Assembly (NCBI RefSeq): GCF_000317515.1
Contig: NC_019738.1
Location: forward strand, 223,501 to 287,500
Reading direction: 5' to 3'
DNA length: 64,000 bases
Source of the DNA: Allocoleopsis franciscana PCC 7113
GTDB taxonomy: Bacteria; Cyanobacteriota; Cyanobacteriia; Cyanobacteriales; Coleofasciculaceae
Shown here: one piece after another, positions 1-64,000 of the stretch
How positions within the stretch are numbered: the stretch's first letter is position 1
How the letters are laid out: the number at the start of each line of letters is the position of its first letter
Notes under the pieces: model-generated
What the model was told of the DNA's origin: nothing
What the model saw: only the letters and a program-made list of their open reading frames with translations
The model's database searches: none
Program-made: the position numbers and the translations under genes

Positions 1-294
1 GGCTTTTGCTCAAATCGATTTAGAGATTTTACTAATCTAATTCAGGGCAATCTAAAGTCTTTTGTTTCTGCTCAATATACCCTCGAAACGGGTAAACTAT
101 TTCGGATTCCTTCAGTCTGCCAACAACTCCATGTATTGTCAGGTAGTGCTTGGCTAACCGTTGCTGGAGAAGATATTATTTTGACCTCTGGAGAACAAAT
201 ACTACTGGATGCCAATCAAGGCTTGGCTATCTTATCCGCTTTAGGTGGCAAGCCATTGGTTTTAGAAATTAGTTGGATGAGTATGGGTTTTTGA
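1..294 (+). CDS. DUF2917-like protein, 3' part
   Basis: Reading frame 1 is open from the window edge to a TGA at 292-294, so only the last 97 residues are seen. The core has the short beta-strand pattern of DUF2917 proteins (GSAWLTVAGEDIILTSGEQ, then a hydrophobic strand and ILSALGGKPLVLEI). These are small cupin-like proteins of unknown function. The next gene, livF, converges on it from the other strand with a 68-bp gap. The family call rests on pattern resemblance only; the N-terminus lies outside the window. Confidence 0.55.
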   Translation, partial: GFCSNRFRDFTNLIQGNLKSFVSAQYTLETGKLFRIPSVCQQLHVLSGSAWLTVAGEDIILTSGEQILLDANQGLAILSALGGKPLVLEISWMSMGF

Positions 295-362
295 GAGATA
301 CTTGTTTGAGGTATGGAAGTTTTGCTTTACTTGCCAACAAAGTAAAATCTGAACAGCCAATT

Positions 363-1070
363 TTAAGTTTCGCCTAAATATGCCTTGCGAACTGTCTCAT
401 TTGATTGTAAGTCTTTCGCTGTGCCGGTGAGTACAATCTCACCCGTTTGTAGGACATAACCTCGATGGGATACAGTCAAAGCCATACGAGCATTTTGTTC
501 GACTAATAAAATTGTAGTTCCTTGGATGTTAATATCCCGAATAATCGAAAAAATTTGGCTAACCAGCATAGGGGCTAAACCCATACTTGGCTCATCTAAC
601 AATAATAAGCGGGGTCGTGCCATCATAGCTCGTGCGATCGCTAGCATTTGTTGTTCGCCACCACTCAACGTTCCCCCTTTTTGATTAATTCGCTCTCTCA
701 GGCGCGGAAAAAGATGTAATGCTTTTTCCAGATCGGACTTAATTCCAACAGCATCCCGGCGCGAAAAAGCCCCCATTTCGAGATTTTCTTGCACCGTCAT
801 CCGGGGGAAAATGAGACGACCTTCAGGACTTTGAGAAATGCCTAAACGGACAATCGCTTGTGCCGATAATGACTCTAAAGAATTTCCTTCAAATAGGATT
901 TTGCCCTGACGAGGTTTTAATAAGCCTTGAATTGTGCGAAGTGTGGTGGTTTTACCTGCACCATTACTGCCAATTAAACTAACAACTTCACCCTGTTCAA
1001 CCTCTAAAGAAATTCCCTTGAGGGCATGAATGTTACCATAATAAGTGTGAAGGTCTTTGATTTCCAGCAT
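363..1070 (-). CDS. livF: Branched-chain/neutral amino-acid ABC transporter ATPase LivF
   Basis: This 235-residue cytoplasmic ATPase powers amino-acid import together with LivG. Visible motifs are Walker A GSNGAGKTT (residues 34-42), the signature LSGGEQ (135-140) and Walker B LLLLDEP (from 155). The length and the short loops are typical of LivF. It is the last gene of a minus-strand cluster ordered livK, livH, livM, livG, livF, which supplies every part of an importer. In cyanobacteria this family is also known as the N-I neutral amino-acid permease (NatE-type ATPase). Substrate cannot be read from sequence; a urea (Urt) assignment is less likely because no urease genes are nearby. Confidence 0.92.
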   Translation of the reverse strand: MLEIKDLHTYYGNIHALKGISLEVEQGEVVSLIGSNGAGKTTTLRTIQGLLKPRQGKILFEGNSLESLSAQAIVRLGISQSPEGRLIFPRMTVQENLEMGAFSRRDAVGIKSDLEKALHLFPRLRERINQKGGTLSGGEQQMLAIARAMMARPRLLLLDEPSMGLAPMLVSQIFSIIRDINIQGTTILLVEQNARMALTVSHRGYVLQTGEIVLTGTAKDLQSNETVRKAYLGET

Positions 1071-1137
1071 TTTTAAGGGCTAATAGCTAATTGAGCATTG
1101 GTTATTGCAAAAGATTGATAATATTTTTTGATTCCCA

Positions 1138-1926
1138 TTAACGATTAGCCATTGGATCTTCTTCTTCTTTACCTAAATAAGCTTCAATGACACGAGGATC
1201 AGATTGAACTTCAGCGGGAGTGCCTTCAGCAATTTTAGTACCATACTCCATCACACTAACCCTGTCGCTAATGCCCATCACCACCTTCATATCATGTTCA
1301 ATGAGCAAGATGCTCAAATTTAATTCATCCCGGATGCGATGGATAAAACGAGTTAAATCAGCCGTTTCGTTGGGGTTCATTCCAGCCGTTGGCTCATCTA
1401 ATAGGAGTATCTTAGGTTCAGAGGCTAGCGCTCTGGCAATTTCCAAGCGACGCTGATCACCATAGGAGAGGTTTTTGGCTAACTCTGGCCCTTTGGAGGC
1501 ACCTAAACCCACAAAATCAAGCATAGCCAGTGCTTTTTGCCTCGCTTGACGCTCCTCCAGACGCACCTTGGGGGGACGAAGTAAGGCACCGACTAAACCC
1601 GTTTTAAGACGGCTATGTCTACCCACTAAGACATTTTCTAACACCGACATGTTATTAAATAGGCGAATATTCTGGAACGTCCGAGCAATTCCCAGACTTG
1701 TGAGCTTATCAGGTTTTGCCCCAGTAATCTCTTGATTCTCCAGCCGTAATTGACCCGATGTAGGGACATAAATCCCCGTGAGCATATTAAAAAAGGTCGT
1801 TTTGCCTGCTCCGTTTGGGCCAATTAGACTCGCAATAATACCTCTTTCAATCGTAAAATCAACCTGTTTAACGGCGGTCAGTCCCCCGAAACGCATGGTC
1901 AGTTGACGGGCTTCCAGTAGTGACAT
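1138..1926 (-). CDS. livG: Branched-chain/neutral amino-acid ABC transporter ATPase LivG
   Basis: Second ATPase of the importer, 262 residues. Walker A GPNGAGKT is at 36-43, a variant signature LSYGDQRR at 153-160 and Walker B ILLLDEP at 173-179. The Tyr in the signature and the long insert between Walker A and signature (about residues 103-127) are normal for LivG. Its ATG overlaps the livM stop by one base (TAATG), which suggests translational coupling. The gap to livF is 67 bp. In cyanobacterial nomenclature it would be the NatA-type subunit. Confidence 0.92.
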   Translation of the reverse strand: MSLLEARQLTMRFGGLTAVKQVDFTIERGIIASLIGPNGAGKTTFFNMLTGIYVPTSGQLRLENQEITGAKPDKLTSLGIARTFQNIRLFNNMSVLENVLVGRHSRLKTGLVGALLRPPKVRLEERQARQKALAMLDFVGLGASKGPELAKNLSYGDQRRLEIARALASEPKILLLDEPTAGMNPNETADLTRFIHRIRDELNLSILLIEHDMKVVMGISDRVSVMEYGTKIAEGTPAEVQSDPRVIEAYLGKEEEDPMANR

Positions 1927-3488
1927 TATTGACTCCTTGCCTCTGCTAAAGACTCTTTCATCGCATCATCCTGAGAGTGCAGTTCGGCACGATGTAGGGC
2001 ATCTGGCACTAGTCCCTCTGGACGGACGATCATCATAATGACTAAGGTTAAACCAAACAGAAACAGGCGCATCTGAAGTGGGTCAATACTGGTGGCAATA
2101 AAGTCTCTCAATGGTGGACTCCCAATATTAGGTAATACGGAAGTATTCAGGAAACTATTCAAAACTTGCGCCAGTCGAGGAAGATAGAGTCTATCCGCCG
2201 ACATGATAATAATTCCCCCCAGGATGACCCCAGTCATATTACCTAAGCCACCCAAAATCACCATACATAAGATGATGACGGAAACGGAAAAATCGAACAC
2301 GCTGGGAAAGATGGCGCTGATATTAGCGGCATAAAATGCACCTGCAAATCCGGAAAAGGTTGCCCCCATGGCAAAGGCTAATAGTTTCGTTTTGACTAAA
2401 TTAATTCCCATCGCGCTAGCCGCGAGTTCATCTTCACGGATTGCCGTCCATGCTCGTCCCAAGCGAGAATCTTTCAGACGACTAATCATGAAATAGGAGA
2501 ATACAACCAGCAAAAGAATTAAGTAGTACCAGGGCAGATAGTCGCTAGCGTCAAAGGTGCCGATGAACGGGAGAGTAGGGCGACCAATCGGATTAATTCC
2601 AGCTTCACCTCCTGTTAGGTTAAGGGGGCGATCGCATCCGACTAAACAAATCGCCCACTCTGGACGACCTGCTAAGCTACCCACAATTTTAGAGATGGGT
2701 TCCTCAATTCTGACATCCGTTAAATTACGAAAGATAACAGGAACAATTTCCCCAAAACCGAGGGTTACAATGGCTAAGTAATCCCCCCGTAGACGTAAGG
2801 TTGGCGACCCCAAAATCACGCCAAAAATTGCGGCGACCAATGCAGCAATGGGCAGTACAAACCAGAAATTCCAAGCAATATTGAGTTGGGGAGACGATAA
2901 TAAGCCCGTGGTATAAGCCCCGATCGCAAAGAAGGCCGCATAGCCCAAATCCAGTAACCCTGCATAGCCCACTGTAATATTAAGTCCTAAGGCGAGCATG
3001 ATAAAGATTTGGATTTGGATGATGATGGCGATCCAGTTGGTTTGAGCCAATTGATCAACAAAAGGAAAGAGAATCAAAATAAAGGCTAGGGTTACCAGCG
3101 TTGCAGTTCTCCTGCGTCCAATAGGTAAACCTTGTAAGGCTCCCATGACTCCTCCGGCTAAAGCCGCAACAACCAACGCCAAGATCCCATACTGTAAACT
3201 GTCCGATAAGCTGACTATTGGTTGTCCTAAAACGGGTGCGAACAGTGCTTGTAACAAGCTAGCAATTAACAACCAAATTCCCAATACAAGTCCTGCGATC
3301 GCGCCGAGTTTCGCGCCCTCTTGCGGTGTGATAATTCTCCTGCCCTGACAGCGCATAAAGCCCGCTGCCGAACCCAGCAACCAACCGATTACCGCACCAC
3401 TCCAACCACCAAATAGCAAGACAGTGAGAGCTGCGATCGTTCCTAAAATACCACTTGATTTAATTGCCTTAATAATCTGCTGTGTCAT
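1926..3488 (-). CDS. livM: Branched-chain amino-acid ABC transporter permease LivM (long form)
   Basis: Integral membrane permease of 520 residues. The second half carries the LivM core, including the EAA-like loop SRLGRAWTAIREDELAASAMG near residues 339-360 that contacts the ATPases, followed by the conserved GGLGNMTGVILGG segment. The first 130 residues are an extra glycine-rich hydrophobic region with about four predicted membrane spans before the usual start of the family, so the protein is longer than a typical LivM (about 300-420 residues). It ends in TAATG overlap with livG. The spacer to livH upstream is 75 bp and holds a heptanucleotide repeat. Confidence 0.9.
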   Translation of the reverse strand: MTQQIIKAIKSSGILGTIAALTVLLFGGWSGAVIGWLLGSAAGFMRCQGRRIITPQEGAKLGAIAGLVLGIWLLIASLLQALFAPVLGQPIVSLSDSLQYGILALVVAALAGGVMGALQGLPIGRRRTATLVTLAFILILFPFVDQLAQTNWIAIIIQIQIFIMLALGLNITVGYAGLLDLGYAAFFAIGAYTTGLLSSPQLNIAWNFWFVLPIAALVAAIFGVILGSPTLRLRGDYLAIVTLGFGEIVPVIFRNLTDVRIEEPISKIVGSLAGRPEWAICLVGCDRPLNLTGGEAGINPIGRPTLPFIGTFDASDYLPWYYLILLLVVFSYFMISRLKDSRLGRAWTAIREDELAASAMGINLVKTKLLAFAMGATFSGFAGAFYAANISAIFPSVFDFSVSVIILCMVILGGLGNMTGVILGGIIIMSADRLYLPRLAQVLNSFLNTSVLPNIGSPPLRDFIATSIDPLQMRLFLFGLTLVIMMIVRPEGLVPDALHRAELHSQDDAMKESLAEARSQ

Positions 3489-3500
3489 ATCCCTTATGGG

Positions 3501-3526
3501 TAATTGGTAATTGGTAATTGGTAATT
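3501..3526. repeat. Heptanucleotide tandem repeat (TAATTGG)
   Basis: Three perfect copies of TAATTGG plus a partial fourth lie in the livH-livM spacer. Heptamer short tandem repeats are a known feature of filamentous cyanobacterial genomes. Its position inside an operon spacer means it is probably transcribed, but no function is visible. Confidence 0.8.
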
Positions 3527-3563
3527 ACTTTTTATGTATTACTTATGAGCCATTACCCAAATT

Positions 3564-4640
3564 TCATACCTTTTCCTGAACATTCTCTCCCAATAAACCC
3601 CCTGGTCGGAAGGCCAAAATAATCACCAAAACAGCGAATACCCAAGCATTCGTCCAACGGCTAGAGAGATATTGGTCACTTAATGCAGAAAGCAACCCAA
3701 TTAACACCCCACCTAACATGGCACCAATAATGTTGCCAATTCCACCTAACACAGCAGCGGTAAAAGCGCGTAATCCTGCCGTAAAGCCCATCGTAAACAC
3801 AATGGTGTTGTTGTAGAGTCCAACCAGCAGCCCTGCTGCTCCCGCCAATGCCCCACCAATCAAAAAGGTCAACGCAATAATCCGATCCACATCGATCCCC
3901 ATAATCAGCGCTGCATCCCGATTCTGAGCCGTTGCCCGCATCGCTTTACCCAAACGGGTGTACTGCACAAACAGATGTAGCCCCACCATTAAAGCAACAG
4001 CAACAATCAACACAATTAAGTCTTTAGTGGTAAAGACGATACGGGACTCAATGCCCATAGCCTTGAGAATATCAATTCGGGGCAATAAATCAGGAAAGCT
4101 TTTAGGTGCGGCCGCATTAGCCCCCATAACTGGGATAAACGATTTGAGTCCACCCCAAAACAATCCTGTGTTTTGAAAAATAAACGACATTCCAATGGCT
4201 GAGATCAACGGTGCAAGCCGGGGTGCATTCCGCAACGGTCTATAGGCATATCGTTCCGTAATAATGTTTAGACCCGCACAAAAAACAGTCGCGATGATTA
4301 AGGCTACGAACATCGCCGGGATAGCCACTTGTAGAGATACACCATCTGTAACGCCAAAGGCACCAATAACTGTGAGGGAGGCAAATGCACCCAACATATA
4401 TAAGTCCCCGTGAGCAAAATTAATTAGCTCAATAATGCCGTAAACCAACGTGTAACCCAGCGCAATAATGGCAATGATTCCACCGTTAACGAGACCCACC
4501 AAGATTTGTTGGATCAAAACTTGAGGGTCACGAGCGATATCCCCCATAATTCGGGGCAAGTCAAACCCGGCAATGGGACCTAACAAGAGGATCAGGTAGG
4601 CGACAACAAGGTATAGAAGGGGTTTGCGCCATCGTTTCAT
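3564..4640 (-). CDS. livH: Branched-chain amino-acid ABC transporter permease LivH
   Basis: Inner-membrane permease of 358 residues that pairs with LivM to form the translocation path. The family hallmark GYTLVYGIIELINFAHGD is at about residues 62-79, and the cytoplasmic coupling segment TRLGKAMRATAQNRDAA at about 228-244. The protein is longer than the roughly 290-residue enteric LivH because of a central insert (about residues 160-190), as is common in cyanobacterial NatD-type subunits. It is separated from the binding-protein gene upstream by 327 bp, so it may have its own promoter. Confidence 0.92.
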   Translation of the reverse strand: MKRWRKPLLYLVVAYLILLLGPIAGFDLPRIMGDIARDPQVLIQQILVGLVNGGIIAIIALGYTLVYGIIELINFAHGDLYMLGAFASLTVIGAFGVTDGVSLQVAIPAMFVALIIATVFCAGLNIITERYAYRPLRNAPRLAPLISAIGMSFIFQNTGLFWGGLKSFIPVMGANAAAPKSFPDLLPRIDILKAMGIESRIVFTTKDLIVLIVAVALMVGLHLFVQYTRLGKAMRATAQNRDAALIMGIDVDRIIALTFLIGGALAGAAGLLVGLYNNTIVFTMGFTAGLRAFTAAVLGGIGNIIGAMLGGVLIGLLSALSDQYLSSRWTNAWVFAVLVIILAFRPGGLLGENVQEKV

Positions 4641-4967
4641 AACGGTTGGTTAGAGGTTGCTATAGTGCGTATAGATTATAGAGCGAAGCTCTTACCAAAT
4701 CCGGGTAAACTACCCCTTTGTTGGTGGAGACAAGGCAGGAGGCAGGAGGCAGAAGGCAGAAGGCAGAAGGCAGAAGGCAGAAGGCAGCTATCAAGGAAGA
4801 TTTGGTATCAGATGCTCATGGACTCGCTACCGCTTCGCGAGCGGTTATGCCGTAAGGTGCTTATGGGTGAATACGGTTCATCCATCGCGATCAGTCCTTA
4901 GTCAGTCGAGGGAAATTGACCCTCAACTCAGGACTAACGACTCGGTAAAGTGAGCTAGCTGTGCCAC
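4641..4967. other. livK-livH intergenic region
   Basis: This 327-bp spacer holds the (AGGCAGA) heptamer array at 4733-4788 and, just after it, a cyanobacteria-type palindromic stretch around 4827-4850 (CGCTACCGCTTCGCGAGCGG). No coding potential or clear terminator is visible. Confidence 0.6.
4733..4788. repeat. Heptanucleotide tandem repeat, eight copies
   Basis: Eight consecutive heptamers are present: two AGGCAGG, five AGGCAGA and one AGGCAGC. The unit is out of register with codons. A degenerate copy of the same motif occurs near 61073-61130 (AAGGCAGAAG and AGTAGGCAGAAGG), so the motif is dispersed. Such arrays vary in copy number between strains. Confidence 0.9.
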
Positions 4968-6230
4968 TTACTGCGCTTTGAGTACACTCACAAACTCCCA
5001 CTTGCCATTTTTGACAACATTCCCTGATAAAGTGGTGAGGGTTGTGTCGCCATTTGGGTCAAAACTCCAAGTTCCGAGTACCCCATTAAAATCTTTGGTA
5101 TTCAGGACAGCTTCCCGAATGGCATCGCGGTCATTTTTGCAGACTTTGTTAATGGCATCTACAATCACCTTGGCAGATTCATAGCCATAAGCCGCATAGG
5201 CTTCGGGTTCTGCCGCGTATTTTTTCTTGTAGCTCTCATACCACTTTTGGCCTGTCCCTTTTAGCTCTTTGGCTGGCACGCCGCCAAAGGTGGCATAAAC
5301 ACCTTCGGCATCTTTACCGGCTGCATCAATTAACGCCTTTTCAAAGATGCCATCCGGCCCCATGAATTTGACCTTATCCCCACTCATCCCAACGTTACGC
5401 ATATCCTTAATTAACTGTCCAGCGTTGGTTTGAGTTGTGCCCCCAAAATAGATGAGGTCGGGTCCGAGGGCTTTGATTTTGGTCATCAAGGCTTTATAGT
5501 CACTGGCTTTGGCGTCGATTCCTTCGTGTCCTAAAACTTGCAACCCTTCCTTTTTGGCGGTCGCTTCAAAAATATCAGCTAGCCCTTTGCCGTAAAGTTC
5601 TTGATCATCGAGAATAAAAACTTTTTTGGCTCCTAGGGATTTAGCCCATTTAGCCCCTGCAACCCCCTGAAGATCATCAGCCGGAACCACACGCGCATAG
5701 TTCCGCTTGCCATTGGGATAATAAATATTAGGCTCATTGGCCTCGCCCTTTCCAGGTTTAGTCAAGCCAGGATAAGTATTGGCAGGACTAACCATGACTA
5801 AGTTGGACTTGTTGAGAATGGGAATAGATAGCTTAGCCGCACCGGAGTTAAAGTGACCAATCACCGCAACTACGGATTTATCGGCAACCGCTTTGTTGGC
5901 GTTTGAGGTAACCTGTGCGGGGTCCCATTTGCCAGCGGCAGCCGTAGCATCGTCATAGCTTTCATAAGTAATCTTGACCTTGCCATCACAAGCCGTTGAG
6001 TTGGTTTCATCAAGAACTTGCTTGATCCCATTCACAATGGTTTGATTCTGACCTATGCCACTTCCTGTCATGGGCAGACTGGAAACAATTTTGACTGTGT
6101 TTCCATCAGCGGTGGTTCCTCCTTGGTTACCCGTACAAGCTGCCGCGAGCACGCCTGTCGCCAGGGTTGTGAGGGCTAGAGCCATTGCTGAACGGGGTTT
6201 GAGGCTATGAACTAAGGCGAGTTTACTCAT
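4968..6230 (-). CDS. livK: Branched-chain/neutral amino-acid ABC transporter substrate-binding lipoprotein
   Basis: Extracytoplasmic binding protein of the LivJ/LivK (Peripla_BP_6) family, about 420 residues. The chosen ATG (MSKLALVHS) has a good ribosome site AAAGGAGAG upstream; a GTG nine codons earlier would place that site inside the gene. The N-terminus has a positively charged start, a hydrophobic stretch and a lipobox (LAAAC), so it is probably lipid-anchored. Then come the two lobes, with the typical VKIVSSLPMTGSG opening and a late AYGYESAKVIVDAI helix. It opens the transporter cluster. The NatB-type neutral amino-acid receptor is the nearest cyanobacterial role. Confidence 0.9.
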   Translation of the reverse strand: MSKLALVHSLKPRSAMALALTTLATGVLAAACTGNQGGTTADGNTVKIVSSLPMTGSGIGQNQTIVNGIKQVLDETNSTACDGKVKITYESYDDATAAAGKWDPAQVTSNANKAVADKSVVAVIGHFNSGAAKLSIPILNKSNLVMVSPANTYPGLTKPGKGEANEPNIYYPNGKRNYARVVPADDLQGVAGAKWAKSLGAKKVFILDDQELYGKGLADIFEATAKKEGLQVLGHEGIDAKASDYKALMTKIKALGPDLIYFGGTTQTNAGQLIKDMRNVGMSGDKVKFMGPDGIFEKALIDAAGKDAEGVYATFGGVPAKELKGTGQKWYESYKKKYAAEPEAYAAYGYESAKVIVDAINKVCKNDRDAIREAVLNTKDFNGVLGTWSFDPNGDTTLTTLSGNVVKNGKWEFVSVLKAQ

Positions 6231-6395
6231 TTGAATGTTTCTCTCCTTTACTGTCACCAGTAGATCACAATTGAATAAATCTACATCTTAAGCGCATCTT
6301 CCTCTAGACCGATGATTGGTAACGGTTTTTGAAACGCCAATCCAGTTACTGCCCAGCCTTAATAGGGTGACGAAGGGTAATTATTAATGGATTAA

Positions 6396-6487
6396 CGGAG
6401 AGGGAGGGATTCGAACCCTCGGTACGGAGTTACCTGCCGTACAACAGATTAGCAATCTGCCGCTTTCGACCACTCAGCCACCTCTCC
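6396..6487 (-). tRNA. tRNA-Ser(GCT)
   Basis: On the minus strand the 7-bp acceptor stem GGAGAGG/CCTCTCC encloses a D arm, an anticodon stem with loop bases around GCT (CAGATTGCTAATCTG), a long variable arm and a T arm (GGTTCGAATCC). The long variable arm and 92-nt length are those of a type II serine tRNA reading AGC/AGU. CCA is not encoded. Confidence 0.95.
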
Positions 6488-7098
6488 AGGTGGGTTTTTA
6501 CGGTTTGGTCAAGGTTTGACTACATTTGATATTCATCGGATAGCCATTCCGTTTTGACCGCTTTATCAGTGTAGCACCTTAGCGGTATGGGTCAACTACT
6601 GCCGAACACTTCTTACTCGGTTTTATTCGCACAGCGTTCAATCACCTTTAGTCAGCCTAACAGAATTCCCCTGTAGCCGTGGCGACTCAAGCTGGGCTTT
6701 GGTTGGTGTCTAAAAAGGGAATTTCCCCTCTTTTGCTTCGTAAACCCTGGTTATCCAGCTTTGTTGACTTTACATTTTGCAACTTTGGGCGCTCAACGGT
6801 ATACTGATTTGCGAAGAAGAGAGCGTTCTCTCTTTCGTAAGGAAAGAATTGTCTTTCCTGGCAATTGGAGGAGAAATACTACGAGGAGAAATCGCGATTT
6901 GCGTTAGGTGACTACCTAGACTCAGCCGTTTTCCGGTTAGTCAGACATCTCTACCCATCAGGAGAGGTAAAGCTCCACCCTTGACTCTTAACATTTCTTA
7001 AATAAAATAGAAGAAAGTTCGTGATGAGGGAAACGTGGGTAAGAAGTAGACCGTTAATCCGTTCAAACCTTCGTCAAAATCCAGAACCAATCAAACCT
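6488..7098. other. tRNA-Ser to glycosyltransferase intergenic region
   Basis: About 600 bp without a convincing gene. It contains a hairpin at about 6839-6858 (AGGAAAGA, ATTG loop, TCTTTCCT) and two ribosome-site-like purine runs (GGAGGAGAA, GAGGAGAAA at 6868-6888) that are not followed by a usable reading frame. It may be a long leader for the downstream gene. If translation starts upstream, the CDS would begin at GTG 7021 or ATG 7024. Confidence 0.5.
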
Positions 7099-8367
7099 AT
7101 GGACATTACAAGCAAACAGCACATTGCTCTGATCTCAGTACACGGTGACCCAGCAGTGGAAATCGGAAAAGAAGAGGCTGGGGGACAGAACGTTTATGTG
7201 CGCCAAGTGGGTGAAGCGCTTGCCAACCAAGGATGGCATGTTGATATGTTTACCCGTTGCTCCAGTGCAGAGCAACCCAAAATCGTTGAGCATAGTCCGC
7301 GCTGTCGGACTATTCGTTTAACAGCAGGTCCAGAGGAATTTGTACCGCGAGACGAAATTTTTGGGTATGCCAACACGTTTGTGGAGGAACTCGTTAAGTT
7401 TCAACAGCAGTCTGGGATTAAGTATTCGCTAGTACACACGAATTATTGGATTTCTGCCTGGGTGGGAATGGAACTGAAAAAGCGCCAAGCCGTGAAGCAG
7501 GTTCATACCTACCATTCGTTGGGTGCGGTTAAATATAAGTCGGTGACAACGATCCCCATGATTGCCACTACCCGATTGAACTTTGAAAAGGCGGTTTTGG
7601 AGACAGCCGAGCGAATTGTGGCAACGAGTCCGCAGGAAACCGAACACATGCGATCGCTCGTTTCTACGAAAGGCAATATTGACATCATTCCCTGTGGTAC
7701 TGACATTCACCGTTTTGGTGCCTTGAGTAAGGAAGCAGCGCGTGCCGCCTTAGGTATCGACTCAGACGCCAAAATGGTCTTCTATGTAGGACGCTTTGAC
7801 GAGCGCAAGGGCATTGAAACCCTAGTGCGAGCCGTGGGTCAGTCAAAGTTGCGGGGTCATGAGAAGATTAAGCTCGTGATCGGTGGTGGCTCTCGTCCTG
7901 GTCAAAGTGATGGCATAGAGCGTGAGCGGATTGAAAAAATTGTCGCTGAACTTGGGATGAGTGATTTCACGATCTTCCCCGGACGTATCGGGGATGATAT
8001 CCTCCCGGCATACTACACCGCCGCTGATGTCTGTGTAGTGCCCAGCCATTACGAACCCTTTGGTTTGGTAGCAATTGAAGCAATGGCCTGTGGCACACCC
8101 GTTGTTGCCAGCGATGTCGGCGGTTTACAATTTACTGTGGTTCCCGAACAAACCGGTCTTTTGGCACCCGCCAAAGATGAAGTTGCCTTTGCCACAGCAA
8201 TTGACCGCATTCTGTCTAACCCCGAATGGCGGAATCAACTGGGTCAAGGCGCGAGAAAGCGTGTTGAAGAGAAGTTTAGCTGGGATGGTGTCGCGCATCA
8301 ACTAAGCGAACTCTACACAAAGTTATTAGAGAAGCCGGCGAAAGCATTGGAACAAGTTAGCGCTTAA
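7099..8367 (+). CDS. GT4-family glycosyltransferase (sucrose-phosphate-synthase-like)
   Basis: GT-B fold, retaining glycosyltransferase of 422 residues. The N-terminal domain opens with IALISVHGDP and GGQNVYV (residues 28-34), the acceptor-side glycine loop shared with sucrose synthases, sucrose-phosphate synthases and MshA. The donor domain contains YVGRFDERKG and the EX7E motif (E319 to E327 in HYEPFGLVAIEAMACG). Sugar and acceptor cannot be decided from sequence; sucrose-phosphate synthase, MshA-type or lipid/glycan transfer are all possible. An in-frame start 26 codons upstream exists, but the homology-like region begins at this ATG. A hairpin with a T-run follows the stop. Confidence 0.85.
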   Translation: MDITSKQHIALISVHGDPAVEIGKEEAGGQNVYVRQVGEALANQGWHVDMFTRCSSAEQPKIVEHSPRCRTIRLTAGPEEFVPRDEIFGYANTFVEELVKFQQQSGIKYSLVHTNYWISAWVGMELKKRQAVKQVHTYHSLGAVKYKSVTTIPMIATTRLNFEKAVLETAERIVATSPQETEHMRSLVSTKGNIDIIPCGTDIHRFGALSKEAARAALGIDSDAKMVFYVGRFDERKGIETLVRAVGQSKLRGHEKIKLVIGGGSRPGQSDGIERERIEKIVAELGMSDFTIFPGRIGDDILPAYYTAADVCVVPSHYEPFGLVAIEAMACGTPVVASDVGGLQFTVVPEQTGLLAPAKDEVAFATAIDRILSNPEWRNQLGQGARKRVEEKFSWDGVAHQLSELYTKLLEKPAKALEQVSA

Positions 8368-8392
8368 ACACCTTGAGCAAATGATGATCCCT

Positions 8393-8438
8393 AGCCTGCT
8401 GGTTGTAAGACTTATACTCTTTCAGCCGCAGGCTTTTT
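8393..8438 (+). terminator. Probable intrinsic terminator after the glycosyltransferase
   Basis: Arms AGCCTGC and GCAGGCT enclose a long loop (about 28 nt) and are followed by TTTT. It lies 26 bp after the glycosyltransferase stop, and the convergent mscS-type gene ends just beyond it at 8445. The long loop lowers confidence. Confidence 0.5.
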
Positions 8439-8444
8439 GATTGG

Positions 8445-9293
8445 TTACCAAGGGTCATCAATCGGTTCTCGTTCTCCAGCCGACGACAAGTTAGTCTCGT
8501 TCAGTGCTTCTTTGACTAACTGAAGAATCTCTGATTGTACCTGTTCATAGGCTTCCGCTCTACACCAAGGGCGCAAATACAGGATGGTGGCTCTCGGAGA
8601 AATAGATGCCACATGGCAAGTGGTTTTTGGGTTACTTAAAACCAGGGGATGGGGTTGTACGAGGGACAACAGCAAAATAATAGTGGGTTCAATGGGGCGA
8701 TCGCCAATATCAATTTTCAAATCTACCCGCCGCGTCCTCATGGCTGTCGTATTTTTCAACACACCACTAAAGAGATTGCTGTTCGGTACTGTAATCTTGA
8801 TATTGTCCGGCGTAACTACCGTGGTTGAAAAAATACCGATCGCATCCACTACACCCTTGACCCCCTGTGGCCCTTCAATGAAATCACCGACTTCAAAGGG
8901 GCGTTGGTTCAGGAGCATCACGCCAGCAGCAAAATGAGACAAAGTATTCTGCAAAGCTAAACCGATCGCTAAACCAGCAGCCCCCACCACAGCAACCAAG
9001 CTGGTGGCTTGAATCCCCAACGCACTCAAGAACGCAACAATGCCAACCACCAAGGTGAGGATTTCTGATGCCTGAATCAGAAACTTGCGTAAGGTTGGCT
9101 CAACCGGATTGAACGCTCGGCGCGTGAAACGAGCAACCAGATCAATTGCATAGCGGGTAATGAGGATAATGGCAAGCGCCCACAGCAGTTTTGTGCCAAC
9201 CTGAAAGCCTAGATCGATCAAGTTTTTGTTAAACCACGATGCCATATCAAACCGATTGAGCACGGGTGTCACATCAAACGCCAAACTTGTCAT
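8445..9293 (-). CDS. Small-conductance mechanosensitive channel family protein (MscS)
   Basis: Membrane protein of 282 residues. Two or three N-terminal membrane spans are followed by the pore-lining helix rich in Gly/Ala (VGAAGLAIGLALQNTLSHFAAGV) and then the beta domain signature RPFEVGDFIEG near residues 131-141. The family opens under membrane tension and releases solutes on osmotic downshock. The size is close to E. coli MscS (286 residues). It stands alone between the convergent glycosyltransferase and the toxin-antitoxin operon. Confidence 0.9.
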   Translation of the reverse strand: MTSLAFDVTPVLNRFDMASWFNKNLIDLGFQVGTKLLWALAIILITRYAIDLVARFTRRAFNPVEPTLRKFLIQASEILTLVVGIVAFLSALGIQATSLVAVVGAAGLAIGLALQNTLSHFAAGVMLLNQRPFEVGDFIEGPQGVKGVVDAIGIFSTTVVTPDNIKITVPNSNLFSGVLKNTTAMRTRRVDLKIDIGDRPIEPTIILLLSLVQPHPLVLSNPKTTCHVASISPRATILYLRPWCRAEAYEQVQSEILQLVKEALNETNLSSAGEREPIDDPW

Positions 9294-9525
9294 AGGGAAC
9301 TTAGGGTTTGTCCATAATTAATTCCGCCCTTTTCAGTCGGGCACAGCATTATCAATATTGTGCTTCACCCTAAATGTTATTGTTGCCATACCTTGGTAGT
9401 AGAGCCTAGCAATCCGCCAAAACCAATCGATGGGATCGCCAGACTTATCATAGGGAATTGCGCCTAAATCACTGAGTCTTTTTTTTGATAACGCTTCCAT
9501 CATCACTCAAGAGGCGCTGCTTCGA

Positions 9526-9555
9526 TTGACAATAATATGCTAGTTCTAGCATATT
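9526..9555 (+). promoter_or_regulatory. Promoter with palindromic operator of the HigBA-type operon
   Basis: A consensus -35 box TTGACA (9526-9531) is followed by a perfect inverted repeat AATATGCTAG-TT-CTAGCATATT (9534-9555). The repeat covers the spacer and the likely -10 (CATATT, about 18 bp downstream of the -35). It lies 7 bp before the toxin start codon. Autoregulatory palindromes of this kind are usual for toxin-antitoxin operons and would bind the HTH antitoxin, possibly with the toxin. Confidence 0.7.
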
Positions 9556-9561
9556 TAAGGG

Positions 9562-9960
9562 ATGAGTTCATTGTTGAAACCAGTTGAATGGGTTGGAAGC
9601 TCCCTTGAGGATTTGAAAGATTTTCCAGAGGAGGTTCAGCAAGTCGTTGGCTATGCCTTGTACTTGGCTCAATGCGGTGAGAAGCATCCTTCAGCTAAAC
9701 CACTCAAGGGATTTAAGGGTGCTAGGGTGCTTGAAGTTGTGGAAGACTTCGATGGAGATACTTACCGAACTGTTTACACGGTGAAACTTGCTGGCGTAAT
9801 TTATGTGTTGCACGCCTTCCAAAAGAAATCAAAGCAAGGAATCGCTACGCCAAAGCAGGATATTGATTTGATTGAAACAAGACTTAAACGAGCACAAGAG
9901 CATTACGCAGAAAACTATCACAAGCAGCAAAAGGGAGAGGAAAATGACTCAGGAAATTAG
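9562..9960 (+). CDS. higB: RelE/ParE-superfamily toxin, HigB/Gp49-like
   Basis: This 132-residue protein matches the phage Gp49/HigB-like toxin family: KDFPEEVQQVVGYALYLAQ, then PLKGF, VLEVVEDFDGDTYRTVYTVK and YVLHAFQKKSK (about residues 82-92), the basic FxKKS stretch typical of the family. HigB-like toxins are ribosome-dependent mRNA endonucleases. The toxin gene comes first and overlaps the antitoxin start by 17 bp, the HigBA order. The start codon has little spacing from AAGG, so initiation may be weak. Family is well supported; catalytic activity is inference. Confidence 0.85.
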   Translation: MSSLLKPVEWVGSSLEDLKDFPEEVQQVVGYALYLAQCGEKHPSAKPLKGFKGARVLEVVEDFDGDTYRTVYTVKLAGVIYVLHAFQKKSKQGIATPKQDIDLIETRLKRAQEHYAENYHKQQKGEENDSGN

Positions 9961-10273
9961 AGTGCAAGCAAGTAGCGGTAATGTGTTTGCCGATTTGGGT
10001 TTAGAAAATTCGGATGAATTGCTTGTGAAAGCTGAACTCGCACGTAAGATCAGCAGCATTATTACTAAGCAAGGCATGACGCAGGCTGAAGCCGCAGAGC
10101 TTTTAGGGATTGACCAGCCAAAAGTATCTGCTCTAATCAACGGCAAGTTATCAGGCTTTTCAACTGTACGGTTGTTTCGTTTCTTGAATGCTTTGGGTCG
10201 AGATGTGGAAATTGTAGTGAAAACCAAACCTAAATCTCGCTCACAAGCTCGAACACGGGTTGTTGCTACGTGA
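9944..10273 (+). CDS. higA: XRE-family antitoxin, HigA-like
   Basis: An HTH_XRE domain (about residues 31-85: KQGMTQAEAAELLGIDQPKV followed by SALINGKLSGFS) makes this the DNA-binding antitoxin and autorepressor of the pair. The chosen ATG has the ribosome site AGGGAGAGG seven bases upstream and lies inside the toxin's last codons, so the two are translationally coupled. Length is 109 residues. The C-terminal basic tail (KTKPKSRSQARTR) is unusual in composition but short. It probably binds the perfect palindrome at 9534-9555. Confidence 0.87.
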   Translation: MTQEIRVQASSGNVFADLGLENSDELLVKAELARKISSIITKQGMTQAEAAELLGIDQPKVSALINGKLSGFSTVRLFRFLNALGRDVEIVVKTKPKSRSQARTRVVAT

Positions 10274-10427
10274 TCTTGGATGCTGACAGCTTACCTTTGT
10301 ATCTGTTGCACATCATTGGTGTGTTGCTGGCGCTGTGCAACCTCGATGAGCATTCTCAACGCCTCATTCACGGCTATCTCATTGGAAAAAGCTTAGGCAA
10401 CATGAAGATTAGCTTCTAAGATGATAT

Positions 10428-10985
10428 TTAAGGATAGGAATACGCATATGTGCTAATTTCATTGAAGATGTCATCGAGTGGTTTGATGGAATCAACCTCC
10501 ATTGCCATCTGACCAGCAGGGTTGTAAGCATTTTTGAACGCCCACATTTCAACCATCCAATGCCGTCGATGAGCAACACTTACTAACGGGATGAAGTCCC
10601 TATCTCCAGATAGAATAGCTAAGTCCATCACCTCTGTTGTAGTACAAATAATTTCAGTTGTCTGAGCAACAAGTTCTGTGTCAACGGCTTTCTCCTCATT
10701 CATTGAGTTGCGGTCATGCACTGTTACTGAAAAGCCATGGTTCTGTGCAGCTTGCCAGACAGTATCGTTTTGTGGAGGTCTTGAGCCTACAAGAATAGCC
10801 CGTTCAACGGTTCTGCCATTTGAAACTGCTAGCAATAACTTTCCAAAATCGATTCGCCAGGAAGGATCTTGTGGGTCTCTATCATTAGGGTTTTGCTTGA
10901 CTATATCCTTCATCTTGGCACTGAATTTCTGTCCCTCAATAAAGACGTTTGAATTATCTACGACAACGACAACTTTGCTAGCCAT
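10428..10985 (-). CDS. NYN-domain (PIN-like) protein
   Basis: 185 residues. The protein opens with the NYN first strand VVVVVDNSNVFIEG, where the Asp is a metal ligand, and has the late motif LSGDRDFIPLV with two more acidic ligands (about residues 130-140). NYN domains are PIN-like RNases or LabA/DUF88-type proteins. The ATG used here has GAGG six bases upstream; an upstream ATG 30 codons earlier would give a tail unlike the family. It lies just downstream of the attC site on the same strand, next to abiV and higBA. Substrate is unknown. Confidence 0.8.
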   Translation of the reverse strand: MASKVVVVVDNSNVFIEGQKFSAKMKDIVKQNPNDRDPQDPSWRIDFGKLLLAVSNGRTVERAILVGSRPPQNDTVWQAAQNHGFSVTVHDRNSMNEEKAVDTELVAQTTEIICTTTEVMDLAILSGDRDFIPLVSVAHRRHWMVEMWAFKNAYNPAGQMAMEVDSIKPLDDIFNEISTYAYSYP

Positions 10986-11020
10986 ACCTAACCTCGAACA
11001 CCATACAGTGTAAAGTAAAC

Positions 11021-11037
11021 AGTCTAGCTTAGACTGC
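11021..11037. promoter_or_regulatory. Perfect inverted repeat upstream of the NYN gene
   Basis: CAGTCTA-GCT-TAGACTG, with 7-bp arms and a 3-bp centre, lies 35 bp before the NYN start codon on its promoter side. The size and position suit a dimeric repressor operator. No regulator can be named. Confidence 0.4.
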
Positions 11038-11123
11038 TCTAATCTGAAGACCATCTCAATCACAACTACCTTCAATTCCTCGCAGACAACCTTGAGGCAG
11101 TGTCAACACCAAGATATAAAGCA

Positions 11124-11211
11124 GCCCAACGTTCCTGGTCAGCGGCTGCCGATAACCGTTAAATCCCACACAAGCGGCTTGGGTCAGTCCACTGCACCAG
11201 CGTTGTTATGC
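11124..11211 (-). other. attC-type integron recombination site
   Basis: Read on the minus strand, the site starts with R'' GCATAAC (11205-11211) and ends with R' GTTGGGC (11124-11130), which fits the consensus GTTRRRY. Inside, the L'' segment CTGGTGCAGTGG pairs with L' CCGCTGACCAG, leaving one extrahelical G and one G-T wobble, with the unpaired spacers AACG and GAAC between the R and L boxes. These are the structural marks of a folded bottom-strand attC. About 45 nt form the variable terminal part. It begins 10 bp after the abiV stop. Confidence 0.8.
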
Positions 11212-11819
11212 CGCTCTCTGCTCACATCATGTATTGTGAATTACTTTCTCTAAAGGTATCAATCTCGTCTATAAGTCGGTTCCATGCACTAGCTCCCGTT
11301 CCTGTATATATTCCCTGAATTTCGGCTAATATCTCGCCACCAATACATATGAGAAGAAAAGAATCTTTAGAATCAATCATTTGCTCAGGTACTAAGACTC
11401 CTTCTGGGCTTATTTCTGCATACAAGGCTTTATTTCGCAATTTAAATAACTCTTCTTCTCGAAACCAATTTGCAAAACGATTCTCATTTTCTCCGTAAAT
11501 TCGAGTGACACGCGAATTGATTAATAATGTTGTATAAACTGCATAAATGTACTTATTTTGATGCTTATAAAAAGCTTGTTTGTCCAATTTTCCTGAAACT
11601 TGTTTATTACCTAAAATAATAACTTTCCCTACTTCTTCAATTAACGAAGTAGCGAAAAAAGTGGAAAGGGCATAATCGCCTTCTTGGAAAAAACGCTGAC
11701 TAAGCCTCCAGTATTTTTCAAGATGCTCTCGATGTTGTTCGCTAATCATACTGTAAAAAACTTTGTATCAAGTACTTAACTTTTACTCAAGTAACAGCAT
11801 TTCAAAAACCTGTGCATAA
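11130..11819 (-). mobile_element. Solitary integron gene cassette carrying abiV
   Basis: The predicted crossover points are G^TT in the attC R' box (11130/11129) and G^TT at 11820/11819. There the minus strand reads GTTATGC, the exact reverse complement of the attC R'' box GCATAAC. In the circular form these two would rebuild a perfectly symmetrical attC, as expected for a true cassette boundary. The 690-bp cassette holds a 70-bp leader, abiV and the attC. No second attC or integrase is visible on either side, so it is probably a stray cassette inserted at a secondary site. Confidence 0.7.
11222..11749 (-). CDS. abiV: AbiV-family abortive infection protein
   Basis: 175 residues with an all-helical pattern of the AbiV family: EYWRLSQ-like first helix, GDYALSTFFATSLIEEVGKV (about residues 24-43) with the conserved EE-GK, then KHQNKYI and a later basic FKLRNKALY helix. 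AbiV of lactococcal phage defence blocks late phage translation by binding a phage protein. Whether this homologue acts the same way is inference. It is the only gene of the predicted integron cassette (11130-11819). A weak ribosome site precedes the ATG. AT content is higher than in neighbouring housekeeping genes, in keeping with transfer. Confidence 0.78.
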   Translation of the reverse strand: MISEQHREHLEKYWRLSQRFFQEGDYALSTFFATSLIEEVGKVIILGNKQVSGKLDKQAFYKHQNKYIYAVYTTLLINSRVTRIYGENENRFANWFREEELFKLRNKALYAEISPEGVLVPEQMIDSKDSFLLICIGGEILAEIQGIYTGTGASAWNRLIDEIDTFRESNSQYMM

Positions 11820-12055
11820 CTATTAATTATGCCACAGTTACGATTAACATTCCTTAATGTATCAACTAGCACTAAAGATCTTTGTGTATCCATCACCATT
11901 CAGCATCAAAGTCTCCCTTAATTTAATGAATGAAGCGATCGCTCCCTCTTACCCACTCCCCAAGAGCGATCACTCATCTAATTTACGAACAGTTTTGCAC
12001 AACGTTTCTGTACAGATTCAGTCAAAATGTTCGGTGTGGAAAACGTCTTGCTTCG
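11750..12055. other. abiV upstream region
   Basis: Holds the cassette 5' boundary (GTTATGC on the minus strand, 11814-11820), which sits within a small hairpin GCATAA-CTATTAA-TTATGC (11814-11832), and HIP1-like octamers near 11935. The sequence beyond 11832 shows no second attC. Reading frames here are short and look non-coding. Confidence 0.5.
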
Positions 12056-13276
12056 CTACGCTAACATCCCGTCACTGACTGCTACACGCGGCAACCGATG
12101 CTTAAAGCTGCAAAGAATTTCCCAAGAAATGGTTCCTAAAGTTTGTGCCCAATCGTCAGCAGAAATTGACAAGTTTCCATCCTGCCCAATTAGCGTCACC
12201 ACTTCCCCCGTTTCCAAGTCAGAAATAGCACTCACATCCAGCATCATCTGATCCATTGTAATCGCGCCAATTTGCCGTACCTGCTGACCTTGAATCAGAA
12301 CAGTCATTTTATTCGAGAGGTTGCGAGGAACTCCGTCCGCGTAGCCAATACCCACGATCGCAATCCGCGTTTCCTTGTCGGCAATGAATTGATAACCATA
12401 GCTAACACCCGTACCAGGGGGAATGGTTTTCACTTGCGTCACTCGCGCTTTCACCTGCATCACTGGGTGGAGCTCAACAGCATTTCGCAAGTGTTCAGCC
12501 GGATAAAGCCCATACAAGGCAAGTCCTGCGCGTACCCAATCGTAGTGTAGTGATGAGTCTGCTAAGGTGGCAGCAGAGTTAGCCAGATGCAAACGAGGTG
12601 GCTTGATTCCTGCATGGCGAAGTTGTGCGATCGCCTCCTCAAACCGCTGATGTTGCAATCTCATAATCGTGGGATCGGGACTATCTGCTGTCGCCAAATG
12701 AGAGTAGATACTAGCAATTTCCAGATAAGGCAGTCGCTTGACTAATTCCACAAATTGTGTAGCTTCTTGCCAAGGCATTCCCAACCGCGACATCCCTGTA
12801 TCTAACTTAAGATGCACGGGTAAGGTTTTTTGCAACTCACTCAGCGTTTCCGAAAAAATCCAAGCTTGCTGGGGGGTGCAAATTGTGGGTTCCAATTGCC
12901 AATGAGCGATCGCCTTTACTTGTTCAGGAGTATTCATCGCCCCCAAGAGCAAAATCGGCGCTTCAATCCCCGCTTCTCGAAGTTGAATCCCCTCTTGTAA
13001 TGTGGCAACACATAGCCCATGGGCACCCGCCTCTAAAGCAATTCGAGCAACCATTGTTGCCCCATGCCCGTAGGCATCCGCTTTCACCACTGCCATCAGT
13101 TGAGTTGAGGCTGACAAAAGCTTTCTCAGTTGCCCCACATTATGGGATAAAGCCCCTTGGTTAATTTCCACCCAAGCCCGTTGGCAAAGGTCGCTAAACC
13201 CCTTATCAGTCCGGGGAAAATCGCTTTCTATCTGCCTGTAAGTCACACCATTGGTTTGTTTCAGTTTTTGCCTCAT
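12056..13276 (-). CDS. alr: Alanine racemase
   Basis: PLP-dependent racemase supplying D-alanine for peptidoglycan. The 406-residue protein has the PLP-lysine motif AVVKADAYGHG (K65) in the N-terminal barrel, RAGLALYGLYP in the barrel C-terminal part and GVSYGYQF with the second catalytic Tyr in the C-terminal beta domain, followed by GYADGVPR. An N-terminal extension of about 30 residues precedes the usual start (CQRAWVEINQGAL), so a start downstream is possible. It is monocistronic here. Confidence 0.95.
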   Translation of the reverse strand: MRQKLKQTNGVTYRQIESDFPRTDKGFSDLCQRAWVEINQGALSHNVGQLRKLLSASTQLMAVVKADAYGHGATMVARIALEAGAHGLCVATLQEGIQLREAGIEAPILLLGAMNTPEQVKAIAHWQLEPTICTPQQAWIFSETLSELQKTLPVHLKLDTGMSRLGMPWQEATQFVELVKRLPYLEIASIYSHLATADSPDPTIMRLQHQRFEEAIAQLRHAGIKPPRLHLANSAATLADSSLHYDWVRAGLALYGLYPAEHLRNAVELHPVMQVKARVTQVKTIPPGTGVSYGYQFIADKETRIAIVGIGYADGVPRNLSNKMTVLIQGQQVRQIGAITMDQMMLDVSAISDLETGEVVTLIGQDGNLSISADDWAQTLGTISWEILCSFKHRLPRVAVSDGMLA

Positions 13277-13420
13277 CGTTTTAGTTCCTCACACACACAC
13301 TAAAAACTATATCTACCCCAACCCTAATCGGTGAAGGAATCAGCAACTGAATGCCGCTAACATAACCAGAAAGCGGCGACTCACAGGATTTGTTCATCCA
13401 CGATTTTGAGTGGTGAGATG

Positions 13421-13933
13421 TCAGAGATTCAAATCCGAATTCGTCCCCCATAAAGGAGAGTCAGCCACTCCTTGAGGGTTATTCAAACTCAACAATGTAT
13501 CCGACGTCTCGCCTGATATCCCTCCAAGTAGCCCTGTTGTTGAATCCACTTGGCTTTCGGAAATATCGGCAACTGTATAGTCTGAGTTGAGATTGTCGAT
13601 ACTATCTGTAGACTCATCCACCCCCGCAGCCCCCAATGAATCGTTAGAAGCAATCTCCGGGTTGACTATACTTTGTGTTGGCACCAAACCCGTTAGCGAA
13701 TCACCGGATTCGATAAGTTGCACATTCAGTACCATGTCGTTAAAGTCCGCATCCCCACCACCGAAGTTGTCTTCCCAAGCCAGACGATAGCTGCCGTTGC
13801 CGACTTCTGAGACTTGCAGATGGTCAAAATTATCGGCATTCGCTTCTGGTGTGAAGAAGAATACAGTGTCTAGGGAACTCTGCCCAGTCTGCGATCGTAA
13901 TCGTTGCTGTGACATTATTATCATTAGGGTCAC
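13421..13933 (-). CDS. DUF4114 C-terminal part of a frameshifted beta-helix protein
   Basis: 170 residues in a different frame from the gene upstream, overlapping its 3' end by 104 bp. From residue about 25 it reads FFFTPEANADNFDHL, then WEDNFGGGDADFNDMVL, which is the DUF4114 signature of calcium-associated cyanobacterial surface proteins. No start codon with a ribosome site is evident, and the first 20 residues are the shadow of the upstream frame. It most likely belongs to the same protein as 13830-15236, separated by a single frameshift. The remaining C-terminus is Ser/Asp-rich. Confidence 0.6.
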   Translation of the reverse strand: MTLMIIMSQQRLRSQTGQSSLDTVFFFTPEANADNFDHLQVSEVGNGSYRLAWEDNFGGGDADFNDMVLNVQLIESGDSLTGLVPTQSIVNPEIASNDSLGAAGVDESTDSIDNLNSDYTVADISESQVDSTTGLLGGISGETSDTLLSLNNPQGVADSPLWGTNSDLNL

Positions 13934-15236
13934 CGTCTGTCAGCTTGGCAGGAAATTGCAGATTATTCCCCCCATCGGTTAATTCCCGGTTGGTCTGCTG
14001 ATCGATGTTGTAGGGATTTCCTGCTGTATTATTGGCAAAAATCGAATTGCTGAGTGTGACAGGGGTTTGCTCTCCGCTTAAAATTGCTCCGGCAGACCAT
14101 CCAGCGGAATTGTTGGCAAACGTTGTGTTGACGATATTGGTGGGACTCGTACCTGTGATGAGTGCGATCGCACCCCCTGAACCACCGCCATCCGTATCCT
14201 GAACTTTGTTGCCCGAAAACGTACTGTTGGTAATACTCAGAGGCGCTTGTTCTCCTACCCACAAACCGCCACCTTGTTGCAGCGCCGAATTGTTGGCGAA
14301 GGTCGTGTTGTTGATTGTTAACGGTACGTTACCTTGGCGAATGCCACCGCCGAAGGAGTCTCCCTTAGCATCCTTAATCACCTGGTTGTTGATAATCGCG
14401 CTATTTTCAACCATCACTTGGTCGGAACCATAGGCAAACAGAAATAGTCCTCCCCCCTGTCCTGCACCTTTATTGCCGTCAAATCGACTGCCGCGAATCG
14501 AAATCTGCCCTCCCGAAGCGCCATCGGTGTAGATTGCGCCACCGTAACCCCTGGTATAGCGGGGAGGTAAACTCAAGAGTCCACCGGGTGTTGAGTCGTT
14601 ATTGACAAAAGTAGAATTTTCCACCGTTAGACTGCTCAACAGGCTGTTAATCGCCCCACCGTTAATCCCTCGGTTATTGGTAAATTGGCTATCCCGAACC
14701 GTGAGATTGCTTTCACTTTTGACGGCGATCGCACCACCCCCTCGCTCATCGGCACCGACTGTGCCATCATTTCCCACAAATTGGCTATTAACGACCGTAA
14801 TGGTGCTGCGAAACCCGCCCCAAATCGCTCCTCCGCCACTACCCAAAGAGGCGTTGTTATTAAATTGGCTATTCTCTACCGTTAGGGTTGTGTCACTGGC
14901 TGTACGAATTCCTCCTCCTGCTCCTTCTTCACCCATTCCAGTGCTTGTCCCATTGGCGATCGCTAGATTCCGCAGTGTCACCGTGGTTGGATTAAAATTC
15001 GGATCGACATTGACATCAAACACCCGATATGAATTATTTCCACTAATCGTTAAACCGGGAGCATTGGCACCATCAATAATCAGGTTTTTGTTGATTTCGA
15101 GTTGACCACTGGTAAGGATTATGGTCTGATTCGCGAGACTGGGGTCAAATTGAATCGTCTCCCCTGGCACAGCAGAAGCGATCGCTGCTCTCAGGGTACC
15201 GGCCCCATTATCTGCACTACTTGTAACTGTGACCAT
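13830..15236 (-). CDS. Right-handed beta-helix (polymorphic outer-membrane-like) surface protein
   Basis: 468 residues, begins MVTVTSSADNGAGTLRAAI, the standard opening of cyanobacterial parallel beta-helix proteins. It continues with about 14 helical turns marked by repeated NNTTFANNSA/NSTFSGN and GGGI motifs. No classical signal peptide is present, which is common for type I-secreted proteins of this class. The in-frame sequence is sensible up to about ITIAD and then turns into 18 unrelated residues (WAEFPRHCILL...). A DUF4114 domain continues in another frame, so this gene is probably interrupted. The likely role is adhesion or a surface layer. Confidence 0.75.
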   Translation of the reverse strand: MVTVTSSADNGAGTLRAAIASAVPGETIQFDPSLANQTIILTSGQLEINKNLIIDGANAPGLTISGNNSYRVFDVNVDPNFNPTTVTLRNLAIANGTSTGMGEEGAGGGIRTASDTTLTVENSQFNNNASLGSGGGAIWGGFRSTITVVNSQFVGNDGTVGADERGGGAIAVKSESNLTVRDSQFTNNRGINGGAINSLLSSLTVENSTFVNNDSTPGGLLSLPPRYTRGYGGAIYTDGASGGQISIRGSRFDGNKGAGQGGGLFLFAYGSDQVMVENSAIINNQVIKDAKGDSFGGGIRQGNVPLTINNTTFANNSALQQGGGLWVGEQAPLSITNSTFSGNKVQDTDGGGSGGAIALITGTSPTNIVNTTFANNSAGWSAGAILSGEQTPVTLSNSIFANNTAGNPYNIDQQTNRELTDGGNNLQFPAKLTDGDPNDNNVTATITIADWAEFPRHCILLHTRSECR

Positions 15237-15546
15237 GTTGCTAAGAATACTCCTAGGTAGTCTTCATCTAACCTCTGCAAGAGTATTGTTAGCGTTCAGG
15301 AGTTTTTTGTTTGTTAGCGATATTTTCAGTCCTAGGACTTAGAGCAAACGCGCCTAGATAATGCGAACGATGATTTCTTCACTTACTAGGGATAGAAAAC
15401 TAAAAACTGTAGACTTCTACCCAATGATCGATAACTTATGACCAACGAATATAGAGGTTTTCAGTTGCAATGACCACACATAAGGACACGACATATCGTG
15501 TCCTTACAAAATCCTGTGTTATACCCAGCAGGCAAGCGAATATTCC
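15237..15546. other. Intergenic region with extragenic palindrome
   Basis: About 310 bp between the beta-helix gene start and the DUF2330 gene end. Apart from the palindrome at 15481-15506 and two CCTAGG sites no structure is evident. It should contain the promoter of the beta-helix gene. Confidence 0.5.
15481..15506. repeat. Extragenic palindrome
   Basis: TAAGGACACGA-CATA-TCGTGTCCTTA has a perfect 11-bp stem. It is of the type (GGACACG...CGTGTCC) that recurs between genes in many cyanobacteria. No T-run follows on either strand, so it is not a classical terminator, although it lies 41 bp after the DUF2330 stop. Confidence 0.75.
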
Positions 15547-16860
15547 TTAAGGCCAAAGATTGCGCCACCAAGGTGTAGATTGACCTTGAGCCACATTGGT
15601 TTTCTTTCGGATATCCTGAATATCCCAGCCAGTTAGCTTCGCCAAAGTCTTCGCTTCCTGTTCAAATCGCTCCTTCAAAGAGCGTTGATATTGTCGCCCT
15701 GCCTCACACTTCATCTCTCCGGTGAAGGGATGACGCAATATATATCGTCCCTGAAACTGTTGGCGATTAGACGTTTCTTGAAACATCAAATCTTCAGGAA
15801 ACTTATCACGGGTATAGCGCACATGGAGGCGGGTGATAAATACATTATTCCGTGCATTTGGAGAAATCCAAAAAACACCGGCTTTCTTCAGTTCTTCTGG
15901 ATTTAAAGGTTCCGCTGAGCAAGGGTCACAGCTTCCCATATCCCAGGCATATTCCCTAAAAGCAACTTTTCTATCTTCACGAGTATAGGAAGTTTGGAAC
16001 ATTGCCTTGTAGAAATCACCAAACTCGTTTTTTACAAAAACAGGTATCTCAGTATCTGAAGGAACATTCACAGTGCGGTAGTTGGTAACTTCGGCTTGAC
16101 CTTTTGGTGATAAGACATAAACAATCAGGTCTTGCGCCGTAGACGCATTCATCATGCCTAATCGAATAGGCAACATGAATTTGGGTGATTCGTAGGCTAT
16201 CTGAAGGGGGCGCAGAAATTGATAGCCAGCTTTTTCAAATTCTTGGAGGTTGACTTTAGCCACAAAGAATTTCATGTTCTGCCTAATATAGGGTCGTAGG
16301 AGTTGATTCGCCCCTTTCGGCAGTTTGTAACCGTTGCGTTTGAGCCAAGTTTCTAGTCCGTCAGATTCTTTGGCGCTGAGGATGAGAATGTCATATTCTC
16401 CTACAGTAAATCGGGCTTCTACCGTAACGCCCAAAGCACTGTCACTTTCACTGGGGCCACCCCTTGTTCCACCCCCTAACGTTCTTCCGGGGGCAGCCAT
16501 CATGGGCGGTGGAGGAGGTGCACAAGGGTCTGAATCAAAATATTCCACCAATCGCGGCGCACTAAATTCATCCAGCCGTTCCATAATATTGGGGTCGCCT
16601 ACATTCACCTGCTCTTGTTGGATGACCACAGGCACCGGCACAACAATCGCAAAATCTTTGACCTCTCCTTGAAAGTCGTTTGCCATTGTTAGAACGGTGC
16701 GATCGCCATCTCTTGCCATGATGACTTGAGACGCCTGATTGTAAAGCTTACTGTCCGCTTTTGCCACATAGAAACCACAAAATGCCCAGGCTTTTTGAGT
16801 TAAGCCAATCGTGACTATAAATGTTAGTAGTAAAGTTATTAAGCATCGAAATAATCTCAT
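15547..16860 (-). CDS. Exported DUF2330 protein
   Basis: 437 residues from the ATG with AAGGAG six bases upstream (an in-frame ATG two codons earlier lacks spacing). It has a Sec signal peptide (MRLFRCLITLLLTF, cleavage near KAWA) and then the DUF2330 opening CGFYVAKAD, several paired cysteines (DPCAPPPP, SCDPCSAEP) and no membrane anchor. Function of DUF2330 is unknown; it is presumably periplasmic or surface exposed. The downstream neighbour on the same strand (in reading direction, upstream at 16916-17947) is an RnfD/NqrB-like protein with a 55-bp gap, so the two are probably one operon. Confidence 0.8.
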   Translation of the reverse strand: MRLFRCLITLLLTFIVTIGLTQKAWAFCGFYVAKADSKLYNQASQVIMARDGDRTVLTMANDFQGEVKDFAIVVPVPVVIQQEQVNVGDPNIMERLDEFSAPRLVEYFDSDPCAPPPPPMMAAPGRTLGGGTRGGPSESDSALGVTVEARFTVGEYDILILSAKESDGLETWLKRNGYKLPKGANQLLRPYIRQNMKFFVAKVNLQEFEKAGYQFLRPLQIAYESPKFMLPIRLGMMNASTAQDLIVYVLSPKGQAEVTNYRTVNVPSDTEIPVFVKNEFGDFYKAMFQTSYTREDRKVAFREYAWDMGSCDPCSAEPLNPEELKKAGVFWISPNARNNVFITRLHVRYTRDKFPEDLMFQETSNRQQFQGRYILRHPFTGEMKCEAGRQYQRSLKERFEQEAKTLAKLTGWDIQDIRKKTNVAQGQSTPWWRNLWP

Positions 16861-16915
16861 TTTCATCTCCTTAAGGTTGGTTAAAATAGTCGTAATCAAG
16901 ATTTTTTATCGTTCA

Positions 16916-17947
16916 TCAACTGAGGCTCAATGGCTTCAGTTTTGACGAATCAGCCAAATTTTCTATGTTATTTACAGAAGTTTCATCCCAAGAAAATCTA
17001 GAAGATGACCAGATAAGATCTAAAATCACAATTAAAGGAGAAAGAGCAAATAAAGCCCAGAAAACAGAGGTAGGAATGAAGAAATTATTTCGTAGGATGA
17101 AGGTGAGAATAGCAATGCATCCAGCCCAAATCATGCGACTGATTCTCGTATTAGGAATTGAGCGAGGATCGGTAATCATAAATAAGGCAAAAAGTAACAA
17201 TGATCCACTCATTAATCGATGGCTAAAGACATCCCATGTCCAACCGAGCCAAAGATTGCGAATCGCTTCTAGCAAAGTGTAGGCACCCAAAAAAGCTACT
17301 GTTGTGTCCCAGCGACCTACTCGTTTCAAAACTAGCCCACCAGTCCCTGCAAACAATAAGGCACACCAGCCATCTTCTCCCCACTGTCCGGGTGAAACCC
17401 AGGCATCATGAGTCAAGAGTAAAGCCGCAATAATACCAAAGTTAGCCGGATTAAAAAAATGTTTGTGTTTAAATTGAAACAAGAATTTACTTAAAATGGC
17501 TAAAGACCCTGCCAAAATCATGGTGGTGTAGTGGTCAGCCCGTAGCAACAAACTTAAGCTCAAGGCTGTAATCATTGCACTTTTAAGTGAAGTTACGTGG
17601 GAAAAACTTACTAACCCCAAATTTTCTTTTTCTGAGCTATTTTGGTCTTGAGTCAGTGAAGCAATAGGCAACTGAAGATGGGTATTACTGTTACAAAATT
17701 TAATATTGCAATTGCCCACTTGAAACTTGGCAATAAAACTTTCGATCCCCTTGGCCTTTAACCAAGTCATAATTTTTTCTCGTGGATTTGACCACAACGA
17801 TACTGCTACCCACTGGGTCAGAAGGCAAGTAATCGTCACAATAAGAATCAAGTCAGGTCGTAGTGTCCAGTCTCTTGTTCCGATTCCCAATATGAGGAAG
17901 AGTGAGAGAAACAAAATTTGATAGTTTCTGGGATCTTGTTGTAGCAT
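16916..17947 (-). CDS. RnfD/NqrB-like membrane protein
   Basis: 343 residues, eight to ten membrane spans, belonging to the NQR2/RnfD/RnfE family. It contains the core motif FFNPANFG (about residue 165) and the C-terminal segment RLMSGSLLLFALFMITDPRSIP. In NqrB and RnfD the equivalent SGAT motif carries the covalent FMN on Thr; here the same place reads SGSL, so covalent flavin attachment by the usual residue appears impossible. No other rnf or nqr subunits are nearby. It precedes the DUF2330 gene in the same operon. Function is unknown; electron transfer coupled to the exported DUF2330 protein is speculation. Confidence 0.75.
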   Translation of the reverse strand: MLQQDPRNYQILFLSLFLILGIGTRDWTLRPDLILIVTITCLLTQWVAVSLWSNPREKIMTWLKAKGIESFIAKFQVGNCNIKFCNSNTHLQLPIASLTQDQNSSEKENLGLVSFSHVTSLKSAMITALSLSLLLRADHYTTMILAGSLAILSKFLFQFKHKHFFNPANFGIIAALLLTHDAWVSPGQWGEDGWCALLFAGTGGLVLKRVGRWDTTVAFLGAYTLLEAIRNLWLGWTWDVFSHRLMSGSLLLFALFMITDPRSIPNTRISRMIWAGCIAILTFILRNNFFIPTSVFWALFALSPLIVILDLIWSSSRFSWDETSVNNIENLADSSKLKPLSLS

Positions 17948-18380
17948 CGCCTCCCTCTAAAAAGATGAATTTTATTATTGTCTTTAATCTAGGAACGTTA
18001 GGCATGAAAGATTGTTGAACTGTTGCCTAACTTAATGAAAAGTAGAAAAGCGAGTACAGTCCGTGTCAAATTCATTAATTTTGAGGCTATCTTTGGCTTA
18101 AAGATGCTCAGAAAACCCTGGCAGCGCTGATAGAGCCTACATAAGCTGTAGAATTTGTCACCTTTTTCATTAAAAGTTATGCACGAAATCTAATTATTGC
18201 TAATATGCCTGTCCTTCCAACCACCAAGCGACTCTGTTACGCTTTCGGTAACCGCGTCTGCTTTATCCCAGGAAAGGGAAGAAATTTAGAGGATTTTAGA
18301 TTTTAGTGTTTATTAGTGTTAAAAAGCGATCCGTGATCAGCTTTGCCTGCACTCTGGGGCAATCGCCAATGAGTGGGACG
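17948..18380. other. Intergenic region upstream of the RnfD-like gene
   Basis: 433 bp, divergent from nothing (both neighbours lie on the minus strand). It contains an inverted repeat GTTAGGCA (17998-18005) and TGCCTAAC about 19 bp later, and no coding potential. The promoter of the RnfD-like/DUF2330 operon should be here. Confidence 0.45.
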
Positions 18381-19289
18381 TTAATGACTCAGGAGAATCT
18401 TACGGAGTTGAATCTCCAGCTTGTCTGGCTGCTCTACCATAGCTAGATGCCCACACTCAGGAATTTCAATCACATTCTCATCACAGCCTTGAAATAACGA
18501 GTGGAAGCTAGCCAGATGGCGCACGTACTTGGGTTCCATGATCTTATCGTTGGCACCCGCTATAAAATAAACGGGCTGCGTGAGCTTCGACACTACTTCA
18601 GGTAACCGATTCACTTCGGCTTCTGTGGTGGAATCGAGTAATGCTCCAACAGCCGCTTCAGGACTAGCGGCAACGAAATCAATCAGCCGCTGGCGTCCCC
18701 AGCGACGTGGGATCGGACGTGCCACCTGCGATCGCATCAAGAGCAAGTCCAGCAAAGGCAGGTAACAAAGCCAACGGGGTCGTTGCTTCACTAGTTGTTG
18801 ACCCACAGCCCGAAATCGCTCAAATTCTTCTTTGATGTAAATTCCGCCTCCAGCATTGACACAAATAACCCCCTTGACTCGATCCGAAGCCATCGACGCA
18901 CCCCAGAGGGCAATGCTGCCGCCCAAGGAGTGACCAATGAGCCAAGCACAGTCTATATCTAGCTGTTGCAGCAAAAGATTCAAATCCTGAGCATAGGCGG
19001 CTAGGGTGTACCTGGAAGGGGCCTGTTTGAGCGCATCAGTGTCTGGTAATTTAGCATCAAGTAACTCAATACGGTTTTGAGTTTTATTCATTTGGGGTAG
19101 AGAATCACCAAATCCCCTCAGGTCATAAGTAAGGCACTGATAATCCGGTGCCAACGCCTCAATTAACGGCTGCCAATAATTGCGGCTTAAAAGCCAGCCG
19201 TGGATAAAAACAAGGACAGGAGAGGGGGATGTCGGGGGAGGGGTCAGTTCGTAAGCGTGAGCAGCTCCCAGAATATCAATGAATGCCAT
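18381..19289 (-). CDS. Alpha/beta hydrolase
   Basis: 302 residues of the alpha/beta-hydrolase fold. It has the oxyanion segment VFIHGWLLS, the nucleophile elbow IGHSLGGS (about residues 118-125, Ser nucleophile), an acid after VYFIAGANDKIM and the catalytic His in IPECGHLAMVEQP. Substrate is not predictable; the family includes esterases, lipases and haloperoxidase-like enzymes. It has no signal peptide and stands alone. Confidence 0.9.
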   Translation of the reverse strand: MAFIDILGAAHAYELTPPPTSPSPVLVFIHGWLLSRNYWQPLIEALAPDYQCLTYDLRGFGDSLPQMNKTQNRIELLDAKLPDTDALKQAPSRYTLAAYAQDLNLLLQQLDIDCAWLIGHSLGGSIALWGASMASDRVKGVICVNAGGGIYIKEEFERFRAVGQQLVKQRPRWLCYLPLLDLLLMRSQVARPIPRRWGRQRLIDFVAASPEAAVGALLDSTTEAEVNRLPEVVSKLTQPVYFIAGANDKIMEPKYVRHLASFHSLFQGCDENVIEIPECGHLAMVEQPDKLEIQLRKILLSH

Positions 19290-19399
19290 ATTTTTATCCT
19301 ATCGAAAATTGAGTCATAGGAAGGGGTTGAGCGTTAGTCTGGTGAGCCGATTGAAGATGATTGAGCGAACCTGATAACCTTCAACTTTCAACCCTTTCC

Positions 19400-20125
19400 C
19401 TAAAATCGGCGACCGAGTAATCGCTGCCGCACACTTTCAGCAATTTTTTGACCCAGGTATTCAGGAATCAAGTTTTCGTTGGGTCCCAATAAGTACAGGA
19501 TTAACCGGGTTCGTCCACGCCACACCAGCAAGTTGGCATTGACCACCAGTAAATCTTCTTGCCAGATGGCATACATGACTTTGTAGAATAAGCCGGGCTG
19601 GTTGTCCGCCTCAATCAAGAGTGCCGGGAGATGGAAAACTGGATCGACGTAAAATTCTGTTTCCACTTGTTCCAAGCCAGCATCGAGATTAAACTCCACT
19701 GCCAGCATTTCTTCGACTTCAAACCGCCCTGCTAACGCCTCTCGAATCGCCCGACAGACATTTTCTGATGTTGTGTTGGTCAGCGCTTGGCTACCCCTAG
19801 ACACCACCAGTTTGATAAAGACCAGCATCGGCGGGCTGATTTGACCATAGAGACTGAGGCTATGAATCGTCAGTCCATAGGCCGCTAGAACGCCAAAAAT
19901 ATCACTGAGGAGAAACGATTGGTTCCGGTAAGCAAAATGCAGGGCACTTTTGGAGCCTTCCGGTTGGATCTCAATCACCGCCCGCCTACTTTTGTACAGC
20001 CGGTAGGCGAGCCTCAGGTTTTGCAGTTGGATCTCACTACTGACAAACTGTTCATAAAACTGAGGAAACGCCCGATTAAAGCGCTTAAGGAGTTCTAATG
20101 TAGATGTTTTCAAACCCGCAGCCAT
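19400..20125 (-). CDS. ACT-domain protein
   Basis: 241 residues with two ACT-like modules: one around SFLLSDIFGVLAAYGLTIHSL (about residues 75-95) and a clear one at LIEADNQPGLFYKVMYAIWQ (about 175-195). ACT domains bind small ligands, often amino acids, and regulate enzymes or act as sensors. The arrangement resembles ACR/GlnD C-terminal tandem ACT proteins without a catalytic domain. The ATG at residue 11 of the longer frame is chosen, because the upstream option is TTG without a ribosome site. Ligand and partner are unknown. Confidence 0.75.
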   Translation of the reverse strand: MAAGLKTSTLELLKRFNRAFPQFYEQFVSSEIQLQNLRLAYRLYKSRRAVIEIQPEGSKSALHFAYRNQSFLLSDIFGVLAAYGLTIHSLSLYGQISPPMLVFIKLVVSRGSQALTNTTSENVCRAIREALAGRFEVEEMLAVEFNLDAGLEQVETEFYVDPVFHLPALLIEADNQPGLFYKVMYAIWQEDLLVVNANLLVWRGRTRLILYLLGPNENLIPEYLGQKIAESVRQRLLGRRF

Positions 20126-20668
20126 AAGTAGGGGTAGGGGTAGGACTCGTACCAAGGTAATGAGGTTGACCTAAGCCATCGCTGTGCTCAAAAGCTTTTA
20201 GCCAGACACAGCGACAGACACTTCTAAGGAAAGAACCTGCTGTATCTGGTTAATTTCTCACAAATTCTGCGAGGGTACCCTAAGTCTACCTAAAGAAGGA
20301 CAAGCCTGGGTCTTTTCGCGATTCTGGGATAGATAGATACAGGGGAGCTGTTAGTTGTGTTATTATCGATTTCACGAAGTTTCGCGTCGATTTAGCCCGA
20401 TAAGACTTATCGCCAAACCCTAAGTTTATGCTATTTGGAATGTTTTGATAAACAAGGGGTACTGGTGAATCTAGCCGCCATCTACGGATGTTTCGGGGTA
20501 GATTCCCGCCAATGTTCCAATCTATAGAAACTTTACCTCTCCAGTTTGGGATAAACTTCTAGTGTTAAGTCTGGTCTCTATCCAAAGCAGAAAGTCTTAT
20601 CCGTTAGGAAAAGGAAGTCTGCTCTCGCCTTGGGGACAGAAGTAGGAAAATGCCACAGCCATACCTTC
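20126..20668. other. Intergenic region between ACT and GNAT genes
   Basis: Over 500 bp between two divergently transcribed genes, so it holds both promoters. Small palindromes such as CGATAAGACTTATCG (20398-20412) are visible. No gene or RNA family recognised. Confidence 0.45.
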
Positions 20669-21190
20669 ATGGGTTTTTGGAAAAGCTTTTTTAGCAGTTC
20701 TGATGCTGCCTCTGGGCAAACACAGTTTGAGGGGGAAGCAATAGAAGGTACGATCGATCGCACCGATAACACTTCCCGCATATTTTTTAGCACAGATCGA
20801 GATATCGACCTTTATGAGTTAGAGGAACTCTGTGATGCCGTTGGCTGGTCTCGGCGACCCATGCGTAAAGTAAAAAAAGCCATTCAGCACAGCTTCCTGG
20901 TGACTTCGATGTGGCAGCAGCGAGGTAACACGAAACGCCTAATTGGCTTTGCTCGTGCCACTTCTGACCATGCTTTTAATGCCACAATCTGGGATGTAGT
21001 CGTTCATCCAGATTTCCAAACCAAGGGGCTAGGTAAGGCTTTGATGAAGTACATGATTAGGAAACTGCGGAATGAAGATATTAGCAACATAACCCTGTTT
21101 GCCGATCCCCATGTGGTGAATTTTTATCGCAGAATGGGATTTATGGCTGATCCAGAAGGCATTAAAGGCATGTTCTGGTATCCAGATTAA
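20669..21190 (+). CDS. GNAT acetyltransferase, plastid SNAT/NSI-like
   Basis: 173 residues. The acetyl-CoA-binding motif A is [17 protein letters not shown] (about residues 107-123, Q-x-x-G-x-G), and the rest matches the plastid/cyanobacterial NSI/serotonin N-acetyltransferase-like group ([23 protein letters not shown]). In plants such enzymes acetylate chloroplast proteins or arylalkylamines; the cyanobacterial substrate is undecided. An internal ATG (MGFWKSFF) is preferred over TTG at 20630. A paralogue with the same core lies at 25514-25984. Confidence 0.85.
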
Positions 21191-21255
21191 CGGTCAAAAA
21201 ATTTTTGTCATTGGACTCTAATCCGCCGAAAGCAAGTTATACTAGCAAAAGGCAC

Positions 21256-21329
21256 CGGGATGTAGCGCAGCTTGGTAGCGCGCCTGCTTTGGGAGCAGGA
21301 TGTCGCAGGTTCAAATCCTGTCATCCCGA
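21256..21329 (+). tRNA. tRNA-Pro(TGG)
   Basis: Acceptor stem CGGGATG/CATCCCG, D arm GCGCAGC...TAGCGC, anticodon arm CCTGC-TTTGGGA-GCAGG with anticodon TGG, T arm CAGGTTCAAATCCTG and discriminator A. 74 nt, CCA not encoded. Confidence 0.96.
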
Positions 21330-21914
21330 TTGATTAATAATTGAATTTCCCTCACACAGTAGTACCCACTTACTCAGAAATGGAATCTAAGAGGACTACA
21401 CCTGTTGATAGGAGCTGGATTGAAGCGTTGATTTTTTGTTGACTGTATCCTCTTAAAATCGTCAATATCCCCGAAAATCATCCAAGGGCGATGGCTATCA
21501 CGGCTACAGTCAGCCTGGAGAGGAGCCAAAACTTTTTTAGGGGGAAAGATTGCCTTCAGGTCTCTACTGTCGTATAATAATTCACTTTCGGCTCCCTAGC
21601 CTAATAAAGTTCAGGGCAGCCGATTTAAGCTTGAGAAATTAGGACGGATTCGGTAATCTGGCTCAAGGAAATGGGGTGGAACTATTTGAGATTACACAGA
21701 GTCAGGAAATTCACCCATGCAGAAGAAAATGGTTGGAGTTAATGAGTAATTCTACGATAAATGGTGAAAGTTAAACGACAACATCGATAAAGTCAAAAAA
21801 GCTTTGATGCATATTTACTCTTGCTACTCTAAACTCTCAATAAGTCATCCCAAGGCAAGAGCATTACTTTAATGGTGGCTAAGTATTCTGAGGAAAAAAT
21901 CTGAGGTAATGACC
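21330..21914. other. Long intergenic region before the Tic22 gene
   Basis: 585 bp without a convincing open frame. It holds a good promoter at 21550-21578 directed toward Tic22, leaving a leader of about 330 nt or a possible small RNA. I recognise no known riboswitch or RNA family. Confidence 0.5.
21550..21578 (+). promoter_or_regulatory. Sigma-70-type promoter
   Basis: TTGCCT (21550-21555), a 17-bp spacer and a perfect TATAAT (21573-21578). Start of transcription would be near 21585. The target is Tic22 with a long leader, or a separate small transcript. Confidence 0.5.
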
Positions 21915-22700
21915 ATGAAATCACTGGTTCGCTGGAGCGCAACACTAGGTTTAGTCGGAACAGCACTACTCGGTTCCTTCGGTTTAGAAAATCTAAAGGC
22001 ACTGGCATTACCAGAGCAGCAGGTAATGGAAAAACTGCAACCGGTACCCGTGTTTACTGTTACCGATCCCCAAGGCGCTCCCCTGGTTGCGACAATCCCC
22101 GATGGGCAAAATAAAGCTCAAGCGGTAGCAGGGGTTTTTATTAGCCAGAAAGATGCTCAAGCTTTTGTTCAACGGTTGCAGAAAGAAAAGCCCGATTTAG
22201 CCAAAAACGTGCAGGTGGTTCCTGTATCTTTGGCGCAAATCTACAAACTGAGACAAGAAAATCAAAATAAGCCAGAAGGTTTAAACTTTGCCTTTATCCC
22301 CGTGCAGCAACAATTACAAGCTGCACAAGCTATTGCCGGCCAAGCTGGTCAACAAGGGCAGTCATTTCAGGGCACACCCTTGTTTGTAGCGAGAGGAGGT
22401 AGAGAAAACGGATACCTAACCGTTCAAGAAAATGGGAAGGCGGTGATTCCCTTCTTTTTTGAGAAAGAGCAATTGCAGGTGATGGTAGACCGCTTCAAAC
22501 AGCAGAAGCCTGACTTGGCATCTACAGTTAAAGTCGAAGCCGTACCCCTGGAGGGCGTCATTTACACCTTACAAACCAGCAACAATCAGGAACTGAGTAA
22601 CGTTATGATCGTGCCAACACAAGAAGCCATCTCCTTCTTGCGTAGCCTACCGCCTGCCCCTGGGCAAAATGCGCCCCAAGGTGGTCAACAACGGCGATAA
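21915..22700 (+). CDS. Tic22-family protein
   Basis: About 261 residues. An N-terminal signal-like stretch (RWSATLGLVGTALLGSFG) precedes the Tic22 fold, seen as two related halves: VPVFTVTDPQGAPLV...GVFISQKDAQAFVQRLQ and PLFVAR...VIPFFFEKEQLQVMVDRFKQ. Cyanobacterial Tic22 sits in the periplasm/thylakoid lumen and helps outer-membrane biogenesis as a chaperone; plant Tic22 works in plastid protein import. The second ATG is chosen because GAGG lies eight bases upstream. A Gln-rich linker separates the halves. The next gene, prmC, starts within 40 bp. Confidence 0.85.
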   Translation: MKSLVRWSATLGLVGTALLGSFGLENLKALALPEQQVMEKLQPVPVFTVTDPQGAPLVATIPDGQNKAQAVAGVFISQKDAQAFVQRLQKEKPDLAKNVQVVPVSLAQIYKLRQENQNKPEGLNFAFIPVQQQLQAAQAIAGQAGQQGQSFQGTPLFVARGGRENGYLTVQENGKAVIPFFFEKEQLQVMVDRFKQQKPDLASTVKVEAVPLEGVIYTLQTSNNQELSNVMIVPTQEAISFLRSLPPAPGQNAPQGGQQRR

Positions 22701-22735
22701 GGCACCCATAACCGTTGCAGCGAGGAGGGCGAGGC

Positions 22736-23674
22736 TTGGGAAGAAATAGCGCTGACGATGACAGGTCAGTCATCTCAGGACTAGCTCTCTGGCAGTGGCG
22801 TCAGGAGGCTCGTAAGTCCGCCCTCGAAGCGGGTGTCCCAACAGCTGAAGTCGATTGGCTGCTCACCGAAGTGGCTGGACTGGACTCCCTGACGCTGCGC
22901 TTGGAGTCCTTTAAGGAGCGACCCCAAATCAACTTGCCATTTCCTTTGTCGGTGCTATCCCAACTGTGGGATCAGCGTATTGATCAGCGATCGCCGATTC
23001 AGTACTTAGCTGGAGTAGCCCCCTGGCGTCATTTTCGAGTCAACGTTTCGCCTGCCGTTCTGATTCCTCGCCCAGAAACTGAGTACCTAATTGACTTGGC
23101 TGTAAGCGCGGTCAAAAACAGTCCAATACCCAATCTGGGATCAGGACACTGGGCGGATTTAGGAACTGGAAGTGGTGTCATCGCCCTGGGACTCGCTGGA
23201 GTTTTCCCGGCTGCCACCATTCACGCCGTGGATTACAGCGCTGATGCCCTAGCCATGGCTCAACAGAATGCTCAACAGCTAGGCTGTGCCCAACGGATTC
23301 AGTTTTACCAAGGGTCTTGGTGGGAGCCTCTGGACACTCTTAAAGGTCACTTTAGTGGTATTGTCAGCAACCCTCCTTATATTCCTAGCACTTTGGTACA
23401 ACAACTAGAACCAGAAGTGCGTGACCATGAACCTCATCTAGCCCTAGACGGTGGCAGCGATGGTCTAGATTGCATTCGGCACCTGATTGAAACCTCTCCC
23501 AACTATCTGCGTCCTGGCGGTATCTGGCTGATTGAAATGATGGCAGGGCAAGCCGATGCGGTCACTCAGTTGCTAGAAGAGCAAGGCAGCTATTGCCATA
23601 TTCAGATTGTTTCCGATTTGGCAGGCATTGACCGCTTCGCTCTGGCTTATCGGAGTGAAGGGGTTGAAACGTGA
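22736..23674 (+). CDS. prmC: Release-factor glutamine methyltransferase PrmC
   Basis: SAM-dependent N5-methyltransferase for the GGQ glutamine of release factors. It has the N-terminal helical domain (RQEARKSALEAG), the linker IPRPETEYLID, SAM motif I DLGTGSGVIALGLA and the catalytic NPPY (in IVSNPPYIP). No in-frame ATG exists before the domain; a TTG at 22736 follows GAGGAGGG at good distance and is used here, while another TTG at 22715 would also be open. Start is therefore uncertain, function is not. A Sua5-type gene follows. Confidence 0.9.
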   Translation: MGRNSADDDRSVISGLALWQWRQEARKSALEAGVPTAEVDWLLTEVAGLDSLTLRLESFKERPQINLPFPLSVLSQLWDQRIDQRSPIQYLAGVAPWRHFRVNVSPAVLIPRPETEYLIDLAVSAVKNSPIPNLGSGHWADLGTGSGVIALGLAGVFPAATIHAVDYSADALAMAQQNAQQLGCAQRIQFYQGSWWEPLDTLKGHFSGIVSNPPYIPSTLVQQLEPEVRDHEPHLALDGGSDGLDCIRHLIETSPNYLRPGGIWLIEMMAGQADAVTQLLEEQGSYCHIQIVSDLAGIDRFALAYRSEGVET

Positions 23675-23767
23675 GGGTTGTAGGTGGGAAAGTTTGGAAG
23701 GTTTGGAGAATCATCGGCAACCTGCTAACCTGCAACTTTCAACCTTCTAACTTCCAACCCATTGACA

Positions 23768-24364
23768 ATGACTCAAGTTTCCCTGTCGGCTTTGGTGGCT
23801 GGCGCAAGCATCGGTCAACTAGTCAGCTTTCCCACAGATACAGTACCCGCCCTAGCCGTGCGCCCTGACCGCTCAGAATTAATATTTGCCGCCAAGCAGC
23901 GCTCTCAAGAGAAACCCTTGATTTTAATGGGGGCATTTCCAGCCGCCCTCTGGCCTTTTGTGCAAGGTACGGCGGCGGAAATGGAGATTTGGCAGCAAGT
24001 TGCTCAAAAATACTGGCCAGGAGCACTCACATTGGTGTTGCCTGCCTCAGCCAGAGTCCCGGCGGCTATGAACCCAACTGACCCCACTACCATCGGGATA
24101 CGAGTGCCAAACTCTAGAATTGCGATCGCGATTTTGTCCCAAACAGGGCCGTTGGCAACCACCAGCGCCAATCGCTCCGGTGAGCCTCCCTTGCAAACAA
24201 TGGCAGAAATAGAGGCCTATTTTCCGGCGGTTCTCACCCTTGAAAGTCCTGAATTGGAAGCCGATAAAATCAGCACGACGGGAGTTCCTTCGACGGTTGC
24301 CAAGTGGACGAGTAGCGGCTGGAAGATTTTACGGCAAGGAAGCATTCAGCTAGAAAGCACCTAG
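23768..24364 (+). CDS. L-threonylcarbamoyladenylate synthase (Sua5/TsaC)
   Basis: 198 residues of the YrdC/Sua5 fold, making the threonylcarbamoyl-AMP used for the t6A37 modification of tRNA. Motifs include FPTDTVPALAV near the start, the KPLILM segment, YWPGALTLVLPA, GIRVPNS and TTSANRSGEPP. It lacks the C-terminal Sua5 domain and so corresponds to the short TsaC type. ATG at 23768 replaces an upstream TTG. It follows prmC, another translation-quality gene, a pairing seen in other bacteria (prmC-tsaC). Confidence 0.93.
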   Translation: MTQVSLSALVAGASIGQLVSFPTDTVPALAVRPDRSELIFAAKQRSQEKPLILMGAFPAALWPFVQGTAAEMEIWQQVAQKYWPGALTLVLPASARVPAAMNPTDPTTIGIRVPNSRIAIAILSQTGPLATTSANRSGEPPLQTMAEIEAYFPAVLTLESPELEADKISTTGVPSTVAKWTSSGWKILRQGSIQLEST

Positions 24365-24510
24365 AGAGTGCAAAGCGTTAATACGGCTCGTGTACCCAGC
24401 CTTAACCTTTCCTAGGAAGTCTAAAATACTCGCTATGCTTGAGAAGATTTTACTGTCCTGCCCTGCCGGACAGAATCTATATTGAATTTTTGTTGAGAGG
24501 CATAGGCGTA

Positions 24511-25560
24511 ATGGAGTTAATCTTTTTGCTATTGGGCGTCGGGTTGGGGTTTTTGGGGAGCCGTATCACCCGCTCTGTCCCACAACCTGCGATTTCCACC
24601 CCATCTTTACCTCAAGAGACACCTATGAATGATCTCCCGTCTCCCAAAGCGCACATCGAGCCTCTCCAGGAAGAACCCAAGCCTCTCCCAAAGGACATTG
24701 AGCCTCTTGAGGAAGAACCCAAGCCTGTTGAAGCCAACGTTGAGCCTCTTGAGGAACAACTCAAGCAAATCCAACTCGCTTACCTCATGGCCCAAGAAAT
24801 GAGCCAGTTTAAAGGGGGATTTTTGGCTCGGACGGCTCATGAATTGCGATCGCCTCTGAGTAGTTTAATCGGTATGCATCAGCTCATTTTGTCCGATTTG
24901 TGTGACTCACCAGAGGAAGAACGAGAATTTGTGGCTCAAGCCAACACTTCAGCCCTAAAGATGGTGAAAATTTTAGACGAGGTGATTACGGTATCGAAAA
25001 TTGAACACGGCAGCAATCGTTTAGACATTCACCCCTTGCCGTTAACACAGATTTTGGCAGAGGTTCAAGGTCTAACCCACATGCAGGCGGCTAATAGCAA
25101 TCTTCAGTATGATGTTGTTCTTCCTGACCCAGAAATCTATGTTTTAGCAGACTCACGTCGCTTCCGGCAGGTATTAGTGGCTATTGTAGACAGTGCCATT
25201 ACGAAGTTAGCCGACCTGAAAGAAGGCTGTATTAAGATTTCCGCTTTTAGTGTCCCAGACTCTCAAGAAGTGGGGATCTGGATTGATGTGCAAACTCCAA
25301 CCAGTGCCTGGAGTGAAGTGGTTGATTTACTCGCTACGACGCCTGAGGCGGAAAAGCCACCCATGCAAACGGCTGAACTGTCACCAGGGCTAACCTTATT
25401 GATGGCTCAAACCCTGGTTGAAGTGATGCAAGGAAAGCTGGAAGTGCTACCCCTCTCGGATGAAGAACTCGCCGCAACCTCAGCCACTGAAAATTTCATC
25501 CGACTTCAATGTTCTATGCCCCTAGCGATTCCTGAGCCTGTAGAGCAGGCGTTGGCATAG
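24511..25560 (+). CDS. Histidine-kinase-like protein with degenerate ATPase domain
   Basis: 349 residues. One N-terminal membrane helix (ELIFLLLGVGLGFLG) is followed by three 14-residue Glu/Pro repeats (residues 48-89) and a canonical dimerisation H-box RTAHELRSPLSSLIG with His110. After it come HATPase-like strands, but the N box is changed (DSAITKL instead of NAxKF) and no DxGxG G1 loop is found. Phosphorylation in cis by ATP binding therefore looks unlikely. It may be a pseudokinase or phosphotransfer partner. ATG 24511 has GAGAGG upstream; its 3' end overlaps the convergent GNAT gene by 47 bp. Confidence 0.75.
   Translation: MELIFLLLGVGLGFLGSRITRSVPQPAISTPSLPQETPMNDLPSPKAHIEPLQEEPKPLPKDIEPLEEEPKPVEANVEPLEEQLKQIQLAYLMAQEMSQFKGGFLARTAHELRSPLSSLIGMHQLILSDLCDSPEEEREFVAQANTSALKMVKILDEVITVSKIEHGSNRLDIHPLPLTQILAEVQGLTHMQAANSNLQYDVVLPDPEIYVLADSRRFRQVLVAIVDSAITKLADLKEGCIKISAFSVPDSQEVGIWIDVQTPTSAWSEVVDLLATTPEAEKPPMQTAELSPGLTLLMAQTLVEVMQGKLEVLPLSDEELAATSATENFIRLQCSMPLAIPEPVEQALA
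24652..24777 (+). repeat. Three in-frame 42-bp repeats
   Basis: Three consecutive 42-bp units encode 14-residue repeats with core IEPLQEEPKP, IEPLEEEPKP and VEPLEEQLKQ inside the linker of the degenerate kinase. The DNA units match closely in their cores (GAGCCTCT..AGGAAGAACCCAAGCCT), so they probably arose by recent duplication. Confidence 0.85.
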
Positions 25561-25984
25561 AGCGATGTATGGGCTGGTTATGCAGCACCATTGTGGTGGT
25601 GGAATTGGTCTCAAAACCAATGCGCTCGTAGAAACTTTGTTGATGGGTGGTCATCAGGTAGACTCGCTCTACCCGGTTCATCCGGGGATGAGATAGTACT
25701 GTTTCAACTAACTTACGCCCTAAACCTACACCGCGATAGTCGGGGTGAATCACTACATCCCAAATTGTGCCTCGGTAAATACCATCTGAGGTTGCCCGTG
25801 AAAAACCAATGAGCTGTTCACCGTCCCAAACGCTGATTACGGGTTCGCTGTTGGCGATCGCTATTTTTAACTCATCAATTTTTCGCTCTTTTGCCCAAAA
25901 AGCTCCCAAGCCGAATAGTGATTGAAGTTGATGATAATCGATTTTAGATTTGCGATCGCAAAATTGAATATGGCGGCAATCCAT
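25514..25984 (-). CDS. GNAT acetyltransferase, plastid SNAT/NSI-like (second copy)
   Basis: 156 residues. Motif A is VVIHPDYRGVGLGRKLV (about residues 91-107) and the flanks LIGFSRATSD and TIWDVVIHP repeat those of the GNAT at 20669-21190, so the two are paralogues. It lacks the N-terminal extension of the first copy and has a C-terminal tail (PIHRSMPTPALQAQ). Substrate is unknown. Convergent overlap with the kinase-like gene suggests mutual antisense at the 3' ends. Confidence 0.85.
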   Translation of the reverse strand: MDCRHIQFCDRKSKIDYHQLQSLFGLGAFWAKERKIDELKIAIANSEPVISVWDGEQLIGFSRATSDGIYRGTIWDVVIHPDYRGVGLGRKLVETVLSHPRMNRVERVYLMTTHQQSFYERIGFETNSTTTMVLHNQPIHRSMPTPALQAQESLGA

Positions 25985-26296
25985 TCCAAAATTCCTTCTG
26001 AATGTTACAAAATGTACCTGGTGAGGGATACCAGATTTTTTTGTGCCTGGTCAGAAAGATTTGCCTAAACTTGTGAAATTATACTCAGGCACAATTCATT
26101 ATTGTAATGATTTCCAACATTAGTGGAACATAGAAGCCTTTTTTTGTTATGAGTTCCTAACATTATCAGGGAGTTATTGTCACTTGAGCGCAATACACCT
26201 GAGATTGAGTAAGGATTACTAAGCTTCCTCTTTTTGGTAGAAGTAGAGCTAAATCATCGGTTGATACTGTAGAGATGAGTTCTACTAAGATAGACC
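25985..26296. other. Divergent promoter region, GNAT / DoxX
   Basis: 312 bp of AT-rich sequence between divergent genes. It contains TTTTTTTG runs and short imperfect palindromes but no gene. Confidence 0.45.
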
Positions 26297-26749
26297 ATGA
26301 CCTCAAACCCCAGTACATCCCCTCGTCTCAAGGAAATTTTCCGAGCTATTCTTTCGGTATCCATCATCGTGGTGGGGATTACACACTTTGTCAAACCCCT
26401 AGAATACGCCTCGATTGTCCCGCCTCAATTTGGGGATAGATTGGCGATGGTTTACATCAGTGGCTTCTTTGAGATTTTGGGAGGCATTGGTTTACTCATT
26501 CCATTGGTTAGTGTTGCGGCAGCTTGGGGACTGATTGCACTATTTATTGCCGTCTTTCCAGCTAACATTTACCAGGCGATTCATAGCATTCCCATTGAGG
26601 GCATTCCTCATCATCCTTTGTTCTATTGGTTTAGGCTTCCGTTTCAGGCGGTTTTTATGGCTTGGGCTTGGTGGTATACGAGAAAACCAGAGGAGCAACC
26701 TGGAGCCTCTAGCGTGGAATCTCTCGTTGAATCTTCTATGAACCGTTAG
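26297..26749 (+). CDS. DoxX-family membrane protein
   Basis: 150 residues with four membrane spans and the DoxX features GITHFVKP, ISGFFEILGGIGLLIP and a late WYTRKP end. Members act in sulfur metabolism or oxidative-stress responses in some bacteria, but most have no assigned role. It ends 84 bp before a bidirectional hairpin shared with hemB. Confidence 0.8.
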   Translation: MTSNPSTSPRLKEIFRAILSVSIIVVGITHFVKPLEYASIVPPQFGDRLAMVYISGFFEILGGIGLLIPLVSVAAAWGLIALFIAVFPANIYQAIHSIPIEGIPHHPLFYWFRLPFQAVFMAWAWWYTRKPEEQPGASSVESLVESSMNR

Positions 26750-26832
26750 GTGACCATTCTCCATACCAAGAGCTGAAGTTTCATCGAGTTTGAGCTTTAC
26801 TTCAGTGACTACAGTCAATTTTTTCCTACAAA

Positions 26833-26854
26833 AAAGTCCGCCGATGCGGACTTT
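26833..26854 (-). terminator. Intrinsic terminator of hemB (bidirectional)
   Basis: AAAGTCCGC-CGAT-GCGGACTTT has a 9-bp stem. On the minus strand it is extended by a T-run (TTTTTTGTAGG), 31 bp after the hemB stop. On the plus strand it is followed by TTGTATTGTTTTT and could also end DoxX transcripts. Confidence 0.85.
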
Positions 26855-26884
26855 GTATTGTTTTTGAATAAAATAGCTTACCTT

Positions 26885-27868
26885 TTATCCTTGCAGCCAA
26901 CGAGCAGCATCTTTCGCGTGATAAGTGAGAATCAAATCAGCACCCGCACGCTTGAACCCCATCAACGTCTCCAGCACCATACGTTGTTCGTCAATCCAGC
27001 CATTGAGGGCTGCCGCTTTAACCATCGAATACTCACCCGAAACGTTATAAGCCGCAACCGGTAAGTTGCTGGCTTCCTTCACGCGCCAGATGATATCCAT
27101 ATACGCCAAGGCGGGTTTAACCATCAGCATATCCGCCCCCTCAGCAATATCTAATTCGATTTCTTTGAGGGCTTCGCGAGCATTAGCGGGGTCCATTTGG
27201 TATGTTCTGCGATCGCCAAATTGGGGCGCTGAATCGGCAGCATCTCGGAATGGGCCATAGTAAGACGAGGCATACTTCGCCGCATAGGAAAGAATCGGCG
27301 TCTCCTCAAATCCAGCCTCATCCAATCCTTGGCGAATCGCCTGCACAAAGCCGTCCATCATCCCGGAAGGCGCGATGATATCAGCACCCGCTTTCGCTTG
27401 TGACACGGCTGTTTTCTTCAGCAATTCCAATGTCGGATCGTTGAGGACACGACCTGTCAAATCACCGACTTCCAAGTAACCACAATGACCGTGACTGGTG
27501 TACTCACACAAACAAGTATCAGCAATCACCACCAAATCGGGCACGGCTTCTTTCACGGCTGTCGCGGCTTTCTGCACCATGCCGCAATCGTGCCAAGCGC
27601 CTGTGGCATCTGTATCTTTATCTTCGGGAATGCCGAATAGAATAATCGAGGGAATGCCAAGGTCGTAAACTTCCTTAGCCTCTTCAACAATTTTGTCAAT
27701 CGATAATTGGTAAACTCCAGGCATAGAGCGGACTTCATTCGCGACACCAGTACCCGGTACGGCAAATAGAGGGTAAATCAAATCATTGGTGGTTAAAACA
27801 TTCTCACGCACCATCCGGCGTAGAGGGGCTGTTTTGCGGAGGCGGCGAGGACGATGGGTTGGGAACAT
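26885..27868 (-). CDS. hemB: Porphobilinogen synthase (delta-aminolevulinic acid dehydratase)
   Basis: Cytoplasmic enzyme joining two aminolevulinates into porphobilinogen for haem, chlorophyll and bilins. 327 residues with the Schiff-base lysines in SYAAKY (K198) and MLMVKPAL (K251). The metal-site loop [14 protein letters not shown] carries three cysteines (C119, C121, C129), i.e. the zinc type and not the Asp-rich magnesium type of plants. PSGMMDGFV precedes. It is monocistronic with a strong terminator. Confidence 0.97.
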
Positions 27869-28268
27869 ATTGCTAAGACTTGAAAAACTAACGGATTGGG
27901 GAATAACTGTTGGACATGGGCAATGTCTTAACAGTTTAAAGCTTCGTTTTCTCGTCTTACTCTCAGAATAGGTTACATTCTGTTAAATTTGATGGGTGAC
28001 TAGAATGTAATTTGGTTAGCAGTCAACGCCTGTATTCGGCTGATTAGAGGCTTTTGCCTCGATTGGTCGCTCCGTAAGGTTTATATTTTGTTACATTATG
28101 AGGTCATTGTCTTCATAAAATTTCTCCTATTGCTTCCTTTATCTTCAGCTTTTAATACCGAGATGCCTTCATACGTAGTACTTTCTCTCCCTTGTCCCCC
28201 TTGTCCTTCTATCTACTCCCTTTGACTGCAACTTAGTATAAAGTTTGAGGATAACAGCCAGCGGAAAA
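27869..28268. other. hemB promoter region
   Basis: 400 bp between hemB and the hybrid kinase-cyclase gene, both on the minus strand. It holds a small hairpin GAGGC-TTTT-GCCTC (about 28047-28060) and several TTACATT direct motifs near 27972-28097. No gene seen. Confidence 0.45.
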
Positions 28269-31200
28269 TTAGCCTAGCGGCGTGGAATGCTCATCGCCTT
28301 CGTAGGAAACTCTCGACTGACAACGCTCCAGATAGATTTGAGCCACTCTATCCCTTGGGTTAACGTTCAAAACACCTTTCAACAGTTGTGCCGCCTCATT
28401 CTTTAAACCTAGATTGTAGAGCCATACAGCCTGTTCAAATGTCATTTTTGTGGCTAACTTTCCCTTTTGAATTTCTGGCTCATCTCCATCAAAAACTTCA
28501 AAGACCGCTACAGCTTGAGACTTCCCCTTCACTTTAACTTGTTCAATAAAGCGGATACGATAATTCGTTGGGTGTTGTAAATTCGCTAAAGTATGATGAG
28601 AGATTAATAAGGATACACCATAATATTTGGTCAAGGTTTCTAGGCGCGAGGCGATGTTGACCGCATCACTAATCACCGTACCATCCATTCGATTCTTTCC
28701 CCCTACCGTTCCTAGCATCAAAGAACCTGTATTAATGCCAATACCAATTCTGACCGGAATATACCCAGAATTGGCGCGATGTTGATTATATTCTGTGAGC
28801 CGATGCAGCATGGTAATTCCAGCTTTAACGGCATCATCAGCACTGCCGCTAAACAAAGCCATAATCCCATCGCCGATGTATTTATCAATAAACCCCTGAT
28901 TTTCGACAATGACGGATTCCATGCGAGATAGATAGGCATTAATAAACTTAAAAGTATCTTCCGGCTTCATGCTCTCTGAGAGAGTCGTGAAGGAACGAAT
29001 ATCCGAAAATAGGATAGACATTTTCTTCTGGATATGATCGCCCAATTGAACATCAATAATACTTTCTTTATTTAATAAGTGCAGGAATTGATGAGGCACA
29101 AAACGACCATAAGCAACGGCGAGGTTTGAGAGGATTAGATGAGTTTTAATCCGAGCTAAAAGTTCGTTTTTAGAGATAGGTTTACTCAAATAATCATTAG
29201 CGCCGACACTAAACCCTTCCACTAAGTCAGTGACTTGATTTTTCGCGGTCAACATCACAACCGGAAGTTCATAAGCAGGAAACTTTTCACGGAGTTTTTG
29301 GCAAACTTCATAACCCGTCATTCTCGGCATCATGACATCGAGCAAAACGATATCGGGTTTGAAACCCTGTTCAATCATTGCTAATGCGTCTATACCATTG
29401 CTAGCCTGAGTAATGGCATAATTTTGCAGCGATAGATGGTTGATGAGTACCTGAAGATTGACTGGCTCATCATCCACAATCATAATTTGGAATTGTTGTC
29501 CTTGGTCTTCTTGGGTTATTTGTAAGGGTTGGATACTCTCTTCTTGATTAAGTTTAGATATTGCAGGCAACAGGCAAGACGAATAAGACAGATTATTGAG
29601 TTCTGACGACTGACCCAATGCTGCTGTTAGAGTAAACGTAAAGCGTGAACCTACCCCTACTGTTGATTCAACATGAATCGAGCCTCCATGTAACTCCACC
29701 AGTTTTTTGGTAACAGCTAGCCCTAAGCCAGTCCCGCCGTATTCACGTGCCGTGGAACCATCCGCTTGTTCAAAAGATTCAAAAATTCGGTCGAGTTTGT
29801 CTTCTGGAATACCAATACCAGTATCGGAGACAGTAATTTGAATCTGAGGTCTTCTAAGGCTATGAATTCCGGTATTGCCCATCTCAATTTTTTCTTCTCC
29901 CACTTGCAAATTAGCCGAAATCTCTACAATACCAGTATCGGTAAATTTAATCGCGTTTCCAACTAAGTTGTACAAAATTTGTTGTAAGCGATTTTCATCA
30001 GCCTCGGCTGGAGTCAGATTAGGCGGAATGGCATTAATAAGCTGTAAATTTTTGTTTTTAATTAGGGGTTGACTCAGATTAAGAACTACTTCAACAATTT
30101 CTCGCATCCCTATGGGTTTCAGTTGCAGTTCAATGGTTTTGTGTTTCAGTTTTGAAAAATCGAGAATATCATTGACGAGGGCGGCTAAGCGGCGTCCGCT
30201 TTGAGCAATGAGTAAAAGATTTTTTTGTTGAAGTTCAGAAAGTTCTCCCGTGGCTCCATCCAGCATTGACTCAGCGATGCCAATCATGCCGTTGAGAGGT
30301 GTACGAAGTTCATGAGAGGTATTTGCTAAAAACTCATCTTTGAGTTCATCGAGGTGCTGTAATGCTTGATTTTTTAGTTCCAATTCTTCAGTAAAATGAA
30401 TCCGTTCAGCCTCCGATTGTTTGCGTTTAGTGATATCCGTAAAGGCAACAATGGCATAAGCGATTGCACCCTTTTCATCAAAGATTGGTGTGGCACTCGC
30501 TTCCACCGGAACAATTTTTTCTTCTCGATGAATAACTAAATCATCTATTGTCAAACTTTCGCCGTTTAATGCTCGCAATGCTGGTAGGCGTTCTAGGGGG
30601 CATAATTGATCGGTATCGGCGAGATAGATTTGATAAACCTCTGCTAATTGAGCGGGTGATTCTTCTGAAATGATGCCCCTGCCTAATATACTTTGAGCCG
30701 TAGTATTGGCATAGCAAATTTTGCCTGTTGCATCGTGGACTGTCACGCCGACGGGTACCGCATCAAGGAATTGAGCCAGTCGATTTTCACTCTCATGCAA
30801 TGCCTCATTTAAGTCTTTCATTTCGGCATTATTAGCTTCGAGAGTTGTAAATAGCTGTTTCAACTGCCCTGACATCGTACTAAATGACTTAGCGAGTTCT
30901 CCTAGTTCATCGGAGCGTTCTATTTCTATCAACTGCTCCCATTTGCCTTGAGCAAGATTTTTAGCCGCTGCGTTTAAGCGCAAAATGGGTCTTGTCACCC
31001 ACCGCGCCGTAAGAATGCAGAAAATGATGGCAATCACTAATGCCGCCAAACATAATGCAATAGTGGTGTCGGTGTTGGCGTTGATTTGCCCCATAAAGTC
31101 GACTTCTGGCACAACGACCACAATCAGCCAATTTAGACCCAACTGATCTCGCCAAGGGGTAACTTGGATAAATTGGCGCTGTCCCGCAATCTGGAAATTG

Positions 31201-32129
31201 AGCTGTTGACTCTTGTTAATCTTACTCAGGTTACCAAAATGGTCTTTCAAATATTGGGTTGTTAATCGAATTAATGCATCTTTACTATCTAATGCTTTTA
31301 ATCTCTGGGCTTTACCATCAACAACTCTGAAGGGTCGTTCGCTAGTGGAACTACCTACCAGTAAACCGTTCCGTTCCAGGATAAAGGTCTTTCCCGACTG
31401 GCTCACTTTTAAGTTAGCCAGAAAATGGCTAATCTGAGAAAGGAGATGGTCGATGCTAAGAACGCCTACAATTTTCTTCGTCTTGTCGTAGACTGGATAG
31501 CTCGCAGAGAGCGATATAATATCCGGCTGATCTTCCCACTGGTAAATTTGACTCCATAGGGGTTTACCTGCTTTTATAGCATCCGTATACCAAGCCTCTG
31601 TATGTGGGTTCCAGTCTTTGATTTGCCGGAGTTCCGTGCGATTTCCCTGGTTATCTGTGGCGTAAATGTAGAGTTTACCGGGGTTAGACTGGGAAAGTTC
31701 ATTAATCAGCAGCTTACCATTTTCTATGCGTTCAACTCCAATAAATTCACCCTTGGTGTTGCCATAGGAAATGTAGCCAACCTGGAACACTTGCATTTGT
31801 TTCCAAAAGTAGCGTCCTGTCGTTTTAAAGTTATTAAGGTTCAGCAGTCCTAACTCAATCGCATCGGAATTAATTTGATTAATCTGATGAGGAGTAGCAA
31901 AATAAGTATCGAGATGTTGATCGATGCGATTGCTAATTTCACTGCGTAATTGGGTGGCGAGGTCATTTACCGCTTTCTGCCCGTTCATAAAGGAAAGATA
32001 CCCCACAAGGCCTACTGCCCCAACAATTTGCAGAACGAAGGGGACAATTAGGACAGTCCGCAAGGGAACTTTTCCGGAAACCTTAGCAAATAAGCGGCTT
32101 AGAGATTGTCGTGACATCGGGGGGTGCAT
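28269..32129 (-). CDS. Cache-HAMP-PAS hybrid histidine kinase with receiver and adenylate/guanylate cyclase domain
   Basis: 1286 residues. Order: membrane helix (23-46), extracytoplasmic double Cache-like sensor (about 50-350), membrane helix (356-374), HAMP (375-430), PAS (450-570), HisKA with H606 ([12 protein letters not shown]), HATPase with the GTGLGL loop (798-803), receiver with acidic pair D886/D887 and phospho-acceptor D931 (LLDVMM), and a class III nucleotide cyclase with both metal Asp (D1043 in FSDIRS, D1087 in IGDG). External signal, phosphorylation and cAMP/cGMP production are thus joined in one chain. Substrate (ATP or GTP) is not decided here. It has no operon partner. Confidence 0.92.
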
Positions 32130-32439
32130 CAGTGCGCTTCTGAATTAGGAGCGCCTAAGAGAGGGCAGGACTTACACTATGCAGTGATTCATACCAATTC
32201 TCTAGAGACTTGCTACAGATCCTTTTCTTTCTCCCCCTTGTTAAGCCAGAGCTTTAACCAACAGATAGGCGGAGCGATGTTTAGCAGATCAAAAGCGAGA
32301 TGGTCTAAGTACACTATTCACAGAATTTGTGCAGCATCCCTGATCATGTGCTGCGATGCCCCAACTCCCATTGTCGCTTGCCCAGCCCAGCAATGACCCC
32401 CTTCATCTGTTTCAAAATTTCTTAAAAATTTACGACAAA
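32130..32439. other. Promoter region of the hybrid kinase-cyclase
   Basis: About 310 bp between the kinase start and the rpmA terminator. A run of short out-of-frame ORFs only; nothing recognisable apart from a TCTAGAGA palindrome near 32200. Confidence 0.4.
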
Positions 32440-32464
32440 AAAAGCACCCATGAAGGGTGCTTTT
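32440..32464 (-). terminator. Intrinsic terminator of the rplU-rpmA operon
   Basis: AAAAGCACCC-ATGAA-GGGTGCTTTT, 10-bp stem. On the minus strand the stem runs into TTTTTTTGTCG, 34 bp after the rpmA stop. Confidence 0.9.
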
Positions 32465-32498
32465 GCTGTTAATCAGCAAAAATTACGAGTTAAGAAAT

Positions 32499-32798
32499 TT
32501 AAGCCTCAGCAGTTGCCATTTCTGCTTCCGCAGGCACTTGAGCCGCAACAGGGTAAACGCTAACTTTTTTACGGCTTCTATCTTTTCTCTCGAAGGTGAC
32601 GACGCCATCAATCAGCGCAAACAAGGTGTCATCGCTACCGCGACCCACATTGACACCTGGGTGAAACTTGGTACCGCGCTGACGGATCAAGATGTTACCA
32701 GCTTTGACGACCTGTCCCCCGAAGCGTTTAACACCTAGGCGTTGAGCATTCGAGTCACGACCATTACGAGTACTACCTGTTCCTTTCTTATGAGCCAT
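32499..32798 (-). CDS. rpmA: 50S ribosomal protein L27
   Basis: 99 residues starting [20 protein letters not shown], with the conserved [14 protein letters not shown] and DGVVTFERK segments. L27 reaches the peptidyl-transferase centre. There is no cleavable N-terminal extension of the firmicute type. A 20-residue Ala/Glu tail ends the protein. It is cotranscribed with rplU, 86 bp upstream. Confidence 0.98.
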
Positions 32799-32884
32799 AA
32801 TGTCCTGAGTAAGTGTTGTTTACAGTCAACTTAAATCGTAGAGGTGTAACCCATGCCCACCCCTACTAGGATTGAAGCCTATTT

Positions 32885-33298
32885 CTATTGTGAAGTAGCT
32901 TCGGTGGATTCCTCGGTGCTGGGTGCCTCAGTTGTGACAGGTGTCTCGTTTTGCTCCTGTGAAGAAGAAGCGACAACAGAACCATTCATACTGATTGAGT
33001 TAATCATCAGGCGGGTAATTTCCTGCCGATGTCCCCGCTTCTTGCGAGTCTTCTTCTTGGGCTTCATCTTGTAGACGAGGATTTTGCGACCGCGAAAGTG
33101 TCGCAGCACCGTGCCCTCAACGGCTGCACCTTCAACGAAGGGCCGACCGATTGTCAGTTCACCATTATGCTGAACGAGCAAAACGCTATTAATGGTGACG
33201 TTTTCTTCGGGTTGAACAGCTAACAGTTCAATGTCGTAAAAGCGACCGGGTTCTACTCGCAGTTGCTTACCACCGGTTTCGATAATTGCATAACTCAT
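32885..33298 (-). CDS. rplU: 50S ribosomal protein L21
   Basis: 137 residues from ATG (MSYAIIETGGKQ) preceded by AAGGA. The L21 body (KQLRVEPGRFYDIELL...KPKKKTRKKRGHRQEIT) is complete. About 35 residues of Ser/Thr/Glu-rich tail follow, longer than the about 103-residue E. coli protein. First gene of the L21-L27 operon. Confidence 0.97.
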   Translation of the reverse strand: MSYAIIETGGKQLRVEPGRFYDIELLAVQPEENVTINSVLLVQHNGELTIGRPFVEGAAVEGTVLRHFRGRKILVYKMKPKKKTRKKRGHRQEITRLMINSISMNGSVVASSSQEQNETPVTTEAPSTEESTEATSQ

Positions 33299-33813
33299 GG
33301 GATTGTCCTTGAAGGGTTGCCGTACAGGTAGCTGGTTGATCAGGCGCAAAAGACGCTTTAATCATCTTTTCCAGCTTTTGATATGTCTCAACCTGATCCG
33401 AGCAGGTAAGAGCAGACAATCTCTCATCTTACCTTGATTATTGGGCTATATGTCAAGTAATTCAGGTCAGCCGGACAACAGCATCTAAATTTTAAAGGCA
33501 CTGGCGACGGATTTCGCTACGATTCCAGAGCGTTACGCTTCGATGGAACTCAAATCCAAACCAACAAAAAAATCACTAATGTCTAATTGCGTCTTTCTTC
33601 AAAAAATTATTCTCTATTAGGGATAGATGCTCAAAGTACTGAATTAGATAGGTAACAATTCAGCATTGAGATAGATGTACTCATCAGTTAGTGACTGGTA
33701 ATCTGCACATATAACATCAAGCGCGAGGCAGAACAGTTGACCTGTTCGGGGTTGCTTTTCCACTTTTGTTGAGTAACTTGCAAGGTTACTGCAAAGTCTC
33801 TAAGGAGGGAAAT
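33299..33813. other. Divergent region, rplU / DUF1206
   Basis: 515 bp with promoters for both genes. No clear L21 leader structure or other RNA family is recognised. A TTCGCTACG..GCGTTACGCTTCG stretch (33513-33541) is a dispersed cyanobacterial repeat type. Confidence 0.45.
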
Positions 33814-34599
33814 ATGTGGGTGGAAAGACTAGCGCGATTGGGCTATACCGCCAAGGGAATTGTATATGCAATTATTGGAGTGTTGGCAGTACAAGCCGCC
33901 TTTGGCACAGGTGGTAAAACGACCGATCAAAAAGGTGCTCTTGGCGCAATTGCCGCACAACCATTTGGAAAATTTTTGTTAGCGTTAATAGCATTAGGTT
34001 TAATTGGATATGTAATTTGGCGATTCGTTGAAGCCGTTCAAGACCCAGAACACAAAGGCCATGATGCTGAAGGTTTGGCAAAGCGATTGGGTGCCGCAAT
34101 CAGTGGAATAATTTATGCCAGTTTAGCCTTGAGTGCCATTCGGCTAGCGATGGGTTCGAGTGCTAGTAGCAGTAATAGTAATTCAACTCAAGATTGGACA
34201 GCACGCTTGATGTCACAACCCTTTGGTCAATGGTTAGTTGGCCTTGGTGGTGCATTAGTCATTGGTCTTGGCTTTTACCAATTTTATAAAGCCTACAAAG
34301 CCAAATTCCGTAAACATCTGAAGTTGCAGGAAATGAGTCCTACCGAAGAAACTTGGGCGACGCGCTTGGGTCGATTTGGGGTGGCAGCACGAGGCGTTGT
34401 TTTCGTGATCACTGGTTTTTTCTTGCTACAGGCTGCACGCCAGTCTAATCCAAACCAAGCACGAGGACTGGATGGAGCACTGCAATCTCTAGCACAGCAG
34501 CCCTATGGTCCTTGGCTGTTAGGAATTGTTGCTCTTGGCCTGGTGGCTTATGGCATTCATATGGGGGTACAGGCGCGATATCGCCGGATCAATGCCTGA
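33814..34599 (+). CDS. DUF1206 membrane protein with three repeats
   Basis: 261 residues from the ATG with AAGGAGG upstream (an ATG-less upstream frame is ignored). Six membrane spans form three two-helix repeats, each opening with RLARLGYTAKGIVYAIIG, KRLGAAISGIIYASLA and TRLGRFGVAARGVVFVITG and closing with AQPFGKFLLALIALGLIGY, SQPFGQWLVGLGGALVIG and QQPYGPWLLGIVALGLVAY. DUF1206 function is unknown. Confidence 0.85.
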   Translation: MWVERLARLGYTAKGIVYAIIGVLAVQAAFGTGGKTTDQKGALGAIAAQPFGKFLLALIALGLIGYVIWRFVEAVQDPEHKGHDAEGLAKRLGAAISGIIYASLALSAIRLAMGSSASSSNSNSTQDWTARLMSQPFGQWLVGLGGALVIGLGFYQFYKAYKAKFRKHLKLQEMSPTEETWATRLGRFGVAARGVVFVITGFFLLQAARQSNPNQARGLDGALQSLAQQPYGPWLLGIVALGLVAYGIHMGVQARYRRINA

Positions 34600-34671
34600 A
34601 TTAAGCTGATCATTCAAGGGGAGTTTAAAGAATTTAGATTTCGCGATTGGGTGCAGGTCAGTGACCCGCAC

Positions 34672-35376
34672 CTAACGAGTACCAAAAATTTCTCCCAAGG
34701 CTTGAAAAACATCTAAATAAAAGTTTCCCTGCATTTCACGAAATAATTCAAACGGCGAGTCGGGTTTGCCAAAGAAAGGTCGTAATGTCCAGGCCAACTG
34801 TGTACCCACAAAACCATAAAGAAACAACCAAAAGCGTAAAATACTCATCCGAGTTTTTAGCCCTTCCTCATCCTCCTTGGACAATAGCTGCATCCCTTGA
34901 TAAAGGAACTTCACTCCAATCAAGCCAGTAACAGCAAGAATGCCAACATTCAACAATTTAAAAAACTGGTAATTATAGGTTGTAATTAGAAAAAATAGAG
35001 AAATTGGCGCAAAGCTAAACAATAAAACACTAATCACAGAAGCAGCCGTGAGAAGCATGACAAAATGCTGTCCCGCCGTTTTCCTCGAACCAAACAGAAT
35101 ATTGAAAAAGTATAAGGTAGGAAAACAAATGATTAGGGTAATTAAGTAGAGTGAAGGAAGTTTTACGGCAGAGGATAAAGCTTGTGCCCAACCGTTAAAT
35201 GAGCCAATAATCGCACCATAGAGGGCAAAAAAGATGGAACTACAGATGAGTAGAGCCGTACTCTTGCTGCTCAGCTTGGCACCGGAACGAATTTCTTCCA
35301 AAAATGCGCTGCGATCGCGTAAGAGGCCAATTAAGACGCTAAAAGATTTCGTCGCTTGAGATTGACGTTGTATCAT
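34672..35376 (-). CDS. Uncharacterised multi-spanning membrane protein
   Basis: 234 residues with five or six hydrophobic spans, a basic N-terminus and a conserved-looking region FFNILFGSRKTAGQHFVMLLTAASVISVLLF. The overall look recalls Yip1-type proteins, but the family is not certain. It is convergent to the DUF1206 gene (72-bp gap) and followed upstream by a small mobile-like element. No function is proposed. Confidence 0.6.
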   Translation of the reverse strand: MIQRQSQATKSFSVLIGLLRDRSAFLEEIRSGAKLSSKSTALLICSSIFFALYGAIIGSFNGWAQALSSAVKLPSLYLITLIICFPTLYFFNILFGSRKTAGQHFVMLLTAASVISVLLFSFAPISLFFLITTYNYQFFKLLNVGILAVTGLIGVKFLYQGMQLLSKEDEEGLKTRMSILRFWLFLYGFVGTQLAWTLRPFFGKPDSPFELFREMQGNFYLDVFQALGEIFGTR

Positions 35377-35525
35377 CTACCTGCTACCTAGAACCTAACG
35401 TGAGTTTTAGCCAGAGTTTTCCCTAAGCAACAGCAACAAGAGTGATAAGGCGTTTTCCGGAATTTTTTAGGTTAGGGGGAGCGAGTAAGAAAGCAACATC
35501 CAATTCGGCTAGAGGAATAAATTTC

Positions 35526-35626
35526 AGAACTTACGCACTCAGCCCCTTCTGCAACGGCTGGATGAGGCTTTCAGCTTCTTAAACAACGATTAGAACAAGG
35601 AGATTTCGTTGCAGTGCGTAAGTTCT
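35526..35626. mobile_element. MITE-like 101-bp element
   Basis: Perfect 14-bp terminal inverted repeats (AGAACTTACGCACT at 35526-35539 and AGTGCGTAAGTTCT at 35613-35626) enclose 73 bp with a further inner TGCAACG/CGTTGCA pair. It has no coding capacity. It lies in the spacer between the membrane-protein gene and the GH16 gene; a target duplication is not evident. The ends resemble insertion-sequence tips common in cyanobacteria. Confidence 0.65.
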
Positions 35627-35674
35627 ATATTTAACAATATAAAAACAACTAGATTGAAAGCAGATTAAGAAAAC

Positions 35675-36529
35675 CTACCGACTACGTGCAGTGCGCTGGT
35701 ATACCCGTACATAGTCAACATAGTGGTAGGCGGGAAACACTGTTGTGGTATCAGGGGAACCAGGCCAATTCCCGCCAACTGCGGTACCTAAAATGATTTG
35801 CATTGGCTCATCAATTATTGGCGGATCATCAGTAGTGATAGGCGTAGTCCATGCCTTAGTCAAGCGCCCGTCAATGTACCACCGAATCTCTGTTGGTTCC
35901 CATTCCAGGGCAAAGATATGAAACTTCGAGGTAAAGTTTGAGCCGTTGATCTTCGTCGTAGAAGAGGCTTTACTAGGCCAACGGCAATGGTAGCAGATGC
36001 CATAGTGGACGGACTGGTAAGCAGTGGACGAATCTTTCCCTAATACCTCCACTACGTCGAACTCTGGCGGCCAATATTGAGAGGCGCTATCACCGGTGTC
36101 TTGGTAGTGCAATAGCCACTCAGCCGAAAGCAGTCCTTGAGTTGCAGCCTGCTGCGAACAAATTTCTACCCGACCATAGGTGAAGTCGAACTTGCCCCGA
36201 GTGTTGATTTTACCAGAAATGTATGCTCGCCCACCAAGGTCTACCTTGTCGCTTTTGATCACGAGGTAACCATCACTTACGGAAACAGCATCCGGCGTAT
36301 TATAGTGCAGTTCATTGTTGATATCGCCAATACGGTCGATGATATTCCACTTGGTCGTATCGACGCTGGTTCCGTTGAATTCATCACTCCAGATAAGAGT
36401 CCAATTCGGTTGGATGGAACTTGGTTTGCTCTGAGCGATCAAGGGGGTGTTTATAATCAACACCATCAGGAGCGAAAGCACTAATAAAAGTCCGAGATAT
36501 CGAATTTTATTGCTTAATATGAATGGCAT
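35675..36529 (-). CDS. GH16-family endo-beta-glucanase/lichenase, exported
   Basis: 284 residues. An N-terminal hydrophobic segment (GLLLVLSLLMVLIINTPLIA) gives export or anchoring. The GH16 domain begins WTLIWSDEFNG (residue 43) and includes the catalytic EFDVVE, with nucleophile E156, helper D158 and acid/base E161. Ligand-site aromatics include HYGICYHCRWP and LEWEPTEIRWYIDG. GH16 members cut beta-1,3 or mixed beta-1,3/1,4 glucans, agars or carrageenans; laminarinase/lichenase is the likely activity. It could act on the cell's own sheath or on environmental glucan. Monocistronic. Confidence 0.9.
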   Translation of the reverse strand: MPFILSNKIRYLGLLLVLSLLMVLIINTPLIAQSKPSSIQPNWTLIWSDEFNGTSVDTTKWNIIDRIGDINNELHYNTPDAVSVSDGYLVIKSDKVDLGGRAYISGKINTRGKFDFTYGRVEICSQQAATQGLLSAEWLLHYQDTGDSASQYWPPEFDVVEVLGKDSSTAYQSVHYGICYHCRWPSKASSTTKINGSNFTSKFHIFALEWEPTEIRWYIDGRLTKAWTTPITTDDPPIIDEPMQIILGTAVGGNWPGSPDTTTVFPAYHYVDYVRVYQRTARSR

Positions 36530-36656
36530 GAACTCCCCTTTGAGCCTTGCTCAACGAACAGCTTGTTAAACTAGGAGCGTATGAAAATAGGTTTTCACAC
36601 GGTCTATTCCATTAGAGGTTTTCTCGTATGAACTTAGGCGAGTATAGCAAATTGGA

Positions 36657-37466
36657 TTAGTAATAGTAAGGATTAGCTGGTTTGGCAATTTTTTTGAGGG
36701 AAGTTGCCTCAATCACAAGTTGGCGTTTTCCATCCAGAGTTTCGGTAATCATTCGACCTTCCACTTCTTGCCAACTGTCAAGGGGATAAGCATCGCGATT
36801 GCCATTAAGCTTGACGGGTAATGCAACAGGGTAAGCGTCTGCCGCACAGCAGGTAATCACAAAGCGAGAAATTAACAGATATTGTGAGGGCTGATTTGGA
36901 GGATAGACCACAAAGCCTTTGACTTTCACCGCCTGACCCGTATAAGCGTCCGGTTCGGGATAAACTGCAAGCGTTCGTACCCATTCAATTAGCGATCGTT
37001 CCTCTGGTCTACTGTTACTCTTAAAAGACTGGGGTTGCGTTCGTGTCATAGTGACCGATTCCGTAACACCTCGCTGAATGGCCGTCTGACTCGCAAACAC
37101 TTGTGGTTTGATAACTAACCCCAAAATAGCAGCCGCTAATAGCAGAGTCGTACTCCATCCGGGGGGAAATAAGCTAATGTGTTGACCCACCGGCATCATC
37201 GGTACCCTTCCTGCGGCCTGTTGACGCATCTGATTAACCAACTGGGATGTTCTCAACGCTGCCAGTATTAAGAGAGCAATACCCGTGGCAACAACCAGCG
37301 CAAAGTAATTTTTGTGAATCAACAAACCTAATTGATCCGTTAGCTTGTACTTGAGCATCAAAATACCCCAAGCTGCCAGAGCCAAAATATCTAATAGGGG
37401 GAGAAAAAGGTTTTGAAATTGAGGGCGCTGCTTCCGAGGCCGTCTGGAAGTTTGATTGGAACTCAT
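36657..37466 (-). CDS. TIGR03943-type permease partner protein
   Basis: 269 residues with two or three N-terminal membrane spans, a linker and a C-terminal soluble domain with KGFVVYPP and RFVITCCAADAYPVALPV (a double Cys), then EGRMI. This matches the TIGR03943/DUF1980 proteins that accompany permeases of the next gene's family (YcgQ/YcgR-like). The gene lies 70 bp after that permease on the same strand, so the two are cotranscribed. Substrate is unknown, though related pairs elsewhere are under zinc or stress control. Confidence 0.85.
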   Translation of the reverse strand: MSSNQTSRRPRKQRPQFQNLFLPLLDILALAAWGILMLKYKLTDQLGLLIHKNYFALVVATGIALLILAALRTSQLVNQMRQQAAGRVPMMPVGQHISLFPPGWSTTLLLAAAILGLVIKPQVFASQTAIQRGVTESVTMTRTQPQSFKSNSRPEERSLIEWVRTLAVYPEPDAYTGQAVKVKGFVVYPPNQPSQYLLISRFVITCCAADAYPVALPVKLNGNRDAYPLDSWQEVEGRMITETLDGKRQLVIEATSLKKIAKPANPYYY

Positions 37467-37536
37467 AAACTTCGGTTGTAGTTAAAAGATTGAATGGCAA
37501 AAGCTAGATTTAAATCAGTTCACCCTACAGCAAACA

Positions 37537-38580
37537 TTAACTAATCCGCAGATTAACAAACAAGGTCAACAAAAATGTTAACTGTGCCGTTAGACCAAAG
37601 ATATAAAAAATTGCCCTTGGCTTAAACACCGATAACATCAAACCGATCGCCTTGAGGTCAATCATCGGACCGAGTACTAGAAAAGCTAACAACGAGCCAC
37701 TAGTAAACGCTGAGGCGAAGGCGAGGGCAAAGAATGCATCCACGGTGGAACAAATGGACACAATGGTTCCCAACAGCATCATCGCCAGAATCGACGTAAC
37801 TGGCCCTTGGCCTAGGCTGAGGATGACTTCACGGGGGACGGCGACTTGAATGGCTGCGGCGATCGCACTTCCCAAAACTAAGACTCCTCCTAACTCCCGC
37901 AACTCTTGCACCGTATTTTCTAAGACTAAACGCAGTTTGTAGCGTAACGGTTTACGGGGTTTGGTACCCAATAATGTTGCTTGTAAAACCGTCGCATCCA
38001 TCCTTACAGGAGCACCGGGTTCACCGAGTAAAAATGAGCCGGATTGTAACAGCGCGGGTTTTGACTCTTGATTGCCAGAGGCCGTTTTTCCCTTTGGTGT
38101 TCGTTCGCTTGCAGGTTGCCCCATAGAGCGAGTGGTCATCGGTTGCAGCAGGGGACGTAAGTCAGCCTGAACACTGAAAACACAGCTAATCACAACCGCA
38201 ATCCCTAAGGAAAATAGTACCCGCAACACCACAATTTCGGGTTGGTCTCGAAACGCTATATAGGTTGAAGCGATCACAATCGGATTAATTGTTGGTGATG
38301 CCAGCAAAAACCCAATCGCCACAGGGGTCGGTGCTCCTTGAAGCAGCAGACGGCGTGCCACTGGCACGTTGCCACACTCACAGACCGGGAAGAACAGACC
38401 CCCAAAACTGCCCACAATCGCCCCTAACAATGGGTTTCGAGGCAATGATTCCATGAGTTTGCGCTCATCCTCGACCAAAAAGAGCAGTAAGCTGGAGAGC
38501 AAAACCCCTAGGAGCAAAAAAGGGATGGCTTCGACCAGCAAGCTCAAGAATAAGGTAAAGGCGTTGTTCAACTGATTCAT
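37537..38580 (-). CDS. DUF318/YraQ-type permease
   Basis: 347 residues and eight or more membrane spans. The hallmark GLFFPVCECGNVPVARRLL carries the conserved CECG cysteine motif, followed by LLASPTINPIVIAST, with a matching second half AAIQVAVPREVILSLG...CSTVDAFFALAFA. The family includes SO_0444-type Cu/Zn exporters and ArsP-related proteins. It is the first gene of a two-gene operon with a TIGR03943 partner. A metal or organometal substrate is inference. Confidence 0.85.
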   Translation of the reverse strand: MNQLNNAFTLFLSLLVEAIPFLLLGVLLSSLLLFLVEDERKLMESLPRNPLLGAIVGSFGGLFFPVCECGNVPVARRLLLQGAPTPVAIGFLLASPTINPIVIASTYIAFRDQPEIVVLRVLFSLGIAVVISCVFSVQADLRPLLQPMTTRSMGQPASERTPKGKTASGNQESKPALLQSGSFLLGEPGAPVRMDATVLQATLLGTKPRKPLRYKLRLVLENTVQELRELGGVLVLGSAIAAAIQVAVPREVILSLGQGPVTSILAMMLLGTIVSICSTVDAFFALAFASAFTSGSLLAFLVLGPMIDLKAIGLMLSVFKPRAIFYIFGLTAQLTFLLTLFVNLRIS

Positions 38581-39352
38581 GCGTTCGGCTTATCGGATGG
38601 TATTTTCCCTGTAGGGAGGCGAGTTTCGCCATTGTATCGAAAAAGAATATTACTCTTTATTCAATTAATGCACTCCCTGACACAGATAAATTCACAAAAG
38701 TTGCAACAACAGGCTTGACTATCAGGTTAAAAGGGAGGGTTTTGCTGGGTGTGATGGCTAAAGGAAGTGTCATCTTGTGGAAGTGCAAGTCTAAAACTGG
38801 GCTGATTATAGGTGATGTTGATTTTCTTTAAGGGTACAATGACAGTTAAGGTCATCAGGCTAGAGACCACGTTTGCAGAAAGTGGCAGGTGCTATGCAGG
38901 GTGTACTCAAGCGCTCACTGAATGAGTAGCTTGTTAGGGTAGGGAAAAATTTGTTTTAATTCTGGCCTTCACGTCACCGACCAGAGCTGTTCCCAAGAGT
39001 GAAGCCCTGACTACAAGGCAGTTGCTTGGGCAAAAAATGTTAATTCGCTGATCCCTCGTCTTCTCTTGCATCAGCTAAAATTTCTCCTATAGAAGCACAT
39101 TTCATCGGTTTTTTCTCTAAAGTTTGTTTTTCAATTTTGTATATTTTTTGTCTTGTATTAAGACAGAAAAATTCTGATTAAGGATAACCCAAATTTAACC
39201 TAGGGTTAGTAACCTTAGAGATAATTAAGGCTACACTTTTTGAAATAACTAAATGCTATAACACCTGGCTTGAATATCAAACTTCAATGTTAAATTAAAG
39301 TTTAAAATCGGCTTATTCTGATACAAATGATGTCAATCCAGGGGATTTTCTT
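38581..39352. other. Long divergent intergenic region
   Basis: 772 bp between the permease operon and a sensor kinase gene. An imperfect inverted repeat AAAGAATATTACTCTTT (14 of 17 positions symmetrical, near 38643-38659) lies close to the permease start and could be an operator. The rest is AT-rich with no usable frame longer than about 25 codons. A small RNA cannot be excluded. Confidence 0.5.
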
Positions 39353-40693
39353 ATGGTTGCCTTAACGGAACCCTACACACAGCTACCCGTCCCACCCCAG
39401 CCCAAAAATCATAATCTGCGCCTAGAGTCAACGCTCCAAGAACTATCACTCTACGATTGTCAGGTTGAATGTTCTCATCCAGGTAAGGAAGTTGCTCAAA
39501 CCTTTCAACAAAATCCGTTGTTACCAGGAGTGATTCTTACGGAGCACAATCAGTTTGTGGGCATGATTTCGCGGCGTCGCTTTCTGGAACAAATGAGCCG
39601 CCCTTATGGACTGGAATTATTTTTGAAGCGCCCTCTCTATTCGTTGTATCGCTTTGCGAGTGCAGAGGTTTTGAGGCTCCAAGGTGAGACACCAATTGTG
39701 GAAGCTGCTCGCCGTTCGTTACAACGCCCCGCTGAAATGCTCTATGAACCAATTGTGGTTGAACTGGGCGTGGGAACATACCGCTTGCTTGATGTGCATC
39801 AGTTGTTAGTAGCTCAATCCAATATTCATGAATTGGCAACCCAGTTACTGAACGAACAGACTCAAGCTCAACTCATTCAAACAGAAAAAATGGCGACTCT
39901 GGGGCAAATGCTTGCCAGCATTGCCCATGAAATTAAAAATCCGGTTGGTTGTATTACCTGTAACTTTGAATTCCTCTCTAACTACTGTACAAAACTGATG
40001 GCGGTTTTGTCCGCTTATGAAATTCAGATAACCGACATATCTGATAGCCTCGCTGAGCTAAAACAAGACTCTGATATTGAGTTTATCCTAGAAGATTTAC
40101 CCAAAATTTTGAACAGTATGGGAGCGGGGTCAGAACGACTCACCAAAATTGTCGGAGGCTTGCAATACTTCTCCCACTTGAGTGAAACCAAGCGTCAGCC
40201 AGCAGATATTCATGAATGTATTGAGAATACTTTAATCATTTTAAATAACCGCCTGAACAAAGGAGGTATTAAGATTATAAGAACTTATGGAGAGGTACCG
40301 CTGATCAATTGCTACTCCGGTCAACTCAGTCAAGTGTTCATGAATTTGATTAGTAATGCCATTGATGCGCTCACCGATCAGCGATGTGAGCAACCAGGGG
40401 GTAACTCGGCAGGGCAACCTCTGATTGAGATTAGCACTGAAATTGTCGAACGATCGGCGGCAGAATGGCTATTGGTACGGATTATGGATAATGGTCAAGG
40501 GATGCCACCGGAAATTCAACAGCGGATTTTTGAAATGTTCTTCACAACAAAGCCGGTGGGCAAGGGAACCGGTTTAGGGTTAACCATTAGCCATCAAATT
40601 GTTACTCAGAAACATGGCGGGGAATTACTCTTGTGTTCTCAGCCAGACAAGGGCACAGAATTTCAGGTTCTACTGCCCCTGGATTATGAGTAA
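39353..40693 (+). CDS. CBS-like sensor histidine kinase
   Basis: 446 residues, soluble. An N-terminal CBS-pair-like region (about 25-155: NPLLPGVILTEHNQFVGMIS, ETPIVEAARRSLQRP...RLLDVHQLL) is followed by HisKA with H192 (SIAHEIKNPVG) and a complete HATPase (N box FMNLISNAIDAL, G1 DNGQGMP, G2 GKGTGLGLT). This architecture is typical of cyanobacterial two-component sensors that read a small ligand or partner. No response regulator is adjacent, so the partner is unknown. Confidence 0.88.
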   Translation: MVALTEPYTQLPVPPQPKNHNLRLESTLQELSLYDCQVECSHPGKEVAQTFQQNPLLPGVILTEHNQFVGMISRRRFLEQMSRPYGLELFLKRPLYSLYRFASAEVLRLQGETPIVEAARRSLQRPAEMLYEPIVVELGVGTYRLLDVHQLLVAQSNIHELATQLLNEQTQAQLIQTEKMATLGQMLASIAHEIKNPVGCITCNFEFLSNYCTKLMAVLSAYEIQITDISDSLAELKQDSDIEFILEDLPKILNSMGAGSERLTKIVGGLQYFSHLSETKRQPADIHECIENTLIILNNRLNKGGIKIIRTYGEVPLINCYSGQLSQVFMNLISNAIDALTDQRCEQPGGNSAGQPLIEISTEIVERSAAEWLLVRIMDNGQGMPPEIQQRIFEMFFTTKPVGKGTGLGLTISHQIVTQKHGGELLLCSQPDKGTEFQVLLPLDYE

Positions 40694-40714
40694 ACTATTT
40701 CCGGATGCACCCTA

Positions 40715-41782
40715 TTATTTAAGTTCTGGATGAGTTGCTGCCGGAGAAGATGCACCCATCTGGCTAATAGTGGCGAGTAGCTGATAAAGACGCCCAGAGT
40801 CTCGTTGGTTGAAGTACAAAATTAGGCGAGGTAAGTCAGTGGTTTCGTCAGGGGTTTCTTGAGGTAAAGCCTTACTTTTTTCAATCCGACCCTTGACCAA
40901 AATGTCGCTAAAATTCTCATTGAGCTGTTCAACTTGGTCATCTGATAACTCAGATTTGAGGCGAATCACCAATCGATCGCCAACGTAGCGGCTGGAGTGA
41001 TAGAGTCGATAAAAGCTATCGATCGCTTCGTAAGCCACATTTAAGTCGTCCGTGACCGTATAAAGACTTGTATCTTCCGGACTGACTAAACCGCCTTGAA
41101 TGAGATGATTGCGAACATAAGCATCCCAGTCTTGCCAGTAGTTGCCACCGGGTTTATCAATTAATACCAAAGGCACTGGCCCACTTCGCCCCGTTTGGCA
41201 AAGGGTTAAACACTCAAAGGCTTCATCCTGGGTACCAAAGCCACCAGGAAAAAGTGCGATCGCATCACTTTCCCGAAGGAAGAATAACTTGCGTGTAAAG
41301 AAATATTTAAAATCAATCAGCTTGGGGTCGCCTTGAATAAAAGAATTTGCCCCCTGCTCAAAGGGTAACTGAATATTCAAGCCAAAAGACATTTCCGGGC
41401 CTGCGCCTTCGTGGCCGGCTTCCATAATGCCACTACCTGCACCGGTCATCACCATAAATCCCTGCTGCACTAAATAACGCGCAAACTCAGATGCCAGCTT
41501 GTATTCCGGGGCATCGGGAGTAATGCGGGCTGAACCGAAAATCGTGACTTTCCGAACATGCCGATAGGGATAAAAAACTTGAAACGCCCGATCCATATCT
41601 TGTATGGAAGCGGTTAAGATTTTCCAGTCCAAGCGATCGATTTCCTCTCCAGCCAGTCGCAATAGCACGGATAGCGCCCGTTGAATCCATTTCCCATGTT
41701 GCAAAGTGGGTAGTTGGTCAATCAGTGCCGTTAATTGTGTTTGAAGTGACTTAAGGGCAGGGTCTGGAGCAGATTGAGCCAT
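40715..41782 (-). CDS. LOG-family (lysine-decarboxylase-like fold) protein
   Basis: 355 residues. The central part matches LOG/TIGR00730 proteins: TIFGSARITPD, VMTGAGSGIMEAGHEGA and LFPGGFGTQDEAFE (PGGxGTxxE). Such enzymes are nucleotide phosphoribohydrolases (cytokinin-activating in plants). N- and C-terminal extensions of about 75 and 90 residues are typical of the long cyanobacterial version. It is convergent with the sensor kinase (21-bp gap). Confidence 0.87.
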   Translation of the reverse strand: MAQSAPDPALKSLQTQLTALIDQLPTLQHGKWIQRALSVLLRLAGEEIDRLDWKILTASIQDMDRAFQVFYPYRHVRKVTIFGSARITPDAPEYKLASEFARYLVQQGFMVMTGAGSGIMEAGHEGAGPEMSFGLNIQLPFEQGANSFIQGDPKLIDFKYFFTRKLFFLRESDAIALFPGGFGTQDEAFECLTLCQTGRSGPVPLVLIDKPGGNYWQDWDAYVRNHLIQGGLVSPEDTSLYTVTDDLNVAYEAIDSFYRLYHSSRYVGDRLVIRLKSELSDDQVEQLNENFSDILVKGRIEKSKALPQETPDETTDLPRLILYFNQRDSGRLYQLLATISQMGASSPAATHPELK

Positions 41783-42273
41783 AAATGATTAACTAATGGC
41801 TCTCTATTTTATCGAGATTTGCAACAGCCATGGGGAGGATGTGTATCTTTTGACACATTATTTCGGCATGGCTCCCTGACTCTCTAAAGTTCAACTCGAA
41901 AAGCACCTAAGCCTTAATGGCTCAAGGCGCTTTACCGAAGTTGTTAAATTATGTCTAGAGTCTGATGCCTCTAGCTGTAGAGTGCGTGGAAAAATACGGC
42001 AACTTGATTGATGAGAGTTTGACTTTAGACTCACATTTGAGTTGACTCTTCAGTCAGTCGTCAATTTTGTTTGCCGTGCTGTATTGAATGTAGCTAGGAG
42101 GTGTTTGGCTTGGCGTACAGGTGCTAGTTGGATGCGCTTAGCAATAAGTCTATGGTGTAGCTTACGCTGGATTCGACTTCCTTGGCGTCTATACGCTAAC
42201 CCTCGTGGCGATCGCTGAGACTTTGGCGCTGTCGTAATCTGCTACGCTAACGCTTACTGCCGCTACCGATAAA
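41783..42273. other. Intergenic region with dispersed-repeat-like sequence
   Basis: 491 bp. From about 42140 to 42270 it contains repeated motifs such as TACGCTAAC(G/C) (42191 and 42241) and CGCTACCG, a common extragenic repeat style in this genome. No gene. Confidence 0.5.
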
Positions 42274-42597
42274 TTAGATATATTTTTCTAACGTATTCGC
42301 CAGAGTCGTTTTAGGAACGGCACCCACTACCATATCTACGCGCTGACCCCCCTTAAAAATCATCAAGGTGGGAATGCTGCGGATACCGTACTGGCTAGCT
42401 ATTTGAGGATTCTCGTCTGTGTTGAGTTTAACAACCTTGACTTTACCGTCGTATTGCTGCGCAATTTCATCCACGACAGGCGCAACCATTCGACAGGGAC
42501 CACACCAGGGAGCCCAAAAATCAACTAAGACGGGAATGTCGCTTTCAAGTACGTCTTGCTTAAAGCTGGCGTCTGTAACTTGTACGGCTGCTGACAT
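42274..42597 (-). CDS. trxA: Thioredoxin
   Basis: 107 residues, active site WCGPC (C32, C35), with the cis-proline segment [10 protein letters not shown] and the buried Asp equivalent in VLVDFWA. m-type/TrxA reductant for cytosolic disulfides, reduced by ferredoxin- or NADPH-dependent reductase. Monocistronic. Confidence 0.97.
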
Positions 42598-42998
42598 GCC
42601 TGGAAATCCTTGCGTGTACTTTGTTCTATGTATCTATGGAATTCTACCACAGCCAAAACGCAGGTAAGACATGAAAAAAAGTATATATTTAGACATAAAT
42701 CATCCAAGAAAAGCATTTGATGATTTTCATAAATTATGAATTCATGCCAGATCCTTAGCCAAAAAAGGAACCGCCCGAACGTAGTCGGGCGGAGTGTGGT
42801 GTGAGGAGTGAACGGAAACATGCGTCTCCGCTCTCTCTATTGTAAGCGACAGCCATAGTTTTTCTATGGCTCATCAGGGGATACTAAAAATTTTTAAGGA
42901 TAGGCGTAAGCCTTAAACCGAGTAACTTTTTTCTTCCCAGATCCAGGGTTCAACCGTAATCTGCTAGCAGCAGCGCGATGCCAATCGATCTGAGGCAA
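42598..42998. other. Intergenic region upstream of trxA
   Basis: 401 bp containing the guaB3 terminator (42771-42792) and a second hairpin AGCCATAG-TTTTT-CTATGGCT (about 42850-42870). The trxA promoter is between 42598 and the terminator. No gene. Confidence 0.5.
42771..42792 (-). terminator. Intrinsic terminator after guaB3
   Basis: CCGCCCGA-ACGTAG-TCGGGCGG, 8-bp GC-rich stem, followed on the minus strand by TTCCTTTTTT. It lies about 200 bp beyond the guaB3 stop, so the transcript has a long 3' region. Confidence 0.75.
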
Positions 42999-44180
42999 CT
43001 ATTTACCCATTCCTAACTGCTGAGCTTTCTGGTATACTTTGCCTTCCGTCAGCAGTGAAGGGGCAATGACCACTTCAACTTGCTGCATTTCCTTGAGGTT
43101 TTTGGCTCCCAAGGTACCCATACTGGTTTTTAACGCCCCCAAAAGGTTGTGGGTGCCGTCATCGAGTTGTGCAGGGCCAACGAGAATTTGTTCCAAGGTC
43201 CCCGTACTACCTACTTGGATGCGTGTGCCCCGTGGTAAAACCGGGCTAGGCGTTGCCATCCCCCAATGAAATCCTCGTCCGGGTGCCTCTTGAGCACGGG
43301 CAAACGGTGAGCCAATCATGACGCCATCGGCTCCACAGGCAATACATTTACAGATGTCGCCACCGGTTACTAAACCGCCATCGGCAATCACAGGGACATA
43401 ATTACCCGTTTCATTGTAGTAGTCGTCACGAGCCGCCGCACAATCTGCGACTGCCGTAGCCTGAGGCACACCCACACCCAAAACCCCACGAGAGGTACAA
43501 GCTGCACCAGGGCCAATGCCGACCATTACAGCCGCCGCACCTGCTTTCATCAAGTTAAGGGCCACGTCATAGGTGACACAATTCCCCAAAATCACCGGCA
43601 TCGGCATCTCTTGGCAGAACTGGGCCAAATCCAGAGGAGTGACCGATTCGGGGGAGAGATGAGCCGTGGAAACCACTGTTCCCTGGACAAAAAATAGATC
43701 GGCACCGGCTTTACCCACAATCTCGCCGTATTTCATCGCCCCAACAGGTGTCGCGCTGACAGCAGCAATTCCTCCTTGCTCTTTGATTTCCCGAATTCGC
43801 TGGGTAATCAGTTCTGGCTTAATTGGCTCAGCATACAATTCCTGCATGAGAGTGACAAACTCTGTCTTGCCCACTGAGGCAATGCGCTCAAGTACTGGTA
43901 CTGGGTCTGCATAGCGAGTTTGAATGCCCTCTAAGTTGAGAACACCCAACGCCCCAAGCTGGGACAACAGAACCGCCATGCGGACATCTACCACCCCATC
44001 CATCGCACTGGCGATGATAGGGATTTCTCGCTCAATGCCGCCAATGCGCCAGCGAGTATCCGCTAAACTGGGGTCTAGGGTTCTAGTCCCCGGACACAGT
44101 GCAATTTCATCGATTCCGTAGGCTCGGCGAGCACTTTTGCCCCGCCCGATTTGAATATCCACAGCTTCTAAGGTTCCCAC
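42999..44180 (-). CDS. guaB3: GuaB3-family IMP dehydrogenase-related protein
   Basis: 393 residues, TIM-barrel of the IMPDH/GMPR family but without the CBS pair. The catalytic loop GIGPGAACTSRG contains C228; ADGGLVTGGDICKCIACGADGVMIGS is the phosphate-binding region. This is the GuaB3 subgroup found in cyanobacteria and actinobacteria, for which IMP dehydrogenase activity has been reported in cyanobacteria. The start codon is GTG. It is separated from mmsA upstream by 181 bp on the same strand. Confidence 0.9.
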   Translation of the reverse strand: MGTLEAVDIQIGRGKSARRAYGIDEIALCPGTRTLDPSLADTRWRIGGIEREIPIIASAMDGVVDVRMAVLLSQLGALGVLNLEGIQTRYADPVPVLERIASVGKTEFVTLMQELYAEPIKPELITQRIREIKEQGGIAAVSATPVGAMKYGEIVGKAGADLFFVQGTVVSTAHLSPESVTPLDLAQFCQEMPMPVILGNCVTYDVALNLMKAGAAAVMVGIGPGAACTSRGVLGVGVPQATAVADCAAARDDYYNETGNYVPVIADGGLVTGGDICKCIACGADGVMIGSPFARAQEAPGRGFHWGMATPSPVLPRGTRIQVGSTGTLEQILVGPAQLDDGTHNLLGALKTSMGTLGAKNLKEMQQVEVVIAPSLLTEGKVYQKAQQLGMGK

Positions 44181-44361
44181 AACCGTTTTGTGTTAGCGTA
44201 TCAAATTAAAGAAAAAACCGACTGAGGCATTTGCCCAATCTTACAAGATTCAAAACCCGAGTGAATCTGTTATTCTACTACTACATTTTAGATTTTCGGT
44301 CGGAGCTTGAATCGTACAGAGGAGACGACACAGATATAGGGGGATTTTAGCCATATCTCCT

Positions 44362-45840
44362 TTAAAACTGACGCGACCAGTTTTTAGGCCAACGCTCAAC
44401 AACCACTTTTGTTTGCGTAAAGAACTCTACCGCGTCTCGTCCCTGACCGTGTAAATCTCCATAAAAACTTTCCTTCCAGCCACTAAAAGGAAAGAAGGCC
44501 ATTGGTGCCGCGACGCCAATATTAATCCCAATATTTCCCGCTTCTGCCTCATAACGAAACTGCCGTGCCGCTGCACCACTATTGGTGAACAAACAAGCCA
44601 TATTTCCCCATTGACCACTATTCACTAATGCGATCGCATCTTCTATTGTCTCCAAGTGCATCAACCCTAACACTGGACCAAAGATTTCAGTCCGGGCAAT
44701 TTCACTTTTTGGGTCTACATTTTGCAGAATGGTGGGTCGAATAAAGTTACCCTGTTCGTAACCGGAAACCTTTAGATTTCGTCCGTCTACTAATACCTTC
44801 GCCCCTTCATCTGCTCCCTGTTGAATTAATCCCTCAATTCGCGCTTTACTTTGAGAGGTAATAACCGGACCCATTTGTACACCATCATCCAAGCCAAAGC
44901 CAACGACTCTGGTTTGTGCTGCATTGGCGATCGCATCTGTAAAAATATGCCGTGCTTCTCCCACTGTAACCGCCACCGATGCCGCTAAACAACGCTGTCC
45001 CGCACAGCCAAAGGCACTATCGGCAGCAATTCGGGTGGTCATTTCCATATCCGCATCGGGGAGGATAATAATCGGATTTTTCGCTCCTCCCTGACATTGC
45101 ATCCGCTTGCCATGTGCCGCCCCTTTGCTATAAACGTATTGAGCTACGGGTGAAGAACCAACAAAGCTAATGGCGCGAATTGTAGGATGTTCTAAGATTG
45201 CATCAACAACTTCTTTCGCCCCATTCACCAAATTAACCACACCCTTGGGCAATCCGGTTTTTTCGAGTAATTCAAACACCTTTTGTAGCGTCAACGGGAC
45301 TTTTTCTGAGGGTTTGATAATACAAGTATTGCCACAAGCGATCGCATAGGGCATGAACCAAAACGGAATCATGCCAGGGAAATTAAACGGAGCAATAATT
45401 GCTGTCACTCCCATCGGTTGACGAATCATCATTTCGTCAATGCCACGCGCCACATCTTCTAAGTTGTACCCCTGCATCAGCATGGGAATACCACAGGCAA
45501 CTTCTACATTCTCGATCGCCCGTTGCCACTCGGCTTTTGATTCTCCATAGGTTTTCCCACATTCGAGGGTAATGGTGCGGGATAACTCTTCGATATGGTC
45601 TTCGAGTAAGAATTTGAGTTTGAACAGGTATTGGATGCGATCGGTGGGAGGGACGCGCCGCCAACTCTTGAAAGCATCAGCAGCCGCTTGGGTAGCCGCC
45701 TCCACATCACTTTTCGGTGACAGAGGCACCTGAGTGAGTACCTCAGCAGTAGCAGGGTTCACCACATTCAAAAATTCACTCGCTTGGGAGATGCACCACT
45801 CCCCATTGATGTAGTTAGGTAGGGGATTTTTATAAGACAC
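44362..45840 (-). CDS. mmsA: Methylmalonate-semialdehyde dehydrogenase (CoA-acylating)
   Basis: 492 residues of the aldehyde-dehydrogenase superfamily. The NAD site is [13 protein letters not shown]...KPSEKVPLT, the glycine segment [15 protein letters not shown] and the nucleophile GCAGQRCLA (C284). The usual general-base Glu region reads QCQGGAKN, without the Glu, as in CoA-dependent MmsA/IolA enzymes. It acts in valine and possibly inositol or beta-alanine breakdown, making propionyl- or acetyl-CoA. Translation starts at GTG. No other valine-degradation gene is nearby. Confidence 0.93.
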
Positions 45841-46154
45841 AGCGGTTGTTAGAGAGCATATCTTAAAGATGCTACTACCTTTGAGCAGGAACAGCGATCG
45901 AGTTTATGCACCCTTGGCACACTTAGCGAGACTCAGTGTTTTCCTGTCCTGAATCGGGTATTGCACCGAGTTGTTACATGAAGCTTAAGCGATCAATACC
46001 TGCACACCCAGTTGTTTATTCCCATGAATTCTGGGATAGGTTCTTAGTATAGGAGAGGGGATACACCTGGGATTAGCATGGAAAGAGGGAGACCTACCAG
46101 GCGTTCTGTTGCAATAGATTGAGTCTTGGTCGGATTAGCTTTGGGGAGAGAAAG
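45841..46154. other. Divergent promoter region, mmsA / GTPase gene
   Basis: 314 bp. TATAGGAGAGGGG and similar purine runs are present, but nothing distinctive; both promoters must be here. Confidence 0.4.
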
Positions 46155-47645
46155 ATGTCTGTCAATTTACAGCGACCGATTTTAGTGGGAGGAGTTGGCT
46201 TATCAGTGTCACTCTGGCTGTTGCAGAGTTTTCATGACTCGGTCGGTCAAGTGGGTGAGTTTGGGATGTTAGGTGCCGTCGCACTCGGCGCTGGTTTATG
46301 GTTGTTTGGCAAGAAAACCTCTAAAAACCTTGATTTGTCGCTGACGGCAGCACCGGTAGACAGGGAGACGGTGGAAAAAGCGATCGCCAAAGCCCAAACC
46401 CTGATTAAGCTGCTGGAAACAGAATCCGAAAATCATGCTTCCCTTCCCCAGTTACGGCAACGACTGACTCAGCTAACCCCAGAGTTAGATCGGCAGAAGA
46501 TACAAATTGCAGTCACTGGGGGTAGGAGTGTTGGTAAAACCAAGTTGGTTCAAGTCTTGGAGTCTAGCTGGTTACATCAACAGCCGCAAGCTCTGAGTTT
46601 AAAAGAAACACCGGCCTTGTTTGTGGGCACGGATACCGATGTTGCCGCAGAAACTATCGCTAGAGAGATGGCTTTTTCCTCTGATTTGCTGTTATTTGTC
46701 ACGGCAGGCGATCTGACGGATACTGAGTTTCAAATTTTGCAGCAACTCAAAGCCGCGAATCAGCGAGTAATGCTGGTGTTTAATAAACAAGACCAGTATT
46801 TACCCACCGAACGAGCCAGTGTGTTGCAACAGTTGCGGCAACGGATGGCGGGACGATTGGCAGCAGAGGATGTAGTTGCGATCGCATCTCATCCTTCCCC
46901 CCTGAAAGTACGTCAGCATCAGGCTGATGCATCGGTGCAAGAGTGGATGGAAGAACAAACCCCCGATCTGACGGTACTTACGGAGCGATTAAGTTCCATC
47001 ATTGCTCAAGAAGAGCGGCAATTAGTCTGGGCAACCACAATCCGGGAAGCAGCAGCACTGAAGGCTGAGGTGAAAGCGGCATTAAATCAAGTCAGACGCG
47101 ATCGCGCTTTACCCATCATTGAGCAGTATCAGTGGATTGCGGCAGCGGCGGCGTTTGCTAACCCGGTTCCGGCGCTGGATTTGCTGGCAACGGCGGCGAT
47201 TAGTGCTCAGGTGGTGAGTGATTTAGGCGCGATTTATCAGCAAAAGTTTTCGTTGCAACAAGCCCAAGCAGCGGCTAAAACTTTGGGCAGTTTGATGCTG
47301 AAGTTGGGTTTGGTGGAGCTTTCCACGCAAGCGATCGGCAGTATTCTCAAAGGGAATGCCTTCACTTACGTTGCCGGGGGAGCGGTGCAGGGGGTGAGCG
47401 CGGCTTATTTAACCCGATTGGCGGGTTTGAGTCTGATTGAGTACTTCCAAGAGCAAGAGGTTAGCGAAACTACGGGGCAAGCGTTTAACCTGGAGCGACT
47501 GGGACAGAAGCTGCAAGCGGTGTTCCAACAAAATCAGAGGACATCATTTTTGCAGGGATTTGTCAAGCAGGTGGTAGGGCGTCTGATACCGGAAGCGCCT
47601 CAGCCTCAACCGACGGGTTCTGAAACGGCGGCAACGGCTGTTTAA
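46155..47645 (+). CDS. P-loop GTPase with membrane-associated C-terminal region (DUF697-like)
   Basis: 496 residues. Two N-terminal membrane spans (PILVGGVGLSVSLWLL; GAVALGAGLWLF) are followed by a G domain with P-loop GGRSVGKT (122-129) and NKQD (210-213), then a helical region with AAAAAFANPVPALDLLATAAISAQ that is typical of DUF697/YcjF-like proteins. Such GTPases are common in cyanobacteria and plastids and are linked to membrane or envelope processes; the precise role is unknown. The ATG with GGGGAGAG upstream is used instead of a TTG at 46119. Confidence 0.83.
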   Translation: MSVNLQRPILVGGVGLSVSLWLLQSFHDSVGQVGEFGMLGAVALGAGLWLFGKKTSKNLDLSLTAAPVDRETVEKAIAKAQTLIKLLETESENHASLPQLRQRLTQLTPELDRQKIQIAVTGGRSVGKTKLVQVLESSWLHQQPQALSLKETPALFVGTDTDVAAETIAREMAFSSDLLLFVTAGDLTDTEFQILQQLKAANQRVMLVFNKQDQYLPTERASVLQQLRQRMAGRLAAEDVVAIASHPSPLKVRQHQADASVQEWMEEQTPDLTVLTERLSSIIAQEERQLVWATTIREAAALKAEVKAALNQVRRDRALPIIEQYQWIAAAAAFANPVPALDLLATAAISAQVVSDLGAIYQQKFSLQQAQAAAKTLGSLMLKLGLVELSTQAIGSILKGNAFTYVAGGAVQGVSAAYLTRLAGLSLIEYFQEQEVSETTGQAFNLERLGQKLQAVFQQNQRTSFLQGFVKQVVGRLIPEAPQPQPTGSETAATAV

Positions 47646-47660
47646 TCGGGAATGTTTTGG

Positions 47661-47684
47661 TAGGGTGCGTCGTGACGCACCCTA
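47661..47684. repeat. Extragenic palindrome, possible terminator
   Basis: TAGGGTGCGTC-GT-GACGCACCCTA, 11-bp arms, followed by TGTTTT. GGTGCGT...ACGCACC palindromes recur between genes in many cyanobacteria. It sits 15 bp after the GTPase stop and may help end the transcript. Confidence 0.7.
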
Positions 47685-47774
47685 TGTTTTCCCAGCGTTT
47701 TGTCCAAATTTGGTTTAAAAACGGGTAACTTTTCTCGTCATACCCCTTACCAAGGGGAGGGCTGGGGTGGGGTT

Positions 47775-48032
47775 TCAACGATGAAGTGGTTCCTGAATCT
47801 CTTGGGCGTCCGTTTCTTCCATCGGCACGTCGAACATGATTTCAAAAGGAACCGTTGGGAGCATTTGCTTGAGTACTCGCAGATGTCCTTCTGCATCAAT
47901 TCGGCGGCGGAAGCGTCCGACAATTTTGGAGCGCATATTCGGAAATGGGCGGATGATGCACCAAGGATGGAGCCGTTCTAGTAAGGTGTCTGAGCCAAAT
48001 CGGGTTGACCTGGCTGAAAATGGTTTTTTCAT
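47775..48032 (-). CDS. Small conserved hypothetical protein
   Basis: 85 residues, starting MKKPFSARSTRFGSDTLLER, then HPWCIIRPFPNMRSKIVGRF and FDVPMEETDAQEIQEPL. The amino-acid make-up (amphipathic, Arg-rich, no low complexity) looks like a genuine cyanobacterial small protein of unknown function; the frame is clean over its whole length. A weak ribosome site precedes the ATG. It is convergent with the GTPase gene. Confidence 0.5.
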   Translation of the reverse strand: MKKPFSARSTRFGSDTLLERLHPWCIIRPFPNMRSKIVGRFRRRIDAEGHLRVLKQMLPTVPFEIMFDVPMEETDAQEIQEPLHR

Positions 48033-48279
48033 GGGACATTAGAAGATAGATTGTGTGGGCGATCGCACTTTTACGCGATCGCTTTTTTCTGCAATCAAGC
48101 CGAAGTCTCAGTCATGAGGCAGCAGACAGCCATGCGAAGTTCAGCCCAATAGCTGTCCGCTCCTCTGGCACACTAGGTAAGGGCAGAAAACTAAGATTAA
48201 CCGTCGATGGCGGCTTTCCGAGTCGTCTTCTCTTACTCGCTTTAGTACTTCGACTTTTGTGTAACTGCTTTAGTCTATA

Positions 48280-48507
48280 ATGGAAACGAAAAGAGATCAA
48301 CCATTGACCCTTGCACAATTAAGGGAACGTGCCAATTTCACTCAGGCACAGCTAGCAGTTACTATGGGCGTGAGCGTTTCAACCGTTAGTGATTGGGAGA
48401 ATGGCAAGAAGGAGCCACGGCTAAAGCACTTTAGGCTTTTAATGGAGTTTCTTGGCTGCACGTTTGAGGAACTGTGTGAAGCGTTCGACCAAGTTAAACG
48501 GCGCTAG
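48280..48507 (+). CDS. Small HTH transcriptional regulator (XRE family)
   Basis: 75 residues, almost entirely one HTH_XRE domain: TLAQLRERANFTQAQLAVTM, then GVSVSTVSDWENGKKEPRL. It is similar to minimal Cro/C1-type proteins scattered through cyanobacterial genomes. A perfect TATAAT overlaps the ATG (48276-48281), so either translation begins a little downstream, the box is fortuitous, or the mRNA is leaderless. It precedes the CLC gene by 82 bp on the same strand. Target unknown. Confidence 0.75.
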   Translation: METKRDQPLTLAQLRERANFTQAQLAVTMGVSVSTVSDWENGKKEPRLKHFRLLMEFLGCTFEELCEAFDQVKRR

Positions 48508-48589
48508 CTTTTTGAGATAAAACCCTTAGCATTAAAAATATATATATTCTGTATCTTTTGCTTCACTTCATTAAATCAGGCAACAAGCA

Positions 48590-49885
48590 GTGCTACCTCA
48601 AAAGCCGCCCACTGAACCCTCTCACCGTTGGACATTCCCTCAACTCTTTGGCCTTGTCAAACGTAATCCAATCATGCTGTCACGATGGGTGATCCGCTGG
48701 GCCGTGGTTGGTACAGCTTGCGGTCTTTTCGCTGGACTGTATTGGTATATATTGGAACTCATCACTCACGCTCTGGAACAGTTTACAGGCTCAAGCCTGT
48801 TAATTGTGATGCCCCTAGCGGGATTGGTGATTGGCCTTGTGATTTATTTTTTAGGAAATCCAGGTGAAATTGCGGTAATTGTCGATAATATCCACTTTCG
48901 CGGCGGACGCTTGGATGCGCGTAAAAATCCGTCCATGCTGCTCGCTTCTTTAGTGAGCATATCAGCAGGCGGCAGTGCTGGCCCAGAAGCCCCTTTAGTA
49001 CAAGTCACGGGTTCTTTTGGCACGTGGTTTGCTGATCGCCTCAATCTGGATGGTGAAGAACTTCGCTCCATGAGTCTAGCCGCAATGGCAGGAGGTTTCA
49101 CGGCTCTGTTTGGTGCACCTCTGGGCGGTGCCATGTTTGCCCTAGAGATTTTACATCATCAGCACGTTGTGGAGTATTACGAAGCCTTACTGCCGGCGAT
49201 CGTCTCTAGTTGTGCAAGTTACTTAGTGTTTGCTGCCATTACCAAACTCGGAATTGCACCCACCTGGCATTTTCCTCATTACACCCTCGATAACATCGAT
49301 GATTTTGCTCTGGCTATTGTGTTCGGTATCGTCGGAGCCATAGCGGGATGGCTTTTTATGGCGATTTTCCGAGGATGCGATCGCTTATTTGCCAAGATTC
49401 CCGGCCCCATTTATGTGCGAACCACTGTAGCAGGCTTAGGATTGGGGGGTTTTGGGGCTGTTTTGCCTCTAACCCGTTATTTTGGACACCAAGAGTTAGA
49501 GGCGGTTCTCGATGGTTCTTTTCCTGTCTTCTTCCTATTGGGTTTAGCGTTTGCCAAAATGGCGACAATCAGCCTTACCGTCACAGGAGGCTGGCGAGGC
49601 GGGTTTATTATTCCCATCTTTTTCACGGGTGCTTGTCTGGGTAAGGCGATCGCGGCTTTAATCCCAGGAATGAATCCGGCTTTGGCGATGATTTGCACAA
49701 TGGCAGCGCTAAATGCCGCAGTGACACGCACACCGATTAGTACAACCTTACTCCTCTCCAAACTCACTAATTTTGCCCCTTTCACCCCCATCTTGTTTGC
49801 CAGTTTAGTCGGGTTTTTCCTCGCGCCTAAAGTGCCCCTGATCACTTCACAACTCAAATCTCATCCAGAAGCAATTGCTGAGTGA
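48590..49885 (+). CDS. CLC-family chloride channel/transporter
   Basis: 431 residues, ten or more membrane helices. The selectivity/gating region GGSAGPEAPLVQ aligns with GxxxGREGPxVQ, giving the gating Glu at 133. The later GGWRGGFIIPIFFTGACLG is the third chloride-binding region. The segment equivalent to E. coli FIIEEMR reads FALEILH, so the internal proton Glu is replaced by Ile, which argues for a channel rather than a Cl-/H+ exchanger. GTG start; ATG 48674 is an alternative. It lies downstream of the small HTH gene. Confidence 0.9.
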   Translation: MLPQKPPTEPSHRWTFPQLFGLVKRNPIMLSRWVIRWAVVGTACGLFAGLYWYILELITHALEQFTGSSLLIVMPLAGLVIGLVIYFLGNPGEIAVIVDNIHFRGGRLDARKNPSMLLASLVSISAGGSAGPEAPLVQVTGSFGTWFADRLNLDGEELRSMSLAAMAGGFTALFGAPLGGAMFALEILHHQHVVEYYEALLPAIVSSCASYLVFAAITKLGIAPTWHFPHYTLDNIDDFALAIVFGIVGAIAGWLFMAIFRGCDRLFAKIPGPIYVRTTVAGLGLGGFGAVLPLTRYFGHQELEAVLDGSFPVFFLLGLAFAKMATISLTVTGGWRGGFIIPIFFTGACLGKAIAALIPGMNPALAMICTMAALNAAVTRTPISTTLLLSKLTNFAPFTPILFASLVGFFLAPKVPLITSQLKSHPEAIAE

Positions 49886-50155
49886 GAACTTTTTCAAACA
49901 CGTCTGCTATGCCGTGCTTTTAAACCTCCCAGACCCCAAACCCCAACTCTATGCCCGTAAGGAATAGGCTATCCGCCTAGCCAACAAGGATTTATGGGAA
50001 AAAGCAACAGGTTATAATTTCCTGCTTAAAACCGTCTCCATCCGCCACGATGTAACCGTGGGGACACAAGCACGGTAATTAAACATTCTCGTGATTACTG
50101 TGTTGTTAAATTTAAACACTGCCACACGAGGACACCTATGCCAATCCAGGTAACG

Positions 50156-50368
50156 TTACTTCCCTTTCATGAGTTCGGGAATGATCAGGCTAAACAAGAT
50201 GCCAAATGCAACTAACGCAATTACTTGTTCTCGATTCAAGAGCGTAGGCTGTGCAATAGCGATGATGCCTAAGACAACCAATCCCAGGATGATTTCCTTG
50301 GACAGAAGATTGGGCATCACAAGGGTCGTGATAATAAAAAAGGCAATCAATGCAATGGCTGTTTCCAT
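50156..50368 (-). CDS. Small two-span membrane protein
   Basis: 70 residues, strongly hydrophobic, with two similar halves (LLSKEIILGLVVLGIIAIAQ and LLNREQVIALVAFGILFSLI). The ATG is preceded by CCGGAG. It has no family assignment. The intact hydrophobic pattern and internal duplication suggest a real gene, but it is short and unconfirmed. Confidence 0.4.
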   Translation of the reverse strand: METAIALIAFFIITTLVMPNLLSKEIILGLVVLGIIAIAQPTLLNREQVIALVAFGILFSLIIPELMKGK

Positions 50369-50687
50369 TTTGGCTGTTTTCTCCGGAGCGAAATTAATGC
50401 GTTCGCGCTTTGCTGCTGCCCTGCAATCTTACTTTAATTCCTAATCTCCAAAAATATCTCAAAAAAGTACCGAAGTTCTTAGAAAGTAACGCTGGGTTTA
50501 TTTTTTCAGTAGTCGTCGTTGCATGAGTCATGACTCCCAGCGACACCGACTGAGAGTCCCGAATTGTGTTAAAATTTTAAGAGAAAGTAACAATATTTGG
50601 CAACTCTATGCTTGAAAAGTGGCATTTTTTGCAGCTTTTCTCTATTTTGCTGCCATTTTCTTGAATTTTAATGGAGTTTTTCGTTCT
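50369..50687. other. gyrA promoter region
   Basis: 319 bp divergent between the small membrane protein and gyrA. It contains an in-frame extension of gyrA upstream to 50619, judged non-coding. AT-rich, no further structure. Confidence 0.45.
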
Positions 50688-53303
50688 ATGAGTACCTCCC
50701 AGGAGCGAATTGTCCCGACAAATCTGCGGAACGAGATGCAACAGTCATACCTAGAATACGCGATGAGCGTGATTGTAGGTCGGGCGCTGCCGGATGCTAG
50801 GGATGGACTCAAGCCAGTACATCGGCGGATTCTCTATGCCATGCATGAGCTGGGTCTTACACCAGACCGCCCGTTTCGGAAATGCGCCCGTGTCGTGGGA
50901 GAAGTGTTGGGTAAGTATCACCCTCATGGAGATACCGCCGTTTATGACGCCTTAGTGCGGATGGCTCAGGATTTCTCCATGCGAGCGCCCCTCATCAACG
51001 GGCACGGTAACTTTGGCTCGGTGGACAACGACCCACCAGCAGCAATGCGTTACACCGAGTGTCGCTTGCGTCCCATAGCCACAGACGCCATGCTGCGGGA
51101 TATTGAGTCAGAAACCGTAGACTTCATCGATAACTTCGACGGTTCCCAGCAAGAACCCACCGTCTTACCCGCCCGTATCCCGCAGTTACTGCTTAATGGT
51201 TCCAGTGGAATTGCCGTGGGGATGGCAACCAATATTCCCCCCCACAACCTGGGAGAATTAATTGATGGCGTGCTGGCATTAATTCATAATCCCGACATAA
51301 CGGATTTGGAGTTAATGCGGTATATTCCTGGCCCTGACTTTCCCACAGGAGGTCAGATTCTGGGAACCGCCGGGATCAAAGAAGCCTTTACCACCGGTCG
51401 CGGTTCGATCACGATGCGGGGCGTTGCCCAGATTGAAACCATTGAACATCGTGGGCGTCCAGACCGAGAAGCCATCATTATCACAGAGTTGCCTTACCAA
51501 ACCAATAAGGCAGCGCTGATCGAGAAGATTGCGGAAATGGTCAATGATAAGCGAATTGAAGGCATTTCCGATATTCGGGATGAAAGCGATCGCGACGGGA
51601 TGCGGATCGTCATTGAACTCAAACGCGATGCCTATCCTCGTGTTGTACTCAACAACCTCTACAAACAAACGCCCATACAGATGAACTTTGGGGCGAATAT
51701 GCTGGCGTTGGTGAACAATGAACCCCAGCTTTTAAGCCTCAAGAAGTTCTTGAGCGTCTTCTTGGATTTCCGGATTGAGACGATTACCCGACGGACTCAA
51801 TACGAATTACGAAAAGCCCAAGAACGAGACCACATCCTCCAAGGGTTATTGATTGCTCTGGGCAATCTAGATCGGATTATTCAACTGATCCGCCATGCCG
51901 CAGATACTCCCACAGCTAAAGCAGAGTTAATGGAAGTCTACGGACTTTCAGAAGCCCAGGCTGACGCAATTCTGCAAATGCAACTGCGACGCCTAACTGC
52001 TCTGGAAGCCGAGAAAATTCAAGCGGAACACGAGGAATTACAAGCGAGAATTGCCGACTTAGAAGATATCCTCGCCCGCAGAAGTCGCATCCTGGAAATT
52101 ATTGAAACAGAAGTTAATCAGCTCAAAGCAACCCATGCCACACCACGCCGTACCATCATTCAACCGATGGAAGGCGAGATTGATGACACCGACCTCATTG
52201 CCAATGAGAAAGCGGTAATTCTGCTCACAGAGCAAGGTTACATCAAGCGGATGGCCGTTAACGAATTTGGGGCACAAGCCAGAGCCACTCGCGGTAAGGC
52301 AGGCACCCGGATGAAAGAGGATGACGGGGTGGAGCATTTCCTCACTTGTTGCGACCACGACAGCATTCTGTTCTTTAGTGAGCGCGGCGTTACCTACTGC
52401 CTCAAGGCATACCACATCCCCTCGGCTTCGCGCACAGCACGAGGTGTCCCCATTGTCCAGTTGCTGCCGATTCCCCGTGAGGAAAAAATCACCTCCATTG
52501 TGCCGGTGTCTGAGTTCACCGACCATGAGTATCTAGTGATGTTGACCCGTAAAGGTTACATCAAGAAAACAGCATTGGACGCTTTCAGTAATATTCGAGC
52601 CAATGGATTGATTGCCATTTCCCTGGAAGAAGGCGACCAGTTACGCTGGGTACAACGCGCCACACAAACCGACAGCATCATCATTGGGTCGCGTCAAGGG
52701 ATGGCGATTCATTTCAAGACGGATAACGACCAACTGCGTCCCCTCGGTCGTGCTACTAGGGGCGTTAAGGCCATGAAACTGCGGGCTAAAGATGAGTTGA
52801 TCAGCATGGATATTATCCCTGGTCAGGTTGTCGCCGAGATGGCAAGCGCGATTGAGGCTACTGTTGAAGAAGAAGTGGAAGACCTCAATGAGGTAAGCGA
52901 GACTGTCAACGAAGCGGTTTCCGAAGAGCAAGAGTTAGTCGTAACCGCAGGTCAAGGCCCCTGGGTACTGGTTGTCACCATGGGGGGTTATGGCAAGCGG
53001 GTGCCAGTGTCTCAGTTCCGGTTACAGAATCGGGCGGGGATGGGAATCCTGGCGACGAAGTTCCGTTTACCCAAAGACAAATTAGCCGCTTTACGGGTGG
53101 TTAATGAAGGTGATGAATTGATGATCATCACGAGTCGAGGGATTATAATTCGTCAGGCGATTAACGCGATTTCCCCCCAGTCCCGGATGGCAACAGGGGT
53201 GAGAGTGCAACGACTGGATGACGATGATGCGATCGCAGCGGTTGCCTTAGTGCCTCTCTCCGGTGAGGAGGAGGAAGTGGAAGCACTGGAAGAGTCGTTG
53301 TAA
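50688..53303 (+). CDS. gyrA: DNA gyrase subunit A
   Basis: 871 residues from the [13 protein letters not shown]. The winged-helix domain carries the catalytic Tyr122 ([10 protein letters not shown]), and the quinolone-interacting region reads [10 protein letters not shown], with Thr83 and Asp87. The tower and coiled coil follow ([15 protein letters not shown]), then the C-terminal beta-pinwheel with its GyrA box region. Between pinwheel blades there is an acidic insert of about 30 residues ([16 protein letters not shown]). The subunit cuts and reseals DNA with GyrB to introduce negative supercoils. No gyrB is nearby. Confidence 0.97.
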
Positions 53304-53389
53304 GGTCAAGGGGTTGAAAGGCGAGCACATTGAAAGTTGAACGTTAAAACTGAGATTCTGCACCCTTGTCAGTTAGCCCGAACACCCGC

Positions 53390-53500
53390 CCGGAGTTCAA
53401 ACTCCGGCGTCATAGCTCAAGTCCATTAAAATGGACTAAAACTCTTATCCAGTCGTCTTTAGACGAATGCGAGCTGTGAGCCAGGGAATTCATTCCCTGG
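53390..53500. repeat. Run of four short hairpins
   Basis: Four consecutive palindromes are present: CCGGAGTT/AACTCCGG (53390-53407), AGTCCAT/ATGGACT (53420-53437), TCGTCT/AGACGA (53453-53466) and CCAGGGAAT/ATTCCCTGG (53481-53500), each with a two- to four-base loop. Spacing is fairly regular (about 13-16 bp). The set lies between gyrA and lnt and resembles non-coding dispersed elements of filamentous cyanobacteria. It could also stop transcription of gyrA. Confidence 0.7.
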
Positions 53501-53598
53501 TGGGCTGTTGCGACTGGTGCAAGATGTCAGTTAAAACCATTCTTTTAACTTTCAACCGTGCAACTGTCCCACCTTCAACCCTTGAATTCGCACTCACT

Positions 53599-55212
53599 AT
53601 GAAACCTTCAAAGCAATTCTCTTCAGCCTCTCGTTTCCTGGTGCCATTAGTGGGCGGTATCTTGATGGGGTTGACCCCGGCACCTGTAGAGGCATGGCCG
53701 TTAGCATGGGTGGCACTGGTTCCCATCTGGTTTTGGGTTGCCAAGGCTCAGAGTGTTCGTCAAGGTGCTTTGTCAGGTTTAGTTTGGGGGATTGGTTATC
53801 ACGGCTTAGCCTTGTTTTGGATTACCGGCATTCATCCGATGACTTGGATGGGAGTGCCGTGGCTAGCCAGTTTAGCGATCGCCATTTTCTGTTGGACGTT
53901 CATTACCCTCTGGGGGGCTGCCTTAGTCGGGATTTGGGCAGCCTTGTTATTTTGGATTCATCAAAAGTCTAGAATCTCAGCCTTGGTTCGTGTTCTAATT
54001 GGCACAGCTCTCTGGTGTGGCTTGGAATCGATTTGGAGTGCTGGCTCCCTGTGGTGGACTTCCTTGTCTTATACCCAGAGTCCTCATAACTTAGTCATCT
54101 TACACCTGGGAAAGTTGTCTGGCCCTGCGACCGTGACGGCGGCAATTGTGGCGGTGAATGGTTTAGTTGCCGAAGCGTGGATTAGCGATCAACACCGAAG
54201 GGATGCCCAAGAGTTGAACGCTAGAAGGTTGTTAGCGGTAACATCCCCTGTTAAACGTTCTCACCTGCAACCTGCCACTCTTCTCGGCATAGCAGCGGGA
54301 CTCTTGGTTGTCTTGCACCTGATTGGTTTTGGACTGGAAAGTCGCCCCTTAATTCAACCCCAAGAAGCGGCTTTAAAGGTTGGGATTGTTCAAGGTAACA
54401 TCGGCAACACGATTAAACTGTTCACAGAAGGTAAGCGTCGTGCTTTGGAAAGATACACGAACGGCTATCTGAAATTAGTCAATCAGGGCGTTGATGCGGT
54501 GTTAACACCCGAAGGGGCTTTACCTTTTTTCTTGAGTGACTTGAAACGTCAAGACTTCTACTCCGCTATTTTGGAGCAGGGTGTTGTGGCTTGGGTGGGA
54601 GCTTTTGGTGAGCGGGGACGTAGCTATACGAATAGTCTGTTTACGATTATGGGTAACGGCGAGACATTTAGCCGTTATGACAAAGCCAAGTTAGTGCCCT
54701 TAGGGGAATATATTCCCTTTGAGTCCGTTTTAGGTGGTTTGATTGATCGTCTTTCTCCTCTGGAGGCTCACCTCGTAGCGGGTTCGCCCACCCAGCTATT
54801 TGAGACGCCATTTGGTCGTGCGATCGCAGGAATTTGCTATGAATCAGCCTTTGCTGAACATTTCCGGCGTCAAGCGGCGGCTGGGGGTCAGTTTATTCTC
54901 AGTTCTTCCAATGATGCCCATTACAGCTCAGAGATGCCAGCTCAGCACCATGCTCAGGATGTGATGCGAGCGATCGAAACGGATCGGTGGGCTGTGCGGG
55001 CTACAAACACTGGCTATTCTGCCATTGTAGACCCCCATGGCAGAACCCTGTGGATGTCTGGGATTAATACTTATGAAACTCACGCAGAAACCATTTATCG
55101 ACGGCAGACGGAAACCCCTTATGTGCGTTGGGGAGATTGGTTAACTAAAGTTTTATTCGGGTTAGCAGGCGTTGCAGGGTTATTTTCTCAGACATTCAAA
55201 CGCCAAGAATAG
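53599..55212 (+). CDS. lnt: Apolipoprotein N-acyltransferase
   Basis: 537 residues from ATG MKPSKQFSS; upstream starts would run through the hairpin element. Six to eight N-terminal membrane helices are followed by a nitrilase-type domain with the catalytic triad Glu (LTPEGALPFF), Lys (YDKAKLVPLGEYIP) and Cys (GICYESAF). Lnt N-acylates lipoproteins at the inner membrane, which would include the LivK lipoprotein in this window. The distance to gyrA is 295 bp, with a separate promoter likely. Confidence 0.93.
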   Translation: MKPSKQFSSASRFLVPLVGGILMGLTPAPVEAWPLAWVALVPIWFWVAKAQSVRQGALSGLVWGIGYHGLALFWITGIHPMTWMGVPWLASLAIAIFCWTFITLWGAALVGIWAALLFWIHQKSRISALVRVLIGTALWCGLESIWSAGSLWWTSLSYTQSPHNLVILHLGKLSGPATVTAAIVAVNGLVAEAWISDQHRRDAQELNARRLLAVTSPVKRSHLQPATLLGIAAGLLVVLHLIGFGLESRPLIQPQEAALKVGIVQGNIGNTIKLFTEGKRRALERYTNGYLKLVNQGVDAVLTPEGALPFFLSDLKRQDFYSAILEQGVVAWVGAFGERGRSYTNSLFTIMGNGETFSRYDKAKLVPLGEYIPFESVLGGLIDRLSPLEAHLVAGSPTQLFETPFGRAIAGICYESAFAEHFRRQAAAGGQFILSSSNDAHYSSEMPAQHHAQDVMRAIETDRWAVRATNTGYSAIVDPHGRTLWMSGINTYETHAETIYRRQTETPYVRWGDWLTKVLFGLAGVAGLFSQTFKRQE

Positions 55213-55323
55213 CCGTGCGATTATAGGTGCGATCGTCCTGAAGATTGATGGCAACACTAAGTTTCGATCATCTACCATCGAAAGTATCAATCCAAAAACT
55301 CAACGGACTCTGAGGGTAGCGGT

Positions 55324-55662
55324 ATGGAAAACTTAGAGGAACAGCGGAAGATTTTATCGGCAATCTGTCATGGAGCCATCTTTTTTAGTTCTACTCTTGT
55401 GTCGATTGGCATCCCCATTATCATTTTATTAACGAATGAAGACCCAATTGTCAAAGAAAACGCCAAAGAATCCCTCAACTTCCATATCAATCTTTATATC
55501 TATTTCCTCATTTCTGCCTTATTAGTCGTCGTAGTTATTGGGTTTCCATTACTGCTTTTGTTAGCGATTATTAGTTTTGTTATGCCCATTATCGCTATTG
55601 TCAAAGTCCTCAAATATCCTAACAAATCATACCGTTACCCGTTTATTTTTCGCTTGGTGTAG
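55324..55662 (+). CDS. DUF4870 membrane protein
   Basis: 112 residues with two or three membrane spans and the DUF4870 motif NAKESLNFHINLYIYF (about residues 46-61). A short, conserved protein family of unknown function. It follows lnt by 111 bp. Confidence 0.8.
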   Translation: MENLEEQRKILSAICHGAIFFSSTLVSIGIPIIILLTNEDPIVKENAKESLNFHINLYIYFLISALLVVVVIGFPLLLLLAIISFVMPIIAIVKVLKYPNKSYRYPFIFRLV

Positions 55663-55810
55663 ATGTTTAATACATCCCCAGGCAAAGCAGTGAAAAAATG
55701 CTTTCAGTCTCTGTCTACAGAAGGGAGAGGACAGTAGGCAGGAGGTAAAATTGGGGACGACAATAGCCTGCCAATCGTGCTGCCAACTTCCTCACTTTTC
55801 CAATAAATCA

Positions 55811-56260
55811 TTACCAGCGATAGGGACGACGAGGCATCTCCGGTCTCATTGGACGACGCCAATTCCTTCTATCCCTGTCACGGTAGTAACGGTCATCATT
55901 ATCCTGGTTTCCGGTGTAGGTTTCGCATTGCTGAGTGGTAAATTCTCTGACTCTGTCAGGAACCGCATATTGCTGACCTGAAAAAGGACGACCATAGTAA
56001 CCATCATCAAAACCACGAGAGAATTCCCCACCAGCGGAACGTGGCTTGTAAGCGTCTCCTATGCGGGCGCTTTGACGACCTTCACTATAACCATTTGTAT
56101 AGGCAGTGGGATGATCAGCCGCGTTCTGGATAACCTCACGTTGAACAACGGGATAGCAGTAGGTAGAGGTTTTAGTATCCGCTTGAGCGGCTTGAGTGAA
56201 CAGTAAAAAGGTGGGTGCAGTAACAAAAGTTAGGAGACTGGCAGACAGGAGTTTATTCAT
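55811..56260 (-). CDS. Secreted hypothetical protein
   Basis: 149 residues with a Sec signal peptide (MNKLLSASLLTFVTAPTFLLF, cleavage near AAQA|D). The mature part is Tyr/Arg/Gly-rich (GYSEGRQSARIGDAYK, GFDDGYYGRPF) with two Cys (TYCYPV and QQCETY) and a basic Arg/Pro tail. No known domain; it may be a periplasmic or surface protein. Confidence 0.65.
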   Translation of the reverse strand: MNKLLSASLLTFVTAPTFLLFTQAAQADTKTSTYCYPVVQREVIQNAADHPTAYTNGYSEGRQSARIGDAYKPRSAGGEFSRGFDDGYYGRPFSGQQYAVPDRVREFTTQQCETYTGNQDNDDRYYRDRDRRNWRRPMRPEMPRRPYRW

Positions 56261-56693
56261 TGGCTTGATTAACTCGTTCTGTAATCAAGTTAATCGGAAA
56301 TAAAATGTTGCCACTTCACCTGTTGGCTGTAATAGATAGGGTGAGTCGAAACTCACCTGATTGGGTGATTACTACAACTCAAGCTTGCCCTACCTTTATT
56401 TATGCGAAATCCGGGTTCGCTCCCTCCTTTTGGAAGGAACCACAGAGTTCACACAGAGTAGAACTAACTACAGGAGATCACAAGATCAAAGGGGATATAC
56501 AAGACGAATTTGCTATCAACAGCAATAAAAAGCATAAAAAATGTAGGAGAAGAATCAGGATCGAGTTGTTGTTAAAAGAGGCTTACTTCCCCTATGAAGA
56601 GGAGATTTAGAGCAAAATGAACTTGTTGGATGAAGGTAACGTCACAGAGCTAACATAATCTAGCATCTGATACGACCAGAATTTCTGCAAAAA
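56261..56693. other. Intergenic region before the FAD enzyme
   Basis: 433 bp. A frame of 101 codons (56305-56610) is judged non-coding because of its repeat-like content (GTGAGTCGAAACTCAC hairpin near 56341; ACCACAGAGTTCACACAGAG near 56449, a common extragenic sequence). It should hold promoters for both flanking genes. Confidence 0.5.
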
Positions 56694-58700
56694 ATGAAGC
56701 GAAAGCTAATAACACTGACTCTTACCCTCATTTCCCTCACATCCCTCACCCCACCGGCTTTTTCTGCCCCACCCAGAACTGTGGATAAAGAAGAAACCTG
56801 TGACATTTTAGTCGTTGGGGGTGGACTAGCCGGTGCGGCTAGTGCCTATGAAGGCTTAATGGCAGGGCGAACGGTGTGTCTCACGGAGATTACCGACTGG
56901 GTTGGCGGACAAATTTCTGCTCAAGGAACCTCTGCACTGGATGAACGCCCCACTCAACGATCGCGTCTTTTCTATTCTCGCGGCTACCTGGAACTGCGAG
57001 AGCGCATCAAACGCTATTATGGCGAATTGAATCCTGGAGACTGCTGGGTGAGTGAATCCTGCTTTCTTCCTCGCGATGCGGACAAAATCCTAGAGGGCAT
57101 TTTAAGAGATGCTGCCAAACGCGGCAAAGGCACGCTCAAGTGGTACCCGTCCACAGTGGTTAAAGACCTTGATATTACTGGGGATCGGATTAATAGTGCG
57201 ATCGCGATTCAGCATAAACCTACCAAAGGTACTCCTCCCCTCAACACCTTCCCCCTCTCCCAAACCATTGAGGATGCATACAGCTACAACAATTCCTCTC
57301 GTTTTGATAAAACCATTATTCGCTTCGCCCCCAAACGCGTACTCAAAGGCCCAGCACTGACTTGGTACGTGATCGATGCCACTGAAACGGGGGAACTGAT
57401 TGGTTTGGCGGATGTTCCCCACCGTTTGGGTATTGATCCTCGCTCCTACTTAGAACCCTCCTCCTCTAGCGCGACTGGCGACCCCTATTGCACCCAAGGT
57501 TTTACCTATACTTTTGCCATGGAAACCACGAAGGAGCCTCAAACCCATCAGATGCCCTCGTTCTATCCTCAGTACGAACCCTATTACAGCTATGAACTGA
57601 AACGATTGGCAGACTTTGGGTTAGTACACACCTATCGGCGGATTTGGAGTCCCCAGAAGGGTGAAACCAAAAAGTTTGGTGGCATCACGTACACTGCTCC
57701 CACTCCGGGCGATATTTCCATGCAAAACTGGACGTGGGGGAACGACTACCGTCCAGGCACCGCACAAGATAACTTGGTTTACACTCGCGAACAGTTGCAA
57801 GCGACGGGACAGTTGCAACCCGGAGGCTGGATGGGTGGCTTGCGAATCGATGCGTTACGCAAGGGAGAGGAAATATCCAAGGGCTATTTCCACTGGCTGG
57901 TGGCTGGAAATACCGACTCTCAACTCGGCGCTGGTGTGAAGCAGCCACAACCCAATCAAAAGTTCTTATCTGGTTTAGATTCCCCAATGGGAACGGTACA
58001 TGGTTTATCCAAGTATCCTTACATGCGGGAAGGACGGCGATTGATTGGACGCCCTGCCTATGGCTATCCCAATGGTTTTAGTATCTGGGAAATTGATATA
58101 TCCCGCCGCGACTACAAAGATGACTATTACCGCCAGACACTCTCGCCGGAAACCTATCGCAGCTTGCGGACTGCCCTGGCTGGACTCGAATCTGTTTCTG
58201 TGGTGGCTGGCAGAAAGTCCCCAGAAGAGGTGAGAAGACGGACTCGCTCCACAATTTATCCTGATTCTGTGGGCATTGGGCATTATGCGATCGATTTCCA
58301 TCCCTGTATGATGATGAGTCCCCCCGAAGCCCCTGGGAACAAGGAGCGTGAGGGTGAAAGGCAAGGAGCCGGTCAGGCTTACCCCTTCCAAATTCCCCTG
58401 CGGGCGATGATTCCTCAAAAAATCAACAACATGTTAGTGGCAGGAAAAAGTATTGCCACCAGTCACATTGCCGCCGCCGCTTATCGAGTCCATTCCTTTG
58501 AATGGTCATCCGGTGCAGCCGCCGGAATTACAGCCGCGTTTGCCTTGGACAAGGGGATAGCCCCTTATGAGCTGGTAGATCAACTGCCACGACAAGAGCC
58601 GCAACTGCAAGAATTACGGCAACGAATTGAAAAAACTGGCAACCCCACGGCGTTTCCTGATACTTCGATTTTCAATGAAACTTGGGATAAATGGCAGTGA
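56694..58700 (+). CDS. Exported FAD-dependent oxidoreductase
   Basis: 668 residues. A Sec-type signal peptide (ITLTLTLISLTSLTPPAFSA, cleavage near residue 25) precedes the FAD-binding Rossmann motif DILVVGGGLAGAASA (residues 37-51). The rest matches the PF12831 FAD-dependent oxidoreductase group, with a late MLVAGKSIATSHIAAAAYRV segment closing the FAD site. Substrate is unknown; it may oxidise a periplasmic or exopolymeric compound. No twin-arginine motif is visible although a cofactor is bound. Confidence 0.85.
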   Translation: MKRKLITLTLTLISLTSLTPPAFSAPPRTVDKEETCDILVVGGGLAGAASAYEGLMAGRTVCLTEITDWVGGQISAQGTSALDERPTQRSRLFYSRGYLELRERIKRYYGELNPGDCWVSESCFLPRDADKILEGILRDAAKRGKGTLKWYPSTVVKDLDITGDRINSAIAIQHKPTKGTPPLNTFPLSQTIEDAYSYNNSSRFDKTIIRFAPKRVLKGPALTWYVIDATETGELIGLADVPHRLGIDPRSYLEPSSSSATGDPYCTQGFTYTFAMETTKEPQTHQMPSFYPQYEPYYSYELKRLADFGLVHTYRRIWSPQKGETKKFGGITYTAPTPGDISMQNWTWGNDYRPGTAQDNLVYTREQLQATGQLQPGGWMGGLRIDALRKGEEISKGYFHWLVAGNTDSQLGAGVKQPQPNQKFLSGLDSPMGTVHGLSKYPYMREGRRLIGRPAYGYPNGFSIWEIDISRRDYKDDYYRQTLSPETYRSLRTALAGLESVSVVAGRKSPEEVRRRTRSTIYPDSVGIGHYAIDFHPCMMMSPPEAPGNKEREGERQGAGQAYPFQIPLRAMIPQKINNMLVAGKSIATSHIAAAAYRVHSFEWSSGAAAGITAAFALDKGIAPYELVDQLPRQEPQLQELRQRIEKTGNPTAFPDTSIFNETWDKWQ

Positions 58701-58895
58701 TACCTTGATCGTTTAAGCCTGCTACATATCAATTGTTGGGGTAATAGGGCATGGGTAATGGGTAATAGGAAAACCAGCACAGTGTACCAATTCTCGATTA
58801 CCCATGACCCAAAGTTCTATTAATTTATCGCAGGCGTGGAGTAGGTAGGATAGGCATTAAGGATGTCACAAGGTTGGGGTTTTAGCCAAATTTTA

Positions 58896-59285
58896 CTACT
58901 CCTTAAAGGTCATGGTTTCTAACGTTCGTTCCCGCCAATATAAAAATAAAGGCAAGGCGCAAGATAAACCAATCCCAAAAGTAACGACAACATAAAGAGA
59001 CAACCAGCGACGGGACAAACCTAATCGCTTCAGTTCAATAAATGAGAAACAGAAGAAGACATCTGCACAAATGAGCAAATCTATTGCTACCGCAGAAGCG
59101 ACATGATTAGCGAATGCATTCTGGAAAAACAAATTGATAGCAAGACCATTCTGGAGAAAGAAAGTCAGCAGAACGCTCCAAGGTGCGATCGCACCAACAA
59201 TCGTCAGCAGCAGATAGAGCGATTTAACGGATATAATTTTTTGACCTGTAGGGATTTGCCGCTGTAGATAAGTTGCATTGGACAT
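58896..59285 (-). CDS. DUF2834 membrane protein
   Basis: 129 residues from ATG MSNATYL (AAGGAAG seven bases upstream), with three membrane helices and the DUF2834 pattern VGAIAPWSVLLTFFLQNG and LLICADVFFCFSFIELKRLG. Unknown function. It is divergent from the MmyB-type regulator at 59429, which may control it. Confidence 0.8.
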   Translation of the reverse strand: MSNATYLQRQIPTGQKIISVKSLYLLLTIVGAIAPWSVLLTFFLQNGLAINLFFQNAFANHVASAVAIDLLICADVFFCFSFIELKRLGLSRRWLSLYVVVTFGIGLSCALPLFLYWRERTLETMTFKE

Positions 59286-59428
59286 CAGTTCACTTCCTTT
59301 TGTGATCAACACTTCAACAGAGACTTGGTTTGGCGAAGCGTAAAAAGTTCGCTATCGATCCTGTTGCTTTGATTGTGACTCCACGAGATAATAGAAACAA
59401 TTACCTATCAGGTAATAAGGACAGTGAA

Positions 59429-60313
59429 ATGGGCATCGCTTCAACCTCAACGCCATCATCTCCTAACCGAGATGCCTCCTTTGCTAATTTGCTGAAACAC
59501 TGGCGCAATCAACGGGGTTTGAGTCAACTCGATTTGGCTTTAGCGGGTAATGTCTCTCAGCGGCACATCAGCTTCTTAGAATCAAATAGAGCTAATCCTA
59601 GCCGGGACATGGTAATGCAACTGGCGGCTGTGCTAGATGTTCCCCTACGCGATCAAAACATCATGCTCACGGCAGCGGGTTTTGCGCCGATTTATTCCCA
59701 AAGCGATTTATCAACCCCTGAAGTTGAACCCATCCGCAAAGCTATAGAGTTTATTTTGCACCAGCAAGAACCCTATCCGGCATTAGTAATGGATCGCTAC
59801 TGGAATTTGCTCCAAAGCAATACAGCGGCGCAACGCTTAACCAGCTGGTTAATTCATCCAGACGAGTTGCAACGCCGCTTTTGCATCGACGGCAAAATCA
59901 ATCTGATGCGACTAATGTTTCATCCTCAAGGCTTCAAGCCGTTTGTGGCGAATTGGGAAGAAATCAGTAGCCATCTGATTCAACGGGTGTATCGAGAAGC
60001 GTTCGTGGATGGACATAGCGACGAATCGATGGCTCTTTTCCAAGAACTACAAGCTTATCCAGATGTTCCCGACTTGTGGCAGCAATCCCTACCTCGCACC
60101 TGGCAATTACCTTTATTGACAGTACAGTTTGTCAAAGACGGACTGAGCCTTAGCTTATTTTCAACAATTGCCACGTTAGGCACTCCTCATGATATTACGT
60201 TGCAGGAGTTGCGGATTGAAAGTCTGTTTCCGGCAGATGAGGCGACGCAAGCCAGTCTCTCGAAGCCTATAAGCGACGTGTTTGGACACGACTCAATGAA
60301 CTACCCATTTTGA
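59429..60313 (+). CDS. MmyB-type HTH transcriptional regulator
   Basis: 294 residues from ATG MGIASTSTPSS with AAGGA upstream. An N-terminal HTH_XRE (about residues 18-75: LKHWRNQRGLSQLDLALAGN, then VSQRHISFLESNRANPSRDM) is followed by the MmyB-like ligand domain (ALVMDRYWNLLQSNTAAQRL). Such regulators often control a divergent gene, here the DUF2834 membrane protein. Related domains bind fatty-acid-like ligands in some bacteria; the ligand here is unknown. Confidence 0.88.
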   Translation: MGIASTSTPSSPNRDASFANLLKHWRNQRGLSQLDLALAGNVSQRHISFLESNRANPSRDMVMQLAAVLDVPLRDQNIMLTAAGFAPIYSQSDLSTPEVEPIRKAIEFILHQQEPYPALVMDRYWNLLQSNTAAQRLTSWLIHPDELQRRFCIDGKINLMRLMFHPQGFKPFVANWEEISSHLIQRVYREAFVDGHSDESMALFQELQAYPDVPDLWQQSLPRTWQLPLLTVQFVKDGLSLSLFSTIATLGTPHDITLQELRIESLFPADEATQASLSKPISDVFGHDSMNYPF

Positions 60314-60441
60314 AGCTATCCAACCGATTAGCCGTTTGAAGTTCTTATCCCCTTTTTAGGGTAAGAAACAACCACAGGTAGGTAAACTAGATAAGAATGC
60401 AGGTTGCTTAATTTTAGGTGAAAGATTTTCGTAACTGCCCT

Positions 60442-60768
60442 ATGACTATGGTACAATTAGCGGTTTCTTACGCGACATCTACATCGCCAGTTATAGCTCC
60501 TGAAAAATCGGGTCAAGTGACTCGCCAGCACTATCCCAATTACAAGGTGATTGTGCTCGACGACGATTTCAACACGTTTCAGCACGTTCACGACTGTTTG
60601 GTAAAGTATATTCCTGGAATGACGAGCGATCGCGCCTGGGAACTCACTAATCAAGTTCATTTTGAAGGTCAAGCCATTGTTTGGGTTGGCCCGCAAGAAC
60701 AAGCGGAACTTTATCACCAACAGTTGAGCCGTGCAGGGTTAACGATGGCTCCCATAGAAGCAGCATAA
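60442..60768 (+). CDS. clpS: ATP-dependent Clp protease adaptor ClpS (ClpS2-like)
   Basis: 108 residues. The ClpS fold is seen in NYKVIVLDDDFNTFQHVHDC and HFEGQAIVWVGPQEQAELYH. ClpS brings N-degron substrates to ClpC/ClpA-ClpP. The NYKVIVLDDDFNTF form resembles the second cyanobacterial paralogue, ClpS2, more than the canonical one. Start is chosen at ATG 60442; GTG 60418 is possible. The DUF2103 gene begins 4 bp downstream. Confidence 0.88.
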   Translation: MTMVQLAVSYATSTSPVIAPEKSGQVTRQHYPNYKVIVLDDDFNTFQHVHDCLVKYIPGMTSDRAWELTNQVHFEGQAIVWVGPQEQAELYHQQLSRAGLTMAPIEAA

Positions 60769-60772
60769 CTGA

Positions 60773-61066
60773 ATGAGCAACACCAACGACGGCAGGCTGG
60801 TTTGGAATCATTCCACTCACATTCCGGGTTTGATTCCAGTTCTCGAACGTCTCACCAAATACACGGGAATTCAAACGATTACCCCTGCCGTCATTGGACG
60901 GGCTAAAAGTCATTGTCCCCGGATGCAATTAAAAGTATCGGTGCCGATTCGTGGGGGCTTTAAGATTATTGCTCGGTCTGGGAAAACCTATCAAGAGGTA
61001 TTTATTATTACCCCTTTGAGTAAAGGTGAATTAGAAGATGCGATCGCTCAAGTTTTGAAACGCTAA
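60773..61066 (+). CDS. DUF2103 protein
   Basis: 97 residues, matching DUF2103 (NHSTHIPGLIPVLERL, KVSVPIRGGFKIIARSGKTY). Function unknown. The start codon lies 4 bp after the clpS stop, so the two form an operon, and a role connected with Clp adaptor biology is plausible but unproved. Confidence 0.85.
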   Translation: MSNTNDGRLVWNHSTHIPGLIPVLERLTKYTGIQTITPAVIGRAKSHCPRMQLKVSVPIRGGFKIIARSGKTYQEVFIITPLSKGELEDAIAQVLKR

Positions 61067-61197
61067 GTGCAAGAAGGCAGAAGACAGGGGGCAGTTCACG
61101 CAGCGTTCTCCGCAGGAGTAGGCAGAAGGAAAAAAAGTTATATACGTAAATGAATCAACGACAAACATACCTTTGTGTCATTGGGAGTGCTGTAACT

Positions 61198-61346
61198 CAC
61201 ATTCCGCACCCTCGACTGGCACAATCGGTTTTTACGCAATTGGGAATTGAAAGTTAGTAACCTATACTACATACACTACGTAAAAAACTCTTTCCATTAC
61301 CCATTACCAAAATTACGTAGTGTGACACTTCAAGGTGCGGAATGTG
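61198..61346. mobile_element. Nested inverted repeats, possible non-coding mobile element
   Basis: Outer arms CACATTCCGCACC (61198-61210) and GGTGCGGAATGTG (61334-61346) are perfect 13-mers; inside are inner arms ACACTACGTAA (61273-61283) and TTACGTAGTGT (61313-61323). No coding capacity. The outer arms look like insertion-sequence ends, which suggests a MITE or remnant. It fills most of the gap between DUF2103 and moaE. Confidence 0.6.
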
Positions 61347-61372
61347 GGTTTGAAGGGAGTATCAGCTAATGT

Positions 61373-61852
61373 TCAGCATGGAGTATCAACCTGTTCGCAA
61401 GCCCCAATACTTACCCAGCTAGTGGAACCATCCGCCCAATGTTCTTTTTTCCAAATCGGGGCGTTGTGTTTCAAGGTATCGATCGCATACTTACAGGCGG
61501 CAAACGCTTCTGAGCGATGAGGACAGCCTACCGCAACGATGACGCTAATCTCGCCAATTTGTAACCGCCCTGTGCGATGGTGAATCACCACGCGATTGAC
61601 ATCTGTCCACCTGTTACGGATATCATCTGCGATCGCCTCAAACACGCGCACCGCCATCGGTTCATAAGCCTGATATTCTAGCGCGACGACTGGCTTGCCA
61701 TCCGTTTGATTGCGAACTGTACCACTCATCACGACAACCGCCCCATTGGCCGGATCATCGGCGAGTGCATAGATTTCTGCCAATGATAAGGGTGCAAAAG
61801 TAATCGAAAAACTATCTTGAGTATGTTGTTGAGTGGGAGAAACAACCGACAT
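61373..61852 (-). CDS. moaE: Molybdopterin synthase catalytic subunit MoaE
   Basis: 159 residues. MoaE features are the GTVRNQTDGKPVVALEYQAY opening, HRTGRLQIGEISVIVAVGCPHRSEAF and the active-site lysines of IWKKEHW. With MoaD it inserts sulfur into precursor Z to make molybdopterin for nitrate reductase and others. MoaD and other mo genes are not in the window. Confidence 0.95.
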   Translation of the reverse strand: MSVVSPTQQHTQDSFSITFAPLSLAEIYALADDPANGAVVVMSGTVRNQTDGKPVVALEYQAYEPMAVRVFEAIADDIRNRWTDVNRVVIHHRTGRLQIGEISVIVAVGCPHRSEAFAACKYAIDTLKHNAPIWKKEHWADGSTSWVSIGACEQVDTPC

Positions 61853-62019
61853 GGTTAATCCTAAATTTTTAATTGTTTTTGCATCACTCTTTGTCTATGT
61901 CAGCCTGATCGTGTTGACTTGCTGAGGGCTGAAATATACTGAAGAGTACCAGGGTTTAAATATCACAGTTAAATCATACCTATTACGGGTTCCGAACTAA
62001 GGAAATATGTTTCAACCGA

Positions 62020-64000
62020 ATGAAAGCTCCCGTGCCCACTCATGAAACAGCCAGACTTGAGGCTCTTAGTCAGTACAACATTCTCGACACGGCTCCTGAA
62101 GAGGCATTCGATGATTTCACCTGTTTAGCCGCGCAAATTTGTGAAACGCCAATTGCTCTGATCACGCTGGTTGATCATCATCGTCAATGGGTTAAATCAA
62201 AAATTGGTTGGACAGTCTCGGAAACAAGCCGTGAAATTTCCTTTTGCGCCCATACCATCCTAGGAACTGAAATCTTGGTTGTCCAAGATGCTTGGGCTGA
62301 CGAACGATTTGTCACGAACCCTTTAGTCACCGCTGAGCCTCACGTTCGGTTTTATGCAGGCGCACCTCTAATTACCGCCGCTGGCTATGCGCTAGGGTCA
62401 CTTTGCGTGATTGACTACGTACCACGAGAACTAAGTCCCCAGCAGTTGAGCGCCTTACAAACCTTAAGCCGCCAAGTGATGACGCAACTGGAGCTAAAAC
62501 GCACCGTAGCAGAATTGGCGCAGACGAAGCAACAGAGCCAGCAACTCATAAAGTTGACTTATGACATTAGGGAGTATCAGCAAGCACAAGAGGAGCGCAA
62601 TGCCTTACAGGGAGCTTTGCAAGGCTTCTTCAACCTATCTCTTGATTTACTCTGTATTGCAGGTTTGGATGGCTATTTCAAACACTTAAACCCAGCCTAT
62701 GAAAAGACGCTGGGATACAGCCGTGAAGAACTGCAAAGCCAACCCTTCCTAAATTTTGTTCATCCGGACGACAAAGCAGCAACTCTTGCAGAAGTGCAGA
62801 AGCTGACGAGAGGTGCGCCCACCATCTACTTGGAGAATCGCTATCGCTGTAAAGATGGTTCTTACAAGTGGCTTGCTTGGACTGCTTTTCCTCATGTTAA
62901 AGATGGTTTGCTCTATTGTGTAGCCCGCGACATTACCCAACTCAAGCAAGCTGAGCAAGAGCGGCTTCAACTTTTGCATAGAGAGCAGGCGGCACATAAC
63001 CAGATTACAAAAATTCTAGAGAGTATCACCGATGCCTTCTTCGCTTTAGATGGTGAGTGGCGATTTACCTATGTCAATCAGCAAGCCGAACGTCTGTTAC
63101 AAAGAAAGCGATCAGAACTTTTGGGACAATCCGTCTGGGACGAGTTTCCGGAAGCTGTCACGTCCCTGTTTTATCAGGAGTATCACCGAGCCGTAACAGA
63201 AGAAGTTAGCGTTGAATTTGAAGCTTTTTATCCTCCCCTCAAAACTTGGTTCTCTGTCCATGCCTACCCTGGAAAGCAAGGATTATCCGTTTATTTTGAG
63301 GATATCAACCAACGGAAACAGGCACAGGAATCACTACAAAGTTCAGAGGAACGCTATCGGCTGCTGTTTGAAAACAATCCTCAACCAATGTGGGTGAATG
63401 ACCTGGAAACGTTAGCAATTGTAGCGGTCAATGAAGCGGCAATTAACCACTACGGGTACTCGCGAGAGGAATTTCTCGCTATGACAATCGCCGATATTCG
63501 TCCTGCCGCCGATATTCCGGCTTTACTGGAAAATATGGCTAACGTTACTCCTGGACTCAACAAGAAAGGGGTATGGAGACATCGGAAGAAGGATGGCTCT
63601 TTGATTGAGGTTGAAATTACGACCTACAGTCTCACTTTTGTCGGCAGACAAGCTCAACTGGTTCTAGCGAACGATGTCACGGAACGCAGGCGAGCGGAGA
63701 AGGCTCTGATCGAAACGACTCAGTTCCAGCGCGCCATCTTAGATAGTGCCAACTACGCGATTATTTCCACCACCCCCGATGGCATCATTCGCACTTTCAA
63801 TGCGGCAGCACAACGTCTGTTGGGCTACACCGCAGAAGAAGTGGTGGGTAAAGTAACGCCTTTGGTGATCCACGATTATGCAGAAGTGGTGCAACGCGCA
63901 CAAGAATTAAGCGAGGAATTGGGATTTTGGGTTGAACCGGGATTTGAATCCTTTGTCGCCAAAACTCGGCTGGGAAAAATTGATGAGCGCGAATGGACTT
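62020..64000 (+). CDS. GAF/multi-PAS sensor protein (partial, kinase domain beyond the window)
   Basis: The frame is open from ATG 62020 to the window edge (660 codons). A GAF domain of about 160 residues (LVDHHRQWVKS, EISFCAHTIL) is followed by four PAS domains: about 190-310, 325-430 (LESITDAFFALDGEWRF), 440-560 (LLFENNPQPMW) and 565 to the end (LDSANYAIISTTPDGII). This is the sensory half of a cyanobacterial hybrid kinase or diguanylate cyclase; the output domain is beyond the window. An out-of-frame ATG at 62007 is rejected. Confidence 0.88.
   Translation, partial: MKAPVPTHETARLEALSQYNILDTAPEEAFDDFTCLAAQICETPIALITLVDHHRQWVKSKIGWTVSETSREISFCAHTILGTEILVVQDAWADERFVTNPLVTAEPHVRFYAGAPLITAAGYALGSLCVIDYVPRELSPQQLSALQTLSRQVMTQLELKRTVAELAQTKQQSQQLIKLTYDIREYQQAQEERNALQGALQGFFNLSLDLLCIAGLDGYFKHLNPAYEKTLGYSREELQSQPFLNFVHPDDKAATLAEVQKLTRGAPTIYLENRYRCKDGSYKWLAWTAFPHVKDGLLYCVARDITQLKQAEQERLQLLHREQAAHNQITKILESITDAFFALDGEWRFTYVNQQAERLLQRKRSELLGQSVWDEFPEAVTSLFYQEYHRAVTEEVSVEFEAFYPPLKTWFSVHAYPGKQGLSVYFEDINQRKQAQESLQSSEERYRLLFENNPQPMWVNDLETLAIVAVNEAAINHYGYSREEFLAMTIADIRPAADIPALLENMANVTPGLNKKGVWRHRKKDGSLIEVEITTYSLTFVGRQAQLVLANDVTERRRAEKALIETTQFQRAILDSANYAIISTTPDGIIRTFNAAAQRLLGYTAEEVVGKVTPLVIHDYAEVVQRAQELSEELGFWVEPGFESFVAKTRLGKIDEREWT

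Follow-up and report, generated by a model that had tools for sequence, protein, structure and literature searches.

A solitary abiV integron cassette with an attI-like 5' junction and no adjoining integrase gene in Allocoleopsis franciscana PCC 7113

Integron research has centred on the cassette arrays of Proteobacteria, and the sedentary chromosomal integrons that hold defence cassettes are large arrays adjoining an integrase gene, intI. Phage-defence cassettes in such integrons have been reported (Darracq 2025 and Getz 2025, as cited in PMC12444791). Clusters of attC sites without an integron-integrase, termed CALIN, have also been described (Cury et al. 2016, as cited in PMC8618304), and three origins have been proposed for them, namely off-target insertion, loss of intI and rearrangement (PMC8618304). 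Neither defence cassettes nor attC clusters devoid of an integrase are new, Delta-attI cassettes have been described in mobile integrons (PMC12901181), and the taxon-specific attC covariance models include Cyanobacteria as a recognised class (Ghaly 2021, PMC8352920). For AbiV itself, the lactococcal protein is a binding partner of phage SaV, and its proposed effect is to block translation in the course of infection (PMC3231927); a survey of HEPN proteins grouped AbiV with those having an alternative histidine (PMC3710099).

In A. franciscana, an abiV gene was found in a genuine integron gene cassette within the stretch of DNA analysed here (64 kb; hereafter the window; Table 1). The attC of this cassette fits a covariance model (CM) of cyanobacterial sites, and its 5' end TTATGC (11819-11814, minus strand) conforms to TTRRRY and is the exact complement of the R'' box GCATAAC, so that a circular form would close a perfect R''/R' pair. 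The initial annotation had read GTTATGC upstream of abiV as the reverse complement of R'' and had delimited a 690-bp unit of gene plus attC; both readings held, at 11820-11814 and from 11819 to 11130 (minus strand), respectively. Its naming of the gene agrees with matches to Pfam PF18728 (E 2.8e-14, 54 bits, cut-off 27.1), NCBIfam TIGR04498 (E 6.3e-24, 85 bits, cut-off 27), the PADLOC AbiV model (1.2e-19) and two solved AbiV structures (PDB 9bj5 and 9bj7, E 1e-7). The product shares the TIGR04498 and PF18728 family with lactococcal AbiV, a further likeness being that the lactococcal gene is chromosomal and transferable between strains (PMC3231927; PMC3710099), and it probably acts as an abortive-infection protein in phage defence. 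The lactococcal gene is not known in a cassette, whereas the cyanobacterial gene is in one. As in sedentary chromosomal integrons, a defence gene is carried as a cassette, but here it is a lone cyanobacterial cassette without intI. The unit is a real cassette with cargo of a known kind, in a host context that is partly new.

Table 1. Features of the abiV locus (positions in the window; the slash marks the crossover)
Feature	Position	Strand	Evidence
attC, 88 nt, cyanobacterial type	11124..11211	-	CM R1 68.3 bits; covariation across 76 sites
Integron gene cassette, 690 nt, TTATGC ... to G of R'	11130..11819	-	R'' complement at 5' end, attC at 3' end
abiV, 175 aa, HEPN-type AbiV family abortive-infection protein	11222..11749	-	PF18728, TIGR04498, PADLOC, PDB
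attI-type junction, core GGCATAATTAATAG/TTATGC, no adjoining intI	11814..11835	-	PWM, attI HMM
DNA beyond the attC crossover, beginning with TTGGGCTGCTTT, kept in G001	11008..11129	-	G001 alignment
Strain-variable interval, mscS to alr, holding the cassette	9427..12040		alr-mscS adjacency in five relatives; content differs in G001

Read on the minus strand, the attC (11211 to 11124) is GCATAAC-AACG-CTGGTGCAGTGG ... CCGCTGACCAG-GAAC-GTTGGGC, with R'' at 11211-11205 and R' (GTTGGGC) at 11130-11124. The L''/L' stem forms 11 of 11 pairs, one of them G-U, and the single extrahelical G in L'' is kept across the cyanobacterial attC family. The covariance model (R1) was trained on 14 attCs adjoining integrase genes of other cyanobacteria, with the target left out. 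Training sites came from the DNA beside intI genes of integrase-bearing cyanobacterial genomes (a true integron integrase was present in 22 of 386) and from a Kovacikia plasmid integron; a simple R-box/stem scanner, which also matches non-attC sequences, was used only for harvesting them. The attCs read beside cyanobacterial intI genes were 70 to 89 nt long and resembled that of abiV. With 68.3 bits (E 1.9e-15 in the window search, 2.4e-13 across the whole 8-Mb genome), the abiV site was the top match of the entire genome and the sole match in the window. The fit to the cyanobacterial class (PMC8352920) is a fit to this CM, built here from cyanobacterial sites. Among 76 sites of the family, 86.7 % of cells were paired, compared with at most 44 % when slid, and covariation was 0.389 against 0.143 in shuffled data. 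Folding energy as DNA was not significant (z -0.8 for the recombining strand and -1.3 for the opposite strand), and the status of the site is decided by comparison, through the CM and covariation, rather than by folding energy. The unremarkable folding of the single sequence would suit a chance hairpin or terminator behind abiV with no integron feature, but this is next to impossible in view of the CM match, the strong covariation and the conserved extrahelical G. A terminator search gave no match at the attC, and many relatives with genomes of 5 to 10 Mb had no CM match at all at 1e-6. The CM search rules this candidate out, and the attC behind abiV, with the boxes and the L pair with one extrahelical G that had been claimed for it, is genuine. 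Rfam searches at gathering and permissive thresholds gave no relevant family in the attC/abiV region.

At the 5' junction, where the crossover lies between 11820 (G) and 11819 (T), the sequence resembles the core of an attI site. A recurrent core, ..TATAATAAATAG/TTRRRY, was found beside intI in seven cyanobacteria, often with a palindrome upstream. By a PWM of the core built from 22 other cyanobacterial sites, AATTAATAG/TTATGC ranked first of 127,956 positions in the window, and the 16-nt upstream half alone, without the R box, again ranked first (of 127,968). Searched over about 186 kb, an attI HMM from 26 other sites gave the target an E-value of 0.097. Of its four top-scoring matches, one was a training site (3.748 Mb), one was the target, and the remaining two lay on the cassette strand upstream of two further host attCs, at distances of 0.84 and 1.2 kb. 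The core is found again at 3.748 Mb in the host genome. The pattern AATWAATAGTTRNRY has two occurrences in the genome, each at the 5' end of a solitary cassette, although it was partly modelled on both and the reversed control gave three matches. Among 69 attC regions, 15 besides the target had an attI core where the R'' complement predicts the cassette start. The core derived from intI-adjacent sites was present upstream in 20 of the 69, and in nine of these 20 the R box complements its own attC exactly (shuffled 1.7, maximum 6 in 2000). The conserved TATAAT of attI resembles a -10 box; a promoter reading of the junction was rejected, as the promoter scan gave no match at the CATAAT of the target.

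The likeness to attI is confined to the core, about 20 nt. The outer part (-32 to -9) had a PWM score of -2.9, indicating no similarity, the outer attI repeats known from other sites were absent, and the target reached only E 9 with an HMM built solely on the seven attIs adjoining intI. With the likeness so confined, the junction may be an attI-like secondary site, in which case an integrase acting from elsewhere, or since lost, would have inserted the cassette at a chance attI-like (attG-like) site where no integron platform ever stood. Insertion at attG has been documented experimentally (Loot et al. 2024, as cited in PMC12444791), no remnant of intI lies at the locus, and the flanking genes alr and mscS are adjacent in relatives, all of which would fit. 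The same core at 3.748 Mb and the solitary cassettes of relatives, often with attI similarity of up to about 208 bp, argue the other way, and this route is quite possible but somewhat short of an even chance.

No intI was detected in the window, and within about 215-220 bp before alr no trace was found at E-values up to 10. In the genome, no protein scored above the cut-off of TIGR02249 and no complete intI was found; a fragment covering only the first 86 positions lies at C1:3596135, 3.36 Mb from the cassette. At least nine strong attCs were found over 7 Mb of the host genome. Besides that of abiV there were eight (54 to 64.5 bits), at 0.957, 3.477, 3.484, 3.521, 3.598, 3.604, 3.748 and 6.905 Mb of C1, all at least 0.7 Mb away, and there were weaker ones too. 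The statement in the initial annotation that no intI or second attC is nearby is accurate for the window but not for the genome, which has at least eight more strong attCs and the intI fragment. Two of its further inferences were not supported: a cassette dispersed without its platform is at odds with a 5' edge that fits an attI core and with the attCs and intI remnant elsewhere in the genome, and its being unusual in a cyanobacterium is at odds with the presence of attCs in 59 of 97 relatives. Close to the truncated intI (C1:3.596-3.598 Mb; L090 9135-10791), the opposite strand carries two attCs, and an SMP-30-like gene lies in between; the region represents a decayed integron or a CALIN.

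The abiV locus has no intI adjoining its attI-type core, as a complete integron would, and membership of an array was rejected; the window holds a single attC. It resembles a CALIN in being an attC-bearing cassette without nearby intI, and the origins proposed for CALIN fit it. It differs in its attI-type core at the 5' end and in its single attC, where the usual threshold is two or more within a few kb. It is likely that the locus is a single abiV cassette anchored at an attI-type site, which was inserted by an integrase, IntI, and is now immobile for want of one. The circular cassette would have entered a double-stranded attI-type site at 11820/11819 by the action of IntI on the folded bottom strand of the attC, the product being attI-type core, abiV and attC in canonical orientation. 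The cassette would now be stranded because there is no intI at the locus and the sole intI of the genome is a truncated remnant; it would probably still be a substrate for IntI supplied in trans. The unit would belong with the other single cassettes anchored at attI-type sites, and the small attC clusters, that are dispersed through genomes of the order.

Insertion at a secondary site, set out above, is one route within this account, and a second is that the locus is the remnant of a complete one-cassette integron from which intI was deleted. In relatives, 8 of 60 solitary attCs have a whole (L189) or fragmented intI immediately upstream, on the opposite strand, and the host itself has an intI fragment elsewhere, both of which are consistent with such a loss. 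The 215 bp before alr hold no trace of intI, however, and the outer attI repeats are missing, making this second route rather doubtful.

In five relatives (G004, G008, G020, G051 and G044) that have none of the inserted genes, alr lies next to mscS at a distance of 135 to about 400 bp, whereas in the host the two genes are separated by about 2.6 kb containing the cassette together with a NYN gene and a toxin-antitoxin-like pair. This indicates that the cassette locus was gained. The empty site predicted for related genomes, AATTAATAG/TTGGGCTGC, was not found, the relatives offering only alr-mscS adjacency without the inserted genes, and by eye no attI core was seen between the adjacent genes. 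The Gp49-like/HTH_37 toxin-antitoxin-like pair and the NYN-domain gene (9562-10273, plus strand; 10428-10985, minus strand) are missing here in the sister species (G001, the closest relative). Short dispersed repeats, common to several relatives, lie in the alr-cassette spacer (11921-11979) and elsewhere.

In the sister species, the interval is about 4.5 kb long and holds other genes with the same abiV and attC, although the 5' junction of abiV differs from that of the host. A block at 11008-11810 is 96.5 % identical to L071 9848-10649 of G001; one end falls short of the cassette boundary by 9 nt and the other extends about 120 nt beyond the attC crossover, so that the limits of the block differ from those of the cassette. 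Between the two species, dS was 0.089 for abiV compared with 0.50 for alr and 0.46 for mscS, so the acquisition or exchange of abiV probably postdates the divergence of the species. The dN/dS of abiV was 0.19, and the gene looks to be under purifying selection. The low dS and the block limits lying off the cassette limits would also suit a process without IntI, such as homologous or illegitimate recombination between the sister species, with the attC as a passenger. They bear on the later history of the block and not on its origin, as the attC, the R'' complement and the attI core mark the original insertion; this alternative is unlikely. AbiV was found in only 2 of 389 genomes of the order, those of the host and G001, and no AbiV was found in plasmids, phages or viral contigs. 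Its nearest relatives outside the genus, 54-58 % identical, are in FCB, Brocadiia and KSB1 MAGs; these were rejected as cassettes, as no attC was found beside them.

The host carries at least nine attC-bearing units, as singles or small clusters, around its chromosome, a pattern that is common to its order. The attCs of the 59 relatives (E 1e-6 or better) were often on many contigs, and the remaining relatives, several of them 7.5- to 10-Mb genomes from the same family, were attC-free and served as negative controls. Many solitary cassettes in relatives have attI similarity longer than the core, up to about 208 bp. One relative (G421) has six copies of an attI-like element, 90 to 208 bp long and built of tandem palindromic repeats, on six contigs (L234-L239); all copies end at TATAATATATAG/TTA (one varies) and are followed by different DNA, and the full-length intI of this genome is on a separate contig without the element. 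With these dispersed elements and the intI remnants at solitary attCs, integron decay and orphan attI sites are both possible. One tentative extension, itself more doubtful than not, is that cyanobacteria carry scattered orphan attI docking sites, some of them repeats of about 200 bp, and that an integrase, working in trans or no longer present, loaded them with single cassettes; abiV would be one such cassette, and the whole a dispersed integron rather than one array.

In this order of cyanobacteria, over half of the genomes examined have dispersed attCs, mostly integrase-less; a share of these attCs is anchored at attI-type sites, and some carry defence or toxin-antitoxin genes. The dispersed attI-type sites without intI look new: no description of them in cyanobacteria was found in the open papers searched. 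If these sites are real docking points, cassettes could be stored chromosome-wide, which would change the view of how defence genes spread, and searches for integron remnants would change as well, since single attCs are dropped by the usual threshold of two. The cargo beside other solitary attCs (L166-L225) included a TIR protein, OLD/AAA ATPases, an ApeA-type HEPN protein, Schlafen AlbA, PIN, DUF5615 and TumE.
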